A stretch of 64,000 bases of DNA from Acidobacteriota bacterium (GCA_016196035.1 JACPYM010000039.1:1-64000); one strand, 5' to 3'; counted from the stretch's first letter, positions 1-64,000 are shown. Made by a program: numbers and translations. The notes: generated by a model from the sequence alone, not told the origin.

Positions 1-1631
1 CCGGGGTCGTTCTCCCAAACCACAGGCGTGCGTTGCACCCAAGTTTTCAGTTCAGTCTGGATGGCCGTATCACCGACCTTGCGCTCGATCTTCTCGACTT
101 TGCCATTTTCCCATTTCAGATTGCCCGTGCCTTGCGAGCCAAAGCCCGTGCAACGACGATATTCGGCATTGATGGCTTTGAAATAATGCTTTTCCCAAAG
201 TAGCAGCGGGCCAGCAACAGTGCCTTGATGTGCCTCAACAGTAACCTGTGGGAATTGAATATCACGCGTGTATTTCCAGACAACATCAATGTTGGCTCCA
301 TTCGTTAGGACACGACGCTCCGTGACCGGGCCAGGAATTTGTGCTCCAAATGGCGAAGGTACATTCTCACACCACTCCTGTGGATACTCGAAACCATAAT
401 CAATTTGCGACACGCCTCCATCCGGGTAAATGACCTCGGCCAACTCAGCATATTTGTTATAGCGGAAACGAAAACCACGCCCATCCGGGAAATTGAGTTG
501 TGTGGGGGCCAATAGATCATCAATCAAGATTGGAGCCTCGCCATGTGTAAATAGGTCGGTATGAGGTTGTGGTTGCGTATGCTCTGTTGTGCCGATGCTT
601 GTTCCATCAAGGAATTGATTATAATCACTGGAATAAATTGGCCGCTGAACGTTGTGATAATCGGAGCGTAAATTAACCGGAACGCCTCCTACAACCTCGC
701 CAATTCGCCCAGTCGTCACGCTGATAACTCGATCTGCCACGCCTTGATAACCTTTGATCGTAACGGATGCCCCGTCTGTACCGCCCTGCAAAATATACTG
801 TCGGCCTAATTGATCTGTATAAGTCACGGCCCCTGCGCTAGACGTGTTATAGGCAATGTTGATCCGATTGCCATTTCGGTCAATGATCTCAGTACAGTAA
901 CCATTGCCCATCTTGAATTTGGTTCCATCCGCTAAGAGCACCCAGCCAGCCAACTCCCCATTCACTACACCATTTGCAGTATCAGTGATATAGGTAATGG
1001 CTGACCCATCCACACTGCGCCAGACCTTGCCTCGGTTGCGATCAACAAACCCACATTCATTATTTACTTTATCAGGTGCACCTTGCGTGTCTACATCTCG
1101 CAACTCAATCTCCGAGCCATCTGGCATCAACAACCAAATCTTGGTCAGCACAAACCCAGAGCAACCAGTGCGATCCGATTCCAATTTCCTCCATTTAATA
1201 GCTGGCCCTTTTGAGATAAACCAGCCGCTGCCAAGCATTATGACATTTGGAGTTGTACCAACTCCCTGTCCCTGAATTGGCCTAAAGTGATCGATAATAA
1301 CTTGCTGGTTGAATGGTACTTCGAAAACCTCTCTATCGTGCTGGCTTGCCCATACTTTGCCTTGATATGAAAGTGCAATCGGGAACGCTGCCGCCCCGCG
1401 CCCGCCAACAGTTACCAGTGGAATTTGTACATTAAAATTTCCGTTCGCTAAATTAACGGTTTCGACCTTGTCAGGGGCGTAAGATGAGGTATTTAGAAGG
1501 CCAGCTTTCGCCGCTGCTGGCGTCCCTCGATCATAAGCATTCTGGGCGTAGCACACTCCAAAGCCAGTTGAGAGAATTACGGCAGGGAGGAAATAGTTGA
1601 TAAATTTCATTGCGGAGATGTTCAAGCGCAT
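1..1631 (-). CDS. RHS/YD-repeat-like secreted protein, N-terminal part
   Basis: An open frame of about 543 codons runs from a start at 1631 off the left edge. The N-terminus (MRLNISAMKFINYFLPAVIL, followed by a small-residue stretch ending CYAQN) is a signal peptide. The body has motifs typical of RHS/YD-repeat proteins: DRNGNRINIAYN, YTDQLGRQYILQGG, LADGTKFKMGNG, YPDGGVSQIDYG. The ATG at 1631 is preferred over the one at 1610 because GAAGGGG lies just upstream of it. Known members of the family form a beta-strand cocoon and often carry a variable C-terminal toxin. That end lies outside the window, so toxin activity cannot be judged. A 64-base gap follows the stop of the small upstream gene, which suggests one transcript. 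Codon use is visibly more AT-rich than in the neighbours, which may mark transfer. Confidence 0.75.
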   Translation of the reverse strand, partial: MRLNISAMKFINYFLPAVILSTGFGVCYAQNAYDRGTPAAAKAGLLNTSSYAPDKVETVNLANGNFNVQIPLVTVGGRGAAAFPIALSYQGKVWASQHDREVFEVPFNQQVIIDHFRPIQGQGVGTTPNVIMLGSGWFISKGPAIKWRKLESDRTGCSGFVLTKIWLLMPDGSEIELRDVDTQGAPDKVNNECGFVDRNRGKVWRSVDGSAITYITDTANGVVNGELAGWVLLADGTKFKMGNGYCTEIIDRNGNRINIAYNTSSAGAVTYTDQLGRQYILQGGTDGASVTIKGYQGVADRVISVTTGRIGEVVGGVPVNLRSDYHNVQRPIYSSDYNQFLDGTSIGTTEHTQPQPHTDLFTHGEAPILIDDLLAPTQLNFPDGRGFRFRYNKYAELAEVIYPDGGVSQIDYGFEYPQEWCENVPSPFGAQIPGPVTERRVLTNGANIDVVWKYTRDIQFPQVTVEAHQGTVAGPLLLWEKHYFKAINAEYRRCTGFGSQGTGNLKWENGKVEKIERKVGDTAIQTELKTWVQRTPVVWENDP

Positions 1632-1695
1632 AGTGATCCCCTTCGTAGGCAAACAGGCTCGAGCGAGCATAATCAGCAGTGATAAGCCAAGGTCA

Positions 1696-2151
1696 TTATT
1701 GGCTTGCCTCGACGATTAATTTTCCTTTGAGTGCTGGCAAAGCTGGGGTGAAGTAGGTGTATTCACCCGGCTGCAAAACGATCTCTTGGTCAGCACGCTT
1801 TTCCTTGTTGACTGTTCTGATAGTTGCTTGCGGAACGCTGGGTTGATTTTGCACAACTCGCTCTATCACTAATTCGATATTGCCGCTGGTTTCGTTTTCC
1901 GCCCGGAGCAACGCACGCCCTGACCTGCCATAAATCAGGTTAGGCACGATTTCGTTTCTATATACCCATACCCGGAAAAACTGTCTTGGCCCCTGTTGTT
2001 GCGCTTGAGGTTTTGACGGCAAGGACGTAACAGGGGTTCGCTTCGGCAAAACCCAACCGCGCGCGCTCAGGGTTAGCGCAACACCAACAACACTGGAGCA
2101 GATAATTACCACACCAAACAAGAAAGCTGATGAAGAACTGGATTTTGGCAT
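1696..2151 (-). CDS. small membrane-anchored or secreted protein upstream of RHS gene
   Basis: The 151-residue product starts with MPKSSSSSAFLFGVVIICSS and one hydrophobic segment (about residues 8-28), so it is a signal-anchored or exported protein. The rest is a small soluble domain with no motif I recognise; it contains a stretch VWVYRNEIVPNLIYGRSGRA and ends in a region rich in hydrophobic and charged residues (GEYTYFTPALPALKGKLIVE) that looks beta-rich. It sits 64 bases upstream of the RHS-like gene on the same strand, so it may be co-transcribed and act with it. Function unknown. No strong ribosome binding site is visible before the ATG. Confidence 0.6.
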   Translation of the reverse strand: MPKSSSSSAFLFGVVIICSSVVGVALTLSARGWVLPKRTPVTSLPSKPQAQQQGPRQFFRVWVYRNEIVPNLIYGRSGRALLRAENETSGNIELVIERVVQNQPSVPQATIRTVNKEKRADQEIVLQPGEYTYFTPALPALKGKLIVEASQ

Positions 2152-2484
2152 ATCAAATGTACCCGCTGATGAATTTCAATGTAACTGAACCTGAAGCTTA
2201 CATGCCCCGTGGTCTTGGCAGCGAATTCAGAATGTACCGAAGCCAACACGCATTCGGCAATGTTCGTGCTCTGGACGCTGCGTTGGCTTATACCACCGCC
2301 TCAGCAAATCCCCTTGCGCGTTTTTCGCCAATTGCGCGTTTTGCGCATCTTTCGCCAAATGCGTGTCGCGTTGCCCGCATACACCTCTCCCTTCACGCCA
2401 GCAAAACCGGCGTGTCGCAAACTTCAACCGCGCCACCGCCTCAACCTGCGCGGACTGGCCCGGTGAAACAGGCCGCCAGCAACG
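2152..2484. other. noncoding gap with short imperfect tandem repeats
   Basis: No convincing gene on either strand. Around 2320-2375 there are imperfect repeats of the words TTGCGCGTTTT and TTTCGCCAA. Open frames through this stretch have no homology features or ribosome binding sites. Confidence 0.5.
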
Positions 2485-2795
2485 TTAAATCACTTCACGT
2501 TGCTGGGCGCGCTCGCGTAAAAAGGCTTCGACCGAGTGCAGGTCTACTTTGTATTTCTTCTTGCCGACCAGGACGGCGGCGATCACATTCAGATTGATCC
2601 AGTGTTGCACGGTGCGTTGGGACAAGCTGAATTTGGCGGCGACGTCGTGTGTATCCAGAAAGCGTTCCTGGCGTTGGCGGTCTGAGAGCGCGCAATAAAC
2701 CGTTACCAGGTCTGTGGGCGTGGCTTCAGGCTTGCAGGGGGGGGCAAAGATGCTTGCGCGAAGAGAAGTGGTGCGTGGGTTTGCTGAACGATCAT
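2485..2795 (-). CDS. helix-turn-helix DNA-binding protein, frame interrupted at a C8 tract
   Basis: The C-terminal half (FLDTHDVAAKFSLSQRTVQH onward, then WINLNVIAAVLVGKKKYKV and a helix ending AFLRERAQQREV) is a compact HTH of the excisionase/MerR-like helix 17 type. It likely binds DNA. The best start is the ATG at 2795, preceded by GGAGGAG at seven bases. That frame (MIVQQTHAPLLFAQASLPPP) hits a stop after 29 codons, whereas the HTH lies in the neighbouring frame. The two frames meet at a run of eight C (minus strand; 2737-2744). Nine C would join them into one 103-residue protein; the 311-base span needs exactly one more base. The HTH frame itself is open further upstream to 3012, but that extension looks non-coding. 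Real gene, phase-variable gene or sequence error are all possible. Confidence 0.55.
2737..2744 (-). repeat. homopolymer C8 (G8 on plus strand) inside HTH gene
   Basis: Eight consecutive G on the plus strand, located at the point where the well-initiated N-terminal frame and the HTH frame diverge. Such tracts are prone to slippage in replication, in transcription and in sequencing. Confidence 0.8.
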
Positions 2796-3245
2796 CGGGA
2801 AACTCCTCCGGACGAAAAGCTGGGCTGTCTTTTGCCGGGCCGGCAGGGCAAGCTGTCGGCCTTTGAATCTGATGAACGCCGGGTTGCCGTGACCCGGCGC
2901 GGAACAACGGGGTTGATTGGATCACGCGCTGTATGTTGGCTTGGGTCTGACAGCGCGCAACCAACCGGCGTGACCTTAAACCAGAGGATGCAAACAGGCA
3001 ATGGATGCACACACGCGCAGCAAATTAAAAAACAAGAGTTGATGGGCGGCTTTTGTCAGGCAGGTTGTGTGAGTGTGCCAAGCGCTTTGAATTTCAGCCG
3101 TTGCGCGGCCGTACACGCCGGGCGGCGCTTACCGGTGTTGAAAACGCCTGGCTAAACTCAGGCGCGCCACTACGCGACGGCCACGCGCGGCAGGCTCTTT
3201 TATCAACATCCGGAGGCTAACCTTGCCGAGTCAACGGCGGCGCGC

Positions 3246-5759
3246 TCAGGCCACTAACACGCCGTCTTCTTCTCGCAATTCAGCGCTGCCCAAACTCGGC
3301 AACAAAGCGGCGTGACTGAGCGGCCCGTCCAGCGGGCGGAAGTTGAGCACTGCGCCCTCTACAAACACTTCAATCAACGGCGCATCGCCGAGCGTGCCTT
3401 GAATCAAGGCTTCCGACAGCGGGTCTTCGATGTATTTTTGCAGCGCCCGGCGCAGCGGGCGTGCGCCATAGCTGCGGTCAGTGCAGGTGCGTTCGACTAT
3501 CCAGCGGCGGGCGGCTTCGGTGAGTTGAATCGCCATGCGGCGATGCAGCAGGGTGCGATTGAGTTGGGCTTCGAGCAGGTCGACGATTTGCAAGAGGTCG
3601 TCATCGCTGAGCGGTTCAAAGACGATGATCTCGTCCAGACGGTTGATGAATTCGGGGTTGAAGGCTTCGCGCACGGCGGCCAGGATGCGGTCTTCGTTCT
3701 TGGCGTTGGCTTCGCGGTGCGTGGATTGGAAACCGAGCTGGCCGCCGCGATGAATAAAGCGCGCGCCCAGGTTCGAGGTCATGATGATGATGCAATGCTT
3801 GAAATCCACGGTATTGCCGAGCGCGTCGCTCAGAATGCCGTCTTCAAAAACTTGCAGCAGGATGTTGAAGACATCGGGGTGCGCCTTTTCGATTTCATCG
3901 AGCAACAACACAGAGTACGGATTGCGCCGCACGCGTTCAGTCAACTGGCCGCCTTCTTCATAACCAACATAACCCGGCGGCGAGCCGATCAGTTTCGAGA
4001 CCGAGTGCTTTTCCATGAACTCGGACATATCGAAACGGATCATGGATTTCTCTGAACCGAACAGAAAATCAGCCAAGCTGCGCGCGACTTCGGTTTTACC
4101 GACGCCGGTTGGGCCTAAGAATAGAAAGGAGCCGACCGGGCGCTGCGGATTTTTCAGCCCGGCGCGCGAACGACGGATGGCGCGGGCGAGCGCCGAAATG
4201 GCCGCGTCCTGGCTGACGATGCGGCGATGCAATTCGTCTTCGATACGCAGGAGCTTGGCCGTTTCCTCCTCTTGCAAGGCCGAAACCGGAATGCCCGTCC
4301 AGCGCGCGATCACATCGTCAATGTCGCGTTTGTAAACAGGTGCGGCGGTCTCTTCAAATTCCTGCGGCTCGAAGTATTGCGGCGGACGGCGCGACGAATT
4401 CATGTAGCCACGGTCGCGGAATTCCCCGCGCCCCTCGTGACGTCCTTCATTACGAGGATCAGTCCGCAAATAATCCTGCCGGTAATCGGTGCGCAAATCG
4501 CGCGTCGTCTCGCGTTGCCAGCGCGGCGGCGGCGGGATGTAACCGCTCTCGCGTTGCACGCGCAACTTCACGCGCGCGCCCGCTTCGTCGAGGATGTCAA
4601 TCGCTTTGTCGGGCAGGAACCGATCGGGCAGGTAACGATTGGACTGATAGACGGCGGCTTCGATAGCGTCATCGTGGTAACGCACGTTGTGGAAAGACTC
4701 GTAACGATCCTTGATGCCGTTGAGCACGTGCAGCGCCTCTTCTTCATCGGGCGGCGCAACTTTGACGGATTGAAAACGGCGTTCCAACGAACGGTCGCGT
4801 TCGATAGATTTGCGGTACTCGGCGGGTGTCGTCGCGCCGATGCATTGAATCTCACCGCGCGAGAGGGCCGGTTTCAGAATGTTTGCGGCATCCAGGCTGC
4901 CTTCCGCCGAACCGGCGCCGACCAGCGTGTGCAATTCGTCAATAAAAACGATGTACTGCGGGTTTTCCATCAACTCGCGCATGATGGTTTTCATGCGCTC
5001 TTCAAACTGGCCGCGATATTTGGTGCCCGCGACGATCAGGCTCAGATCGAGCGCCAGCACACGCTTGTCAATCAGGAAGGACGGCACATCACAGGTGATG
5101 ATGCGTTGGGCGAGGCCCTCGACAATCGCGGTCTTGCCGACGCCCGGTTCGCCAATCAGCACAGGGTTGTTCTTGGTGCGGCGGCAGAGGATTTCGATGA
5201 CACGTTCGACTTCCTGTTCGCGCCCCACCAGCGGATCGAGTTTGCCCTCGAGCGCCGCTTCCGTCAGGTCGCGGCTGAATTCGACCAAATGCGGCGAATC
5301 CTTTTTGGCGTGCGAACCACGCTCCAGATTGGCCTGACGCATCAGTTCGTTGCGAATGTCTGACAGACGCAGGCCGCGTTCGTAGAGGATTTCCGCCGCG
5401 ACGGAATTCTCTTCGCGCAGCAACCCCAACAACAAATGTTCGGTGCCGATGTGGCGATGGCCCAGCCGCTCGGATTCTTCGGCGGCATAGGCGAGCACGT
5501 GTTTGGCCTCGGTCGCCAGCAATAATTCGGCCTGCGTCGGCAGGCGTTCGCGCAAGACGGAGCGGTCTTCGATCTCGCGGCGGATGGATTCAAAATTGAC
5601 GTGGGAACGGTGAAAGAAACGATGCGTCAGCGTTTTGTCTTCGCGCACCAAACCCAGCAGGATGTGTTCGGCTTCGATTTGGGTCGCGCCAAACTGGCTG
5701 GCCTCATAGCGGGCGAAGAAGATCACGCGGCGGGCTTTTTCGGTATAGCGTTCGAACAT
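3246..5759 (-). CDS. clpC: ClpC-type AAA+ unfoldase (ClpA/ClpB family)
   Basis: An 837-residue two-ring AAA+ ATPase that unfolds substrates for the ClpP protease in the cytoplasm. The Clp N-domain repeats fill residues 1-145. The first AAA+ module has Walker A GEPGVGKT (203-210) and Walker B VFIDEL; the second has GPTGVGKT (549-556), [10 protein letters not shown] and the C-terminal D2-small domain. A GGQLGFQS segment near residue 700 carries the LGF tripeptide expected for docking on ClpP, which supports ClpC over ClpB. Between the modules (about 400-478), where ClpC normally has a UVR coiled-coil middle domain, the sequence is Arg/Asp/Tyr-rich and low in complexity ([19 protein letters not shown]). 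Stand-alone gene; no mcsA, mcsB or ctsR next to it. Confidence 0.93.
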
Positions 5760-5769
5760 CCCTAAACCG

Positions 5770-5855
5770 TTCTGAGTTCTGAGTTCTAAGTTCTAGGTTT
5801 GCTTGTTACTGCCGCATAAAAACCTAGAACTCAGAACGCGGAACTTAGAACTTCC
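5770..5855. repeat. imperfect palindrome built of GTTCTGAGTTCT-type words
   Basis: The left half repeats TTCTGAGTTCT words and ends AAGTTCTAGGTTT (5788-5800). The right half (from 5819) starts AAACCTAGAACTCAGAAC and continues with GGAACTTAGAACTT. It lies between lolD-like gene and clpC and covers the stop codon of the ABC gene at 5831. It could form a hairpin in RNA and limit read-through into clpC. Confidence 0.7.
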
Positions 5856-6544
5856 TCCAGTCTTCCATTTTCCAAGCGCAACACGCGGTCGCATTGCGCG
5901 GCCAAGTGCATGTTGTGCGTCACGAGAATCGCGGTCAATCCGTCTTCCTGTTGCAAGCGGCGCAACAGCGCGTACAACTCAGCACCTGTCCGTTCATCCA
6001 GATTGCCGGTCGGCTCATCGGCCAACAGCAATTGCGGCGCATTGACCAGCGCCCGCGCCACCGCCACACGTTGTTGCTCGCCACCCGACAGTTCGCCGGG
6101 GCGATGCTCGCTACGATGGGCCAGCCCTACGCGCTGTAAAAGAACGGCAGCCCGTGCGGCGGCTTCGCGCCGCGCCGCGCCGCTGATGAGCAGCGGCATC
6201 ATCACGTTCTCCAAGGCGCTGAATTCGGGCAGTAGGTGATGGAATTGGAAGACGAATCCGATCGCTCGATTACGAAAGCGCGCCAAGTCTACTTCAGCAT
6301 TTTTTGCAGTGTCAAACTCGCCCAAAATCACGCGGCCCGCCGTCGGTTGATCGAGTCCGCCCAGCAAATGCAGCAGCGTGGACTTGCCCGCGCCCGACTC
6401 ACCCGTGATGGCAATCAACTCGCCCTGCCGGATTTCAAGCTGCAAATCGCGGAAGACAACAACCTCTTCAACGCGGCCTTGGTAAGTTTTGGTAAGGTTA
6501 GCGGCGCGCAGCAAAATCGGCTTCAGAGTCATCGTCACAGTCAT
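5831..6544 (-). CDS. LolD/MacB-type ABC transporter ATP-binding protein
   Basis: A 237-residue ABC ATPase with Walker A GESGAGKST (from residue 48), Q-loop in FVFQFHHLLPEF, signature LSGGEQQRVAVARA, Walker B LLLADEPTGNLD and the H-loop in LVTHNMHLA. The PTGNLDERTG stretch and the overall length match the LolD/MacB/FtsE group, which power lipoprotein release or mechanotransmission complexes at the inner membrane. No permease is adjacent; the gene lies eight bases after a membrane-anchored DUF3352-like gene and is probably translated from the same mRNA. Its 3' end lies in a palindromic repeat. The ATG at 6532 is an alternative start. Confidence 0.85.
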   Translation of the reverse strand: MTVTMTLKPILLRAANLTKTYQGRVEEVVVFRDLQLEIRQGELIAITGESGAGKSTLLHLLGGLDQPTAGRVILGEFDTAKNAEVDLARFRNRAIGFVFQFHHLLPEFSALENVMMPLLISGAARREAAARAAVLLQRVGLAHRSEHRPGELSGGEQQRVAVARALVNAPQLLLADEPTGNLDERTGAELYALLRRLQQEDGLTAILVTHNMHLAAQCDRVLRLENGRLEEVLSSAF

Positions 6545-6552
6545 CAGGTTAC

Positions 6553-8304
6553 TTACTCTCGACTAACCGCCCCACTCGCCAGCGCCGCAAACAAGGGAAA
6601 GCTCCCCAACGGCGCATGCGATTCAACATACAACCCTTGCGGCGTAAACGAGGTCACGCTCACTGCCAGCGGCAATTGATTCAAGGCTGCGGGTGCGGCG
6701 GCGGCTTCGGACGTTCCCAACGCGCGCGCCACCCGCGCCATCATTTCGGCGCTGTCTTCTTTGGTCGAAGCCAGGCTCAGCATGACGCCCGTTTGCGAGG
6801 GGCGGCTGGCCTGCGTGAGTTGCGGGGCGTCGTTCAGCTTCAGCCCGCGCCGGTCTTCGAGTAGTTTCAGCAACTGCGCCCGCCGGCCCAACCCCGCATA
6901 GCCGCCCAGAAAAAGCGCCGCGCCACGCCGTTCATCTGACGAAGTCCACAACTCGGCCCCGGCGCGCTGTTCACGCTGCAAACTCAACCCACCCGCCGTC
7001 AAAATCTTTTCAATCAGTTTGCGCAGCAAGGTTTGGTCGCGCATTTTCAGCAACCAGATGCGGCCTTCGACATCGTCGGTGAAATTCAAGCTCGCCACTT
7101 CTTCGCCAATCGCCCGCACCGCCAGTTCATTGGCGCGCAGCCCGAAAAACGCTTCCTGCATACCGGATAAAAACTGGCGCAGGATGAAACTCTGCCCGGC
7201 GCCAACACGCGCTGAAATCGCCGTTTCGAGCGTGCCAAACGCCTGCCCCGGATTTTCCAAATTGAGCAGCGTCACTTCGCGCACCGTCGCGGGCAAGAGC
7301 GTCAGGACGCGCGGCGGTTGTGTATTGACCTTAAGCGCGGCGCGCAAACTTTCGGTCAGATCGGGTTTGAGCAGCAGTTCGTACCGATCTACCACCGCGC
7401 CATTTTCAAAGCTCACACCATAGGCGATGCCATCCGCGGATTTCGCCGAAAAGTCCGAGAAGATGTCGCCTACGGCCCCAGCCAGCGCGGCCTTGCCCAC
7501 GCTGCCAATCGCGCCCCCGGCGAGCATAAACGAACCGAAGCGCAGCAGCCGCGTCACGCCTTCGCCGGTGATAAACCCGAAGACCTCGCCTGAACGTTCG
7601 ACCGCCGCGCGTGCCTGCGGCAAGTACGCATTGCTTGCCAACGACGGCGCGTGCCCCAGCCGCGTCTCGATGCACGCACGCATCGCTTCGGGATGATTCG
7701 CCAGTAGCCAAACGCTGCCCATCTGGGCCGACAACAACTGCTTCCCATCTCTTCCCCCTTCTATAAACCCATCGGCTGCTGATTTATAAATAACGACTGG
7801 CACACCGCTATGCTCGCTCTGCTCGCGCTTTGTAAATTGGCCGAAAGCGCGCCACGCCAATTCCGGCAGGCGTTTTTCAATGACGGATTGCAAAGCAGCT
7901 TTGCCGGTATGCGTCTCGGCCACCAACGCCCAGCGCGGTTTGATCTGTTCGCCGTGCACCTCCAACGCCGTCACGGCCACTGCGAATTGCGCGCGCGCCA
8001 ACAACGTCGCCTCACCACCAAGCGCACCCGCGAATTGGGCCAACCCGCCCAGCTTGCTCGCGTAATTCAACTTGTCCGACAACCCATAGGCAGGCGCAAG
8101 CTGCCGCCAGGCATTCGTCGCCGTGAGTTGTTCGAGCACTTGCGGCACATTGTTGACCTCAACGAAGCCGAGCGCGGAGGCGGGCACGTATTGCGCCATC
8201 GAGACGCGGCGGACGCGTTGGCTGTAGAACCAGCAGCCCACTGCCGCCAGCACTGCGAGCAATGAACCTAACGCCACGTTCCTACGAGATAAGCTGCTCA
8301 TCAA
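6553..8304 (-). CDS. membrane-anchored DUF3352-like protein
   Basis: The 583-residue product begins with a single membrane segment (NVALGSLLAVLAAVGCWFYS) and is otherwise predicted to face the periplasm. The first part of the exported domain (MAQYVPASALGFVEVNNVPQ, then regular alpha/beta stretches with FAGALGGEATLLAR and LVAETHTGKAALQ) resembles the DUF3352 family, in which a protein opens with a statement-like strand pair followed by repeated modules. Function of that family is not known to me. It is co-oriented with the LolD-like ATPase eight bases downstream, so the two may form a functional pair in envelope transport. Confidence in the family name is moderate. Confidence 0.6.
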   Translation of the reverse strand: MMSSLSRRNVALGSLLAVLAAVGCWFYSQRVRRVSMAQYVPASALGFVEVNNVPQVLEQLTATNAWRQLAPAYGLSDKLNYASKLGGLAQFAGALGGEATLLARAQFAVAVTALEVHGEQIKPRWALVAETHTGKAALQSVIEKRLPELAWRAFGQFTKREQSEHSGVPVVIYKSAADGFIEGGRDGKQLLSAQMGSVWLLANHPEAMRACIETRLGHAPSLASNAYLPQARAAVERSGEVFGFITGEGVTRLLRFGSFMLAGGAIGSVGKAALAGAVGDIFSDFSAKSADGIAYGVSFENGAVVDRYELLLKPDLTESLRAALKVNTQPPRVLTLLPATVREVTLLNLENPGQAFGTLETAISARVGAGQSFILRQFLSGMQEAFFGLRANELAVRAIGEEVASLNFTDDVEGRIWLLKMRDQTLLRKLIEKILTAGGLSLQREQRAGAELWTSSDERRGAALFLGGYAGLGRRAQLLKLLEDRRGLKLNDAPQLTQASRPSQTGVMLSLASTKEDSAEMMARVARALGTSEAAAAPAALNQLPLAVSVTSFTPQGLYVESHAPLGSFPLFAALASGAVSRE

Positions 8305-8422
8305 AATCTTTCTCAGCCCGTTGTTCTGCTGCCTCTATCATTGCCCATTCAAACGATGAGGCGGCTGATACAACTCAAGCCGCCTCGCGTTTCTTTGCTC
8401 ACTTGCAATCTTGCCGTCGCGC

Positions 8423-10090
8423 CTATTTGCTCGCCGCCTTGGTCATCTTCCGCGCTTTTTCCACCAACTGCGCCGCATTCGGCAATTCGGCCAGGCCGCG
8501 TTGCACCTGCGGATCGTCGAGGATTTGCATGCGCCGCATCATATCTTGTCCATACGCCGCCATCAGCACTTCTTCGCGGATTTTGCCACGCGCGAAATCG
8601 AGCGATTGGTCAACCAACTCTTTGGTCACGCCGGCCTCGGGTGATTTCGCGATGAACTCGGTCATAAATGCCTCGTAGGCTTTCAGCACATCATCGCCAA
8701 TCGCGAATTCGTTCGGCACGGGCTGATGGTCGAAGTCTACGCCCTCACGTTTGAACTGTTCGAAGCCTTTGACGCGGCCCGCGACCAATTCGCGCACGAA
8801 CATAAACAGCCCGGATGTCCACAGATTGAATTGCGCTTGCGTGATGGTGGCGCTGGCGACGGTAACATCCGGTTCGATGCCGCCACCGCCGTAAACCGGG
8901 CGGCCCAAATCGGTCTTGCGCGTCTCGCGTTTTTCGGCGACGGGCGGGATGACTTCCCCGTTGGCATTGCGGCGGAAGTGGTATTCATAAATCGAACCGT
9001 TCGAGTAATCGCGCTGAATCAGCCGCCCGCTCGGCGTGTAATAGCGCGCCGTCGTCAGCGTCAAGCCGCAGCCTTCGGGCAGGTTGAAGATCGTCTGCAC
9101 CAGACCTTTGCCAAAACTGTTTTCGCCGACGATCAGGGCGCGGTCGTGATCCTGCATCGCGCCCGCCACGATTTCAGAAGCCGAGGCGGTGCCCTCGTCA
9201 ATCAGGATGGTCAGTGGGAATGCTTCGGGCGCGCCCGATTCGGCGGCGTAATCGCGATTGCGTTCGGTCGCGCGTCCTTCGCGTTCACGTACCGAAACGA
9301 CCGACTGGCCGCGCTGCAAAAACTTATCGGCCACGCGAATCGCCTGTTCCAGAAAGCCGCCCGGATTGCCGCGCAGATCGAGCACGAGTTGTTGCATGCC
9401 CTGTTCTTTCAAACTGGCAATCGCCGCGCCGAGTTCATCGCTGGTCGTCGAATGAAAGCCGCGCGACAAGGCGATGTAACCAATGCCCGATTTCACGATG
9501 AAGGTGTTCGAGATCGAAGGCAGATCAACCGCGCCGCGTTCCAGCATCACGACGAGGGGCTTTTCAAGACCGGCGCGTTTGACGGTGATCTTGACCTCTG
9601 TGCCCAGTTCGCCGCGCAAATTGTCGCGCACCTGGTCGGAGTTCCATTTCTCGGTGTTCTTGTCATCAATGGCGACAATCAGGTCGCCGTAACGCAACCC
9701 GGCGCGCGCGGCGGGCGTGTCCTTGAACGGCTCCATAATGTAAACGCCGCCCAAGCGCTGCTGGATCGAAGAGCCGATGCCGTAATACTGACTGCGCTGA
9801 TCATTGCGAGTCTCTTCAAACGATTTCTTGTCGTAAAAGTTGGAATGCGGATCGAGCGTGCGCAACATCCCCGCGATGGCCGTGCGTGTGAGCACTTCAT
9901 AATCGGGTTGCTCAAAGAAGTTCTCGCGAATCAATTCCATGCCCTGCACGTAATGCCGCGTCAGCCGCTCATAGGCGATGCGCTCATCGGTGACGGCCTG
10001 AGGTCTGGTTGGCGGCGTGAGCATGGACAGCGCGATGAATAGGCTGACGAGTAACGCGCTGAAAAGCGGACGGGAATACTTAAGGGTCAC
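8423..10090 (-). CDS. S41 family C-terminal processing peptidase (CtpA-like)
   Basis: Exported serine protease of 555 residues. The GTG at 10090 is chosen because AAGGAG precedes it and translation then opens directly with a signal peptide (YSRPLFSALLVSLFIALSML); the frame is open up to 10168, but that extension spoils the signal. A PDZ domain (about 105-185, with YGIGSSIQQR and GDLIVAIDD) precedes the protease core. The catalytic pair is visible: Ser303 in DEGTASASEIV and Lys328 in NSFGKGLVQ, 25 residues apart as in D1/CtpA enzymes. GNPGGFL is also conserved. Such enzymes trim C-termini of periplasmic proteins. It lies alone between the DUF3352-like gene and the exosortase. Confidence 0.93.
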   Translation of the reverse strand: MTLKYSRPLFSALLVSLFIALSMLTPPTRPQAVTDERIAYERLTRHYVQGMELIRENFFEQPDYEVLTRTAIAGMLRTLDPHSNFYDKKSFEETRNDQRSQYYGIGSSIQQRLGGVYIMEPFKDTPAARAGLRYGDLIVAIDDKNTEKWNSDQVRDNLRGELGTEVKITVKRAGLEKPLVVMLERGAVDLPSISNTFIVKSGIGYIALSRGFHSTTSDELGAAIASLKEQGMQQLVLDLRGNPGGFLEQAIRVADKFLQRGQSVVSVREREGRATERNRDYAAESGAPEAFPLTILIDEGTASASEIVAGAMQDHDRALIVGENSFGKGLVQTIFNLPEGCGLTLTTARYYTPSGRLIQRDYSNGSIYEYHFRRNANGEVIPPVAEKRETRKTDLGRPVYGGGGIEPDVTVASATITQAQFNLWTSGLFMFVRELVAGRVKGFEQFKREGVDFDHQPVPNEFAIGDDVLKAYEAFMTEFIAKSPEAGVTKELVDQSLDFARGKIREEVLMAAYGQDMMRRMQILDDPQVQRGLAELPNAAQLVEKARKMTKAASK

Positions 10091-10307
10091 TGCTTTCTCC
10101 TTCTTCACTAAAAGCTGCGCCGGAACTACACGGAAACTGCGCTGAATGCGTGAAGCATTGCGAATCAAGCTCCGGCGCTATGGTAACGACTCAAGAACGA
10201 TAGTCAAGCAAGCCATCGTTCACGCTGCAAAGCTAGAACGCCGCCGCGCGCGAGTATTGCGCACGGGTTACTTCTTTCCTTGCAACGCTGCTTTCAAGGC
10301 TGACAAT

Positions 10308-11195
10308 TCAACGGCGTGGCAGCCAAAGTTTCGCGGCGAATTCCAAGATTTGCGCCCAGGCCAGCAAGCATAAGACGGCGGCCACAAACACCAGCGCGCC
10401 TGAAAAGCCGTGCAGGAAGCCTTCAGCCACGGCAGCGCCTTGTGTATGCGCCAGCACGCCCGTGACAGCCACGCGCGCGGCGTTGGTCAACACGGCAATC
10501 GGCGGCACGGCCAGCACCAACAAAATACGCCGCCACCACTGCGACTCAAAGAAATAGGCATAGACCACGGCCAGCGTAGCCAACATCATCAACGAGCGAA
10601 TGCCGCTACAGGCCTCGACGACCTGCAATTTCAACGCGGCCAGTTCAATGATGTTGCCTTCGCGCAAAGCCGGGATGCCGCAGAGTTGAATCACGCGCGT
10701 GGCGTAATCCGAGGCCAGCAACTGCAAGCGGAACGCCAGCGGATTGAAAATGATCGAAGGCACGGGCAGCGCCAACAACAACAATCCAATTGGAAAGGCT
10801 AAAGCGCGCAACCACGCCCAACCGCCGAAATAGAGCGTCAGCCCCGCCAGCGAAATCACCAATGAAAGCCGCGATGCATAAAGTTCACCGGTTAAAACCC
10901 CGGCCAAGTGCAAGGCCACTGCCGCAACAATGGACACGCCGCCCAACCAAAACTGCGGTTTAACCGGCAAGGCAGCGAGCCTGCGCCGTTGCGTCCAGAT
11001 GGCATAGCCGCCGATGAAGGGGATCAAAAAGCCGTGCGAATAGTTTTCATCCACGCGCCAGTCATCCACCAAACGGCGCAAAACATCGTGATACAACCAA
11101 AGCCACACCAGAGCTAACGCCGCACCGCGCACTGCACTTTGTTTGGGCCAGTTTGAATTGGGCCGGTCTGAATTAGGAAGCTGCCAGCGAGTCAC
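10308..11195 (-). CDS. exosortase (Xrt family) membrane transpeptidase-like protein
   Basis: A 295-residue polytopic membrane protein with the exosortase signature: Cys196 in VVEACSGIRS, Arg241 in LTNAARVAVTG and His262 in FLHGFSG, each in the usual order. Exosortases process proteins bearing PEP-CTERM-like sorting tails during exopolysaccharide-linked export. The C-terminal EpsI domain of some members is absent, as the protein ends soon after the last helix. No protein in this window shows a recognisable PEP-CTERM tail, so the substrate lies elsewhere. About 139 bases separate it from the S41 peptidase gene start extension, so co-transcription is possible but not certain. Confidence 0.9.
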   Translation of the reverse strand: MTRWQLPNSDRPNSNWPKQSAVRGAALALVWLWLYHDVLRRLVDDWRVDENYSHGFLIPFIGGYAIWTQRRRLAALPVKPQFWLGGVSIVAAVALHLAGVLTGELYASRLSLVISLAGLTLYFGGWAWLRALAFPIGLLLLALPVPSIIFNPLAFRLQLLASDYATRVIQLCGIPALREGNIIELAALKLQVVEACSGIRSLMMLATLAVVYAYFFESQWWRRILLVLAVPPIAVLTNAARVAVTGVLAHTQGAAVAEGFLHGFSGALVFVAAVLCLLAWAQILEFAAKLWLPRR

Positions 11196-11783
11196 GCGCG
11201 CAACTTAACAGAATTCTGCGCAAGGCGTAACCGCGCAACGTGGCGCTTGTTTGAAGGGCTGGCGGCATCTGTAACGTTTGCCGCAAACTTCCACTTCGGA
11301 GTGCAAGGCGCATTCAACCTAACTTTCCGACGACGACGAACAACTCTCACAAGGCGACCGCAAAAACATATCTACTCAACAGAGTCGCCGCGCTTTGACC
11401 ACTGCCTGTTCAGGCCAACAGCCCTTCCCTGTTGACAAGTCTTTATGAAAAGTCTTGCCCGCAGTGTCTGCGGTTGTGGCCGAACTTTTTTCTTTTTGAT
11501 TCAGGCAAGGGTGTGGTAAGGTCGGGATCGTTGAATCCCGTTCCAAGCAGAGTAGGTAGCAAAGGCTCTTTTGACAGATCGGCCGCATGTCTTTCCGGTT
11601 GTGCCGATTTCTCAATGACAAAAAATTAGTTAGACCGTTGCGCCAGTGCCTCTGGGCAATGCTTTCGTTTTAACTAATCAGAGCCAGCCCAACACTCCCT
11701 CAGTTACCTGCTTTCTTCACAAACCCTTTTTGAAAATCAAAGTCCAGGTGCCCCGGATATTTTCCCGTAGGGATGGTGCCAAA
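11196..11783. other. 588-base noncoding region between divergent genes
   Basis: Lies between the exosortase (minus) and the large secreted protein (plus), so it should hold both promoters. A short hairpin GGGATcgttgaATCCC is visible at 11522-11538. I see no recognised riboswitch and no convincing gene. Confidence 0.5.
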
Positions 11784-14700
11784 ATGTATCCTACACGTAT
11801 CCGGGTCGGTCGAGCTGTTTACCCCCAGTCCGGTCGAATTTCCCGTTTGTTCGCAGTTTGCTCTTCTTTAGCTCTCCTGCCTGTTCGTCGGAACGCATCC
11901 CATTCGACGTTATTGAGGACTACGGTCCTGCTGATTTTAGGCAGCTTGGTCGGCGTAGTGTCTCTACTTGAGCAACGCTTCGCAGTCCAGGCTCAAACAC
12001 CGCCCGTGCGCGTGGCGCTGATGGTGGCCGCCGCGTCTGCTGGTTTACCGGTGACGCTTGGCGTGCCGCTTGGCGAAGTGGCCGCCGTGACGGACGTGGC
12101 GCAGCTTGGCGTGATTGACGCCAATGGTGCGCAAGTTCCGTCACAGATGCGCGTGTTGGCGCGCTGGCGCGGGCTGGCAAACGATACCGCGAAGCCGCTC
12201 AAATGGGTCTTGGTGGATTTCAAACCGGCGGCGGCGGGCGTCTTTTACCTGACGCGCGCGCCGCAAACCGTGCCTGCCGCGTCCATCATCACCCGCACTG
12301 AAACGGCGGCCAGCATTCGCCTGAAAAGCGCGCAACTCGAAATCGAGTTGCCCAAGCTGGGCAGCGAATTGGTCAAGAGCTTCAAGCAAGGCGGCATCGA
12401 ACAGTTGCGCGCCGCGCTGACAGCCCAGGCCGAAGTGCCGCGTGCGGTGCTGGTCAATCGCATTGATCCCACCACCAACCAATTTACCGTCAACGATGCC
12501 ACCGTGTTGCGTGCCGGAGAAAGCGTGCGGTTTGAAAAAACCGACACCTTGCGCTGGGACGCCGACGTGGGCGGCACCCGGTTAGTCATGTGGCAGAATG
12601 ACTGGGCGGTGAATCATCGCTACCGTATCGAAGAAGGCACGGCACGCGTCGAAGAAGTCACCGTCAATTCGGTGCCAGGCACACAGGATTTGCGGTTGGC
12701 CGCGCCCTTACGCTTCCGCCACGCGGCGGGCAGCAAGGTGCGCGACTTAACCGTCGAGACCGAGACCGCCACCATCCGCGATGCGCGCGGACAGGCGCTG
12801 CAATTCGCTGCCGCGCTGACAATCAAGCACACGCCGGGCGAAAAGGTCATCGCCACGACGGGACAAAGCTTGCAAACGGCAGCGCTCTCGATTGATAGCG
12901 CAGGGATCGAGGAAGCCAATGCCTTGCGTGCAGTCGTGCGCCAGGATGGGCATTTCGTCGTGAATGGCACACGCGTGATGCCGTTGCTGAGCTTCACACT
13001 GCGTTATTACGTTTACGCCGACCAACCGTTTGTGCGCGTGCGCTTGCAATTGACCAACACCGGCACTTACGGCTTCGGCGCGGCCAATCTGGGCAAAGGC
13101 ACTTTTGCGCAACACGCCTTGTTGCGCAGCCTTTCGGCCTTGGTTCCCACAGTGGGAACCGCCAGCGGTGCGGTGCAGGTGCTGACGTCCACCGAGGCGC
13201 ACGCCCGGCTGGCGCAAAACCAGACGGGCGCGACGCTCAGCGCGGGCAGCGGAACCAACCTGCTCGAAATCTCCGTGCCCGAATTTACCGAGAACTTCCC
13301 CAAAGCATTGCTCGGCGATGCGAGCGGCTTGCGCTTCAACGTGCTGCCGAACACGGGCGATGACTATGTGTTCGAGGGCGCGCGGGCCAAGACGACTGAT
13401 TTCTACCTGGGCCGCAACACGGCACAGGGCCGCACCTTGACCAATTCGCTTGGCGCGAAACTCGATCCGGGTTACCTCGCCAGCACGGGCGCAGTGCGTC
13501 CGGCGCTGGTCGAGAAACGCAACTGGACGAGCGTTTACAGCACCAATCCCGAATTGGGACAGGCCGGCAACCGTTATGAACAATTGATGGCCAGCGCATA
13601 TGACCTGGCCGCGTGCAATGCCAGCAAACCGCAGTCTATTTTTGAATACCGGCAGAGCATGGAGTTTGGCGAAAATTTAGGGTGGCGTAACTTCGGCGAT
13701 CTGGGCTGGGGCGATGGTTATTCAAACCTGCACTACGATCTGCCATTCAACTTGCTGCGCGAATACGTGCGCACGGGCGATGCCCGTGCGTTCCAACTCG
13801 GCAGCGAACTGGCGCGTTACCGGGCCGATTGGGGCCATTACCACGGCGACGATTACCTCGACGCCGAAGGCAATAACAATGTCCGGGGCATGGCCTTTTA
13901 CGAAAAGGGCGATCACGGCAGCTTCCTGGAACCCAAACCCAGCCACAACTGGATCGAAGGCATGTGGTTGTATTGGGCGCTGACCGGCGACGAGAGCGTG
14001 CGCGAATCGGCGTTGTCAGGCAGTGAAGCCGTGCAACGCATGAATCTCACCTTTGATAATGCGTTGAGTTGGAATGAACCGCGCTGGCTGGGCTGGCCGA
14101 CCTTGGCCCTGATGGCGGCGTGGCGCTACACCGGCGACATGCGTTATCTGAGCAAGGCGCGCGACAATTGCTACCTCTTTGCCCAGACCGAAGAATCCTT
14201 CGGGCGCAAAGGCTTTTACATCTCGCAAACGGTGGATTGGGCGGTCAAGGCTGTGCAGCCCTGGGCGTGGACGGGCTATGCGCAAGAAGGCGTCATCGAA
14301 TTTTGGCGCGAGACAAACGATCAGCGCATCGCCTCGTATCTAGTGCGCGTGGCGGATTGGTACGTCGGCAAAGGCATGACCAATCCACCCTTGCAAGGCG
14401 GACGCACGCTGGCCGATAGCACCTATTTGCCGCTAGCGACCAGTTACAACTGGACGCCGAACGCCGTGGCCGATGATTTAACGCAGCAATTGGGCGGCAT
14501 GGGATTGCAGGTCGTAGTGGCGGGCGCGCGCATTTCGGGCCGCCAGGATTTGTGGGACAAGGCGCGGCTCTTGTTCCGCGACACTGCGTTTTACCGCGAC
14601 ATCCCCAGCGGTACGAGCGTGCCACCCAGCTTCCGCGCGACGATCAGTTTCCGTTCCGCGCAATTCACCGGTTCTTCAACCAAGGCGTATGGGCAAACGG

Positions 14701-16457
14701 CGCTGACGATCAACGACTTCCTGCCGGAATTGCTGAACGCCGTCGTCCTGCCGCGCACGCCGGTGGTCTTGCCGCCCCCACAGCCCAGTCCCTCGCCGAC
14801 TCCTCCTGGCGGCGGGGGCGCTACTCCTACTCCTACTCCTAGCTCGAATGGGATTCCGCCGGAACTCCCCGCGCCGAATACCTCGGGGCTGATCAATGCG
14901 GCCTTCAAACGACCCGCCAGCGCTTCCAGTGTGCGCGGCGTCACGGGCGTCACAGGCGATGCGCCGTCGGCGAATGATGGTGTGATTCGCACGGCGACCC
15001 TCACCTCGGCGTGGCACTCGGCGTTGAACAGCGGGCAGCTTGAATGGTGGCAGGTGGATTTGGGCGCGGCCTTGCGCCTGCAAGCCATCGAGATCACCTT
15101 CCGACCCGACAAAGACGAACCGACTTGCCGCCGCAATTTTGTCGTCTTGGGTTCAAACGACGCCAGCTTCGCCACCTCGGTCGCGCTGACCGGACGCGGC
15201 GAAACGGCGGTGCCCTTCGGTCAGAAGTGGGCCGTTGGCATTGGCGATGCGACCAAGTATCGCTACCTCCGCATTCGCAAAACGCGGGCGGATGACACCG
15301 ACGCCGCAGGGCAGGCCTTTTTCAATCTGACCGAAGTCAAAGTCTTTGCCGTGCCGGTGCCGCCGCTGGCGACAGCCTTTCCTAACACGGCAACGCTGAC
15401 GAATGTGGCGTTGAACAAACCCGCCACCGCATCAAGCGTGCAAACCTGGTCGGACGTGACAGGCGACCCGGCGTCAGGCAATGACGGGCGAACGATGGCG
15501 AACAACCTGGTCTCGCTCTGGCATTCCAAGTCGAACACCAATCAGCCCGAATGGTGGCAAACCGATTTGGGCACGGCCTATCGCGTGCTGGGCATTGAGA
15601 TTCTCTACCGCCCGGATTCGGATCAACCCAATTGTCGGCGCAACTTCATCGTGCTGGGTTCCAACACGCCTGAGTTCGACAACCCGGTTGTGCTGGGCAT
15701 GCGCGAAGGCGACGCCGTGCCGCTCAATCAACCCTGGCGCGCCGGCGTCGCTGACACCGGTGCATACCGTTACGTGCGTGTGCAAAAGACCGATTGGAAT
15801 GACCGCGATTCCAGCGGGGATTACTATTTCAACCTGACTGAGCTGCGATTGTTTGCCGATACGAATGCGCTGCGTCCGTTGGCGCTCAGCGAATTGACGC
15901 CGAAGCGGCTGTTGATCGGGCAAAGCTTGAGCTTCCTGCTCAAGAAAACCGATGATCAAAACCGCCCGGTCACGCTGGCCGCCACCGGCTTGCCCGAAGG
16001 TTCCAGCTTCGATGCGGCGCGCGGTTTGTTCACCTTCACGCCCAACACGACGCAGGCAGGCAAACTGTTTGCGCCGCTGTTCGCGGCGTCGGGCGCGCAA
16101 ATCCGCACGGCCAAACAAGAGATCGTGGTGACGCTGGACGGCGCGCCCAATGTCGTGCTGACCGCACCGACGGCGGGCACGCAATTGCTCGCCGGGCAAT
16201 ACGCCACGATTTCCTGGGCGACCGACCCCGGAGCACGCGTCAATAAATTCCAGGTGCGCATGTCGGTGGATGGCGGCGTGCTTTACAACATGCTGCTGGC
16301 CGAAGTGCCAGGCAACGTCGGGCAATATCGTTGGCTCATCCCCGCGAATTTCCCCAGCAGTGCTTTCGTGCGCTTTATGGTGACGGCCACCGACGCCACC
16401 AATCGGGTCGGGTTGGATTATTCCAAGCAAGACTTCCGCGTGAGCACGACACCTTGA
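11784..16457 (+). CDS. secreted exo-rhamnogalacturonan-lyase-like protein with two discoidin domains
   Basis: A 1557-residue exported protein. The ATG at 11784 gives an N-terminal hydrophobic segment (about residues 50-68, TTVLLILGSLVGVVSLLEQ) ending near AQT; the open frame extends to 11646 but the extra 46 residues look non-coding. Residues about 70-950 match the PcRGLX/YetA-like layout: N-terminal beta domain (RVALMVAAASAGLPVTLGVP), central beta sandwich and an alpha/alpha toroid with GDLGWGDGYSNLHYD and GDHGSFLEPKPSHNWIEG. After a Pro/Thr linker (nt 14770-14880) come two F5/8-type C domains (nt 14890-15340 and 15400-15870; NKPATASSV, EWWQTDLG), then an Ig-like domain and a fibronectin/Kre9-like C-terminus. 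It probably attacks plant or microbial polysaccharide. Substrate specificity is inferred. Confidence 0.75.
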   Translation: MYPTRIRVGRAVYPQSGRISRLFAVCSSLALLPVRRNASHSTLLRTTVLLILGSLVGVVSLLEQRFAVQAQTPPVRVALMVAAASAGLPVTLGVPLGEVAAVTDVAQLGVIDANGAQVPSQMRVLARWRGLANDTAKPLKWVLVDFKPAAAGVFYLTRAPQTVPAASIITRTETAASIRLKSAQLEIELPKLGSELVKSFKQGGIEQLRAALTAQAEVPRAVLVNRIDPTTNQFTVNDATVLRAGESVRFEKTDTLRWDADVGGTRLVMWQNDWAVNHRYRIEEGTARVEEVTVNSVPGTQDLRLAAPLRFRHAAGSKVRDLTVETETATIRDARGQALQFAAALTIKHTPGEKVIATTGQSLQTAALSIDSAGIEEANALRAVVRQDGHFVVNGTRVMPLLSFTLRYYVYADQPFVRVRLQLTNTGTYGFGAANLGKGTFAQHALLRSLSALVPTVGTASGAVQVLTSTEAHARLAQNQTGATLSAGSGTNLLEISVPEFTENFPKALLGDASGLRFNVLPNTGDDYVFEGARAKTTDFYLGRNTAQGRTLTNSLGAKLDPGYLASTGAVRPALVEKRNWTSVYSTNPELGQAGNRYEQLMASAYDLAACNASKPQSIFEYRQSMEFGENLGWRNFGDLGWGDGYSNLHYDLPFNLLREYVRTGDARAFQLGSELARYRADWGHYHGDDYLDAEGNNNVRGMAFYEKGDHGSFLEPKPSHNWIEGMWLYWALTGDESVRESALSGSEAVQRMNLTFDNALSWNEPRWLGWPTLALMAAWRYTGDMRYLSKARDNCYLFAQTEESFGRKGFYISQTVDWAVKAVQPWAWTGYAQEGVIEFWRETNDQRIASYLVRVADWYVGKGMTNPPLQGGRTLADSTYLPLATSYNWTPNAVADDLTQQLGGMGLQVVVAGARISGRQDLWDKARLLFRDTAFYRDIPSGTSVPPSFRATISFRSAQFTGSSTKAYGQTALTINDFLPELLNAVVLPRTPVVLPPPQPSPSPTPPGGGGATPTPTPSSNGIPPELPAPNTSGLINAAFKRPASASSVRGVTGVTGDAPSANDGVIRTATLTSAWHSALNSGQLEWWQVDLGAALRLQAIEITFRPDKDEPTCRRNFVVLGSNDASFATSVALTGRGETAVPFGQKWAVGIGDATKYRYLRIRKTRADDTDAAGQAFFNLTEVKVFAVPVPPLATAFPNTATLTNVALNKPATASSVQTWSDVTGDPASGNDGRTMANNLVSLWHSKSNTNQPEWWQTDLGTAYRVLGIEILYRPDSDQPNCRRNFIVLGSNTPEFDNPVVLGMREGDAVPLNQPWRAGVADTGAYRYVRVQKTDWNDRDSSGDYYFNLTELRLFADTNALRPLALSELTPKRLLIGQSLSFLLKKTDDQNRPVTLAATGLPEGSSFDAARGLFTFTPNTTQAGKLFAPLFAASGAQIRTAKQEIVVTLDGAPNVVLTAPTAGTQLLAGQYATISWATDPGARVNKFQVRMSVDGGVLYNMLLAEVPGNVGQYRWLIPANFPSSAFVRFMVTATDATNRVGLDYSKQDFRVSTTP

Positions 16458-16737
16458 TTCCAGTTTGAGTTTCTAACCCGATACACCTGGTATCGCGTTA
16501 GCCCCTGCACCACTCCAAAAGACGCAACCGGATTGTATTCGCAACGCTTGAGTTACCTAGCCAATACCTTCCAGTAAAAAATTACTGGACATTGGCGAAA
16601 ACAGGCGGCTCAAACCCATGTATTTGGCGGCCTTTTTCGCAAAAGTTGCTAAGGTACCCGAATCCGTGGCGGTGAAGTACTGCGCCGCGCACTTTGCGCA
16701 CCGGGCGTTCCTGAGTAGGCTGTCTTTTGACTACCTA
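16458..16737. other. noncoding spacer before the IS element
   Basis: No gene seen. A short hairpin CCAGTAAaaaaTTACTGG at 16571-16588 may be a weak terminator for the preceding large gene, although a U-tract is lacking. Confidence 0.4.
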
Positions 16738-17751
16738 ACCTGATGTGCAACTCTTTTTGAGGTGCTGACCCACTGGTGGACTATCTGTAGAATGGTTGAT
16801 GACGAATCAAACCGCGACAGAGAGGAGCCACCAATGGATCGCGACACTTTTATCATCACGGTTTATTGTTTGCTAGTCACGCACTACCGGGCGCTTACCA
16901 GCACGCAAGCACTTCGCCACGGCGGCTTTACGCCCGAATTAACCGACGAAGAGGTGATCACAATGGAAGTCTGCGGCGAATACTGGAAGCTCAACGCCGA
17001 TGCTGACCTCTATAACTACTTCCGGAGTCATTATCGGCATTTCTTTCCCAAGCTGCGCGACCGCACGTTGTTTGTGCGCCAAGCCGCCAACCTCTGGCAA
17101 CTCAAGGCGCACCTGCAACAACGCTTGGTCGCGTTGAGCGGGCAGGCCACTGATCCAGTACAAGCGATTGACACCTTGCCCCTGCCGGTCTGCACTTATA
17201 CGCGCGCGCCGCGTGACCGCTGCTTGCGGGGGCAGGCCGATTACGGTCATTGTGCCGCCAAGAAACTGGACTACTACGGTTTCAAGTTGGGTCTGCGCGT
17301 AACGCGCTGCGGCCTGATGACTTACACCCCGCGGCTGCCGGCCCGCGCCCACGATGTCAATCATACAGGCGCTTTGCTAGCGGGCTATCACGGTCTGGTG
17401 CCTGCCGATAAAGGCTTTTGGGACCCTTTTCGGCAAAGTTTGTATGCGCAACGGCAGGGCATTCAGCTCATTGTTCCGGCGCGCAAGAATATGACGGAGA
17501 CGCAACCGCCGCGCTTGCTCAAAGCCTGCGCGCACTGGCGTAAAATCGTCGAGACCGTGGGCTCGCAGTTGACCGAACGATTCGGTGTCGCTCGCATTCG
17601 GGCACGCGACCTGTGGCATTACCAACATCGCTTGATTCGCAAGATTCTCGCGCATACGGTTGCCGCCTTTCTCAACCTGCAACTCGGTCGTCCCCCGCTT
17701 GAGTTGGACAGCTTGGTGGCGACTTGATCTCAAAAGAGTTGCACATCAGGT
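16738..17751 (+). mobile_element. IS982-family insertion sequence, apparently complete
   Basis: About 1014 bases bounded by inverted repeats whose outer 20 bases match exactly (ACCTGATGTGCAACTCTTTT at 16738 and its complement ending at 17751). One transposase gene fills the interior. The size and protein type fit IS982. I could find no target-site duplication: the flanks read GACTACCTA on the left and AGCATGGCT on the right. It lies about 120 bases upstream of the tRNA-Lys gene. Confidence 0.85.
16834..17727 (+). CDS. IS982-family transposase
   Basis: A 297-residue DDE transposase. The start is set by AGAGGAG ten bases before the ATG at 16834, which opens MDRDTFIITVYCLLVTHYRA; the frame is open further upstream to 16762. 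The predicted acidic triad lies in VQAIDTLPLPVC, in GLVPADKGFWDP and near the C-terminus before the helix with RIRARDLWHYQHRLIRKILA. Length and motif order are those of an intact family member, so the element may still be mobile. The frame has no internal stop or shift. Confidence 0.85.
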   Translation: MDRDTFIITVYCLLVTHYRALTSTQALRHGGFTPELTDEEVITMEVCGEYWKLNADADLYNYFRSHYRHFFPKLRDRTLFVRQAANLWQLKAHLQQRLVALSGQATDPVQAIDTLPLPVCTYTRAPRDRCLRGQADYGHCAAKKLDYYGFKLGLRVTRCGLMTYTPRLPARAHDVNHTGALLAGYHGLVPADKGFWDPFRQSLYAQRQGIQLIVPARKNMTETQPPRLLKACAHWRKIVETVGSQLTERFGVARIRARDLWHYQHRLIRKILAHTVAAFLNLQLGRPPLELDSLVAT

Positions 17752-17818
17752 AGCATGGCTATTTTCTAAGGTGGGATTCCTGTGTTGCGTAGGATTGCAT
17801 TGCCCCGTAAGTGCCCTA

Positions 17819-17846
17819 TTGACAATCGCGGTTCCATCGCTAAAAT
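17819..17846 (+). promoter_or_regulatory. sigma70-type promoter of tRNA-Lys
   Basis: TTGACA at 17819-17824, a 16-base spacer and TAAAAT at 17841-17846. The predicted start lies about 20 bases before the tRNA. It is a near-consensus housekeeping promoter and lies outside the IS element. Confidence 0.75.
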
Positions 17847-17871
17847 TCGGGGCGTTGATAACTTTTGTTAC

Positions 17872-17944
17872 GGGCCGTTAGCTCAGTTGGTAGAGCAGCA
17901 GACTCTTAATCTGCGGGTCGGTGGTTCGAGCCCACCACGGCTCA
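17872..17944 (+). tRNA. tRNA-Lys (anticodon CTT)
   Basis: A 73-base cloverleaf. The acceptor stem pairs GGGCCGT with ACGGCTC, the D arm is GCTCAGTTGGTAGAGC, the anticodon stem is GCAGA/TCTGC around loop CTCTTAA (anticodon CTT, reads AAG), and the T arm is GGTGG TTCGAGC CCACC. The 3' CCA is not encoded. It is transcribed away from the IS and towards the 3' end of the hydrogenase maturation genes. Confidence 0.95.
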
Positions 17945-17955
17945 TTTTACGTTGC

Positions 17956-17995
17956 AAAAGTAAGCGGGCAATCTGGTGATTGCCCGCTTACTTTT
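17956..17995 (+). terminator. strong intrinsic terminator after tRNA-Lys
   Basis: Perfect 18-base inverted repeat (AAAAGTAAGCGGGCAATC, loop TGGT, then its complement), ending in TTTT. Because the stem is flanked by A and T runs on both sides, it can also terminate the minus-strand hypE transcript, which stops at 18049. Confidence 0.85.
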
Positions 17996-18048
17996 GGGGA
18001 AGCTTCTCGTCAATTGGCCGCTTCAGCCACTCCGAGAATAGCCGCAGT

Positions 18049-19134
18049 TCAACAAATGCGCGGCAATTGTTCGCCGACCAGCAAGTCAACGATGCGTCCG
18101 CCGCCAAAGCCGGTATTGAGCATCACCACGCCTGCCGGGGCTTCTACAACTTCGCCCACAATTGCGGCTTGTTGACCAGCGGGATGCGCGCGCATAGCCG
18201 CAACCAGCGGCTCGGCGAATGCGGCGGGAACGAGGGCGACGAGTTTGCCTTCGTTAGCTAAGTAAAGTGGATCAAGGCCGAGAATCTCGCAGGCACCGCG
18301 CACCTCTTCGCGCAGCGGCAGCGCGTTTTCATGCAAGCGTATCGCGACGCGCGAGGCTTGCGCGAATTCGTTGAGCACGGTCGCCAAGCCGCCGCGCGTG
18401 GCGTCGCGCAAACAATGAATATCCGGACAAACTGACAGCATCGTTGCCACCAGATCAGCCAGCGGCTGGCAATCTGTCTCGACCTCCGTTTCGAGCGCCA
18501 GTTCATTGCGCGCCAGCAGGATTGCGCAGCCGTGGTCGCCGAGATAACCATTGACGATCACCTGGTCGCCGGCGCGCGCGCGTGAGGCCGAGATGTTCAC
18601 GCCTGTGGGTACAACGCCGAGGCCTGCGGTGTTGATAAACAGCTTGTCGGCAGCGCCGCGTTCAACCACTTTGGTGTCGCCAGTGACGATTGAGACGCCC
18701 GCCAGATCAGCCGCCGCGCGCATGCTTTGGGTAACACGGCGCAGCGTTTCAACCGGCAAGCCTTCTTCCAGCACCAGCCCGCAGGAAAGATAAAGTGGAC
18801 GCGCACCGCTCATGGCCAGATCGTTGACCGTGCCGTTGACGGCGAGTTGGCCGATGTCTCCGCCGGGAAAAAAGAGCGGATGCACGACGAAGGTGTCGGT
18901 CGTAAACGCCAGCCGGTCGCCGCCGCGCGCCAGTTCATGCAAGCCGATGACGGCTTGATCTTCGAGCGGCGCGAGCAAGGGGTTATTGAACGCGCCCAGA
19001 ATCACGTCCTGAATCAGATCGCGCATCGCCTTGCCGCCGCTGCCGTGCGCCAGCGTGATCGTGGTGTCACGCACTTTGCCGCGCCCGCGCTGCATGTCTT
19101 CCAGCGGAGTGTTACAGACGAACGGTGCACTCAT
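18049..19134 (-). CDS. hypE: hydrogenase maturation factor HypE
   Basis: A 361-residue PurM/SelD-like protein. HypE receives a carbamoyl group from HypF on its C-terminal Cys and dehydrates it to cyanide for the hydrogenase iron. The C-terminus is the diagnostic PRIC, giving Cys361. The N-terminal ATP-binding motif LAHGSGGKAM and FTTDTFVVHPLFFPGGDIG are conserved, and length is normal. The start ATG overlaps the hypD stop by four bases (ATGA), which indicates translational coupling. It is the last gene of the long minus-strand hydrogenase cluster. Confidence 0.96.
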   Translation of the reverse strand: MSAPFVCNTPLEDMQRGRGKVRDTTITLAHGSGGKAMRDLIQDVILGAFNNPLLAPLEDQAVIGLHELARGGDRLAFTTDTFVVHPLFFPGGDIGQLAVNGTVNDLAMSGARPLYLSCGLVLEEGLPVETLRRVTQSMRAAADLAGVSIVTGDTKVVERGAADKLFINTAGLGVVPTGVNISASRARAGDQVIVNGYLGDHGCAILLARNELALETEVETDCQPLADLVATMLSVCPDIHCLRDATRGGLATVLNEFAQASRVAIRLHENALPLREEVRGACEILGLDPLYLANEGKLVALVPAAFAEPLVAAMRAHPAGQQAAIVGEVVEAPAGVVMLNTGFGGGRIVDLLVGEQLPRIC

Positions 19135-20300
19135 ACGGCGGCCCTCCGTTCCAACTCCGGTGCATTCCCGCGCAGGCCTGAAATATCAATCCGCCCGAAG
19201 TTGTAATACGCAGCGCAGGCGCCTTCAGAAGACACCATCAGCGCGCCCAGCGGCGTTTCGGGCGTGCAGGCCGTGCCGAAGACTTTGCATTCGTGCGGCT
19301 TGATGACGCCTTTGAGCACTTCGCCGCATTGGCAGGCTTTCGGATCGGCGATCTTCAGGTTCGGCACGCTGAATTTCCGTTCGGCATCAAATTCGGCAAA
19401 GGCGGCACGGATGCGCACGCCCGAATGATCTATCGAACCGAGGCCGCGCCATTCAAAGAATTCGCGCAACTCAAAGACTTCTTGAAGCGCCGCCAGCGCT
19501 GCGCGATTGCCTGTTGCGGGCACGACGCGCGCGTACTGGTTTTCGACTTGGGAACGCCCTTCGGCCAGTTGCTTGAGCACCATCCAGAGCGATTGGAGCA
19601 AGTCGAGCGGCTCAAAACCGGCAATGACAATCGGCTTGTGGTAATGCCCGGCGATGAATTCATAGGGCTGTGTGCCAATGACCAGACTGACGTGGCCGGG
19701 GCCTAGAAAGCCGTCCAGATGCAGGTCGGGCGAATCGAGGATCGCTTTGATCGTCGGGATGATCGTGATGTGATTGCAGAAGAGCGAGAAGTTGCGCACG
19801 CCCGCGCGCCGCGCCGCCAGCAAGGTCATGGCCGTGCTGGGCATCGTCGTTTCAAAACCGAGACCGAAAAAGATCACTTCGCGTTGGGGGTTTTCGCGCG
19901 CCAGTTTCAGCGCATCCAGCGGCGAATAAACCATGCGCACATCCGCGCCGTTGGCTTTGGCCTGCAACAAACTTTGTTTCGAGCCGGGCACGCGCAGCGC
20001 ATCGCCAAAGGTCGTGAAGATCACGCCGGGCTGTTCGGCCAGCGACAAACAATCATCCACGCGGCCCATCGGCAACACGCACACCGGACAGCCCGGCCCG
20101 TGCACGAATTCCACCGCAGGCGGCAGCATCTGTTTCAACCCGTAGCGGAAGATCGCGTGCGTGTGCCCGCCGCAAACTTCCATGATTTGCAGCGGTCTTG
20201 GCAGCGCGCGCGCCCTTTCGATGCGCCCGACCAATTGCTCAATCTCTTTGAGCAAGACCTGCGCTTTAACCGGATCGCGGAACTCGTCAATGAATTTCAT
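19131..20300 (-). CDS. hypD: hydrogenase maturation factor HypD
   Basis: A 389-residue iron-sulfur scaffold that, with HypC, carries the Fe(CN)2CO unit to the large subunit. The ATG at 20300 has GGAAAGGGA upstream and gives the family start MKFIDEFRDP; a TTG at 20318 would add six residues. Conserved motifs are EVCGGHTHAIFRYG, HGPGCPVCVLP, GFETTMPSTA and the C-terminal Cys set ACQCGEVLKG, FGTACTPETP, EGACAAYYNFG that binds the 4Fe-4S cluster. It lies 31 bases after the isomerase-like gene and overlaps hypE. Confidence 0.96.
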   Translation of the reverse strand: MKFIDEFRDPVKAQVLLKEIEQLVGRIERARALPRPLQIMEVCGGHTHAIFRYGLKQMLPPAVEFVHGPGCPVCVLPMGRVDDCLSLAEQPGVIFTTFGDALRVPGSKQSLLQAKANGADVRMVYSPLDALKLARENPQREVIFFGLGFETTMPSTAMTLLAARRAGVRNFSLFCNHITIIPTIKAILDSPDLHLDGFLGPGHVSLVIGTQPYEFIAGHYHKPIVIAGFEPLDLLQSLWMVLKQLAEGRSQVENQYARVVPATGNRAALAALQEVFELREFFEWRGLGSIDHSGVRIRAAFAEFDAERKFSVPNLKIADPKACQCGEVLKGVIKPHECKVFGTACTPETPLGALMVSSEGACAAYYNFGRIDISGLRGNAPELERRAAV

Positions 20301-20331
20301 AGTTCCCTTTCCTGTCAATTCGTCTCTTTGT

Positions 20332-21000
20332 TTACCGGCCTCGTTGATCGGCCAGCAAGGTATGCACCAAATCCCAGAGGATGTGATAAAGCGCGACGTG
20401 GCACTCTTGCACCCGATGAATGCTGTCGCTTTCGACGACTAAGCAATGGTCTAGGCCAGCGCTTGTCTTCATTCGACCGCCGTCGCCGCCCGCCAGTCCG
20501 ACGGTCACAAGTCCTAGCTCTTTGGCTTTGGCAAAGGCCGTGAGCAGGTTGTCGGAATTGCCGCTGGTTGAAATGCCAATGAGCGCATCACCCGCCCGCG
20601 CCTGGGCGATCAGTTGCCGCACGAAAATGTGCGCGAAGCCGATATCATTGCCCACCGCCGTCAGCATCGCGGTGTCGGCCACCAGATTGACGGCGGCCAG
20701 CGCGGGCCGCCCGGTTGTCACCGGATGCAAAAACTCAACGGCGATATGCGCGGCGTCGCAGCTAGACCCGCCGTTGCCGATGGTAAACAGCTTCCCGCCC
20801 TGTTCATAAACCGCCGCGAGGGCGCGCGCGACGGCAACAACCTGCGCGGCATTGGCTTCAAAAAATTGCTGCTTCACCGCCATGCTGTGCCCGGCTTTTT
20901 GCCGCACGGATTCGAGCAAGGCGTCATCCATCCGCGCGGCGTTCTGGCGCGCGCCGTGCAGAAATGGATAGAGGGATTGCAGCACGGAATTCTCAGACAT
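20332..21000 (-). CDS. GmhA-like SIS-domain phosphosugar isomerase in hyp cluster
   Basis: A 222-residue SIS-fold protein. The stretches FTIGNGGSSCDAAHIAVEF, DALIGISTSGNSDNLLTAF and LGLVTVGLAGGDGGRM match sedoheptulose-7-phosphate isomerases (GmhA). The ATG at 21000 is chosen because the residues upstream look random. In the family, GmhA makes a heptose phosphate for lipopolysaccharide or a nucleotide heptose. Here it is embedded between hypC and hypD with no other heptose gene nearby. The placement suggests a role linked to hydrogenase maturation or simply shared expression; the sequence does not tell which. Confidence 0.85.
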   Translation of the reverse strand: MSENSVLQSLYPFLHGARQNAARMDDALLESVRQKAGHSMAVKQQFFEANAAQVVAVARALAAVYEQGGKLFTIGNGGSSCDAAHIAVEFLHPVTTGRPALAAVNLVADTAMLTAVGNDIGFAHIFVRQLIAQARAGDALIGISTSGNSDNLLTAFAKAKELGLVTVGLAGGDGGRMKTSAGLDHCLVVESDSIHRVQECHVALYHILWDLVHTLLADQRGR

Positions 21001-21033
21001 ATTGCACAACACGGCGGCACAGTTTGGTGGGCT

Positions 21034-21207
21034 TGTCAAAAGCAGAGCCTATTCATTCTCGGCAAGTGTTCGACAAGCTGCCAGCTTGTCGAAGTCCCGG
21101 CTAACGAACCATTGGCTTGACTGCGCCGCCCGCGACAAGCTGGCAGCCTGTCGGACAGTCCGGCAGCCTGAATAGCACGAGAATGAATAGACCCTAGTCA
21201 AAAGCGA
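21034..21207. repeat. palindromic element between GmhA-like gene and hypC
   Basis: Outer 13-base arms CTATTCATTCTCG (21049-21061) and its complement (21178-21190). Inside, CGACAAGCTGcCAGCTTGTCG (21071-21091) is a perfect hairpin, and the related GCGACAAGCTGGCAGCCTGTC follows at 21133. A TCAAAAGC word flanks both ends. It resembles a small repeat element of a different family from the GTACCGCGCGCG repeats. Confidence 0.65.
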
Positions 21208-21216
21208 CTCTCAATG

Positions 21217-21516
21217 TCACCAAGTCGCTCTCGCTCCTTGTACCGCATCAAGTTCAACAGAAGCGCCGAGCGCCTCCATTTCAGCCTGCATCTCGCCTAA
21301 CTCTTGCAGCAGTTGCAGCGTGGCGAGCGCTTCCTTTTCGTCCACCTTGCTCATGGCAAAGCCGACGTGAATCAGCACATAATCGCCGACGCCAAGCGTC
21401 TGGCGATCCAGCAATCCGATGTTGACATTGCGCCGCACGCCGCCGACCTCGACCTTGGCGAGTTGCTGTTCTTCGTCAACGATGGCGACGACTTTGCCGG
21501 GGATTGCCAGACACAT
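21217..21516 (-). CDS. hypC: hydrogenase maturation chaperone HypC
   Basis: A 99-residue OB-fold chaperone that partners HypD and the large subunit. It opens MCLAIPGKVVAIVDE, with the essential Cys2. The ATG at 21516 has AGGAGG nine bases upstream, which settles the start. GVRRNVNIGLL and DYVLIHVGFAMSKVDEKEA are conserved. The tail after residue 75 is longer and more acidic than in small HypC proteins. It follows hypF by 69 bases, and the gap contains a perfect palindrome. Confidence 0.95.
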   Translation of the reverse strand: MCLAIPGKVVAIVDEEQQLAKVEVGGVRRNVNIGLLDRQTLGVGDYVLIHVGFAMSKVDEKEALATLQLLQELGEMQAEMEALGASVELDAVQGARATW

Positions 21517-21538
21517 AAAATCAAATCCTCCTGATACA

Positions 21539-21600
21539 GTACCGCGCGCGTAAGCAAGCGGTTGGCTTCGCAAAGCGCCGCTTGCTTACGCGCGCGGTAC
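21539..21600. repeat. GTACCGCGCGCG palindrome, copy 1 (hypF 3' end)
   Basis: Perfect 23-base inverted arms (21539-21561 and 21578-21600), beginning GTACCGCGCGCGT and continuing AAGCAAGCGG, around a 16-base loop. Core arms are shared with three other copies at about 25.3, 26.2 and 34.9 kb, but the outer arms seen in those are missing. The right arm encodes the last residues of HypF, so the insertion or expansion has reshaped that protein's C-terminus. Confidence 0.85.
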
Positions 21601-23874
21601 CGTCCCGAACTGGGCATTGGCGATGGCCGCCTGCCCCAACGATATGCCGCCATCATTCGCCGGCACGCGGTGGTGCGTAAACACCTCGAAGCCGTCCGCA
21701 ACGAGCATCTGGCAGACGCGCTCCAGCAAGAACATATTCTGAAAGACGCCGCCCGAAAGCGCGATGCGATTAAAGCGTCGCTGCGCGCGCGTCTGGCGCG
21801 CCACCTCGACAATCAAGTGCGCGACCGCCAGATGAAACTTGGCGGAGACTTCGCTCGATGGGCGTCCATTGAGCAAATCATCCACCGCGTGTTGGATGAC
21901 TGCTTCAGCCTTGATCGTGCCGTCATCCATCAATTCAAATTCATAGCCTTGCGTCACGCCGCGATCCGCCAGCGTTTCCAATTCAATCGCGGCCTGCCCT
22001 TCATACGTCACCGTGTTGCGCAGACCCAACAGGCTCGCCAGCGCATCGAAGAGCCGCCCCATGCTGGACGTTTCGGGGCTGTTCACGCCGGTCGCGATCA
22101 TGCGTTGCAACGTCGTCCAGGCGCGCCGGTCGAGTTGCCGCACGAAGGGCAGATCGAGGTTCAAAAACGTAGCGCCCAAGGCGCGCTGCAAATACACCGC
22201 CGCCATGCGCCAGGGTTCGCGAATCGCTTGGGCGCCGCCGGGCATGGGGATGTACGCGAGATGCGCAAGGCGTTCCGCCTGGGCAAAATCGGCGACGAAA
22301 AATTCGCCGCCCCACAATTTTCCATCCGAACCAAAACCCAAGCCGTCCATTGCCACGCCGATGACTTCGCCTGCGACCTGATTGTCGGCCAGGCAACTGG
22401 CGATGTGCGCGTGGTGATGCTGGACGCCGATTTTGCGAACGTCGTCAGCCAACGCCTGGGCGTATTTGGTCGAGAGGTATTCGGGATGCAAATCGTAGGC
22501 GACGACGGTTGGCCGCAGATCGAAAAGCCGTTTGAAGTGTTCGATGCCTTCCGTAAACGAACGCAGCGTCTCGGCGTTTTCCAGGTCGCCGATGTGATGG
22601 CTGATGAAGGCGTGCTGATCGCGCGCGAGGCAGAAGGTGTTTTTCAACTCCGCGCCGCAGGCGAGAATTTGCTGTTTGAACTTGAACGCGGTTTTGAGCG
22701 GCGCGGGCGCATAACCACGCGCGCGGCGCAGAATCATCTCTTGGCCCGCAACCACGCGCGCCACCGAATCATCGGTGCGCATAAAAATGCGGCGGTTGTG
22801 CCGCAGAAAGTAATCCGCGATTTCGCATAAGCACTGCATCGCATCGGCGTCTTCGTAAGAGATCGGTTCGTCCGAAACATTGCCGCTGGTCATCACCAGC
22901 GGATGTTCGAGTCCTTCCAACAGCAAATGGTGCAGCGGCGTGTACGGCAACATAAATCCCAACGCGCGCACGCCGGGCGCAATGGCGGTGGGCAAAGCCG
23001 CTTCGGGCCTTCTTTCCAGCAGCACAATCGGGCGGCGTTCAGACGACAGCAACTGCTCTTCGGCGGCAGAGACAAGGCAAAACTGCCTGACGACAGCCAC
23101 GGATGCCGCCATCAGCGCAAACGGTTTTTCTTCGCGGTATTTTCTTTGCCGCAAACGCGCGACGGCTGCGGCGTTGCGCGCCGCGCAGGCCAGATGAAAG
23201 CCGCCCAGCCCTTTGATCGCGACAATCTCACCCTCAGCCAGCAGTTGGCGCGTGCGGCTGACGGCCTCTTCCGCGTTCGCACGTTCGTGCCCGTGTGCAT
23301 CCGTCAGGAACAACTGCGGCCCGCAATCCGGGCAAGCGATCGGTTCGGCGTGAAAGCGGCGGTCGAGCGGGTTTTCGTATTCGGCGCGGCAAGCGGGGCA
23401 CATTTCAAAATCGCGCATCGTGGTCTGGGCGCGGTCATACGGGATGCCTTCGATGATCGTGAAACGCGGGCCGCAGTTGGTGCAGTTGATGAAAGGATAG
23501 CGATAGCGCCGGTCGCGCGGATCGAACAATTCGCGCCGGCAATCCGGGCAAGTGGCGCTGTCGGCGGAAATGGGCGTGAACTTTGCGCCCTCAGGAGCGC
23601 TGGCGACAATGCGAAAGTCGCGGAAGTCGGCGGGTGTCAGATTGTCATTGCGCTCGACTGCTTCGATGTGGGAAAGCGGCGGCGGGTGAAGCCGAATATC
23701 ACAGACGAATTCTTCGATGGCGCAGGGTTCGCCTTGGACTTCGATAACGACGCCGGTTGGATTGTTGAAGACCCGGCCTGTGAGCGCACGCCGCTGGGCG
23801 AGCGTGTAAACATAAGGGCGAAAGCCCACGCCCTGTACGATACCGCGCACCAGAATTTGCGTTCGTGTCGCCAT
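21586..23874 (-). CDS. hypF: carbamoyltransferase HypF
   Basis: A 762-residue enzyme that turns carbamoyl phosphate into the carbamoyl group loaded onto HypE. Domains in order: acylphosphatase (1-90, VRGIVQGVGFRPYVYTLA), two zinc fingers (CPDCRRELF ... NCTNCGPRF and CPACRAEYE ... ACPDCGP; about 105-185), YrdC-like domain (about 200-375, IVAIKGLGGFHLAC) and Kae1-like domain (about 395-755, with metal-binding HHHAHIASCLADN and GVAMDGLGFGSDG). Length is normal. The last six residues (GTVPRA) are written by a palindromic repeat. The gene follows hypB by 14 bases. Confidence 0.96.
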   Translation of the reverse strand: MATRTQILVRGIVQGVGFRPYVYTLAQRRALTGRVFNNPTGVVIEVQGEPCAIEEFVCDIRLHPPPLSHIEAVERNDNLTPADFRDFRIVASAPEGAKFTPISADSATCPDCRRELFDPRDRRYRYPFINCTNCGPRFTIIEGIPYDRAQTTMRDFEMCPACRAEYENPLDRRFHAEPIACPDCGPQLFLTDAHGHERANAEEAVSRTRQLLAEGEIVAIKGLGGFHLACAARNAAAVARLRQRKYREEKPFALMAASVAVVRQFCLVSAAEEQLLSSERRPIVLLERRPEAALPTAIAPGVRALGFMLPYTPLHHLLLEGLEHPLVMTSGNVSDEPISYEDADAMQCLCEIADYFLRHNRRIFMRTDDSVARVVAGQEMILRRARGYAPAPLKTAFKFKQQILACGAELKNTFCLARDQHAFISHHIGDLENAETLRSFTEGIEHFKRLFDLRPTVVAYDLHPEYLSTKYAQALADDVRKIGVQHHHAHIASCLADNQVAGEVIGVAMDGLGFGSDGKLWGGEFFVADFAQAERLAHLAYIPMPGGAQAIREPWRMAAVYLQRALGATFLNLDLPFVRQLDRRAWTTLQRMIATGVNSPETSSMGRLFDALASLLGLRNTVTYEGQAAIELETLADRGVTQGYEFELMDDGTIKAEAVIQHAVDDLLNGRPSSEVSAKFHLAVAHLIVEVARQTRAQRRFNRIALSGGVFQNMFLLERVCQMLVADGFEVFTHHRVPANDGGISLGQAAIANAQFGTVPRA

Positions 23875-23888
23875 TTAGATAATTACGG

Positions 23889-24605
23889 CTAGCGGCTGGC
23901 GGCTTTACTGGGAATGCTAAATTCTTCAGCAATCCGCCCGCCGCTCTCCGCCCGCCGCGCTTGTAGAAACTGAAGCCAGGCGTCCATCCCCTGCCCCGTT
24001 TTCGCGGACACTTCAAGCACGTGCATGCCCGGCCTGACCGCTTGAATGCTGCGCTGCGCCGCCGCCAGGTCGAACTCGACGGCAGCGGCCAAATCCATTT
24101 TGGTGATGATCGCCAGATCCGCCGTGTTGAAAATGGTGGGATATTTGAGCGGCTTGTCCTCGCCTTCGGTGACAGACATCAGCACCAAACGCAATTCTTC
24201 GCCCAGGTCATAACTGGACGGACAGACCAGGTTGCCGACGTTTTCGATAAACAAAAAATCGAGTTCGGCCAGGTTCCAACCTTCCAGTGCGCGTTCAACC
24301 ATCGCGGCTTCCAGGTGGCAAATGGTGCCGGTGGTGATCTGTCTGACCGGGGCGGCGGTGCGCGCCAGCCGCGCGGCATCGTTATCGGTGGCCAGGTCGC
24401 CCACGAGCGCCGCGACGCGGCAATGCGGTTGCAACGCGGCCAGCGTTTTTTCCAGAAACATGGTCTTGCCCGTGCCGGGACTAGACACCAAGCTGACCGC
24501 GAACACGCCCGCCGCGCGGAACCGCCCGCGCAAGCTGCGCGCCAGCACGTCGTTGTGTTTCAGCACATTCTCTCTGACGGTGACCAAACGCGGCGTGCTC
24601 ATCAT
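23889..24605 (-). CDS. hypB: hydrogenase nickel-insertion GTPase HypB
   Basis: A 238-residue SIMIBI GTPase that drives nickel delivery into the large subunit with HypA. The P-loop is SPGTGKT (42-48), followed by ALVGDLATDNDAAR, FLFIENVGNLVCP and ITKMDLA, the GTP-specificity motif. The His-rich nickel-storage stretch and the N-terminal CxxCGC motif of some HypB proteins are both absent, so it is probably a pure insertase. Start overlaps the hypA stop by four bases (ATGA). Confidence 0.95.
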   Translation of the reverse strand: MMSTPRLVTVRENVLKHNDVLARSLRGRFRAAGVFAVSLVSSPGTGKTMFLEKTLAALQPHCRVAALVGDLATDNDAARLARTAAPVRQITTGTICHLEAAMVERALEGWNLAELDFLFIENVGNLVCPSSYDLGEELRLVLMSVTEGEDKPLKYPTIFNTADLAIITKMDLAAAVEFDLAAAQRSIQAVRPGMHVLEVSAKTGQGMDAWLQFLQARRAESGGRIAEEFSIPSKAASR

Positions 24606-24946
24606 TCAATCTCCAGCGCAACGACTTCGAGTTCTTTCCCGCACCGCACTTCGGGCGTGGCGGTGTCACAAATGGGGCAACAGAAGTATTGGATCGAAGC
24701 GAGTGGGCGTTCCGCCCGGCAAACGTTGCAATAAACCACGACCGGCATCTCTTCGACCACCAAGCGCGAACCGGCGAGCGGCGTGCCCTCGCAGGCTACG
24801 TCATAAGAAAACAGCAGCGCCTCTTTCACCACGCCTGAAAGAGGCCCCAGCTTAAGATGAATCGCCTTGACCCGGACGCCACCGTGCCGCGCGGCTTCTT
24901 CCGCCGCCATTTCGACCATGCTCACCGCGATAGACAATTCGTGCAT
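24602..24946 (-). CDS. hypA: hydrogenase nickel metallochaperone HypA
   Basis: A 114-residue protein starting MHELSIAVSMVEMA; the MHE triad supplies the nickel site and fixes the start at 24946. The zinc site is formed by Cys73 and Cys76 (YCNVC) with Cys90 and Cys93 (CPIC). Length is typical. It hands Ni to HypB or the large subunit. It is coupled to hypB by an ATGA overlap and follows a small membrane protein gene by 81 bases. Confidence 0.95.
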   Translation of the reverse strand: MHELSIAVSMVEMAAEEAARHGGVRVKAIHLKLGPLSGVVKEALLFSYDVACEGTPLAGSRLVVEEMPVVVYCNVCRAERPLASIQYFCCPICDTATPEVRCGKELEVVALEIE

Positions 24947-25027
24947 GGCTTGTCCGTTGTTGTAACTGGGAGCGCTGATAGGGCACGGCCTACAGCGTTT
25001 CGTTATGTTTGATTCGCACACACCCTC

Positions 25028-25192
25028 TTACATCGTAGTGATACGAATGTACCGCTTTATGTCAGGGAGATTGGCGATCAACCCGGCCCCGACCATAGCC
25101 AACGCGGAACCGCCAATAATCTTTAAGAGCAGGTGTTTTGATTTTTTCTTACGGCCAAAGCCAAACGGAAAACCATTACGGTAATGTTTCAT
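25028..25192 (-). CDS. 54-residue membrane protein, DUF6893-like
   Basis: A basic N-terminus (GFGRKKKSKHLLLK) is followed by one membrane helix (IIGGSALAMVGAGLIANL) and the tail PDIKRYIRITTM. The tail pattern (PDI-RYhRh-M) is shared with the other small protein at 27053-27292, so the two are paralogues. The pattern recalls the short DUF6893 proteins that accompany such clusters in actinobacteria; that match is from memory. The ATG at 25192 has AAAGGAG ten bases upstream. A role in tethering the soluble hydrogenase to the membrane is conceivable, but this is inference. Confidence 0.7.
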   Translation of the reverse strand: MKHYRNGFPFGFGRKKKSKHLLLKIIGGSALAMVGAGLIANLPDIKRYIRITTM

Positions 25193-25230
25193 GATTGCTG
25201 ATCTCCTTTCAATTTCAGGCAAGCTGTCAA

Positions 25231-25411
25231 TTAGAGCGGTTTTCACTACGGTGTATGGGAAAACCGCGCAGCGGGACAGTACCGCGCGCGTGAGCAAGCG
25301 GCGCTTTGGCAATTCAGCCGAGGGGGCAAGCTTGACGCGCCGCTTGCTCACGCGCGCGGTACTGTCCCAACGTCAACTGACTCCCGTAAACGCAACTGCA
25401 AACCGCTCTAA
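25231..25411. repeat. MITE-like palindrome, copy 2
   Basis: A 181-base element bounded by TTAGAGCGGTTT (25231-25242) and its exact complement (25400-25411). Inside are perfect 31-base arms (25273-25303 and 25338-25368) starting GGGACAGTACCGCGCGCG. It has no coding capacity. It lies between the 54-residue protein gene and the first YceI-like gene. Confidence 0.85.
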
Positions 25412-25426
25412 TCGCGGGGGCGACTT

Positions 25427-26005
25427 TTATGCTTGCTCTTTGCGTGCCAGAAGATCGAAGGTGAACTTCAACTCATCCTTAATCTTGAGCGCTCCTCCCG
25501 CGACAGAAACCAGCTTAATCTTGTAATCGGTCTGCTTGAGGGCGAAGTCACCTTGCGCGCGCAACGTGTCGCCGTCCAGCGCGAATTGCGCGGCAATCCA
25601 TAACCCACTCTGTCTGATGCCGTGCAAGGTCAAGTCACCGATGACGCGGGCCTTGTAGCGACCTTCGACGATGCGCGTGACAGTAATTTGTGTGCTTTGG
25701 AAAATGATTTCAGGATAGCGGGTGATTTCGAGCACATCATTGAACATCGCTTGCTCGATCTCGCGCCGATCCTTTTCTTTCACTTCGTCCAGCAGCGCAA
25801 ACGAAGCGGTCTTGATCTCTAACCGCATTGCAGCATCACTTAGGGTGCCGGGCGCGAACTGCACTTCACCATTAAAATCGCGAATGCTGATGAGCGGGTT
25901 GTGTCCGAAGCTTGCCAGTAACCCCGAAGCAAAGGCTTGTACAGTAAAGCGGCTTTGCCCCGCCTCTAATTTGTAGCGCACGCTTGCTGTTTCGTGGTTG
26001 TGCAT
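25427..26005 (-). CDS. YceI-like lipid-binding protein, paralogue 1
   Basis: A protein of about 192 residues with the YceI lipocalin-like fold pattern: SRFTVQAFASGLLASFGHNP at the N-terminus, GEVQFAPGTLSDAAMRLEI, RYPEIIFQSTQITV, VIGDLTLHGI and the final strand DELKFTFDLLA. YceI proteins bind isoprenoid lipids such as quinones. The start is uncertain: ATG at 26005 or at 26044, neither with a clear ribosome site. Neither start gives a signal peptide, so it should be cytoplasmic, unlike most YceI. It is a diverged duplicate of the gene at 26282-26926. Confidence 0.8.
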   Translation of the reverse strand: MHNHETASVRYKLEAGQSRFTVQAFASGLLASFGHNPLISIRDFNGEVQFAPGTLSDAAMRLEIKTASFALLDEVKEKDRREIEQAMFNDVLEITRYPEIIFQSTQITVTRIVEGRYKARVIGDLTLHGIRQSGLWIAAQFALDGDTLRAQGDFALKQTDYKIKLVSVAGGALKIKDELKFTFDLLARKEQA

Positions 26006-26108
26006 GACGTATGAGTAGTTCGCGGGTTTACCGGCTGCCACCATACATGCTTGACGGTCCCGACATTCAAAGCTCCCACGCAACACAGCGCCAGCACAAG
26101 TCTGGCTT

Positions 26109-26286
26109 TTAGATCGGTTTTCGGTGTACGGGAAAACCGCGCAACGGGACGGTACCGCGCGCGTCAGCAAGCGGCAGGTTGGCAGTTCAGCCACTGGAGC
26201 AAGCTTCACGACTCCGCTTGCTCACGCGCGCGGTACCGTCCCAACGTCAACTGACTGCCGTAAACGCAATTGCAAACCGCCCTAGA
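26109..26286. repeat. MITE-like palindrome, copy 3
   Basis: About 178 bases from TTAGATCGGTTTTC to GCAAACCGCCCTAG. The inner arms start GGGACGGTACCGCGCGCGT and pair with CCGCTTGCTCACGCGCGCGG on the right with one mismatch. The right end covers the stop codon of the upstream YceI-like gene. It separates the two YceI paralogues. Confidence 0.8.
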
Positions 26287-26926
26287 ATTTGACTCCCGCC
26301 AGGTCGAACCTGAAGTGTAATTCGTCCTCAAGTTTGAGCGTGCCGCCCGCCACCGATACCGGTTTGAATTTGTAATCACTTTGTCTGAGCTTGAATTCAC
26401 CCTGGGCGCGCAGCCGGCCTTCATCCATGGTGACTTGCGCGTTGATCCAGGGAGCGGTGGACGTAATGCCATGCATGGTCAGATCACCGACGATGCGCGC
26501 TTTGTAACGACCCGGCAGCGTGCGCATGATCCAAATATCAGTGCTCTGGAAAATGATGTCAGGATAACGGGACGCTTCGAGCAAGTCATTGAGCATAATG
26601 CGCTCGATATCGCGCAAGGTTTTCTCATCTGACGGGCGGGGGACGGTGTTCGATCTCGTTTTGATCACCAGTTCGAGCACGCTCAGCCAACGCGCTTTGA
26701 TGGTCATCCGCAACGACGCCTGATCGAGGGCGCCAGGCGCAAATTGCACTTCGCCCACGAAATTTTCGATGCCGATAATCGGATTATGCCCAAACCCGGC
26801 CAGCAGTCCGGTGGCGAAGGCTTGCACGGTAAACATGCTTTGGCTGGGATCCAGCCGGTATTGAATAACAGAAGTTTCTTGCTCAATCATCATAACGCTA
26901 TGCGCTGGGTAAAACGTTTGGAGCAT
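26282..26926 (-). CDS. YceI-like lipid-binding protein, paralogue 2
   Basis: A protein of about 214 residues. The YceI pattern is clear: SMFTVQAFATGLLAGFGHNP, GEVQFAPGALDQASLRMTI, RYPDIIFQSTDIWIM, RIVGDLTMHGI and DELHFRFDLAG. ATG at 26926 has AGGTG nine bases upstream and is preferred over a TTG at 26959 and an ATG at 26892. It is similar along its whole length to paralogue 1 but has a longer middle insert (KTRSNTVPRPSDEKT). No signal peptide. Context within a hydrogenase operon suggests quinone or lipid handling, which is inference. Confidence 0.8.
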   Translation of the reverse strand: MLQTFYPAHSVMMIEQETSVIQYRLDPSQSMFTVQAFATGLLAGFGHNPIIGIENFVGEVQFAPGALDQASLRMTIKARWLSVLELVIKTRSNTVPRPSDEKTLRDIERIMLNDLLEASRYPDIIFQSTDIWIMRTLPGRYKARIVGDLTMHGITSTAPWINAQVTMDEGRLRAQGEFKLRQSDYKFKPVSVAGGTLKLEDELHFRFDLAGVKF

Positions 26927-27052
26927 AGACGAGACACCTAAGATTTTCCGGATGGACAAGGCTCATCTCTGCACCGCCGCCGACATCCCTGAAAACCCAG
27001 CCCCGCCTGTCTATACCTGGAATTCTTGCCTTAGCGGTTACATGGATCGTGA

Positions 27053-27292
27053 TTACATAGATCGCAACCGCATATACCGCTCGATGTCTGGCCCCACGCC
27101 GGTCAAGTCAGATAGCAAATTGCCTTGCTGCAAATCGGGCAGCAGGGCCGACACGGTACTGGTCAAGGTGTTGCGCACCGACGAATTGGTCAGCACCAGT
27201 CCCGCGCCCAGCACCATCAGCGCGACGCCTCCCATCAGGTAAATCACGTCTTTGTTGTCTGCTGAACCGTTGTTATTCCCGTTGTGTTCCAT
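27053..27292 (-). CDS. 79-residue membrane protein, DUF6893-like
   Basis: A hydrophilic Asn-rich N-terminus (MEHNGNNNGSADNKDV), one membrane helix (YLMGGVALMVLGAGLVLT), a linker and the tail GPDIERYMRLRSM. The tail matches that of the 54-residue protein at 25028-25192, which makes a paralogous pair. AAGGAG lies before the ATG. It is the gene following the maturation protease (16-base gap). A membrane anchor for a soluble hydrogenase is one possibility. Confidence 0.7.
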   Translation of the reverse strand: MEHNGNNNGSADNKDVIYLMGGVALMVLGAGLVLTNSSVRNTLTSTVSALLPDLQQGNLLSDLTGVGPDIERYMRLRSM

Positions 27293-27308
27293 TGCTGCTC
27301 TCCTTTTC

Positions 27309-27863
27309 TCAAACAGTAGTTAAGGCCGCGGCAGTAGTTAAGGCCGCAACGCTCTCGCGCTGCTCATTGAGAAGCCGATTGACAAGTGTTTCGATCAGCG
27401 GCACGGCCTCGCGCACCGCCGCCGCGACCGGCGCGCTCAACCCCAGCAAACCCTCTTCCGGCCCCAGCGTTTCGGGTTCGCAACCGACCAGCAGGATTTG
27501 GTTGAACTGCGCGCCCAGGGCGCGGGCCATTTGCAACACCTTCAGCGGGTTCATGCCGTGCGGGTCAACCAGCAACGCAGGCCCCGCCGTTTGCGCCGCC
27601 GTTTCAAGTTCCGCGAGGTCAGGCTCGATCACGTAAAGCGTGCCCGGCCGACCGCCGCGCTGGGTGGCGTCCACAAAGATGGTCGTGTCGTAACCCTCTA
27701 GCAGCGCATAGGCCAAATCGAATCCGCGAATGCCGAAATCCTCCATGCGCACTTCCGCAGGCCAGGTGCGCGCGGCCAAGCGTTTCGCCACTTCGACACC
27801 GAAACCGTCGTCGCCGAGAAAGATATTGCCAATGCAGGCAATCAAAATGCACGGACGTGTCAT
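27309..27863 (-). CDS. [NiFe]-hydrogenase maturation endopeptidase
   Basis: A 184-residue HyaD/HycI-type protease. It removes the C-terminal tail of the large subunit after nickel insertion. The motif IACIGNIFLGDDGFGVEV gives the nickel-sensing acidic residue at Asp19 (Glu in several relatives). GFDLAYALLEGYD and LLVDPHGMNP are also family-like. It overlaps the upstream 112-residue gene by four bases and probably serves HhyL, which carries a 21-residue tail. Confidence 0.93.
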   Translation of the reverse strand: MTRPCILIACIGNIFLGDDGFGVEVAKRLAARTWPAEVRMEDFGIRGFDLAYALLEGYDTTIFVDATQRGGRPGTLYVIEPDLAELETAAQTAGPALLVDPHGMNPLKVLQMARALGAQFNQILLVGCEPETLGPEEGLLGLSAPVAAAVREAVPLIETLVNRLLNEQRESVAALTTAAALTTV

Positions 27864-28198
27864 GCGGGGCTGCCTTCTCCGCGGCCCGCCAGTTCTTTGG
27901 GCGACAACGGCTCGACCTCTTCGGGGACAAAGAAGAAGCGATGTCCGGGCTGTCTGAGCAAGCCCAAGTCTTTGCCCGGATCGTCGTCGAGCACGACCGC
28001 CAGATGGATGGTGTTCTCGTAATCCTGCTCGATGTTTTCAATCGTCGCCGTCTTCCCGGCCAGCGCCAGATCGAAGATGTCGCCACCCGCGCGCGGGCGC
28101 AGCAAAACGCGGTCGCCCTTTTTAAGCTCGATGCCACGCACGCTGACGCCGTCGAGCGGCGTTTTGTCTTCGAGCAGATGCCATTCCCATTCATTCAT
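27860..28198 (-). CDS. conserved hydrogenase-cluster protein of 112 residues
   Basis: A small acidic-basic mixed protein that opens MNEWEWHLLEDKTPLDGV and continues GDRVLLRPRAGGDIFDLALA, GKTATIENIEQDYEN, HLAVVLDDDPGKDLG and ends with FFFVPEEVEPLS. The beta-rich pattern with a KGDRV strand resembles an SH3/Hpr-like barrel. I have no named family. Start ATG at 28198 follows GAGG; it ends with an ATGA overlap to the maturation protease, so the two are made together and likely act in the same step. Confidence 0.75.
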   Translation of the reverse strand: MNEWEWHLLEDKTPLDGVSVRGIELKKGDRVLLRPRAGGDIFDLALAGKTATIENIEQDYENTIHLAVVLDDDPGKDLGLLRQPGHRFFFVPEEVEPLSPKELAGRGEGSPA

Positions 28199-28211
28199 CA
28201 GCTTCAACCTC

Positions 28212-28339
28212 GGACTTGCGCAAAACGCGAGCGTGGTTGCCACAGAGGCACGGAGTCACAGAGCTTTTTATAGTTTTGTTGGCGTTCTCGGTCTTCCTCC
28301 GTGTCTCTGTGCCTCTGTGGCAAAGCTTTGCGTAAGTCC
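28212..28339. repeat. palindrome of the CACAGAGGCACGGAG family, copy A
   Basis: Outer arms GGACTTGCGCAAA and TTTGCGTAAGTCC, and inner arms GCCACAGAGGCACGGAG and the near-complement CTCCGTGTCTCTGTGCCTCT, around an AT-rich loop. A second copy of the inner arms lies at 41550-41636. It breaks the operon between the 112- and 335-residue genes. Confidence 0.8.
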
Positions 28340-28345
28340 TAAACC

Positions 28346-29353
28346 TTAAAGAGCGTCCAGCGCGCGCGGACTGCGCAAGACCCCGTGCATTTTCAGCAAT
28401 TGTTCGGGCGGTAGCGTTTCAGCGTATTCCAGCATTTGGCGGGCGCGTTCGTCGGCGCCGCGTATCTCGCGCTTTTCTTCCTCCGTCAGAGTCAGAATTC
28501 GTAACAGCAAAATCTCGTCAATCTCCGTTCCGTCAAAAAGATCGCCCGCGCTTTCGGGCGCAATCTGCGGATAGTCGTAAAGAATGATCGGCGACGCGAG
28601 CATCAGATTGCGTCCTCCCTCCTCTCCTGCCGGCACAGGTCCTGCCGGCACAGGTCCTGCCAGCACCGGCCATGCGCCAATGTTTTGGCAAGCGGCGGCG
28701 GCTTCCCGCAACTCTTCGGGCGGATCGAGCAGCGAGACAAACTCGCTGCCAGCCACCGCCAGAATCGTGTGGGTCGAAACAAACGATCCCAGCAAAGCTT
28801 CTTCGCGGGTTGTTATTGCGTCGTTTTCAAACGACGTCTGATTCGAAATCTTTACCGTGAGCTTGAATAGGCGGCCTGGCGCACGCGGCGAGCCGCAATC
28901 CACAGCCTGCATTTCCAACGCGCCGGCCAGCGCGGCCTGGCGGTAAACGACCTCGCCAACTGCCGCGCGTTCGCCTGCCTCCTCCGGCAGCGCTGAAAAG
29001 GAAAACGGCACACGTTGCGGCGCATTGAGCAACTGGCTCAGTGGCAAACCCGGCGCGTTCACCTCGCGCTCGACGGCTTCCTGCCAACTCGTCCCCGTTG
29101 CCGTGCGTTCGCGCAGATGCAGAAACCGCACTTTCACATCAAGGGTGGCGCTGGGACTGCCCAACACCAGACATTCCGTTTGCATCTGCCAGCGTTCCGT
29201 CCCCGGCGCTTGCGCGGCGCTGTATGACGGCGGCACAAGGACGCCAAAGTTGAAACGCCGCTGGTTTTTCACGGCGGACGGGCGATAGGGATAGAGCAGA
29301 TAGCCCTCATAAAGCACCGCGTTGGCGATCTTTTCGACCGGCTCCAAATTCAT
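28346..29353 (-). CDS. conserved hydrogenase-cluster protein of 335 residues
   Basis: Opens MNLEPVEKIANAVLYEGYLL, then YPYRPSAVKNQRRFNFGVLV. The C-terminal part contains NLMLASPIILYDYPQIAPES and an acidic helix around EIDEILLLRILTLTEEEK. I recall proteins of this shape next to DUF6084 and DUF5947 in group 1h clusters but cannot name the domain. The start overlaps the DUF6084 stop by four bases, so it belongs to the same operon. A role in assembly or electron transfer of the hydrogenase is inferred from context only. A short tandem repeat near 28630-28665 (CCTGCCGGCACAGGT) encodes the Pro-Ala-Gly stretch in its middle. Confidence 0.8.
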   Translation of the reverse strand: MNLEPVEKIANAVLYEGYLLYPYRPSAVKNQRRFNFGVLVPPSYSAAQAPGTERWQMQTECLVLGSPSATLDVKVRFLHLRERTATGTSWQEAVEREVNAPGLPLSQLLNAPQRVPFSFSALPEEAGERAAVGEVVYRQAALAGALEMQAVDCGSPRAPGRLFKLTVKISNQTSFENDAITTREEALLGSFVSTHTILAVAGSEFVSLLDPPEELREAAAACQNIGAWPVLAGPVPAGPVPAGEEGGRNLMLASPIILYDYPQIAPESAGDLFDGTEIDEILLLRILTLTEEEKREIRGADERARQMLEYAETLPPEQLLKMHGVLRSPRALDAL

Positions 29354-30006
29354 CGTTCTTTGCCCTCGCCGCTTGGCTCAACCAACAACAGGCGTTCAAT
29401 CGCTTGTTCCCACGTCGGAATGGCGTGCCGCATTTTGAATTGATGCAGCCGGTCAAACACGTCGCGCCGCAACCGCAACCAAGCGCTGTTGGGATAGTAA
29501 AGCTCCATCATGTCCCGCCAGACTTTGACGGGCAGCCGATAGCGCGTCTCTTTGCTCCACGAAATCTGCGTGACCTGCAACGCGCCGTCGGGTGCGGCAT
29601 AAAAGATCGTCCCGCTGAATTGCAAGACCAGCGGAATCTCGCCTGTTTCCAGCCCCGCGAAATACTTCGTCGCCGCCACGTTGAAATCGAAACTGCAAGG
29701 CACCGGCAAATCCACCACGACGCTACCAGTGAAAGACGGCACTGAGATGTTCGCGTGCGTCCACAGCAGCGTGCGCAGCGTCTGGCTCCAACGCGACGGC
29801 TCACCAAACAGATCAAGCAGTTGCGCCTGCTCAGTCACGCTGTAACGGCGGCGCGTCGGTTCGAGCTGAATCTGGCAACGCAACGCGACCGTGTGGATCG
29901 GCTCTTCCACGTCAGCGTTGGCAACGCCGAGCCGGAAATTCAATAAGGGCGCGACCGCATAAGCGACGGCTTCGGCCTCATACACCTGAAAATTCAAATC
30001 AGGCAC
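29350..30006 (-). CDS. DUF6084 family hydrogenase-cluster protein
   Basis: A 218-residue protein that starts at GTG 30006 (AGAGG seven bases upstream), giving MPDLNFQVYEAEAVAYAVAP. Diagnostic stretches: VALRCQIQLEPTRRRYS, LFGEPSRWSQTLRTLLW, VDLPVPCSFDFNVAATKYF, LVLQFSGTIFYAAPDGALQV and LRLRRDVFDRL. These match my memory of DUF6084, which travels with actinobacterial-type hydrogenases. Function unknown; no membrane segment or metal motif. It overlaps the DUF5947 gene by eight bases. Confidence 0.85.
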   Translation of the reverse strand: MPDLNFQVYEAEAVAYAVAPLLNFRLGVANADVEEPIHTVALRCQIQLEPTRRRYSVTEQAQLLDLFGEPSRWSQTLRTLLWTHANISVPSFTGSVVVDLPVPCSFDFNVAATKYFAGLETGEIPLVLQFSGTIFYAAPDGALQVTQISWSKETRYRLPVKVWRDMMELYYPNSAWLRLRRDVFDRLHQFKMRHAIPTWEQAIERLLLVEPSGEGKER

Positions 30007-30646
30007 GGGCGGCCTCTTTGACGACGATGGCGCGCGCCCGCAAGCCGGCAAAGAATTGCTCGATCTCGGCCCAGACCTCCGCGCCGCCCGACAAACCGCG
30101 CCAACGCGCGCGCAGCAGGCCCGTCAGCCGGTAACACTCATCAATCGGGACCAGCAGATATTCCGCCTTGCCGGTGGTGTTGGCGCGGCCCAGACGATTC
30201 ACGAGCAGCGCCTCGACATCCGGCGTCAATCCGCGCAACACCGGGTTTTGCCTCACAATTTCTTCCCAGGCTTCCAACGCGAGCAGCGATTCCGTCGCGC
30301 CCGCCGGACTCGGATAAAGCGCGACGACCCGGCCCGCCGTACTGCTGTGAAAAAAGAAGGCCATGTTGATCGGGATCAACAGACTCTCCCATTGCGCCTC
30401 GCTCAACTGAAAGTCAGGCAGCGCGCGAATGCGCTGCGGCACGCGCCGGTACTTCCCCGCTGGCCCGCTAAACAGCAGCGCGCACGCTCCACAGGCGCAG
30501 AGCAGTTTGCGGCTCGCCGGTTCGATCAGGTGTTGATGATCAACCGCGAGTTCCGCGCCGCACAGTTCGCAACGCTCGACCGGGGCGCGTGCCGGAATGA
30601 AGCGGCGCAGCGTAGCGAAGGCTTTGTTTTGCTCTGGCATTGGCAT
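29999..30646 (-). CDS. DUF5947 family hydrogenase-cluster protein
   Basis: A 215-residue protein. The ATG at 30646 is chosen because residues upstream are random; it opens MPMPEQNKAFATLRRFIP. The N-terminal Cys pairs RCELCGAEL (26, 29) and LLCACGACALLF (50-55) look like a zinc or Fe-S knuckle. IPINMAFFFHSSTAGRVVA, YPSPAGATESLL and PDVEALLVNRLG match DUF5947. Family function is unknown to me; the Cys set suggests a redox or assembly role. Confidence 0.85.
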   Translation of the reverse strand: MPMPEQNKAFATLRRFIPARAPVERCELCGAELAVDHQHLIEPASRKLLCACGACALLFSGPAGKYRRVPQRIRALPDFQLSEAQWESLLIPINMAFFFHSSTAGRVVALYPSPAGATESLLALEAWEEIVRQNPVLRGLTPDVEALLVNRLGRANTTGKAEYLLVPIDECYRLTGLLRARWRGLSGGAEVWAEIEQFFAGLRARAIVVKEAARA

Positions 30647-30658
30647 CGCATTCGACAC

Positions 30659-30747
30659 GCTGCGGTCAAGGGAACGTAAGCACCCTGAACTCGTACACGA
30701 GGCGCATTCAGGGAGGCCCAGAGAGCTTACGCTCCCCTGACCGCAGC
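30659..30747. repeat. palindrome between NifU-like gene and DUF5947
   Basis: Arms of 23 bases (30659-30681 and 30725-30747) with two mismatches: GCTGCGGTCA-GGGA-CGTAAGC against its complement. A smaller inner pair CCCTGAA/TTCAGGG lies at 30683 and 30708. It sits two bases from the NifU-like stop codon and may attenuate transcription. Confidence 0.75.
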
Positions 30748-30749
30748 AT

Positions 30750-31640
30750 TTAATGGGACAAAGACGGCAAAGCGATCTTCGCCTGCCCCTGTTCGACCAA
30801 CAGCGGGAACGGTTCGAGGTGCAGGCCATGCCTGTCCAAACCACGCCCCGCGCGCAGCACGTCATAACGTTGCCCACAAGCAGAACAACTCAGCGCCGTG
30901 GCCGTCAGCGTCGCCGCCGTCAGCACTTGCCCGCAGGCGGGGCAGGTGTCGCCATAGGCATAAAACGCTTCGCCGACGTGACAAAAAAGCACGGAGCGCC
31001 CGGCCACTTCCATGCTTTTGACCGCGCCGCTGGCCAACGTCGTCACCCCGCTCACCTCTTCCCAACCGTGCGAATGATTGACCCCGTTGGCCGCGCCGTT
31101 CTGGCCCGGCGCGCGCTCTAATTGGACGAGGCTGGAGCGCGGCGTGTCCCCTACAACGCCTTCGACCTCCAACCCCGTCACGTCGGGAGCGGCTTCATAA
31201 ATCGCTTCCTCAATCGCCAGCTTCAGCGTCAGCGCTGACGAAGCGCAGCCATTGCAACTGCCTTGAAGCCGCAACCTAACGACCGCATCCGCAATACCTA
31301 TCAATTCGACATTGCCGCCGTGCGAGCGCAAATATGGCCGCACTTTGTCCAACGCCTGCAAGACGCGCGTTTCGAGGTCGAGCGGGTGCAGGCCGTACAG
31401 CAATAGCAAACTCGCCGCCAGCTCGTCGTCCGCCAAGCGATCAATGATCTCGCCACCGCCGGCCTCAAAGACAATCTCCAGCATCCGTTCGATGCCCGCG
31501 CCGTGCAGCTCCATCAACGCCTGCATCAATTCGACGGCGCTGGCCCGCACACGCGGGTCGGCAGCCGACTCGATTGTCTGCACCAATTGTTCGATCTTTT
31601 GTAGGCGTTGTTGAAAGTCTTTCCGGTCGAATTGAGCCAC
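30750..31640 (-). CDS. NifU-domain protein fused to a Rieske-like C-terminal domain
   Basis: A 296-residue fusion. GTG at 31640 has AGGAG seven bases upstream. The NFU domain occupies about 90-165 and ends in the Fe-S carrier motif GSCNGCASS (Cys129, Cys132). Residues about 205-285 look like a Rieske ferredoxin fold (LFCHVGEAFYAYGDTCPACG, then LSCSACGQRYDVLRAG). The usual Cys-X-His pairs are replaced by CPAC (233, 236) and CSAC (252, 255), so the site may bind a cluster with four Cys or a zinc ion. It lies 52 bases after hhyL. A role as electron acceptor or cluster donor to HhySL is likely. Confidence 0.87.
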   Translation of the reverse strand: MAQFDRKDFQQRLQKIEQLVQTIESAADPRVRASAVELMQALMELHGAGIERMLEIVFEAGGGEIIDRLADDELAASLLLLYGLHPLDLETRVLQALDKVRPYLRSHGGNVELIGIADAVVRLRLQGSCNGCASSALTLKLAIEEAIYEAAPDVTGLEVEGVVGDTPRSSLVQLERAPGQNGAANGVNHSHGWEEVSGVTTLASGAVKSMEVAGRSVLFCHVGEAFYAYGDTCPACGQVLTAATLTATALSCSACGQRYDVLRAGRGLDRHGLHLEPFPLLVEQGQAKIALPSLSH

Positions 31641-31692
31641 GCTGATCTCCTGAGAGGTAAGGCAGACCTGCCATCCGCCTTATCTCTCATGA

Positions 31693-33474
31693 CTACCCAT
31701 GCACGCCGAACATCGGCGAATGGCGCGTTTCGAGCACCTTGCCGTTACCCAGATACATGTGCACGCCACAGGGCAAACACGGATCGAAGCTGCGCACGGC
31801 GCGCATGATGTCAATGCCTTTGAATTTGTCCGGGCCGTTTTCCTCAAAGATGGGCGTGTTTTGCACCGCGTCTTCATACGGCCCCGGCGTGCCGTAAATG
31901 TCGCGCGGGTTCGCGTTCCAGGGCGTGGGCGGGTAGGGATGATAGTTGGCGATCTTGCCGTCGCGGATGACGACGTGATGCGACAGCACGCCGCGCACCG
32001 CTTCGTGGAAACCGCAGCCGATGGCTTCTTCGGGCACTTTGAAATCCGTCCAGGTCTTGGTGTGGCCCGCGTGCAGTTCGGACATCGCCTGTTCGCAGAA
32101 ATAAAGCGCGCAGGCCGCGGCGTATGCCTGGAAGTAAGTCCGCGCACGGTCACGTTCGATGGCGTTCGACCATTTCGGCACTTTCCACTCGAATTCGACT
32201 TCGGGCATGGACATGGTTTTGGGCAAATAAATCTTGACGCTGTGGCCGGTGGCTTTGACATAACCGATGTCCACCAGCCCCGCGAGCGCCGTCGCCCACA
32301 ACCGTGCAATCGCGCCGCCGCCGGTATCCAGCGCCAGATGATCGCCCGTGCGTTTGTCCAGCCAGCGCGGCGACATCACCCAGGTGTAGTTGCCATCAAA
32401 ATCGCGTTTTTGCGGTTTCGGCACCGTCGTCTGATTCCACGGATGTTTCTGATCCACCGGATTGCCCAGCGGGTCTTTCTTGACGAACGTTTCAGAGTTG
32501 TCCCAATCGTCATAGTAAGAACTGCCGAGCAGAATGCGGATGTTGAGATTGATGTCCACCAGATCGGTCGTGACCAGTTTGTCGTCCACCACCACGCCCG
32601 GCGTGACATACATCGCGCGGCCCCAGTCGCTCATGTTCTGGTAGGTGTAATCGCAAATGTCGGGGTTGTTGAACGAACCCCAGCAACCCAGCAGCACGCG
32701 CCGCTGGCCGACCTTTTCGTAACCGGGCAGGGCCTGGTAAAAGAAATCGAAGAGGTCATCGTGCAGCGGCACAACCTTCTTCATGAATTCGACATAGCGC
32801 ATCAGCCGCACCAGATAGTCGGTGAAAAGCTGCACGGTGGGCACGGTGCCGACGCCGCCCGGATAGAGCGTCGAAGGGTGTACGTGTTTGCCTTCCATCA
32901 GACAAAACATCTCGCGCGTGTAGCGGCTCGTTTGCAACGCCTCGCGATAAAATTCGCCGGTGAAGGGATTGAGCGCCGTCATGATGTCGGAGATTTTGCG
33001 GTAACCGTGGATGGCGGCGTGCGGCGCGTCGGTCTTCTTGGCCTTCTCCCAGACGCTCGGATTGGTTTCCTTGACCATCTGTTCGCAGAAATCCACACCG
33101 ACCAGATTATCCTGAAAGATATTGTGGTCGAACATGTACTCCGCCGCTTCGCCCAGATTGACGATCCATTCGGCCATCGCGGGCGGGTGTATGCCGAAAG
33201 CCATGTTCTGGGCGTAGGTCGCGCAGGTCGCGTGATTGTCGCCACAGATGCCGCAGATGCGCGAAGTGATGAAATGGGCGTCGCGCGGGTCTTTGCCTTT
33301 CATGAAGATGCTGTAGCCGCGAAAGATCGAAGAGGTGCTGTGGCACTCGGCGACTTCGCGGTTCTCGAAATCAATCTTGGTGTAAATGCCCAAGCTCCCG
33401 ACGATGCGTGTGATCGGGTCCCAGTTCATCTCGACCAGCTTGCGATCCGTGGTGCTTTTCGTTGCGGTAGCCAT
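31693..33474 (-). CDS. hhyL: group 1h [NiFe]-hydrogenase large subunit
   Basis: The 593-residue catalytic subunit oxidises H2 at a NiFe(CN)2CO site. ATG at 33474 has AAGGAG nine bases upstream. The L1 motif is RICGICGDNHATCA with Cys74 and Cys77, the L2 motif is DPCLPCGVH with Cys566, Cys569 and His572. The protease should cut after His572, removing a 21-residue tail (MYLGNGKVLETRHSPMFGV...). RICGICGDNHATC and the overall length are those of the actinobacterial-type, group 1h (HhyL) enzymes known to scavenge atmospheric H2. It has no partner for the second small subunit. It follows hhyS by 31 bases. Confidence 0.95.
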   Translation of the reverse strand: MATATKSTTDRKLVEMNWDPITRIVGSLGIYTKIDFENREVAECHSTSSIFRGYSIFMKGKDPRDAHFITSRICGICGDNHATCATYAQNMAFGIHPPAMAEWIVNLGEAAEYMFDHNIFQDNLVGVDFCEQMVKETNPSVWEKAKKTDAPHAAIHGYRKISDIMTALNPFTGEFYREALQTSRYTREMFCLMEGKHVHPSTLYPGGVGTVPTVQLFTDYLVRLMRYVEFMKKVVPLHDDLFDFFYQALPGYEKVGQRRVLLGCWGSFNNPDICDYTYQNMSDWGRAMYVTPGVVVDDKLVTTDLVDINLNIRILLGSSYYDDWDNSETFVKKDPLGNPVDQKHPWNQTTVPKPQKRDFDGNYTWVMSPRWLDKRTGDHLALDTGGGAIARLWATALAGLVDIGYVKATGHSVKIYLPKTMSMPEVEFEWKVPKWSNAIERDRARTYFQAYAAACALYFCEQAMSELHAGHTKTWTDFKVPEEAIGCGFHEAVRGVLSHHVVIRDGKIANYHPYPPTPWNANPRDIYGTPGPYEDAVQNTPIFEENGPDKFKGIDIMRAVRSFDPCLPCGVHMYLGNGKVLETRHSPMFGVHG

Positions 33475-33505
33475 CGCTGTTGCTCCTTTTCTGATCAACT
33501 TCTGA

Positions 33506-34570
33506 TCAATAAGACCTGGGCCGATAACCGGTGGTCAGTTCTGTGCGCGCGTGCCGCCACTTCGGTTCTTTGTTGAGGGTGGCATTGGTTAGATTGCGCA
33601 ATGAACTGATTGCTTTGCCGTAAAGGCCGACGGCGGATGATGAAAGTTTGCCGCCCGGCGGTTCGTCCATAAACGGCATGAATTTGTCGGGGAAACCGGG
33701 CATCGTGCAGCCGATGCAAATGCCGCCGACGTTCGGACAGCCGCCGACGCCACCGACCCAACCACGCTTGGGCACGTTGCAATTGACCACCGGCCCCCAG
33801 CAGCCCAGCTTGACGATGCATTTGGGCGAGCCGTATTCGCTGGCGAAATCGCCCTGCTCGTAATAGCCCGCGCGGTCGCAGCCCTCGTGCACCGTGCTGC
33901 CGAACAGCCACAGCGGACGCCCGACCTCATCCAGCGGAATCATCGGCGCGAGTCCCGAGGCCTGATAGAGCAGGTAAAGCACCGTCTCCATGAAATTGTC
34001 GGGATGCACCGGACAGCCGGGCACATTGACGATGGGAATGCCCGCGAACGATTTCCACTCCCAGCCCAGATAATCGGCCAGCCCCATCGCGCCGGTCGGA
34101 TTGCCTTCCATCGCGTGGATGCCGCCGTAGGTGGCGCAGGTTCCGATGGCCACAACGGCCAGCGCTTTAGGCGAGAGCCGGTCAATCCATTCGTTGGTGG
34201 TGATGGGCTGGCCGGTCTTGGCATCGGTACCGAGCGCGGCCCAATAACCTTCAGCCTTGATCTTCTCGTTGGGAATCGAGCCTTCGACGACCAGCACAAA
34301 GGGGTTGAGTTCGCCACGCTCAGCCTTGTACCAGTAGTCCATGAATTCGTCGCCGTTTTCATAGGCCAGCACCGGGTTGTGCAAATGAACTTTGGGTAAC
34401 CCCGGGATTGCGCCTAACAGGACGTCTTCGACGCTGGGCTGTGTGGCAGAGGTAATGGCGACGGAATCGCCGTCACACCCCAGCCCGGCGGTGATCCAGA
34501 CGATATGCACATCGCTGACCGCAGGCGCACGCTGTGTCACCCGGCCATACGGAACCGTTTCTGTAGCCAT
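33506..34570 (-). CDS. hhyS: group 1h [NiFe]-hydrogenase small subunit
   Basis: A 354-residue iron-sulfur subunit passing electrons from HhyL. ATG at 34570 has AAAGGAGG upstream. Fe-S motifs: WITAGLGCDGDSVA (Cys32, then Asp33 and Asp35 where standard enzymes have CTGC), AIGTCATYGG, VPGCPVHPDN, HEGCDRAGYYE for the distal His/Cys site, KLGCWGPVVNC and GGICIGCTMPGFPDKF. Group 1h enzymes are known to bind the proximal cluster with three Cys and one Asp, which fits. There is no Tat signal, so the enzyme is cytoplasmic or held on the inner face of the membrane. Confidence 0.95.
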   Translation of the reverse strand: MATETVPYGRVTQRAPAVSDVHIVWITAGLGCDGDSVAITSATQPSVEDVLLGAIPGLPKVHLHNPVLAYENGDEFMDYWYKAERGELNPFVLVVEGSIPNEKIKAEGYWAALGTDAKTGQPITTNEWIDRLSPKALAVVAIGTCATYGGIHAMEGNPTGAMGLADYLGWEWKSFAGIPIVNVPGCPVHPDNFMETVLYLLYQASGLAPMIPLDEVGRPLWLFGSTVHEGCDRAGYYEQGDFASEYGSPKCIVKLGCWGPVVNCNVPKRGWVGGVGGCPNVGGICIGCTMPGFPDKFMPFMDEPPGGKLSSSAVGLYGKAISSLRNLTNATLNKEPKWRHARTELTTGYRPRSY

Positions 34571-34733
34571 GCTTGTACCTCCTTTCCGCCTTTTGCCCGG
34601 CGGATGGTTGGATGATGATGGAATCGTGGTGGGACTGCCGCTTGTGCAGCCTGCCTCATGAACTTGCAATATTGAGACCGTTGTTTACCTGGGCATTTTG
34701 CGGCGCGGGCGGCTGGCTGTCTATTCGCAAACC

Positions 34734-34784
34734 TACGCAGCGGGCCTACGTAAAGCTACGTATTTGGTCAGAAAAAGCTACGTA
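34734..34784. promoter_or_regulatory. cluster of TACGTA palindromes upstream of hhyS
   Basis: Three perfect TACGTA hexamers at 34747-34752, 34757-34762 and 34779-34784, preceded by TACGCA at 34734. Start-to-start spacing is 10 and 22 bases, close to one and two helical turns. They lie about 177-215 bases upstream of the hhyS start, in the gap after the NarL-type regulator gene. An operator for that regulator is plausible but unproven. Confidence 0.45.
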
Positions 34785-34791
34785 CTTGTCA

Positions 34792-34974
34792 TTAGCTCGG
34801 ATTGCAGAGTGGTGTACGGGAAAAAGCGCGCTCCGGGGCAGTACCGCGCGCGTCAGCAAGCGGTGCGTCAACGCTGGCGCAATACGGCACATCCTGAGTC
34901 TCCGCTTGCTGACGCGCGCGGTACTGCCCCGGAGCGCGCCGCCTGTACATTCAATTGCAAACTGATCCAATTTT
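34792..34974. repeat. MITE-like palindrome, copy 4 (upstream of hhyS)
   Basis: About 183 bases with perfect 38-base inner arms (34826-34863 and 34902-34939), which start GCGCGCTCCGGGGCAGTACC. The outer parts (TTAGCTCGG, GTGTACGGGAAAA, CAATTGCAAACTGATCCAA) match the outer parts of copies 2 and 3. It lies between the regulator gene and the hydrogenase structural genes, next to the TACGTA cluster. Confidence 0.85.
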
Positions 34975-34999
34975 GCGGCGGGGCGGCAGGTGCGCGACC

Positions 35000-35674
35000 T
35001 CAGAGCGTTGTGGCTTTTTCCAGGGGGATGATGCCGCGCCGCAGGGCGTATCGGATCAGGTCAGCCTGTGTATGCACAGCAAGCTTGTGCATTAACCGCG
35101 AACGGTGTGTTTCCGCCGTGCGCACGCTGATGCCGAGCCGAGTGGCAATCTCGCTGTTGGTGTGGCCCTCGACGGTGAGTTGCAGCACTTCGCGTTCGCG
35201 CGTGGTGAGGGTTTCGTATTTGTCGAGCGTCCCGGCGTTGGCGACTTGTTGATACGCTTCAATCGCACGGTCAGAAAGCGGCGGGCTGAGATAACGATGA
35301 CCGGCGGCGACTTCGCGCACGGCCTGCACCAGGTCTGAGGAACCGGCATCCTTGAGCACATAAGCCGAGACGCCGTTGGCGAGGGCTTCGAGCACGAAGC
35401 CTTCGTCATCGTACATTGAAAGGATGACGATGCGCGTCTGCGGCATCAGCTTGCTGATCTGGCGCGCGGCTTCCAGGCCGTTCAAGCCGCGCATCATCAG
35501 GTCGAGCACGGCGACATCGGGGCGAAACTTGTTGACCATCGCTATCGCTTCCAGCCCGTCGCCCGCCGCGCCGACCACATTGAAATCAGGCTCGGCCTTG
35601 AGCAGCACGCACAAACCTTCCCGCACAATCCGATGATCGTCGGCCAGCACGATGGTGGTCGTTTTCGCGCTCAT
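35000..35674 (-). CDS. NarL/FixJ-family response regulator
   Basis: A 224-residue regulator: receiver domain with VLADDH acidic pair, phosphoacceptor Asp58 in AVLDLMMRG and Lys in YVLKDAGSS; LuxR-type HTH at the C-terminus (LTTREREVLQLTVEGHTNSE, then LGISVRTAETHRSRLMHKL). Its start lies only six bases after the stop of the PAS kinase, so the two are a cognate pair. It is the last gene before the hydrogenase structural genes and probably controls them, perhaps through the TACGTA sites. Control of other targets is not excluded. Confidence 0.93.
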   Translation of the reverse strand: MSAKTTTIVLADDHRIVREGLCVLLKAEPDFNVVGAAGDGLEAIAMVNKFRPDVAVLDLMMRGLNGLEAARQISKLMPQTRIVILSMYDDEGFVLEALANGVSAYVLKDAGSSDLVQAVREVAAGHRYLSPPLSDRAIEAYQQVANAGTLDKYETLTTREREVLQLTVEGHTNSEIATRLGISVRTAETHRSRLMHKLAVHTQADLIRYALRRGIIPLEKATTL

Positions 35675-35680
35675 TTGAAT

Positions 35681-37375
35681 TCACCCTTCGTTGTGAAATT
35701 GCAGTTGGGGATGTTCGTCAAAATTCCATTCCGCCCGCAACCGTGCGCCCTGGCCCGGCTGCGCTTCGACAGTGAACTGGCCGCCCAACAACATGGCCCG
35801 TTCGCGCATCCCGGCCAAACCGGTGGAGCGGTCAGCCGCCAGCGCCGTTTCGGGGTCAAACCCTTTGCCGTGATCTTCGATCTCAGCGGCGAGCGTATGC
35901 TGATCGGCCCAGATGCGCACCAGCGCTGCTGCCGCGCCGGAGTGCCGGGCGACGTTGGTCAGCGCTTCCTGCACGATGCGAAAAGCGGCGGTTTCGAGTT
36001 CCGCCGCAAAGCGCCGGCCTTCCAGCCCGTTGTGCCGAAAATCCACGCGCACCTGTGTCTGCGACGTGTATTGGCGGATATGCCGCAAGAGCGCCGAAAG
36101 CAACCCCAGATGATCGAGTGTCGCGGGTCGTAAATCGAGCGACAGCTTGCGGGTGCGCGCCATCAATTCGTTGACCAGCGCTTGGGCTTCCGCCAGATTG
36201 GCGTGCAAATTGGCGTGCGCGCCCTCGCTTGACAGCCGGTCGGCCATTTCCAGTTTGAGCTTGAGACCGGTCAGAATCTGGCCGATCTCGTCGTGCAATT
36301 CCAGGGCCATGCCGCGCCGCTCGGCTTCCTGCACGGCGATCAGGCGGCGCGAAAGCACCGTCATACGTTCGGCATAATCGCGCAACGCCTCTTCGGCACC
36401 CTGCCGCCGCGTGATGTCACGAATCACCGCGATGACCAGGTGATGCGACTCGGCTTCGACCGGACTGAGCATGATTTCAACCGGGAATTCGCTGCCGTCT
36501 TTGCGGCGGCCATAGAGCACCAATTCCAAACCCATCGGGCGCAAATGCGGGTCGGTCACGTAATCCGCGCGATGCATCACGTGCCGCGCTCTGAAGCGTT
36601 CGGGCAAGAGCGTTTCAACCGGCTGGCCCAGCAATTCGTCCGGCGCATAGCCGAACATGCGTTCGACCTGGGCGTTGACGCGCTCGATGCGCCCGCTGCC
36701 GCCCACCACCACCATCGTGTCCGGCGCATGTTCAAAAATCCCGCGCAACAGTTCCTCGCTTTGGCTCAGGGCCTCTTCCGTCTGCTTAAGCTCACTGATG
36801 TCAAAGCCGATGCCGTGAATGAACCAGGGCCGCCCGTCGGGGTGGCGCACCATTTTTACTTCGCAATGAAACCAGACCACGCGTCCATCCCGCGCCAAGA
36901 CGCGATAAACCGAGCGCAACGACTCGCCGGTCAAAAACATCCGCGCGGCTTCGCTGCTCCAACGCGCTTTGTCATCCGGGTGAATTTGCTGATACCAGCG
37001 CACCGGGTCTTGCAGCCATTCGGCTTGGGTAAAGCCGAGCGTGCGTTCGATCTGCGGGCTGACATAAGCCTCGCCGATCCCCTGATCGAAAAACGCCAGA
37101 AAAACCACCGCCGGCACCTGTTCGACCAGAATGCGATAGGTATCCTTGACGCCAGGCCAATCTTTCTCGCCCTGGGCGAACTCTTCGCTAAACGCGCGCG
37201 GCTTTTGTCCAGGAGGTGTTTCGGTGGGATAGAAAACGCCGGCCAGGGCGTTCAACACGGTTTCGGCTTCGAGCAGGTCAACGGGCAGAGGCGCATTTGG
37301 CAGCGCGCCCGCGCGTTCGCCGTCAAACGCCAAAAGTAAATCCTCAAGCATAATTGGCCAATCCCCCGTCATCAT
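35681..37375 (-). CDS. PAS-PAS sensor histidine kinase in hydrogenase locus
   Basis: A 564-residue kinase without membrane segments, so cytoplasmic. Start is the ATG at 37375 or 37372, with GAGGCAGG upstream; the longer open frame to 37681 only mirrors the small-subunit gene in another frame. PAS1 occupies about 78-195 (HPDDKARWSSEA, FHCEVKMVRHPDGRPWF), PAS2 about 205-325 (FGYAPDELLG), HisKA_3 about 335-410 with phosphoacceptor His361 in LELHDEIGQILTG, and the HATPase about 440-555 (AFRIVQEALTNVARHSGA, GLAGMRERAMLLGG). It begins 20 bases after hhyS2. In the known HoxBC/HoxJ system a PAS kinase reads out a regulatory hydrogenase; by analogy this kinase may read out HhyS2. Confidence 0.92.
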   Translation of the reverse strand: MMTGDWPIMLEDLLLAFDGERAGALPNAPLPVDLLEAETVLNALAGVFYPTETPPGQKPRAFSEEFAQGEKDWPGVKDTYRILVEQVPAVVFLAFFDQGIGEAYVSPQIERTLGFTQAEWLQDPVRWYQQIHPDDKARWSSEAARMFLTGESLRSVYRVLARDGRVVWFHCEVKMVRHPDGRPWFIHGIGFDISELKQTEEALSQSEELLRGIFEHAPDTMVVVGGSGRIERVNAQVERMFGYAPDELLGQPVETLLPERFRARHVMHRADYVTDPHLRPMGLELVLYGRRKDGSEFPVEIMLSPVEAESHHLVIAVIRDITRRQGAEEALRDYAERMTVLSRRLIAVQEAERRGMALELHDEIGQILTGLKLKLEMADRLSSEGAHANLHANLAEAQALVNELMARTRKLSLDLRPATLDHLGLLSALLRHIRQYTSQTQVRVDFRHNGLEGRRFAAELETAAFRIVQEALTNVARHSGAAAALVRIWADQHTLAAEIEDHGKGFDPETALAADRSTGLAGMRERAMLLGGQFTVEAQPGQGARLRAEWNFDEHPQLQFHNEG

Positions 37376-37395
37376 AGGCTGGCCTGCCTCGTCGC

Positions 37396-38442
37396 TTATT
37401 CGCGTGTACGCCGCCGCCACACCGGTTCCTGATTGAGTGACGCCTGGGTGAAGCGCCGCAAGGCGTGAATCGCGCGGCCATAGGTCATCACGGCCTGCGA
37501 CGAGAGCAACGAACCCGGCGGTTGATCCATAAATGGCATGAACTTGTCCGGGAAGCCGGGCATCGTGCAACCGATGCAAATGCCGCCCACGTTCGGACAG
37601 CCGCCAATGCCGCCCATCCAGCCGCGCTTGCCGACGTTGCATTGCACGACCGGCCCCCAGCAACCGAGTTTCACGATGCAATGCCGCGAACCATACTCTT
37701 CGGCAAACTGCGCCTGTTCGTAATAGCCGCCGCGATCACAGCCCTCGTGCACCGTCTCGCCATACAACCAAGTTGGCCGCAACGCCCCATCAAGCGGAAT
37801 CAGCGGCGCGCGTCCGGCAGCCTGATAAAGCAGATACAGCAACGTCTCGGTGATATTATCCGGCGGCGTCGGGCACCCCGGCACGCATACAATCGGGATG
37901 CCTGCCGCTGATTTCCACTGCCAGCCCAGATAATCCGGCAGCCCCATCGCGCCCGTCGGATTGCCCTGCATCGCGTGAATGCCGCCATACGCCGAACAGG
38001 TGCCGACCGCGACCACAGCCCAGGCGCGCGGCGTCAGACGATCAATCCATTCACAAGTGGTGATCGGTTGGCCCGTCGCAGGATCAACGCCCAGCGCCGC
38101 CCAATAGCCTTCCGCTTTAATCGTTTCGTTTGGAATGGAACCTTCGATGACGAGGATAAACGGATCGAGCTGGCCTTGCTCTGCCTGGTAAAGCAACGCC
38201 ATGAATTCATCGCCGTTTTCGTAGCTATAAAACGGGTTGTGGAACTTGACCTGGGGCAAGCCCGGCAAGCTGCCCAGGACGAGGTCTTCGATGCTCGGTT
38301 GCGTGGCCGCCGTGAGCGCGACCGATTCCCCGTCACAGCCCAGTCCCGCCGTCAGCCATAGAATTTCTATTTTTTGCAGCGGCTCCGGCCTGGATGGTGG
38401 TGTACCGGCGATGGTCTGTTGTGGCTTCTGATGCTGTTTCAT
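37396..38442 (-). CDS. second group 1h-type hydrogenase small subunit, no partner large subunit
   Basis: A 348-residue paralogue of HhyS, similar over the whole length. The ATG at 38442 opens MKQHQKPQQTIAGTPP; a TTG at 38487 is an alternative. All Fe-S motifs are kept: WLTAGLGCDGESVA (Cys36), AVGTCSAYGG, VPGCPTPPDN, HEGCDRGGYYE, KLGCWGPVVQC, GGICIGCTMPGFPDKF. Differences to HhyS include Glu39 for Asp at the CDGD position, extra Cys in TTCEWIDRL and VCVPGCP, and a different N-terminus. No second large subunit exists in the window, so it either pairs with HhyL or works alone. Its place directly before a PAS kinase and regulator suggests a sensory role. No signal peptide. Confidence 0.9.
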   Translation of the reverse strand: MKQHQKPQQTIAGTPPSRPEPLQKIEILWLTAGLGCDGESVALTAATQPSIEDLVLGSLPGLPQVKFHNPFYSYENGDEFMALLYQAEQGQLDPFILVIEGSIPNETIKAEGYWAALGVDPATGQPITTCEWIDRLTPRAWAVVAVGTCSAYGGIHAMQGNPTGAMGLPDYLGWQWKSAAGIPIVCVPGCPTPPDNITETLLYLLYQAAGRAPLIPLDGALRPTWLYGETVHEGCDRGGYYEQAQFAEEYGSRHCIVKLGCWGPVVQCNVGKRGWMGGIGGCPNVGGICIGCTMPGFPDKFMPFMDQPPGSLLSSQAVMTYGRAIHALRRFTQASLNQEPVWRRRTRE

Positions 38443-38583
38443 ATACGTCGGCGCCGCTTCCGGGATTTGTTTACCAATCAGCTCCAACTCTTCCGCTGCG
38501 AAAGGCTACGCGAGAGCTTCGCAAAAATACAGAGCCGCCTGTGCGGGGGCTTGCTGATTTGGCCTACAGCCAGCTTCAGAGTT

Positions 38584-39264
38584 TCATTCACGATCCGCCA
38601 CCCGCAACCGATTCACCAACAGATGCGCCTGCCGCGTCGGCTCGGGCTGCCGGTATTTCGTGGTGGCCTGCAAGGTCAGCGCGACCGCGTCAGACAAATC
38701 CATCAAATGGCCGGGCGAAACAAAGACCGGCGCGACGTTGCGTTTCGTGCGCAAGGCCGCGCCGATCAATTCGCCGCGATCCACGAGCGGCATTTGACTG
38801 CCCGCTTCGATAGGCACCTCGGCGTGACGGCCTACGAGAATGCTTTTGGCGCAACCCAGCGTGGGAATGTCCAGCCACAAACCCACGTGACAGGCGATGC
38901 CCAGACGGCGCGGGTGCGCGAGGCCCTGCCCGTCCAGCATCAGCGCATCGGGTTTGACGCGCAGTTGCTCCCACGCCTCCAACAACGAAGGCGCTTCGCG
39001 GAAGCTCAGCAGTCCGGGGACGTAGGGGAATTTGGAACTGGTGCGCAGACCGGCCTGATCTACGATCTGCAAGTCGGGCAGGCTGAGCACAACGATGCCG
39101 GCATAAATTGTTTCGGAGAACTTATTGAACGAGACATCGGCACCGCCAATCGTCTGGACGGCGCGGCTGAGCGGTTCGAGGCGGATGTGCGTGCGCAATT
39201 GTTGTTGCAGCGCAATTGCCTCGCGCGGCGTCAAATCCCAACGATGTAACGGCTGGTTTGCCAT
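38584..39264 (-). CDS. nfi: endonuclease V (deoxyinosine endonuclease)
   Basis: A 226-residue DNA-repair nuclease cutting next to deoxyinosine. Catalytic acids are in place: Asp43 in GGADVSF, Glu91 in the wedge PYVPGLLSFREAP and Asp112 in MLDGQGLAHPRRLG. The Tyr82 wedge and ACHVGLWLDIPTLGCAKS match the family, and length is normal. The start is ATG 39264 or GTG 39270; neither has a good ribosome site. It is 11 bases downstream of the SlyD-like gene, so the two share a transcript. Confidence 0.93.
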   Translation of the reverse strand: MANQPLHRWDLTPREAIALQQQLRTHIRLEPLSRAVQTIGGADVSFNKFSETIYAGIVVLSLPDLQIVDQAGLRTSSKFPYVPGLLSFREAPSLLEAWEQLRVKPDALMLDGQGLAHPRRLGIACHVGLWLDIPTLGCAKSILVGRHAEVPIEAGSQMPLVDRGELIGAALRTKRNVAPVFVSPGHLMDLSDAVALTLQATTKYRQPEPTRQAHLLVNRLRVADRE

Positions 39265-39275
39265 GCCCACAAAGT

Positions 39276-39710
39276 TCAGACCGCAATTTCGACCAGCGTT
39301 AAGGCGAAATGCAGCGTCTCGCCCGCCAACGGATGGTTGGCGTCGAGCGTCACGATCGCGTCCGTCAATTCGGTGATCACCATCGGAATGCCGTGGCCTT
39401 CGGGCGTGCGCATCTCGATAGCCATGCCCACTTCCGGCTCAATCTCGCCCAGCCGGAATTGATCGCGGCTGAGTTGCTGTATCAGGCCCGCTTCGCGTTC
39501 GCCATAAGCTTCACCCGGCGGGATGATGATGTTCTTGGTCTCGCCGGTTTGCATACCCAGCAACGCCTGATCGAAGCCGGGGATGACCTGCCCCGCGCCG
39601 ACCGTGAAGGCCAACGGGTCACTGCCATCCGAGGTGTCGAACATCTGGCCGTCGGTGAGCGTGCCCGTGTAATGCACTTTGACGGTATCGCCGAATTGAA
39701 CTGCGGACAT
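39276..39710 (-). CDS. FKBP-type peptidyl-prolyl isomerase, SlyD-like
   Basis: A 144-residue cytoplasmic prolyl isomerase. VKVHYTGTLTDGQMFDTS, LAFTVGAGQVIPGFDQAL, GEAYGERE and the insert-in-flap domain (GIPMVITELTDAIVTLDA) before NHPLAGETLHFALTLVEI match SlyD-type FKBPs. The His-rich nickel-binding tail of E. coli SlyD is absent, as the protein ends EIAV. Proximity to a nickel-enzyme locus is therefore suggestive only. AGAAAGG precedes the ATG. Confidence 0.92.
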   Translation of the reverse strand: MSAVQFGDTVKVHYTGTLTDGQMFDTSDGSDPLAFTVGAGQVIPGFDQALLGMQTGETKNIIIPPGEAYGEREAGLIQQLSRDQFRLGEIEPEVGMAIEMRTPEGHGIPMVITELTDAIVTLDANHPLAGETLHFALTLVEIAV

Positions 39711-39730
39711 GGGTTACCTTTCTGGGAAAA

Positions 39731-39804
39731 AGGAGAACGCGGAACACGCCGCAGTGCCTGCGGCGTGTTCGTTTCGGTTGCCGCCGCGTGTTCCGCGTTC
39801 TCCT
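39731..39804. repeat. palindrome in the divergent slyD/dehydrogenase region
   Basis: Perfect 19-base arms AGGAGAACGCGGAACACGC (39731-39749) and its complement (39786-39804). A second hairpin of CGCCGCAG and CTGCGGCG lies inside. It occupies most of the space where promoters of the two divergent genes should lie. Confidence 0.8.
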
Positions 39805-39929
39805 GCTTTGCACAGTTGACAATTATTGCGGCGGGCAGCATCGCATACGGCATCTGCAAAATCCACCCGCTTGCGAAACCTGCCGGCCGCTTGCAAAGCC
39901 TGCCTGATTGCCTTATCAAACGGCTGCCG

Positions 39930-40880
39930 ATGAAAGCATTACGGTTTGAACAAGGTGCCGTAACACTCGCCGACGTGGCCCTGCCGCCCGCGCGCGGCGA
40001 AGCCTTGGTGCGCGTGACGCTGGCGGGCATTTGCAATACAGATGTCGAAATCGTGCGCGGTTACGCCAATTTCAGCGGCACGCTCGGTCACGAATTTGTC
40101 GGCGTCGTGGCCGACTCGCCCGACCGCACGCAAATCGGCCAGCGCGTCGTTGGCGAAATCAATGCTGGATGCGGGGTGTGCGCCGGTTGCCGTGAACACG
40201 ATGCCCGGCATTGCGCACGACGTACCGTGCTCGGCATTCGCGGGCGCGATGGGGCGTTTGCCGAATATCTGAGCCTGCCGCCACAAAACCTGTTGCGCGT
40301 ACCCGACAGCATCCCCGACCGCGCGGCAGTCTTCACCGAACCCCTGGCCGCAGCCTGCGCGATTCTCGAACAGGTGCCGCTCGACGCTACCCAGCGTGTA
40401 GCTGTGATCGGTGATGGCAAATTGGGTCAATTGATCGCGCGCGTGCTGGCGACCACCGGTTGCGAGTTGATTTTAATCGGCAAACACGCCGACAAGTTGG
40501 AACTTGCGGCGCAAGCTGGCATCCATACGGTGACGCTGTCTGCACTCCGGGTTGAACCACGCTTTGACTTGGTCGTCGAAGCCAGCGGGTCGGCGATCGG
40601 CTTGCAACTGGCGCTTGAGCTGGTGCGGCCACGCGGCACCATCGTGTTGAAATCCACTTTTCACGGAGAGATCACGCTCGACACCTCGCGCCTGGTCGTC
40701 AACGAGATCAAGCTGCGGGGTTCGCGCTGCGGGCGCTTTGCCCCTGCATTGGCTTTGCTGAGCGACCGGCGCGCCAATGTCGAGCCGCTGATCGCCCGCG
40801 AATTCGCCCTGACCGATGGCGTCGCTGCGCTGCAAGAAGCCCAACGCCCTGGCGTGCTGAAAGTGCTGTTGCGCCCCTGA
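39930..40880 (+). CDS. zinc-type alcohol dehydrogenase (MDR family)
   Basis: A 316-residue medium-chain dehydrogenase. Catalytic zinc ligands Cys35 and His54-Glu55 (GHEFVG) are present, as is the structural zinc set Cys81, 84, 87, 95 (CGVCAGCREHDARHC). The Rossmann motif is VAVIGDGKLGQL. The start ATG at 39930 opens MKALRFEQGAVTLADVALPP; the frame is open upstream but lies opposite slyD there. Substrate is unknown: sorbitol-, threonine- or aromatic-type relatives share this layout. An alpha/beta hydrolase follows after 16 bases. Confidence 0.9.
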   Translation: MKALRFEQGAVTLADVALPPARGEALVRVTLAGICNTDVEIVRGYANFSGTLGHEFVGVVADSPDRTQIGQRVVGEINAGCGVCAGCREHDARHCARRTVLGIRGRDGAFAEYLSLPPQNLLRVPDSIPDRAAVFTEPLAAACAILEQVPLDATQRVAVIGDGKLGQLIARVLATTGCELILIGKHADKLELAAQAGIHTVTLSALRVEPRFDLVVEASGSAIGLQLALELVRPRGTIVLKSTFHGEITLDTSRLVVNEIKLRGSRCGRFAPALALLSDRRANVEPLIAREFALTDGVAALQEAQRPGVLKVLLRP

Positions 40881-40896
40881 CCGCTTTTTCATTTTT

Positions 40897-41538
40897 ATGG
40901 CTGTTTACCCTTACCCCAAAGGCAACCTGCTGATTCCCACCGCGCATGGCGAGTTGGAAGCCTTGTACCGCCCCAACAACCTGCAAGCCGCGCGCGTTGC
41001 GCTGGTCTTGCATCCGCATCCGCAATTCGGCGGCACGATGCACAACAAAGTCGTCGCGCGCGCGGCCAAAGCCCTGCAAGAAGCGGGCGTCGAACCGCTG
41101 CGCTTCAACTTTCGCGGCGTCGGTTACAGCACGGGCGCGTATGACGAAGGGCGCGGCGAAACCGAGGACGCACGCACGGCGCTGGATTACCTGCTAGCCC
41201 AACAGCCGCAGGCGCATGAAGTATTAATCGCGGGCTTCTCATTCGGTTCGGCGGTCGGGCTGCGGTTGGGTTGCGCCGACACGCGCGTGCAACGGCTGAT
41301 TGCGATTGGCGCGCCCGCGCGGTTGCACGATCTGGCCTTGCTCACAAGCTGCGCCAAACCAAAGCTCTTCATTCACGGCGAACGCGACGAGATTGCGCCG
41401 CTCGCGCCGTTGGTTGAACTGTTGGAACAGGTCCCGGCCAGCAGCCCGCAGCAGTTGGTGACGATTGCGGGCGCGGGCCATTTCTTTGACGAGCAGTTGC
41501 CGCAATTGATGCAGGTCATCAAAGATTTCGTCACTTGA
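40897..41538 (+). CDS. alpha/beta hydrolase, small serine esterase type
   Basis: A 213-residue hydrolase with the oxyanion stretch ALVLHPHPQFGGTMHNKVV, nucleophile Ser115 in GFSFGS, Asp in IHGERDEIAP and His in GAGHFFDEQL. It belongs to the group of compact esterases resembling E. coli YfhR-like or dienelactone-hydrolase-like proteins. No signal peptide, so cytoplasmic. It is 16 bases downstream of the dehydrogenase and likely co-expressed with it; the substrate is unknown. Confidence 0.87.
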   Translation: MAVYPYPKGNLLIPTAHGELEALYRPNNLQAARVALVLHPHPQFGGTMHNKVVARAAKALQEAGVEPLRFNFRGVGYSTGAYDEGRGETEDARTALDYLLAQQPQAHEVLIAGFSFGSAVGLRLGCADTRVQRLIAIGAPARLHDLALLTSCAKPKLFIHGERDEIAPLAPLVELLEQVPASSPQQLVTIAGAGHFFDEQLPQLMQVIKDFVT

Positions 41539-41549
41539 GGCAAGTCTAG

Positions 41550-41636
41550 CCACAGAGGCACGGAGTCACAGAGCAATTGCTTCAGTTCACTAAAAACTCT
41601 CTTTCTTACTCCGTGACCCCGTGCCTCTGTGGCGAA
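41550..41636. repeat. palindrome of the CACAGAGGCACGGAG family, copy B
   Basis: Arms GCCACAGAGGCACGGAGTCA (from 41549) and its near-complement around TACTCCGTGACCCCGTGCCT to 41634, around an AT-rich loop. It shares its arms with the copy at 28212-28339. It lies between the alpha/beta hydrolase and site-2 protease genes and may act as a terminator. Confidence 0.8.
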
Positions 41637-41674
41637 GTTTCCCTTTTGGCATAAGTCTTATTGAGTCGCTTGCT

Positions 41675-42871
41675 ATGCGTTTCCCGCAATTCCAACTCGC
41701 CCGGTTGTTCGGCATTCCGCTGATCATTGATTACAGTTGGCTGCCGATGGCGGTGTTGCACGTGTGGCTGGTGGCGGAAATGTGGCTGGCGCGCGCGTTG
41801 GGCGACCAGTTGCCACAAGGGGCCTACCTCATCATCGGCGTGTTGGTGACGGCGCTCTTTTTCGCTTCGATCCTGTTACACGAACTAGCGCACGCGCTGA
41901 TTGCGCGCGTTGAAGGGATCGAGATTTACGATATTCAACTGCACATCTTCGGCGGCTGGGCGCGGCTGGTGAGCGAACCGCGCACGGCGCTGGCCGAATT
42001 GCGCATTGCCATCGCGGGGCCGGCCAGTTCGTTTTTGCTGGCGGCGCTGTTTTGGCTTGGCGTTCAGCTGGTGCAATTGCTTGGCGCGCCGCGCGACCCG
42101 GCAGCCGCCGCAGCCGTCAGTTCATTCAAATACCTGGCGGCGGCCAATCTAACGCTGGCGCTCTTCAATCTGCTGCCGGGCTTGCCGCTGGATGGCGGGC
42201 GAGCCTTGCGCGCCTGGCTCTGGCACCGGCGCAAAGACGTGCTCTCGGCCACGCGCACCGCCAAACGCTGCGGCGTCGCGCTGGCCTATTTGCTGATGCT
42301 GTACGGCGTGTTTTTGCTAGGCTCCGGCCTCATGCGCGGCACGTTTTGGCGTGAGGCGCTGGCGGCTGCGTGGTTGTTGGTCGTCGGCGTCTTTTTGAAG
42401 AATGCCGCCGAACAGGACTATCGCTTCCGCGTCGAGCAGCGGGCGTATGAGGACGAAACGCAACGCTTGCAGGCCCAAACCACCGCGCAATGGAACGTCG
42501 CGGGCACGGTTGGCGCGGTGATGCGCACGCCGGTCATCAGCGTCGCGCCTGAACTGAAGGTCAGCGAATTTATTGACCAAGTCCTGGCCGAACATCGTCT
42601 GACGATTTTCCCCGTCGCGCGCGAAGGCCGCTTGCACGGCATGCTGGCGCTCGAACGTTTGCGCGCCGTGCCCAAATCCGAATGGGAATGCCGCCTGATC
42701 CGCGACGTCATGGAACCAGTGGACGAAACCCATTTCATCACCGTGCGTGCCTCGCTCGCCCACGCCGCCCGGAAACTCAAAGCCAATCCACTCGGCCAAC
42801 TGGCGGTGCTGGATAGCGACGGCTTGCTGGTTGGGTGCCTCAGTGAAACTGATGTGTCAGCGGCCTTGTAA
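41675..42871 (+). CDS. site-2 protease (M50) with C-terminal CBS domains
   Basis: A 398-residue intramembrane zinc protease. The ATG at 41675 opens MRFPQFQLARLFGIPLIIDY. The zinc motif HELAH (69-73) and the second metal site NLLPGLPLDGGRAL with Asp173 are intact. Five to six membrane segments fill residues 20-270. The cytosolic tail (about 285-398) holds two CBS repeats (VMRTPVISVAPELKVSEFID; VMEPVDETHFITVRASLAHA), which in relatives sense adenine nucleotides and gate the protease. Substrate is unknown; anti-sigma factors are typical. Confidence 0.92.
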   Translation: MRFPQFQLARLFGIPLIIDYSWLPMAVLHVWLVAEMWLARALGDQLPQGAYLIIGVLVTALFFASILLHELAHALIARVEGIEIYDIQLHIFGGWARLVSEPRTALAELRIAIAGPASSFLLAALFWLGVQLVQLLGAPRDPAAAAAVSSFKYLAAANLTLALFNLLPGLPLDGGRALRAWLWHRRKDVLSATRTAKRCGVALAYLLMLYGVFLLGSGLMRGTFWREALAAAWLLVVGVFLKNAAEQDYRFRVEQRAYEDETQRLQAQTTAQWNVAGTVGAVMRTPVISVAPELKVSEFIDQVLAEHRLTIFPVAREGRLHGMLALERLRAVPKSEWECRLIRDVMEPVDETHFITVRASLAHAARKLKANPLGQLAVLDSDGLLVGCLSETDVSAAL

Positions 42872-43217
42872 ATCAACAGAGAACCTGCTTACTACTTCCC
42901 TTGTGCATTCTTGATCCCACTTTCAAGCCCCTTTTCGCGCGCCTATTCCACTGCGCAAAACCCCAAATTGACGAACGCCTGATGGCAGGCTATAAACCAG
43001 AGGCTTGTTCTGCCGATTCAGACCGCTCCGAGGCAAGGCATGACCATTCACATCAACCTCAAGCCAGACCGAAAGGCAAGCAACCAATGAAGCACAAAGG
43101 GTGAGCGCCCAAGGCGGCTGATTTTCTATGGTCAAGGACCAGAAATCAGGAGCCGGGAGTCAGGGAAGCTAGGTTCGATGCTAATCCTTAACCCGAAACC
43201 TCCGAGCTAAAACACAC
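42872..43217. other. noncoding region upstream of propeller kinase
   Basis: No gene is supported. The stretch at 43130-43165 carries CAGAAATCAGGAGCCGGGAGTCAGG, related in wording to the repeat at 62008-62113. The promoter of the downstream kinase operon should lie here. Confidence 0.4.
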
Positions 43218-46200
43218 GTGTTTGACCCAGGCCGAAGCAACTCTAAATTTTTACCGCGCCACTGGCTGCGCCACGGATTGCCTTGGCTGGCGGCGGGATT
43301 GTGCTTGTGCAGCCTGCTGACGATGCTGGCGGGCAGCGGCTTCGGGCAGACAGTCGGCCTGCGTAAAGTATTCGGGCGCTATCAGCAGTTGGTTTGGCAC
43401 GATCAACACGGCTTGCCGGAAAACAGCGTGATGGCGATTACCCAAACGCGCGATCAGTATTTGTGGGTCGCGACCGTGGAAGGCGTGGCGCGATTTGACG
43501 GGGTACACTTCACTGTTTTCGACCGGAACAATACCCCGGCGCTCAAACACAACCACGTCCTGTCGCTACACGAAGACCGGCAAGGCGATCTGTGGTTGGG
43601 GACGAATGGCGGGGGCGTGACGCGCTATCACGCCGGGCAGTTCAGCAATTATGGCGTCGCCGACGGCTTGACGGATGGGCGCGTGTGGGCGCTCCTGGAT
43701 GACCGCGCGGGCAATCTCTGGCTGGGGACAGAAGGCGGCGGACTCAATCGTTTTCGGGATGGCCGTTTCAGCGTTTTTAACATGCAAAACGGACTGCCGG
43801 ATAACCGCATCTGGGCCTTGGTCGAAGATCGCGAGGGCGCGCTCTGGATTGGCACGCGCGGCGGCCTGGCGCGCTTCAAAGATGAGCGCTTTACCAGTTG
43901 GACCACCAAAGATGGCTTGCCGAACGATTTCGTGCGTGCGCTGTGCCTCGATCGTGACGGAAGTCTTTGGGTCGGCACAGACGGGGGCGGGATGGCGCGC
44001 TTCAGCGAGGGGCGCTTCACCGTGTACGACATGAAATCCGGGCTGACGAGCAATTCCGTCTTCTCGATTCGCCAGGATCAAATGGAAGATCAGCTCTGGA
44101 TTGGCACACTGGGCGGCGGCGTGCTGCGTTTTCGGCATGGCAATTTCACGCCTTACACCACGGCTGAAGGCTTGCCCTCTGACCGCGTCAATGTGCTTTA
44201 CCAGTCGCGCGGCGGCGACCTCTGGGTCGGTTTGAGCGGGTTCGGGCTGTGTCAGATCAGAGTCGGGCGCGTGGGCGTCGTGACGGCGGAAGACGGGCTG
44301 ATTCACGATTACATCAGGCCGATCATCGAGGATGCAACGGGCAGTCTCTGGGTCGGCACGGTCGAGGGTTTGACCCGCATCAAAGCGGGGAAGTTCACCT
44401 CTTGGACGACAAAAGACGGGCTGCCCAACAATTACATCAACGCGCTGCGTGAGGATCGTGACGGCGCGCTTTGGATTGGCACACGCGGCGGGCTGGCCTG
44501 TTTCAAAGCTGAGCATTTCACGGTGTGGACAACCAAAGAAGGGCTGCCCGAAAACAACCTGCGCTCCATCGTGACAGATCATGCAGGAGACGTTTGGATC
44601 GGCACATACGGAGGCGGTTTGGCGCGCCTGCGCGACGGGCAATTTACCACTTTGACCGCGCGTGACGGATTGCCGAATAACACCGTGGAGGCCTTGTGCG
44701 TAGATCGCGCCGACAATCTCTGGATCGGCACCTGGGGCGGCGGACTCAGTCGTTACCACAAAGGGCGTTTCACCACTTGGACGACCCAGGACGGGTTGGC
44801 GAGCAATCACATTTATGCCTTATTTGAAGCGGCCGACGGAGCGCTCTGGATTGGCACGGGCGGCGGCGGTCTGAGTCGCTTCAAAGACGGCAAGTTTGCC
44901 AACGTCGCGGTGAAGAACGGCCTTTATGACGACCTCACGTATAACATCATGGTGGATGATCTGGGCGATATGTGGCTCAACGGTAACAAGGGCCTCTCCC
45001 GCGTGAGCTGGCAGGAATTGAATGATTTTTGCGATGGGCGGCGCACGTCAGTCACCTCCTATTCTTTCGACACGGCTGACGGGATGTTGAGCCGCGAAGG
45101 CAATCGGGCACAACCCGCTGGCTGGAAGTCGCGGGATGGCCGACTTTGGTTTCCAACACTCAAAGGCGTGGCAGTAATTGATCCGCGCATTCGCGAAAAG
45201 CAACCGCCGCAAATCAACATCGAAGCAGTCAAACTAGCGGGGCAAAAATTCTCTGTCGGCTCACTCTTACGTATCGAACCGGGCCAGGAGGGACTGGAAA
45301 TTCAATACACCGGACTGGACTGGGGCCGCCCACAGCAAGTCAGCTTCAAATATCAGATGGTAGGCTTGGAGCAGAATTGGATCGGGGCGGGAACGCGCCG
45401 CACCGCCTACTATTCCTACCTGCCGCCGGGCGAATACACGTTCCGCGTGATCGCCAGCAATGGTGACGGCGTATGGAACACGGAAGGTCGCAGTTTACGC
45501 GTGGTCGTGCTGCCGCCGTTTTACCGCACGTGGTGGTTCCGCGCGCTGGTCGCGTTATCGCTGGCAGGCGTCATCGGGCTGCTTTTCAAACGGCGGCTGG
45601 AGCGCGCCAACCGCGCCCGCCGCGCGCAGGAAGAGTTTTCGCGCCGTCTGATTGATTCGCAGGAACAAGAACGCAAACGGATCGCCGCCGAATTGCACGA
45701 CAGTCTGGGGCAAAATTTGCTGGTCATCAAAAACTACGCGCTGATGGGCTTGAACGCCGCCAACGGCGGGAATCCGTTGCGCGAACACCTGGATGAAATA
45801 TCCGAAGCGGCGTCGCAATCACTCGCCGAGGTGCGCCAGATTTCGCATAATCTGCGGCCGTATCAACTCGAACGGCTGGGGCTGACCAATACTTTGCAAA
45901 CAATGTTGCGCCAGGTCGCCAATGCTTCCGACATCGGCTTCAGCAGCGAAGTCGAACCGCTTGACGGCTTGTTTGCGCCGGAAGATGAAATTAGCATTTA
46001 TCGCATCGTGCAGGAGGCGCTCAACAACATTCTCAAACACTCTGACGCGCAGGAAGCCAGCGTGTTTATCAAACACATGGACGGCGAAATTCAGATCACG
46101 ATTACCGATGACGGGCGCGGCTTTACGGTTGAGCCGGCGAGTCGCGCTGAAATGCAACAGCGCGGACTGGGCCTGACCGGCACCGCCGAGCGCGTGCGCA

Positions 46201-46295
46201 TCCTGGGCGGCAAACTGAGCATTCATTCTGCGCCCGGCCAAGGAACCACACTCCACATCACGCTGAAACCAAATACGCATGGCAGTACCAACTGA
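43218..46295 (+). CDS. two-component beta-propeller sensor histidine kinase
   Basis: A 1025-residue kinase. It starts at GTG 43218 and has a signal-anchor (about 20-45). Fourteen or so propeller repeats with LWIGT-GGG(L)-RF and DGLPNN motifs fill about 50-650, forming a large periplasmic sensor. A Y_Y_Y domain follows (about 690-770, FKYQMVGLEQNWIGAG, PPGEYTFRVIASNGDG), then one membrane helix (RALVALSLAGVIGLLF), HisKA_3 with His827 in AELHDSLGQN and a HATPase ending in GLTGTAERVRILGGKLS. Such kinases often sense polysaccharide-derived ligands. It overlaps the regulator gene by 17 bases. Confidence 0.93.
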   Translation: MFDPGRSNSKFLPRHWLRHGLPWLAAGLCLCSLLTMLAGSGFGQTVGLRKVFGRYQQLVWHDQHGLPENSVMAITQTRDQYLWVATVEGVARFDGVHFTVFDRNNTPALKHNHVLSLHEDRQGDLWLGTNGGGVTRYHAGQFSNYGVADGLTDGRVWALLDDRAGNLWLGTEGGGLNRFRDGRFSVFNMQNGLPDNRIWALVEDREGALWIGTRGGLARFKDERFTSWTTKDGLPNDFVRALCLDRDGSLWVGTDGGGMARFSEGRFTVYDMKSGLTSNSVFSIRQDQMEDQLWIGTLGGGVLRFRHGNFTPYTTAEGLPSDRVNVLYQSRGGDLWVGLSGFGLCQIRVGRVGVVTAEDGLIHDYIRPIIEDATGSLWVGTVEGLTRIKAGKFTSWTTKDGLPNNYINALREDRDGALWIGTRGGLACFKAEHFTVWTTKEGLPENNLRSIVTDHAGDVWIGTYGGGLARLRDGQFTTLTARDGLPNNTVEALCVDRADNLWIGTWGGGLSRYHKGRFTTWTTQDGLASNHIYALFEAADGALWIGTGGGGLSRFKDGKFANVAVKNGLYDDLTYNIMVDDLGDMWLNGNKGLSRVSWQELNDFCDGRRTSVTSYSFDTADGMLSREGNRAQPAGWKSRDGRLWFPTLKGVAVIDPRIREKQPPQINIEAVKLAGQKFSVGSLLRIEPGQEGLEIQYTGLDWGRPQQVSFKYQMVGLEQNWIGAGTRRTAYYSYLPPGEYTFRVIASNGDGVWNTEGRSLRVVVLPPFYRTWWFRALVALSLAGVIGLLFKRRLERANRARRAQEEFSRRLIDSQEQERKRIAAELHDSLGQNLLVIKNYALMGLNAANGGNPLREHLDEISEAASQSLAEVRQISHNLRPYQLERLGLTNTLQTMLRQVANASDIGFSSEVEPLDGLFAPEDEISIYRIVQEALNNILKHSDAQEASVFIKHMDGEIQITITDDGRGFTVEPASRAEMQQRGLGLTGTAERVRILGGKLSIHSAPGQGTTLHITLKPNTHGSTN

Positions 46296-46938
46296 ACTCC
46301 GCATCATCATTGCCGACGATCATCCTATTTTCCGGCGCGGCTTGCGCTTGGTTATCGAAAGCGATCCGCACCTAAGAGTCATCGCTGAAGCCGACGACGG
46401 CGCGGCGGCGCTCACTTTGATTCAAACCCATCAACCCCAAATTGCCGTGCTCGATATGGACATGCCGCAACTCGACGGACTAAGCGTGGCGCGCGCGCTG
46501 CGTGAACAGCAGTCACCGACCGCCGTCGTTTTTCTGACCATGCACAAGGATGAAGCGACGTTTAACGCTGTACTCAACGCGGGCGTCAAAGGTTATGTGG
46601 TCAAAGACGGCGCAGCCAACGAAATCGTCGGCGCGATCAAGGCCGTTGCCGCCGGGCAAAGCTATTTCAGCCCCGTGCTTTCCAACCATTTATTGCAGCA
46701 TCGTAAAGGGGCGGGCGAACCTGGCGCGCCGCAATCCGGGCTAGAAACACTGTCGCCCACCGAACGCCGCGTGCTGCGGTTGATTGCCGAGTCCAAAGCC
46801 AACAAAGAAATCGCCGAACTGCTTTTCATCAGCGTGCGCACTGTCGAACATCATCGCTCAAACATCTGCGCCAAACTGGGCTTGAACGGAAAGCACGCGC
46901 TGCTGACGTTTGCGCTGACGCACAAGTCCAAGCTTTAG
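46279..46938 (+). CDS. NarL/FixJ-family response regulator of the propeller kinase
   Basis: A 219-residue regulator. Receiver with IADDHPIF, phosphoacceptor Asp in IAVLDMDMPQLDG, Lys in GYVVKDGAANE; LuxR-type HTH near the end (LSPTERRVLRLIAESKANKE, LFISVRTVEHHRSNI). The start lies 17 bases inside the kinase gene, which ties expression of both. The likely targets include the receiver gene and the giant protein downstream. Confidence 0.93.
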   Translation: MAVPTELRIIIADDHPIFRRGLRLVIESDPHLRVIAEADDGAAALTLIQTHQPQIAVLDMDMPQLDGLSVARALREQQSPTAVVFLTMHKDEATFNAVLNAGVKGYVVKDGAANEIVGAIKAVAAGQSYFSPVLSNHLLQHRKGAGEPGAPQSGLETLSPTERRVLRLIAESKANKEIAELLFISVRTVEHHRSNICAKLGLNGKHALLTFALTHKSKL

Positions 46939-46994
46939 CGTCAGCCTGCTTTCCGGCCAGCCAACTTCATATCCGTGCTACTACCCATACAAAA

Positions 46995-47036
46995 ATCGGA
47001 GCTACTACCTAGTCCAAATTGGGTAGTAGCTCCGAT
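46995..47036 (+). promoter_or_regulatory. 15-base perfect hairpin upstream of receiver gene
   Basis: ATCGGAGCTACTACC (46995-47009) pairs exactly with GGTAGTAGCTCCGAT (47022-47036), loop 12 bases. A third partial word CTACTACCC precedes it at 46979. There is no U-tract, so it could be an operator for a dimeric regulator or an mRNA structure rather than a terminator. Confidence 0.6.
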
Positions 47037-47129
47037 GTCTGCCCGCCTGCCGCTATCGCATACTTTCACCTGTCGTTTTCCCGGCAAAAACATTCACTGA
47101 TTCGCGCAAACCCTAAAGGCCCAGGAGCA

Positions 47130-47486
47130 ATGATGCTGTTGATTGTTGATGACAACGCGGCGATGCGCCGTTTGATCCGGCGGATGACTGCCGATTTGGC
47201 CGAGCGCGTCGAAGAGTGCGCGGACGGCGCGGCGGCGCTCGCCGCTTACGAGCAGTATCAGTTCAGCGGAGCCGACTGGGTGTTGATGGATGTGGAAATG
47301 GCCGGGCTAGATGGCTTGAGCGCGACGCGGCAATTACGCGCCGCCCATCCCGAAGCCCGCGTCGTCATCGTCACCAAACACAATGACGAAGCCTTGCGCG
47401 CCGCCGCGTTCAACCACGGCGCGAGCGGCTTTGTGCCGAAAGAGAATTTGTTGGAATTACGGGCGCTGCTCGGCGCCGCTGCTTAA
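47130..47486 (+). CDS. stand-alone response-regulator receiver domain
   Basis: A 118-residue CheY-like protein without output domain. MLLIVDDNAAMRRLIRRMTA, Asp in WVLMDVEMAGLDG, Thr/Lys site in VVIVTKHNDEA and VPKENLLEL are intact. AGGAG lies 3-6 bases before the ATGs at 47130 and 47133. It is 34 bases upstream of the giant protein gene, so both are probably on one mRNA with the propeller kinase system upstream. Confidence 0.88.
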   Translation: MMLLIVDDNAAMRRLIRRMTADLAERVEECADGAAALAAYEQYQFSGADWVLMDVEMAGLDGLSATRQLRAAHPEARVVIVTKHNDEALRAAAFNHGASGFVPKENLLELRALLGAAA

Positions 47487-47520
47487 CCCTTCTTCTTTGA
47501 TCCCTGAGAGGAGTCCCGCT

Positions 47521-50500
47521 ATGAATTCACTGCTGACCGCGCTTCAATCAATGCTTCGCCGCCGCGCCGCGCACCTGTTTATCACGCTTGGCGCGGGCTT
47601 GGCGCTGGCTGTCATCGCCACGTTTGCCTGGGGCGGCGTGAGTGCCGACAGCCTCGGCAAATTCGGCATCACCGAACAAAGCCGCGTCGGCCAACTCATC
47701 AAACGCCTTGCGCCGAAAGCCAAATTGTCACCAGCGGGAAAGGCTGCACTCTTCGCGACGCTCACGGTGACAAGTGGAGCCGACAGCGGCAGCACCACCT
47801 TACGTGGACGCATTGCATCGGCAGTGGCCGGCGATACCATCGTTTTTTCCGGCGTCACGACTGTCACACTGACCAGCGGCGAGTTGTTGATTGACAAAGA
47901 CCTGACCATCAACGGCGGTACGAATGGCGTGACCATCACTCGTTCCAGCGGAACCTTCCGCATTTTCAACATCAGTACCGGCACTGTTTCGATGAGCAAG
48001 CTGACCATCACCAACGGCAATAATGGTTCGGGGCAGGCGGGCGGCGTGCAGAACAACGGAACGCTGACGATGACCGATTGCGCGGTCACCGGAAATACTT
48101 CGGTTCAGGGCGGCGGCATCCAAAATGACAGTGTGCTGACGATGACCAATTGCACCATCAGCGGCAATACCTCGACCGGCCCTGGCGGCGGATTGGAAAG
48201 TTTCGGCACGACTACGTCGCTGACCAACTGCACCATCAGCGGCAATTCGGCGAGTAGCAACGGCGGCGCGTTTTCCATGGACGCCGGGAATTTGAACTTG
48301 ACCAATTGCACGGTGGCGAACAATACAGCGGGAACTGGCGGCGGGCTTTATGTGCCCGGCGGTACTCATCTCCTGAAAAACACTATTGTCGCCAGCAACA
48401 CCGCCGCCACCAGCAACAATATTTCCGGGACAGTCAGCTCGTCTAGCTCTTACAACCTGATCGGCATTGGCGGGACAGGCGGTTTGACCAACGGCACGAA
48501 CGGCAATCAGATCAACGTTTCCAATCCGTTGCTGGATGTATTGGCCAGCAACGGCGGGTATACGCAAACCATCGCCTTGCTGTCAGGCAGTCCGGCGCTT
48601 GATAAGGGCGCTGCCGTCGCTGGCGTGACGACCGACCAGCGCGGTCAGACGCGCCCCTTTGATCTGCCCAGCATTGCCCCAGCCACGAGCGGCGACGACA
48701 GCGACATCGGCGCGTATGAAATGCAAGTCACCTGCAACACCGTCACGGTCAATCCTTCAACCTTGCCGAATGGGACGATTGGTGTGGGCTATACGCAAAC
48801 GCTGACGGCCAGCGGCGGCACTGCGCCGTATACCTTCGCCGTCACGGCAGGCACGTTGCCCGCCGGATTGACGCTGGCCAGCGATGGCAGCTTGAGCGGC
48901 ATTCCGACTGCCGCCGGCGCTGCCAGCTTCACCATCACAGCGAGCTACACGACCTTTGGCATCAGTTGTACGGGCAGCCGCGCGTATACCATGACCATCG
49001 GTAGTTGCCCGGCGGCTGTGTCCTTCACCGTCAACAACACAGGCGATACCTCGGACACTAGCCCCGGCAATGGCATCTGCTCTGCATCAGGCGGCGGTTG
49101 CACGTTGCGCGCGGCGATTGAGGAAATCAACGCGCTTTCGGCCTGCACCAACACGATCAATTTCAGCGTGTCGGGAACGATCAATCTGACGGCAGTCGGC
49201 AATTCGACGTATGGGCCATCGGCCTTGGTGATTAACCGAAACATCACCATCAACGGCAACGGCATAGTTCTGCAACGCGCTTCTGGCGTAACGCGCCTGC
49301 GGCAGTTTTACGTTTCGCCTTACGGCAATCTGACGCTGAATCAGGTGACGCTGCAAAACGGCGTGGCGTTGGGCGGCAACGGCGGCAATGGCAATGCGAA
49401 TGGTAACGGGGAGAACGCTGGCGCTGCGGCTGGTTTGGGAGGCGCGATCTTTAACGAAGGCACCTTGACCATCAACCGTTCGACGCTGACCGCCAATCTG
49501 GCCCAGGGTGGCAATGGCGGCTCCTCAACTGTGTTTGTTGGACCTGCCGGAGGAGCTGGCGGCGGCGGCATGGGCGGTGATGGCGGCGGCGGCGGTGGCA
49601 CGAATGGCGGAGACGGCGGCACCCCAAATGGCGGCACAGGATCAACGACCAGCAACACCGCCGGAGGCAGTGGCGGCGCGGGCGGCGGCGGCGGCGGCGG
49701 CAAGGGATCTGCCAATGGCGGCAATGGCGGGTTCGGCGGCGGCGGCGGCGCCAGCGGCAGCGGCGGCTTTGGCGGCAATGGCGGCTTTGGCAGCGGCGGC
49801 GGCAGCGGCAGCAGCGCGGGCGGCGGTCACAACGTTGGCGGTTTCGGCGCAAACGACGGTGGCGGGAATACGGCAGGCGGCGGCGGCGCTGGTCTGGGCG
49901 GAGCCGTCTTCAATAATTATCAGGGAATCATCACCATCACCAATAGCACGCTGTCCGGCAATACGGTGACTGGCGGCACAGGCGGACTCAACCAGACAAC
50001 TTTTGGGAGCGTTGCTTTCGCGTTGGGCAGCGGCCTGTTCAATCGCAATGGCACGGTGACGATTGTCAGTTCAACCTTCAACGATTCCATCTACAACCTC
50101 GGCGCATCGAACACAGATACATCCGGCGGCACCACGCGCAGCGGTGCCAGCATGACGATTGACAGCACGATCATCAGCACATGCAGCAACAACAGCGGCA
50201 CGGTGACGGGGCCGCTGGCGAACAAGAATCTGATTCAAAACAACTCCGGCTGTGACACGCCGGCGTTGACCGGTAACCCAATGTTGGCTCCGCTGGGCAA
50301 TTACGGCGGCTCTACGCCCACGCACGCCTTGCTCGCTGGCAGCCCGGCGATTGACGCGGGCGATAATTCCGTCACGGGTTCGCCCTACAATCTGACCACC
50401 GACCAAACCGGCCAGCCGCGCCAAGCCAACGGCACGGTGGACATCGGCGCGTATGAAAACCAATTGAGTTTAAGCCCCGTGACTTTACCCAATGCCCAAG

Positions 50501-53500
50501 TCAGCGTGGCGTATAACCAAACCATCACGGCCAGCGGCGGCACGCCCACTTACACTTTCGCCGTGACCAGCGGCAGCTTGCCGACGGGACTTTCGTTGTC
50601 ATCCGGCGGCGTGCTGAGCGGAACGCCCTCGTCGTCAGGCGGGCCGTTCTCTTTTGTTGTGACCGCGACGGACAGCGGGGGAAAGAAAGGCAGCCGCCAA
50701 TACAACACCGTCACTATCTGCGGCACGCTTTCGGCCACCCCCGCGTCGTTGACGAATGCGACCTTCGGCAACGGCTATTCACAATTGCTGACGGGAACTG
50801 GCGGCACTGCGCCCTATACCTTCGCCGTCACCGGCGGAGCGTTGCCCAGCGGGATGACGTTGACGCAGAGCGGCACGTTGCAAGGCAGCCCCGTCATTGC
50901 GGGCACGTCCAATTTCACCGTCACCATCACCGACGTGAACGGCTGCTTCGGTACGAAAGCGTATGCGTTGGTGGTTGACGCCAACGCCTGCACTCCGGCG
51001 GCGATCACAGTCACCAGCAACGCTGACAGCGGCACGGGTTCGTTGCGCCAAGCCATCACTGACATCTGCGGCGGCGGCACCATTACCATTCAATCCGGCC
51101 TCGGCACGATCAGTTTGAGCACCATTGGCAATTCCGCCTTCGGCCCGACAGCGCTGGGCATCAGCAACAAGGCCGTCATCATCAACGGCAACGGTGCGAC
51201 CATCGAACGCCTGAGCGGCGTCACAAACCTGCGCCTGTTTTACATTGATCCGACAGGCTATCTAAACCTGCAAAACGTCACGCTCCAAAACGGTCTGGCC
51301 AAAGGCGGCAATGGCGGCGGTGGCGGCGGCGGCGGCGGTGGCGGATTGGGTGGCGCTATCGTCAATCAAGGCAACTTGACCGTTCAAAACAGCACGTTGA
51401 CGAATAACCAAGCTCTTGGTGGAAATGGCAGCGCCAGCAGCAGTGGTGGTGGCGGCGGCGGCGGCATGGGCTTCAATGGCGGGAGTGGCGGGAGTGGCGG
51501 CGGCGGCGGCGGCGGCAGAGATAGCGTTGGGGCCAATAGCGGTAGCTCCGCTGGTGGCGCAGGCGGTGGCCCCAGCGGTGGCGGTGGCGCGAACGGCACT
51601 GCTGGCACAGGCGCGAGTCACGGCGCAGGCGGCGTGGGCAACACCGGCGGCGGCGGCGGCGGTACCAGCGGCAGCGCCAGCGGATCATCAGGCAACGGCG
51701 GAGCCGGTGGCTTCGGCGGCGGCGGCGGTGGCGCAGGCAGCAGCGGTTTTGGCTTGGCGATTGGCACTTCCGGCGTCGGGGGCTTTGGCGGTGGTGGCGG
51801 CGGCGGCGGCAACTCTGGCCTGACCAGTAACGCAGGCGCGGCGGGCGGATTTGCCGGCGGCGGCGGCGGCGGCGGCAATGGACGCAATGGCGGTGCAGGC
51901 GGATTTGCCGGCGGCAGCGGCGGCGATGGCAACGGAACCGGCGGCGGCGGTGGCGGCTTGGGCGGGGGTATTTTCAACTACTTCGGCTCCGTCACCCTGA
52001 TCAACTCCACGCTTTCCGGCAACACCGCACAAGGTGGCAATGGCGGCAACGGCACAACCACAGGCAGCGCGGGCGGCTGCGGCTTTGGCGGCAGCATCTT
52101 CAATTACAACGGCGCAGTCACCGTCGTCGCGGCTACGCTCAGCAACAACACGGTCACCGGTGGCACGAACGGTACACCAGCGCCTGCCACTTCATCCGAT
52201 GCCGGTGGCGGCGGAATCTACAATTTGGGGGATGGCGCGCTAGCCAGGCTTTCCGTCGTCGGCAGCATTCTGGCGAACACCGGCAGCAGCGCGACGGATT
52301 GCGCCAGCGGCATCCTCAACAGCGGCACGACCAGCATCACGGGCAACAACAGCCTGATTGAAAACAACAACGCCTGCGGCAGCCCGGCGCTGACTGCCGA
52401 TCCAAATCTGGGAACGTTGGCGGACAATGGCGGCTTCACCTTCACACACGCATTGATGGCAGGCAGCCCTGCCATCAATGCGGGAGACAACTCTCTTACC
52501 GGCGCGCCCTACAATCTGACCACGGATCAGCGTGGCACCGGTTTCACGCGTAATGCCGGCGGGACGGTGGACATCGGCGCCTATGAAGTACAACCGCCCA
52601 ACACCGCGCCGACGATTACGGCACAAGCCGGTCTTTCCAGACAGCAAGGCTCGCCGGGTTCCAACACTCAGATCGCGACCGTCAACGATACCGAAAGCGG
52701 TGCGGCAGGCGTGACCGTCACCGTCACCAGCCTCAACCCAGCCAACGGCGTCACCGTCTCGAATATCGTCAACACCAACGGCACAATTACGGCAGACATC
52801 AGCGCCGATTGCACCGCAACCAATGCCAGCTTCACCTTGCAGGCTAACGACGGTTCCTTAATGGCGACCGCGACCTTGAACGTTGCGGTGACGACGAACA
52901 CTGCACCGACGCTGAGCTACAACAACGCCAGCGTCAATTTCGGCAACGCGACCACGGTGAGTCCGGACACTGGGCCATCAGACAACGGCAGCGTGTCAAC
53001 CATCACCGTGCAAAGCGTCACGCCGTCAACCGCGCCCGCCACGATCACCGTGGACTCGACGACGGGCGTGGTGACTGTGCCGAACAACGTTCCGGCGGGC
53101 AGCTACACGGTGACAATTCGCGTGACCGACAATTGCAGCGCGACGACCGATGCGACTTTCACGCTGACGGTAAATGCCTTGGCGCCGACGCTCGGCAATT
53201 ATTCAACAACGACCGTGACGCTTGGCGCGCAAGCCACCGTCACGCCCGACGCCGCGCCGACCAACACCACCAGCATTACGGCCAAAGCGTCTTCGGGCTT
53301 CAACGGCACGTTCGACGCCAACCCCGCGACCGGCGTGGTTAAGATCATCAACGCACATCCGGCGGGAACCTTTACCGTGACGGTCACCGCCTGCGGCGCG
53401 GGCGGCTCCACCACGAAAACCTGCACGCTGACGGTGCAGAGCGGCACGGCCTGCGCGACCACACCACTTTTCAGCAGCGCGCCCAATCTCAGCGTAGGCT

Positions 53501-56500
53501 CTCCGTATGGCCCGGCGGTCGGCGATTTCAACAACGACGGCAAACAGGATTTGGCCATTGCCAACAACAGCAGCGCCACCGTTTCCATCCGTCTGGGCGA
53601 TGGCGCGGGCGGCTTCAGCGGCACGACGACCGTCAGCACGGGCAACAATCCATTCGCCATTGCGGTCGGCGATTTCAACGGCGACGGCAATCAGGATTTG
53701 GCCGTGGCTTGCACCAGTGGTGGCCTTGTTTCGATTCGCCTGGGCGATGGCGCGGGCAATTTCAGCGGCACGACGAACATCAGCGCCGGAAGCACTGCCA
53801 AATCCGTCGCGGTCGGTGATTTCAATGGCGACGGCAAGCTGGATTTCGTCACTGCGAACTTTGGCGCGGATACTGCTTCGGTGCGCTTTGGCGATGGCGC
53901 GGGCGGCTTCACCGGTTCGACCAACGTGAGCGTCGGCGATGGGCCGGGGCAGGTCAGGGTGGGCGATTTCGATGGCGACGGCGATCTGGATTTCGCCACC
54001 TCCAATCAAAACGCCGGGACGGTTTCGGTGCGCTTGAATGACGGCGCGGGCAATTTTAGCGGCACGACGGAAATCACCGCCGGCGCGAACCCGGAATTCA
54101 TGGCGCTGGGCGATTTCAACCAAGACGGCAGGCTGGATTTCGTCACCTCCAATCAAAATGCCGGCACGCTTTCGGTGCGCTTCGGTGACGGCGCGGGCAG
54201 CTTTACCGGCACGACGAATCCGACCGTGAGTTCCAGCCCCCGGCAGGTTCTGGCCGGTGATTTCAACAATGATGGCAATCCGGATATCGCCGTCAAGCAG
54301 GCTTCAGCCGAGACAGTGAATTACCTGCTGGGCGACGGGCTGGGCGGCTTCGCTGCGCCGGTCAGCGTTGCAACGACAGGGGCGGGCGGCAGTTTCTTAG
54401 CACTCGGCGATTTCAACGGGGACGGGCGGCAGGATTTCGTCACGACCGACTTCAACGCCGGATTGCTGGCCGTCCGGCTGGGCGGTTGCAATGTAGCCCC
54501 AACGATTATGGCAGGTTCCGCGCTGACTCGGCAGCAAGGCAGTGCGGGCACGAGCGCCACCATCGCCACGGTCAGTGACACCGAAACTGCGGCGGGCAGC
54601 TTGACCGTGACGGCCACGACCGTGCCCACCGGAATCAGCGTGACCGGCATCGGCAACACCAGCGGCACGATCACCGCCACGGTCGCCGCCAACTGCAATG
54701 CCACCCCCGGCGCAAACAGCGTCGTGCTGGCCGTCACCGACGGCAACGGCGCGATGGCTACAGCCAATCTGACCGTCAACGTCACGGCCAACACCGCTCC
54801 CACGCTGACCTACGGCAGTGCGTCGGTGAATGCAGGAGCTGCAACCAGCAACAGCCCGACGACGGCGAGCGACAATGGCTCGATCACCGGTTATGCCGTG
54901 CAAAGCCAGGGCACATACACGGGCACGATTTCAGTCAATTCGTCCGGCGTCGTCTCGCTCAGCAGCGCGGCTCCGGTTGGCACTCATACCATCACCATCC
55001 GAGCCACCGATAACTGCACCGCCACAGCCGATGGGACTTTCACGCTAACGGTCGGCAACAACGCGCCGACGATCCTTGCGGGAGCGGCCTTGACGCGGCA
55101 GCGCGGCACAGCGGGCAGCGTTTCCATGATTGCCACAGCCAATGATGGCGAAACGGCAGCGGGCAGCCTGACGGTCACGGCGACGACCGTGCCGGCAGGT
55201 TTAACCATCACGGGCATCACCAACACGAGTGGCACGATCACGGCGAATGTGGCCGCTGATTGCACGGCCACGCTCGGAGCGAACACCATCGTGCTGACCG
55301 TCATGGACGGCAATAGCGGGACGGCAACGGCGAATTTGACCGTCAACGTTTCAGCCAATACCGCTCCAGCGCTGATATACAGCGCGGCTTCGGTCAATGC
55401 TGGGGCTTCCACAACGAACAGCCCGACGACGGCGACCGACAATGGTTCGATCACCGGATATGCCGTCCAGTCGCAAGGAACGTTTACCGGCACGATGTCA
55501 GTCAATAGTTCCGGCGTCGTTTCCATCAGCAATGCGGCTCCGGTCGGGATGCATACCATCACGATTCGCGCCACGGACAACTGCGCCACGACAACTGATG
55601 CGATGTTCACGCTGACGGTCGGCAACAATCCTCCAATGATCACACCGGCAGCGGCTTTGACACGGCAACGAGGCACGGTTGGTTCGGTTTCCACCATTGC
55701 GACGGTCAGCGATGGAGAAACGGCGGCGGGCGGTTTGGTCGTCACGGCGACGACGGTTCCGACGGGAATCACGGTGACTTCAATCACGAATACGACAGGT
55801 ACAATCATGGCGACAGTCGCGGCGGATTGCACCACGACGCTTGGCGCCAACACGATTGTCCTGACGGTCACTGATGGCAATTCAGGCACGGCGACGGCGA
55901 ACCTGACGGTCAACGTGACGGCGAACACGGCGCCGACGCTGACGTATGCGGCGGCGGCGGTGAGCGCCAGCAGTTCAACCACCAATAGCCCAACGGCAGC
56001 GACCGACAACGGTTCCATCACGGGTTACACCGTGCAAAATGCGGGAACGTACACCGGCACAATCACGGTCAACGCGTCCGGCGTCGTTTCGATCAGCAAT
56101 GCCACACCTGTCGGCATGCACACGATCACGATTCGCGCGACTGACAATTGCGGAGTCACCACCGACGCGACCTTCACGCTGACCGTCAGCGCCGCGAATA
56201 CGACCACGACGATCACCAATGCGGCGGCGTTGGCGGGCACGCCGACGGTGGTTGGCGAAGCGTATGCCGTCAATGTCAGCGTGACGGCTGGGGCGGGCAC
56301 GCCCTCCGGCACGGTGACGGTTTCGGACGGTTCACAAAGCTGCACGATCACATTGCCCGCGACCAGTTGTAATTTGACCAGCACGACGACGGGCGCGCCC
56401 AAGACGCTCACGGCGAGTTACGGCGGCGATGCAAGTTTCAACGCGAGTTCGGGGACGGCGTCGCACACGGTCAACAAAGCCAACACGACGACGACGATCA

Positions 56501-59500
56501 GCAATGCCGGGGCGCTGGGAACCGCGACGGTAGTCGGGCAAAGCTACGCGGTGAATTGGAGCGTGACGGTCAATGCGCCAGGCGCGTTGGGCGTGGCGTT
56601 GACGGGCAATGTGACGGTGGATGCGGGCGGCGGGAATAGCTGCACGGCGGCGGTCAGCGCGGGGACGTGCAACATCACTTCGACCACCGCTGGAGCAAAG
56701 AGCATTACGGCCACTTATGCGGGTGATACAAACTACAACGGCAGCGCGTCAAGCAGTGCCTCCCACACGGTCAACGCGGCCAACACCACAACGACGATCA
56801 CCAATTCCGGGGCGCTCGGCACGGCCTCAACAGTTGGTCAGGCGTATGCAGTCAATTGGAGCGTGACGGTCAATTCGCCCGGCGCCGTGGGCGCAGCATT
56901 GACCGGTAACGTGACGGTCAGCGACGGTTCACAAACCTGCACGGCGGCGGCCAGCGCGGGAACCTGCAATCTGACTTCGACCACGGCAGGCGCGAAGACG
57001 ATTACGGCTATGTATGCCGGCGATTCCAACTACAACACCAGCACGTCAAGCGGCGTCCCGCATACGGTCAATGGGGCGGCGACGACGACGACAATTAGCA
57101 ATGAGGCTTCGTTAGCCAACACGCCCACCGTCGTTGGCCAGTCATACAGCGTCAGCGCCAATGTGACGGTCAACGCCCCCGGCATGGGCACGCCGGGCGG
57201 CACAGTGAATGTCAGCGATGGCACGGGGGCGACTTGCATGATCACGCTGAGCGGAGGCACGGGCAGTTGCAATCTGACTTCGACGACCGTCGGCACGCCG
57301 AAGACCATCACCGCGAGCTACGTCGGCGACACGAATTTCGCCACGAGTTCAACGACGGCCTCGCATACGGTCAACAAAGCCAACACCACGGCGAGCATTT
57401 TCTCCGATGCGCCTGATCCGTCGGTGGTCGGGCAGAATGTGACGGTGACATACAACATCAATGCGACCTCACCGGGTGGCGGGACTCCGACGGGGAATGT
57501 GCTGGTGACGGACGGCGTCAATTCCTGCACAGGCACGGTGGCGACGGGGCAATGCGTGATTGCGCTCTTTACGCCGGGTGTGCGGACGCTGACGGCGACC
57601 TATCAAGGCGATGCGAATTACAACGCCAGTCCGGCTTCGACCGGAGCGGGCCATCAGATCAACAAGGCGGATACCACGACGACCATTACTGCCGACACGC
57701 CCGATCCCTCGGTCTTCGGTGGCAACGTGACGGTCAACTTCACGGTCGCGGCGGCTGCGCCGGGCAGCGGCACGCCGACCGGCAACGTCATCGTGACGGT
57801 CAGCGGCGGCACTGAAACCTGTACGAGCACGGTGGCGGCGGGGACTTGCACCTTGGCGTTGACGGGGCTGGGTAATCGCACGCTCACGGCGACGTATCAA
57901 GGCGACACCGGCTATAACGGCAGCGCCTCGGCAGGCGCACTGCATACGGTCAACAAGGCTGACACAGTAACGACGATTGTCAGCGACAATCCGGATTCGT
58001 CGGCGGTCAGCCAGAACGTAACGGTGGTGTTTACTGTCGTGGCAACTGCACCGGGCGCGGGCACGCCGAGCGGCAACGTGGTCGTGACGGCCAGCGGCGG
58101 AGCGGAAACCTGTACGGGGACGGTCGCGGCGGGTTCGTGCGTGATCAGCTTGACCGCGCCGGGCAGCCGCACGTTGACAGCAACCTATGCGGGCGACACG
58201 AACTTCAACGGCGGGACGGACACCGAGCCGCATACGGTGGTCGCGCCGCCTGCGCTTGCCAAGGCGTTCAGTCCGGCGAGCGTGCCGGTCAATCAGATTT
58301 CGACCTTGACCTTTACCATCACCAATCCGGCGGCGAACACGGTGGCGCTGACGGGCGTGGGCTTCACCGACACCTTCCCGAACGCGCCGAATCTGGTGGT
58401 CGCCAATCCACCCAATCCGGTGCTCACCAATTGCGGCGGCGGCGTGCTGACGGACGACACCAACGGCGCGCTGACGGCGAGCGATCCGGGCGTCAAGTTG
58501 AGCGGCGCGACAGTCGCGACCGGCGTGCCTTGCACCGTCAGTGTGAACGTCACGCCACTGGCCCAAGGCCCCTTCGTCAACATCAGCGGCAATGTCAGTT
58601 CGACCAATGGCGGCACGGGCAACACGGCAACGGCGACCTTGCTGACCAATACGCCGCCAACCATCAGCAGTAACAACATGCCGGTCAAAGCGGGCAGCAA
58701 TGCGGCGAGCTTCACCATCGCGACGGCCTTTGATCCCGATCAATCAGCCAACACGTTGGGCATTACCATCAACGGCAATCCGACGACGGCGAGCAGCAAC
58801 GGCGTGACGGTCAGTAGTGTCACCATCACATCCGGCGGCGGGGTGACGGCGAACATCACGACCACCTGCGCGGCGACGACCGCCACCTTCGCGTTGATCG
58901 TCACCGACAACCAGAACGTCACGGGCACGGGCACGCTAACCGTGACAGTCACGCCCAATACACCGCCGGTGTTGAGCTACAACGCGGCGACGGTGACGGC
59001 GGGCACGACGCCGACCTTCCTCCCGGTGGCGGGGCCGAGCGACAACGGGGCGGTTAATCCGCTCGTGTTGCAAGGCGTGGCACCCAACAATGGCGGGCTG
59101 GTCATCTCCCTCAACGCGGCGACAGGTCAAGTCACGGTGCTGAGCGCGGCGCTTATCGGCAATTACACGGTGACGGTCACGGCGACGGACAATTGCGGCG
59201 CGACGACCACGGCCACGCTGCCCATCACGGTCGTCTGCCCGACGATCACGGTGAATCCGGCGAGTCTGCCGGGTGCGACGGTCAACACGGCCTATGCGCA
59301 GAGCCTCACGGCCAGTCCGGCGGGCGGCAATTACACCTTCGCGGTGACGAGCGGATTGCTGCCGGCGGGGTTGACGCTGAACGCGAATGGCAGCTTCAGC
59401 GGCGCGCCGACGCAAAGCGGGACCTTCAACTTCCGCCTCACAGCGTCAGGGTTTGGCGGCTGCACGGGCTTCCGCGATTACACGCTTGTGGCGACCTGTC

Positions 59501-61374
59501 CGACCATCACACTGACGCCCGCCAGTTTGCCGGGTGGGACGGTCGGCACAGCCTACAGCCAAGCGGTTTCGGCGTCTCCCGCTGGCAGCTACAGCTACGC
59601 GGTGTCGTCGGGGGCGCTGCCAACGGGCTTGACGCTCAATGCTTCAACTGGGGCCATTACCGGCACCCCAACCACGAACGGCAGCTTCACGTTCACCATT
59701 CGCGCCAGCGCGGGTGCGTGCAACGGTTCAAGCAGCTACAGCGTAACCATCGCCTGCCCGACCATCACGTTGGGCGCACTGGCGAACGGGCAAGCCGGGA
59801 TCTCTTACTCGCAAACGATCAGCGTGTCACCGGCGGGCAGTTACACCTTCGCCATCCTCACGGGTAATTTGCCGAGCGGCTTGAGCTTGAACACGGCGAC
59901 CGGCGTCATCAGCGGCTTGCCGACGGTGACGGGTACGTACAGCTTCACGCTGCGCGCGCAAACAGCGGGCGGGTGCAACGGCACGCAAAGCTACGCGCTG
60001 GTGATTACTTGTCCGACCGTGACCTTGTCGCCGGCCAGTCTGCCCAACGGGACGGTGGGGACGGCGTATAGCCAGAGCCTGGCGGCCAGTCCGGCGGGCG
60101 GCAATTACACGTATGCCGTGACGAGCGGCGCGCTGCCGGCGGGGCTGAGTTTGAATCTGGCGACGGGCTTGCTGAGCGGGACGCCGAGCAGCAGCGGCAC
60201 GTTCACGTTCCGGATCACGGCCAGCGGCTTTGGCGGCTGCACGGGCTTCCGCGATTACACGCTGGTGATCAGCGGCGGCGGGTGTCCGACCATCACGCTG
60301 CCCGCCACGTTGCCCAACGGCGGCGTGGGAACACTTTACAACAATTCCGTAGCGGCTTCGCCTTCCGGCAGCTACAGCTACACGGCGACGGGCAGCTTGC
60401 CGCCAGGGGTAACGCTCTATGGCTCCGGGCTGCTCTTCGGCTACCCGACGACGCCGGGCAGCTACACCTTCACGATCACAGCGACACAGGGCGCTTGCAC
60501 GGGTACGCAAAGCTACACGGTCTTGGTTAGCGCCGGAGCCTTTGCGCCGCTGGATTTCGACGGTGACCGCAAGAGTGAACTGCTGACGCGCCAAGGCAAC
60601 GCCTGGACGCTTACGCTAAGCCAGAGCGGTCTGCGCGAAACCTATACGCTGGGCGAAGCGGAAGACCAAGCCGCCTTTGGCGACTATGACGGTGACGGTC
60701 GCGTAGACTTGGCCGTTTATTGCCCGACGGCGGCGCACTGGCTAATTCGGCTGAGCAGCACGGGCGTCACCATCACGCGTCAACTGGCCGACCTCTTACC
60801 GAGTGCCACGCTGCTCCCCGTCACGGCGGACTTCGACGGCGACGGCATCACCGACTTGGCGCTCTTTGACGCCGCCACGGCGGAATGGCAAGTCGAACGC
60901 AGCCACGATGGCAAACGCTTGACTTGGCAATTCGGCGCGGCAGCGGACGTGCCCGTCGCGGCGGATTACGATGGCGACGGCAAGGCCGACCTGGCTGTTT
61001 ACCAACGCGCCACCGGCACCTGGTTGATTCGGCAATCCAGCGATGGGGTGGAACTCAACCGGCAATTCGGTGGGCCGAAAGACCAGCCGCTGCCGGGCGA
61101 TTACGATGGCGACGGCAAAGCCGATCTCGCCGTCTGGCGGACCACTGAAGCCACGTTGTACCTGAGCCAGAGCGCAACGCAACAAATGACCCGCTGGGCA
61201 GTGGGTTTAAGCTCAACAAATGACTGGGTGCTGCCCGGTGATTTCGACGGCGATGGCAAGCTGGAACTGGCGGTCTGGCGCGGGGCGGTTGGCACTTGGT
61301 TTATTTGGCAAAGCGCCACACAGGATTACCGGCTGGTGGTTTGGGGGACAACGGCGGCTCCGTTCCGGAATTGA
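47521..61374 (+). CDS. giant secreted multi-domain repeat protein, 4617 residues
   Basis: ATG at 47521 follows GAGAGGAG. A signal segment (about 20-40, LFITLGAGLALAVIATFAWG) precedes: beta-helix/CSLREA unit with DIGAYE end (to about 400); Ig-like; CSLREA unit 2 with CTLRAAIEEINAL (about 520), Gly-rich block (616-794) and DIGAYE; two He_PIG Ig domains; CSLREA unit 3 with Gly-rich block (1261-1484) and DIGAYE (1686); Ig repeats; FG-GAP/VCBS repeats (1981-2324, DFNGDG); three near-identical Ig pairs (2324-2890); Big_3_5 repeats (2890-3574, TATYAGDTNYN); a DUF11-like domain (3577-3707); Ig; five He_PIG domains (3905-4339); C-terminal VCBS repeats (4340-4617, DYDGDGKADLAV). An adhesin or matrix protein is likely. 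No sorting tail is visible. The frame is uninterrupted. Confidence 0.88.
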   Translation: MNSLLTALQSMLRRRAAHLFITLGAGLALAVIATFAWGGVSADSLGKFGITEQSRVGQLIKRLAPKAKLSPAGKAALFATLTVTSGADSGSTTLRGRIASAVAGDTIVFSGVTTVTLTSGELLIDKDLTINGGTNGVTITRSSGTFRIFNISTGTVSMSKLTITNGNNGSGQAGGVQNNGTLTMTDCAVTGNTSVQGGGIQNDSVLTMTNCTISGNTSTGPGGGLESFGTTTSLTNCTISGNSASSNGGAFSMDAGNLNLTNCTVANNTAGTGGGLYVPGGTHLLKNTIVASNTAATSNNISGTVSSSSSYNLIGIGGTGGLTNGTNGNQINVSNPLLDVLASNGGYTQTIALLSGSPALDKGAAVAGVTTDQRGQTRPFDLPSIAPATSGDDSDIGAYEMQVTCNTVTVNPSTLPNGTIGVGYTQTLTASGGTAPYTFAVTAGTLPAGLTLASDGSLSGIPTAAGAASFTITASYTTFGISCTGSRAYTMTIGSCPAAVSFTVNNTGDTSDTSPGNGICSASGGGCTLRAAIEEINALSACTNTINFSVSGTINLTAVGNSTYGPSALVINRNITINGNGIVLQRASGVTRLRQFYVSPYGNLTLNQVTLQNGVALGGNGGNGNANGNGENAGAAAGLGGAIFNEGTLTINRSTLTANLAQGGNGGSSTVFVGPAGGAGGGGMGGDGGGGGGTNGGDGGTPNGGTGSTTSNTAGGSGGAGGGGGGGKGSANGGNGGFGGGGGASGSGGFGGNGGFGSGGGSGSSAGGGHNVGGFGANDGGGNTAGGGGAGLGGAVFNNYQGIITITNSTLSGNTVTGGTGGLNQTTFGSVAFALGSGLFNRNGTVTIVSSTFNDSIYNLGASNTDTSGGTTRSGASMTIDSTIISTCSNNSGTVTGPLANKNLIQNNSGCDTPALTGNPMLAPLGNYGGSTPTHALLAGSPAIDAGDNSVTGSPYNLTTDQTGQPRQANGTVDIGAYENQLSLSPVTLPNAQVSVAYNQTITASGGTPTYTFAVTSGSLPTGLSLSSGGVLSGTPSSSGGPFSFVVTATDSGGKKGSRQYNTVTICGTLSATPASLTNATFGNGYSQLLTGTGGTAPYTFAVTGGALPSGMTLTQSGTLQGSPVIAGTSNFTVTITDVNGCFGTKAYALVVDANACTPAAITVTSNADSGTGSLRQAITDICGGGTITIQSGLGTISLSTIGNSAFGPTALGISNKAVIINGNGATIERLSGVTNLRLFYIDPTGYLNLQNVTLQNGLAKGGNGGGGGGGGGGGLGGAIVNQGNLTVQNSTLTNNQALGGNGSASSSGGGGGGGMGFNGGSGGSGGGGGGGRDSVGANSGSSAGGAGGGPSGGGGANGTAGTGASHGAGGVGNTGGGGGGTSGSASGSSGNGGAGGFGGGGGGAGSSGFGLAIGTSGVGGFGGGGGGGGNSGLTSNAGAAGGFAGGGGGGGNGRNGGAGGFAGGSGGDGNGTGGGGGGLGGGIFNYFGSVTLINSTLSGNTAQGGNGGNGTTTGSAGGCGFGGSIFNYNGAVTVVAATLSNNTVTGGTNGTPAPATSSDAGGGGIYNLGDGALARLSVVGSILANTGSSATDCASGILNSGTTSITGNNSLIENNNACGSPALTADPNLGTLADNGGFTFTHALMAGSPAINAGDNSLTGAPYNLTTDQRGTGFTRNAGGTVDIGAYEVQPPNTAPTITAQAGLSRQQGSPGSNTQIATVNDTESGAAGVTVTVTSLNPANGVTVSNIVNTNGTITADISADCTATNASFTLQANDGSLMATATLNVAVTTNTAPTLSYNNASVNFGNATTVSPDTGPSDNGSVSTITVQSVTPSTAPATITVDSTTGVVTVPNNVPAGSYTVTIRVTDNCSATTDATFTLTVNALAPTLGNYSTTTVTLGAQATVTPDAAPTNTTSITAKASSGFNGTFDANPATGVVKIINAHPAGTFTVTVTACGAGGSTTKTCTLTVQSGTACATTPLFSSAPNLSVGSPYGPAVGDFNNDGKQDLAIANNSSATVSIRLGDGAGGFSGTTTVSTGNNPFAIAVGDFNGDGNQDLAVACTSGGLVSIRLGDGAGNFSGTTNISAGSTAKSVAVGDFNGDGKLDFVTANFGADTASVRFGDGAGGFTGSTNVSVGDGPGQVRVGDFDGDGDLDFATSNQNAGTVSVRLNDGAGNFSGTTEITAGANPEFMALGDFNQDGRLDFVTSNQNAGTLSVRFGDGAGSFTGTTNPTVSSSPRQVLAGDFNNDGNPDIAVKQASAETVNYLLGDGLGGFAAPVSVATTGAGGSFLALGDFNGDGRQDFVTTDFNAGLLAVRLGGCNVAPTIMAGSALTRQQGSAGTSATIATVSDTETAAGSLTVTATTVPTGISVTGIGNTSGTITATVAANCNATPGANSVVLAVTDGNGAMATANLTVNVTANTAPTLTYGSASVNAGAATSNSPTTASDNGSITGYAVQSQGTYTGTISVNSSGVVSLSSAAPVGTHTITIRATDNCTATADGTFTLTVGNNAPTILAGAALTRQRGTAGSVSMIATANDGETAAGSLTVTATTVPAGLTITGITNTSGTITANVAADCTATLGANTIVLTVMDGNSGTATANLTVNVSANTAPALIYSAASVNAGASTTNSPTTATDNGSITGYAVQSQGTFTGTMSVNSSGVVSISNAAPVGMHTITIRATDNCATTTDAMFTLTVGNNPPMITPAAALTRQRGTVGSVSTIATVSDGETAAGGLVVTATTVPTGITVTSITNTTGTIMATVAADCTTTLGANTIVLTVTDGNSGTATANLTVNVTANTAPTLTYAAAAVSASSSTTNSPTAATDNGSITGYTVQNAGTYTGTITVNASGVVSISNATPVGMHTITIRATDNCGVTTDATFTLTVSAANTTTTITNAAALAGTPTVVGEAYAVNVSVTAGAGTPSGTVTVSDGSQSCTITLPATSCNLTSTTTGAPKTLTASYGGDASFNASSGTASHTVNKANTTTTISNAGALGTATVVGQSYAVNWSVTVNAPGALGVALTGNVTVDAGGGNSCTAAVSAGTCNITSTTAGAKSITATYAGDTNYNGSASSSASHTVNAANTTTTITNSGALGTASTVGQAYAVNWSVTVNSPGAVGAALTGNVTVSDGSQTCTAAASAGTCNLTSTTAGAKTITAMYAGDSNYNTSTSSGVPHTVNGAATTTTISNEASLANTPTVVGQSYSVSANVTVNAPGMGTPGGTVNVSDGTGATCMITLSGGTGSCNLTSTTVGTPKTITASYVGDTNFATSSTTASHTVNKANTTASIFSDAPDPSVVGQNVTVTYNINATSPGGGTPTGNVLVTDGVNSCTGTVATGQCVIALFTPGVRTLTATYQGDANYNASPASTGAGHQINKADTTTTITADTPDPSVFGGNVTVNFTVAAAAPGSGTPTGNVIVTVSGGTETCTSTVAAGTCTLALTGLGNRTLTATYQGDTGYNGSASAGALHTVNKADTVTTIVSDNPDSSAVSQNVTVVFTVVATAPGAGTPSGNVVVTASGGAETCTGTVAAGSCVISLTAPGSRTLTATYAGDTNFNGGTDTEPHTVVAPPALAKAFSPASVPVNQISTLTFTITNPAANTVALTGVGFTDTFPNAPNLVVANPPNPVLTNCGGGVLTDDTNGALTASDPGVKLSGATVATGVPCTVSVNVTPLAQGPFVNISGNVSSTNGGTGNTATATLLTNTPPTISSNNMPVKAGSNAASFTIATAFDPDQSANTLGITINGNPTTASSNGVTVSSVTITSGGGVTANITTTCAATTATFALIVTDNQNVTGTGTLTVTVTPNTPPVLSYNAATVTAGTTPTFLPVAGPSDNGAVNPLVLQGVAPNNGGLVISLNAATGQVTVLSAALIGNYTVTVTATDNCGATTTATLPITVVCPTITVNPASLPGATVNTAYAQSLTASPAGGNYTFAVTSGLLPAGLTLNANGSFSGAPTQSGTFNFRLTASGFGGCTGFRDYTLVATCPTITLTPASLPGGTVGTAYSQAVSASPAGSYSYAVSSGALPTGLTLNASTGAITGTPTTNGSFTFTIRASAGACNGSSSYSVTIACPTITLGALANGQAGISYSQTISVSPAGSYTFAILTGNLPSGLSLNTATGVISGLPTVTGTYSFTLRAQTAGGCNGTQSYALVITCPTVTLSPASLPNGTVGTAYSQSLAASPAGGNYTYAVTSGALPAGLSLNLATGLLSGTPSSSGTFTFRITASGFGGCTGFRDYTLVISGGGCPTITLPATLPNGGVGTLYNNSVAASPSGSYSYTATGSLPPGVTLYGSGLLFGYPTTPGSYTFTITATQGACTGTQSYTVLVSAGAFAPLDFDGDRKSELLTRQGNAWTLTLSQSGLRETYTLGEAEDQAAFGDYDGDGRVDLAVYCPTAAHWLIRLSSTGVTITRQLADLLPSATLLPVTADFDGDGITDLALFDAATAEWQVERSHDGKRLTWQFGAAADVPVAADYDGDGKADLAVYQRATGTWLIRQSSDGVELNRQFGGPKDQPLPGDYDGDGKADLAVWRTTEATLYLSQSATQQMTRWAVGLSSTNDWVLPGDFDGDGKLELAVWRGAVGTWFIWQSATQDYRLVVWGTTAAPFRN

Positions 61375-61469
61375 GCCGTGCCAGGAGATTACGCTGGCGA
61401 TGGTCGCACCGACGTCAAGGTGTGGTGAGCTTCCGATCAGAGTTGGTACTTCAACTAATCTGACGGTCA

Positions 61470-61658
61470 CTACTCAGCCCCAAGGGGGCGCAATATGATA
61501 GCCCGGTGCAACGCACCGGGTCAGCAGATGGATTGGTTTCCAAGCCCCAACGGGGCGCAATAACTATTGCGCCCCGTTGGGGATCACCTGAGCTGCTGTC
61601 CTGCTCCCAGGGCGTTGCCTGGGTTTCTTTACTTCGCCCCGTTGGGGCTGAGTAGTTA
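61470..61658. repeat. nested palindrome of CCCCAACGGGGCG words
   Basis: Outer arms ACTACTCAGCCCCAA near 61470 and their complement near 61644-61658. Inner perfect arms of 18 bases, CCCCAACGGGGCGCAATA (61545-61562) and the complement (61565-61582), separated by two bases. A smaller hairpin CCCGGTGCAACGCACCGGG is at 61502. Confidence 0.8.
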
Positions 61659-62007
61659 CACGGGCGGAACATACAACCACGCACGCAAGGTCTGACGGAT
61701 TTACCGGTGAGCAGAACGCTGCGGTAAAGCGACTGAAGCGGCAGCAGCACACGCAGTCAGCAACGGGTGGGTAGCATTCACGATACGCCACCCACTCGTT
61801 GCGGCCCTTTCGCCCTGAACAAAGGGCCGCACCAGTCACTTTCCCAGCAGGCTGAAACCGGAACCCCCGAACGCCTTGCTGAGTTCTTGGCGGCACACCT
61901 AACCGCACTTCAAAAATTCCACGAAAACTCCACTCTTTCAGCTACGCGCCGTGCGTTTTCTCACGGCCAGGGCTTTTGCAAAGTCGCCAGCGCGAGCGCT
62001 CGAACGG

Positions 62008-62113
62008 TTTGACTGACTCCTGATTCCTGGTTCCTGATTCCTGACAAATTGAAAATCAGCCGGTATTTTCAGTTTAGCAGGAATCGGGAGTCAGGAATCA
62101 GGAGTCAGTCAAA
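62008..62113. repeat. palindrome of CTGATTCCTG words
   Basis: Perfect 22-base outer arms (62008-62029 and 62092-62113), which read TTTGACTGACTCCTGATTCC at the left. Further TTCCTGATTCCTG and GAATCGGGAGTCAGG words lie inside. A related partial sequence occurs at 43130-43165. Confidence 0.8.
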
Positions 62114-62393
62114 GGTCTTGGGCGGATGTTTTAAGGACTTTGCAAAAGCCCTGTTCTCACGACCCCGCCACGGGGGGCGTGCTTGCTTTTCCCAGCGGAA
62201 TCGGGTTAAGAATGCCCAGCAGTTTTGGTCGCAAGGAGCTAGCGGTTACCTTGCGCGTCTGCCTGCCAAGAAAAAACCCTGCACGGGTCGTCCTAAACGA
62301 GAGCAAAATTTTGGGCGAAATTCAGGTGCTTCACCCGGCCCGCTGGCCCAGTTGTCAGCGGCGCAATTTGTTTTATTGGAGAATGCAATTCTG

Positions 62394-64000
62394 ATGAAGA
62401 AATCTCGCTTCTTAGTCCGCCTGCTAATCATGTTGATCTGTTTCGGCCTGGTCTGACCGGTGGTGGAAGAGGGCGCTGACGCGGCACAACGCCGCCGCAG
62501 CGCGAAAAGCAGCCGGCGTGCCAGCGCGAAAAAGAGCGGCAAGAGTGCGCGCGGGCGTGCCAAGCGTTCCGGCGGACGCCGTTCGCGTGTGCGCGGGCGG
62601 CGGGGACGGCGTGGCCGTAGCCGTGGCGGCGCTGCGCCCATTGTGCGCCGCAAGGGCTTCGATGAAATGATCGGCTCGAATCCGGGCGCACTCGACGGCA
62701 CGGACGAAGAAATCGCCGGGGCGCAGATCGAAGAGTTCAAGTTGCGCGCCTATGTCAAATACCTCTCGGACGATTTGCTGGAAGGCCGTGGCACGGGTAC
62801 GCGCGGCGGGTTGCTGGCAGCCAAATTCATCGCGGCGGAGTTTGAATCCATGGGGCTGGAACCGGCGGCGCCTGACCGCACCTTCTTTCAACAAGTGCCG
62901 ATGATCGGCGTCAAGACCGACCCTGATACCAAGCTGACCGTGAAGAGCGCCAACGGTGAGGCCGAATTCAAATTCGCTGATGATTTTGTCGCCAGCACCG
63001 ATCTGGAACAGGCCGAGATTCCGGTCAATCACGAGATCGTTTTTGTCGGCTACGGCGTGAGCGCGCCCGAAGTCCCCTGGAACGATTACAAAAACCTCGA
63101 TGTCAAAGACAAGCTCGTAATGATGCTGGTCAACGATCCGCCCGCCACCGCTGCCGAACCGAATCTGTTCGGCGGCAAGGCGCTGACCTATTACGGGCGC
63201 TGGACGTACAAATTTGAAGAGGCTGCTCGGCGAGGCGCAGCGGGCGTAATTTTAGTGCACACGACCGAGTCTGCCGGATATGGCTGGCAGGTCGTGCGCA
63301 CGGGCTGGGACGGCGAACGCTTTGGCCTGGTGCCGGACGAAAAGACGCCGACGCTGAAATTCAAATCCTGGGTGACCGAAGAAACCGCGCGCAAGATCGC
63401 GCAACTCGGCGGGCAGGATTTGGACAAACTGCGCGAAGCCGCCAAGACGCGCGACTTCAAACCCGTGGCGCTCACGGCCAAAGTCGAAACAACTCTCAAG
63501 ACCAAAGCGCAGCGCGTCACCGCGCCCAACGTCGTCGCCATCTTGCGCGGCGACACGCCCGCACCGCCCACGCCAGCAACTGGCAAGAGTACGGGCAAGA
63601 ATGCCAGCAAAACGGCGGAAACGGCTCCCCCACCGGACATCAAGCCGCTCTTGCGCGACGAATTCGTGGTGTATTCGGCGCACTGGGATCACCTGGGCAT
63701 ACGGCCTGACCAGGTGGGCGATAACATTTACAACGGCGCGGTGGACAACGCGACCGGTATCGCGGGGTTGTTGGCGATTGCCAAAGCGTATTCAAATTTG
63801 GAGGTCAAACCGAAGCGTTCGATCCTCTTCATCGCGACGACCGCCGAAGAACAAGGGTTGCTGGGCGCGGAGTTTTACACGCGCAACCCGCTGGTACCGC
63901 TGAATAAGACCGTCGCCGACATCAATGTGGATTCGATGAACGTGCTGGGCATGACCAGCGACATCACGCCGCTGGGCGCTGACCGTTCGACGCTGGGCAA
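62394..64000 (+). CDS. M28-family metallopeptidase, partial, with in-frame TGA after the signal peptide
   Basis: ATG 62394 starts a clear signal peptide (MKKSRFLVRLLIMLICFGLV), which is followed by TGA at 62454-62456. The same frame continues as PVVEEGADA, a basic linker (QRRRSAKSSRRASAKKSGK), DEEIAGAQIEEFKLRAYVKY and the M28 body, open to the right edge. A PA domain is present (about 63180-63310), then the zinc-site motifs VVYSAHWDHLG, NGAVDNATGIAGLL and TTAEEQGLLGAEF. M28 enzymes are exported aminopeptidases or carboxypeptidases. A GTG at 62460 could start a version lacking the signal. The TGA could be a mutation, a sequencing error or read-through. A true pseudogene is possible, but the rest of the frame shows no decay. 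Confidence 0.75.

Follow-up and report, generated by a model that had tools for sequence, protein, structure and literature searches.

An orphan group 1h hydrogenase small subunit paired with a PAS kinase and a NarL-type regulator: a candidate sensory module for an acidobacterial hhySL operon

Group 1h hydrogenases play a major part in the consumption of atmospheric H2, and what is known of their regulation comes mostly from growth-phase data. A hydrogenase-based sensory system has been described in the group 2b form, where the soluble hydrogenase-derived unit HoxBC (HupUV) is encoded beside a soluble PAS histidine kinase (HoxJ/HupT) and the regulator HoxA (HupR) controls an uptake hydrogenase, features that recur, or appear to recur, at the locus explored here. 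For group 1h, an extra hhyS about 3,600 bp upstream of hhySL has been reported in Edaphobacter aggregans, strain KBS 83 and Pyrinomonas (P. methylaliphatogenes), the homologue being transcribed in KBS 83 and not detected in E. aggregans, and hhySL induction has been ascribed to carbon starvation or limitation (PMC8027828). That study reports only the extra copy and its transcription, with neither kinase nor regulator in its main text. The E. aggregans gene (locus L045 in our set) is of the same type as the gene here called hhyS2, so a previous sequence-only reading of this DNA, which knew of no description of the arrangement, went too far.

The locus was found in a stretch of 64,000 nucleotides of acidobacterial DNA, the whole of which is hereafter called the window. 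The gene order is hhyS2, PAS-PAS kinase, NarL-type regulator, hhyS, hhyL, NifU, DUF5947 and DUF6084, all on the minus strand (Table 1). Gene calls and Pfam agree with the sequence-only reading on the soluble PAS-PAS kinase, the NarL-type regulator and the spacings, with 20 bases between the hhyS2 stop and the kinase ATG and 6 bases between the kinase stop and the regulator gene. These genes do lie directly before hhySL, as had been claimed; the 429-base gap between the regulator gene and hhyS holds a dispersed palindromic repeat of 114 bases as well as a candidate regulatory array. The palindrome has at least about 40 copies in the genome, with three more copies, all partial, elsewhere in the window (21.5, 25.3 and 26.2 kb); as a dispersed repeat, this large inverted repeat before hhyS was rejected as a regulatory element. 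No Rfam family was found in the region. Elsewhere in the window (43218-46938, plus strand) the translation reads as another two-component pair, unrelated to this one, in which a long beta-propeller-like sensor ending in a histidine kinase precedes a NarL-type regulator.

Table 1. Positions of the features discussed, in the window unless a locus is named.
Feature	Position	Strand	Description
hhyS2	37396..38442	-	orphan group 1h-type small subunit, S2 clade, 348 aa
sensor kinase, soluble	35681..37375	-	PAS_3-PAS-HisKA_3-HATPase_c
response regulator, NarL/FixJ-type (type A)	35000..35674	-	Pfam Response_reg and GerE
114-base imperfect palindrome, MITE-like, dispersed	34826..34939	.	between regulator gene and array; outside the system
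TRCGTAG array	34733..34784	-	upstream of hhyS; candidate regulator-binding array
TRCGTAG sites	34778-34784, 34756-34762, 34746-34752, 34733-34739	-	four in array
conserved box TRCGTAGNNYTRCGAATA	34722..34739	-	sole match in the genome, 1 mismatch allowed
hhyS, enzyme small subunit (S1 clade)	33506..34570	-	
hhyL	31693..33474	-	sole group 1h-type large subunit of the genome
NifU-domain protein, group 1h operon	30750..31640	-	
DUF6084 protein, group 1h operon	29350..30051	-	
REC and NtrC-type sigma-54 regulator genes	L049:13713-16549, L066:9913-13173	opposite to kinase	

We propose that hhyS2, the kinase and the regulator constitute a dedicated sensory module for the adjoining hydrogenase operon, and give this reading as a whole a probability of roughly 0.55. 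We infer the following chain of contacts. HhyS2 would be a small subunit specialised for signalling that draws on the common pool of mature HhyL, the two together making up an HhyL-HhyS2 unit. Oxidation of H2 at this unit, or the redox state of its clusters, would be conveyed to the PAS_3 domain of the kinase by an S2-specific C-terminal segment, upon which phosphotransfer would take the signal to the NarL/FixJ-type regulator, whose DNA binding at an element before hhyS would control hhySL. The regulator, kinase and large-subunit steps of this scheme appear well supported by the comparative evidence.

HhyS2 is 72% identical to HhyS, has HofK of the actinobacterial-type hydrogenase of Cupriavidus necator as best solved relative (PDB 5aa5, E 1e-167) and contains both Oxidored_q6 (PF01058) and NiFe_hyd_SSU_C (PF14720); this top similarity and domain pair are those of a group 1h small subunit. 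Its ligands C36, C149, C190, H232, C235, C255, C261, C268, C282, C289 and C292, assigned to individual clusters by homology, are invariant among 30 sequences. The claim that all Fe-S motifs are present holds for the Cys and His ligands and needs correcting for the proximal motif, which reads GLGCDGES in HhyS2 versus GLGCDGDS in HhyS and HofK. In group 1h enzymes a specific Asp has been described as a ligand of the proximal cluster (PMC7174314); we take it to be the Asp of this CxxD because the canonical motif is CxxC, and the window protein has likely replaced this ligand by Glu, thereby departing from the group 1h pattern. Glu is also found in the S2 (HhyS2-type) proteins of G011, G008, G017, G024, L039 and L080, and most S2 proteins from Blastocatellia carry it. 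Those of Terriglobia and G020 retain Asp, and the substitution was therefore rejected as a universal mark of the sensor subunit. The C-terminus of the window HhyS2 is short and without the TTGY tail of HhyS, and most S2 proteins likewise lack the TTGY conserved in S1, the enzyme subunits. Conservation of residues 300-340 is 0.89 within S2, 0.73 within S1 and 0.60 between the two, the reverse of other regions, where variability of S2 equals or exceeds that of S1; this segment is our candidate for a kinase-facing surface.

In a quick tree of 99 HhyS-type proteins, built without bootstrap, the acidobacterial S2 proteins form a single clade (SH-aLRT 95), with L058, L071 and L099 as sister rows and L049 near the base of the other side. 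L066 and L071 each have a small and a large subunit together (S-L pairs), and the stretch of each also encodes a PAS_3 kinase; L058, the small subunit of which is very like that of L066, stops within hhyL, its stretch not extending to the kinase position. Judged by this tree HhyS2 belongs to an old, separate clade spread over Blastocatellia, Terriglobia and Planctomycetota, and a recent duplication of the window's hhyS is rejected. The earlier description as a duplicated enzyme subunit is right in that HhyS2 is a HhyS paralogue and understates its age. It may reasonably be supposed that a complete kinase-linked hydrogenase preceded the acidobacterial form, which would later have used the large subunit of the enzyme.

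Scanning of named genomes yielded 79 loci. Of 396 acidobacterial genomes sampled separately, 14 have HhyS-type genes and ten of these have an S2-type gene, in nine cases alongside an ordinary hhyS; a survey of 392 Planctomycetota genomes turned up the starting genome only. All 27 distinct orphan S2-type genes (25 from Acidobacteriota, two from Planctomycetota; the loci are related and the counts hence not independent) are directly followed by a PAS kinase gene, and not by a large subunit gene as would be usual for a group 1h small subunit. Given this pairing, and with no kinase listed directly beside S1-only loci, a chance neighbourhood was rejected. In 21 of the 23 acidobacterial cases with a long enough contig the next gene after the kinase encodes a NarL-type regulator, the exceptions being G008 and G020. 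S2 stays with the kinase where hhySL is on another contig (G017, G020 and the planctomycete loci L049 and L099), and also in G008, where the order is rearranged. In the latter genome (L132:2267-8055) hhyS2 is flanked by two different PAS_3 kinases, both near the hhySL operon, one with a regulator upstream and the other directly after hhyS2.

PAS_3 (about residues 78-200 of the window kinase) is present in all 28 aligned S2-linked kinases, which have HisKA_3 (22), HisKA (5) or HisKA_2 (1) as transmitter. Identity across these kinases is 0.69 in PAS_3 versus 0.36-0.37 in the second PAS and kinase domain, and at E 1e-15 no second PAS_3 copy was found in the window genome. By this alignment PAS_3 is the conserved input domain of S2-linked kinases, and HhyS2 is probably the partner that provides the input. 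A different input is conceivable: HhyS2 might sense redox state or O2 as an Fe-S protein without a large subunit, with kinase and regulator acting on hhySL as an O2 or redox switch of FixL/FixJ type. The second PAS of the window kinase strongly matches FixL heme PAS domains and has a His at the heme-ligand position, the structural model (pLDDT 76) is most like the FixL PAS pair with FixL as Foldseek top match, and TACGTAG resembles the published FixJ SELEX site GTAMGTAG (PMC4999443). With such a FixL-like second PAS, sensing of O2 or redox state has to be taken seriously as a competing input, and heme input is possible in the window kinase. This His is, however, restricted to the window kinase and close relatives and missing from many S2-linked kinases, where only PAS_3 is conserved throughout, which is why heme-PAS was rejected as common input. 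Furthermore, S2 was found only in genomes that also encode an HhyL-type subunit, has relatives in S-L pairs and is the sole small subunit of this type in G017, all of which makes a sensor without large subunit unlikely.

The sensory-module reading gains its strongest support for a dedicated circuit from promoter elements, new relative to the sequence-only reading, which had guessed the link between regulator and hhySL from gene order. We distinguish type A loci, with a regulator orthologous to that of the window, from type B loci, with another NarL-type regulator about 30% identical to type A. Phased TACGTAG repeats (the CGTAG element) precede hhyS in 7/7 type A loci and 0/74 others, while the palindrome ATCRGGGAATCCCYGAT precedes hhyS in 14 of 19 type B loci when two mismatches are allowed and in all 19 with three. 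Neither element is carried by 54 of 55 promoters without neighbouring regulator; the exception has the palindrome, three mismatches being allowed (L065, on a contig starting just upstream). The Fisher p for the association of element and regulator is about 3e-10, a value that overstates independence because the genomes are related. In L080 the hhyS groups with the type A relatives of the window, yet regulator and promoter are both type B, so that the element tracks the regulator rather than the hydrogenase. The window's pair of TRCGTAG sites 22 bases apart is expected 0.03 times per 64 kb even with two mismatches. Of 28 genomes searched throughout, five, all of type A, have exact matches to the CGTAG box, in each case before hhyS and nowhere else; the palindrome, when one mismatch is allowed, occurs once each in two genomes and twice in another, and was not found in the Terriglobia that lack S2, the sites of Edaphobacter lichenicola having three mismatches and hence falling below this search. 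Control of hhySL by the two-component system is very likely, since the elements switch with regulator type and, in the genomes scanned throughout, are nearly single-copy. One case stands against the model: G017 (L134, L135) has a regulator nearer type A and a palindrome-like site, ATCAGGAAATTCCCGAT, directly before hhyL.

No large subunit gene adjoins hhyS2, and the window genome encodes one HhyL-type subunit, which retains the RxCGxC and DPCxxC motifs and a C-terminal tail, plus two further, distant hydrogenase-like pairs (29-40%) that are unlike HhyS2; the view that hhyS2 has no large subunit of its own stands. Each genome searched has exactly one large subunit of HhyL type besides weak matches to distant hydrogenases, and a PAS kinase gene lies beside the additional small subunit gene in every case, the two points that the sequence-only reading had proposed as a test. 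G017 (99% complete) has an unrelated two-component system rather than hhyS upstream of hhyL and its S2 gene is found on another contig; if HhyL works there, S2 is its partner. From this distribution HhyS2 quite probably uses HhyL.

A further hydrogenase-like S-L pair, 36-40% identical to HhySL, was observed on contig C2 of G000 (L156:2406-10848, minus strand), with relatives in L158 and L125-L131. It looks NiFe-dead, as RxCGxC is lost and the large subunit breaks off immediately ahead of CxxC, at RSFDP; its small subunit is without the distal-cluster region, and next comes a hybrid histidine kinase of 1744 aa with multiple PAS/GAF domains. G008 has one small and two NiFe-dead-looking large subunits of this kind followed by a hybrid kinase of 1140 aa, G006 also has one small and two large subunits, G003, G009 and G010 have comparable truncated or motif-less large subunits, and G030 has a relative with intact motifs. 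Such pairs are possibly a family of hydrogenase-derived sensors.

HhyS2 could alternatively be a second electron-transfer subunit that makes HhyL-HhyS2 an isoenzyme with another acceptor or O2 tolerance, kinase and regulator being ordinary regulators kept nearby for co-inheritance. The retention of all Cys and His ligands, the Asp-to-Glu exchange of most Blastocatellia S2, which could tune the proximal cluster, and the seeming reliance of G017 on S2 alone agree with this, but S2 goes with the kinase and not with hhyL when the locus splits, one of the two promoter elements precedes 0/26 S2 genes versus 26/26 hhyS genes beside a regulator, and the S1 tail is missing in most S2; we consider it as improbable as the O2 or redox switch. 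That HhyS2 is a functionless leftover duplicate beside a two-component system controlling hhySL is very improbable, since, although duplicate subunits can persist for a time and the loci of G020 and G008 are rearranged, the dN/dS of S2 (0.03-0.06) demonstrates strong purifying selection, the ligands are invariant, the old clade has persisted in all three lineages and all 27 orphan genes are paired with a kinase.

Under the sensory-module reading H2 is modestly favoured as the signal, although it may not be the main one given the carbon-starvation induction and the transcription data (PMC8027828). Sharing of HhyL, which would form the high-affinity enzyme with HhyS and an H2 sensor docked to the PAS kinase with HhyS2, is put forward tentatively, at slightly less than even odds; the cell would then read near-atmospheric H2 with the same active site that consumes it.

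Compared with known systems, HhyS2 shares with group 2b the adjacent PAS histidine kinase and was rejected as a HoxBC-type regulatory hydrogenase by subunit identity, large subunit and regulator class. HoxB is 33% identical to HhyS2, as against about 70% for HofK; HoxBC has its own large subunit, in which HoxC ends at DPCxxCxxH without C-terminal extension, whereas HhyS2 has none and HhyL keeps its tail; HoxJ differs from the window kinase in its single PAS, its lack of PAS_3 and its HisKA transmitter; and HoxA is an NtrC-type sigma-54 activator, whereas acidobacterial regulators are NarL-type. NtrC-type genes were seen near L049 and L066 only: there, genes for one REC protein and for a sigma-54 regulator of NtrC type lie close to planctomycete S2-type kinase genes, an arrangement that recalls HoxA. 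With HhySL/HofKG of group 1h, the locus shares the small-subunit family and the NifU, DUF5947 and DUF6084 partners; HhyS2 differs as a kinase-linked orphan paralogue of its own clade, with a distinct C-terminal segment and mostly, in Blastocatellia, Glu at the likely Asp-ligand position. FixL/FixJ resembles it in the PAS-PAS kinase, regulator family and TACGTAG site and differs in that here the transmitter is HisKA_3, a different PAS_3 is conserved and the constant neighbour is a hydrogenase subunit; equivalog scores are below cut-off (FixL 123 bits vs 850, FixJ 86 vs 255). A literature search, not exhaustive, found no paper linking the extra hhyS with a kinase and none joining atmospheric H2, PAS domain and small subunit; one deals with group 1h and Acidobacteria and also mentions a response regulator, the latter in another connection. 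The extra hhyS is thus already published, its pairing with a kinase was not found described, and HoxBC-HoxJ-HoxA works similarly. The analysis offers for group 1h a concrete regulator, DNA element and candidate sensor, in cultured strains (Edaphobacter), and if HhyS2 borrows HhyL, a gas sensor would have arisen from an enzyme by swapping the electron-transfer subunit only, evolved apart from HoxBC.
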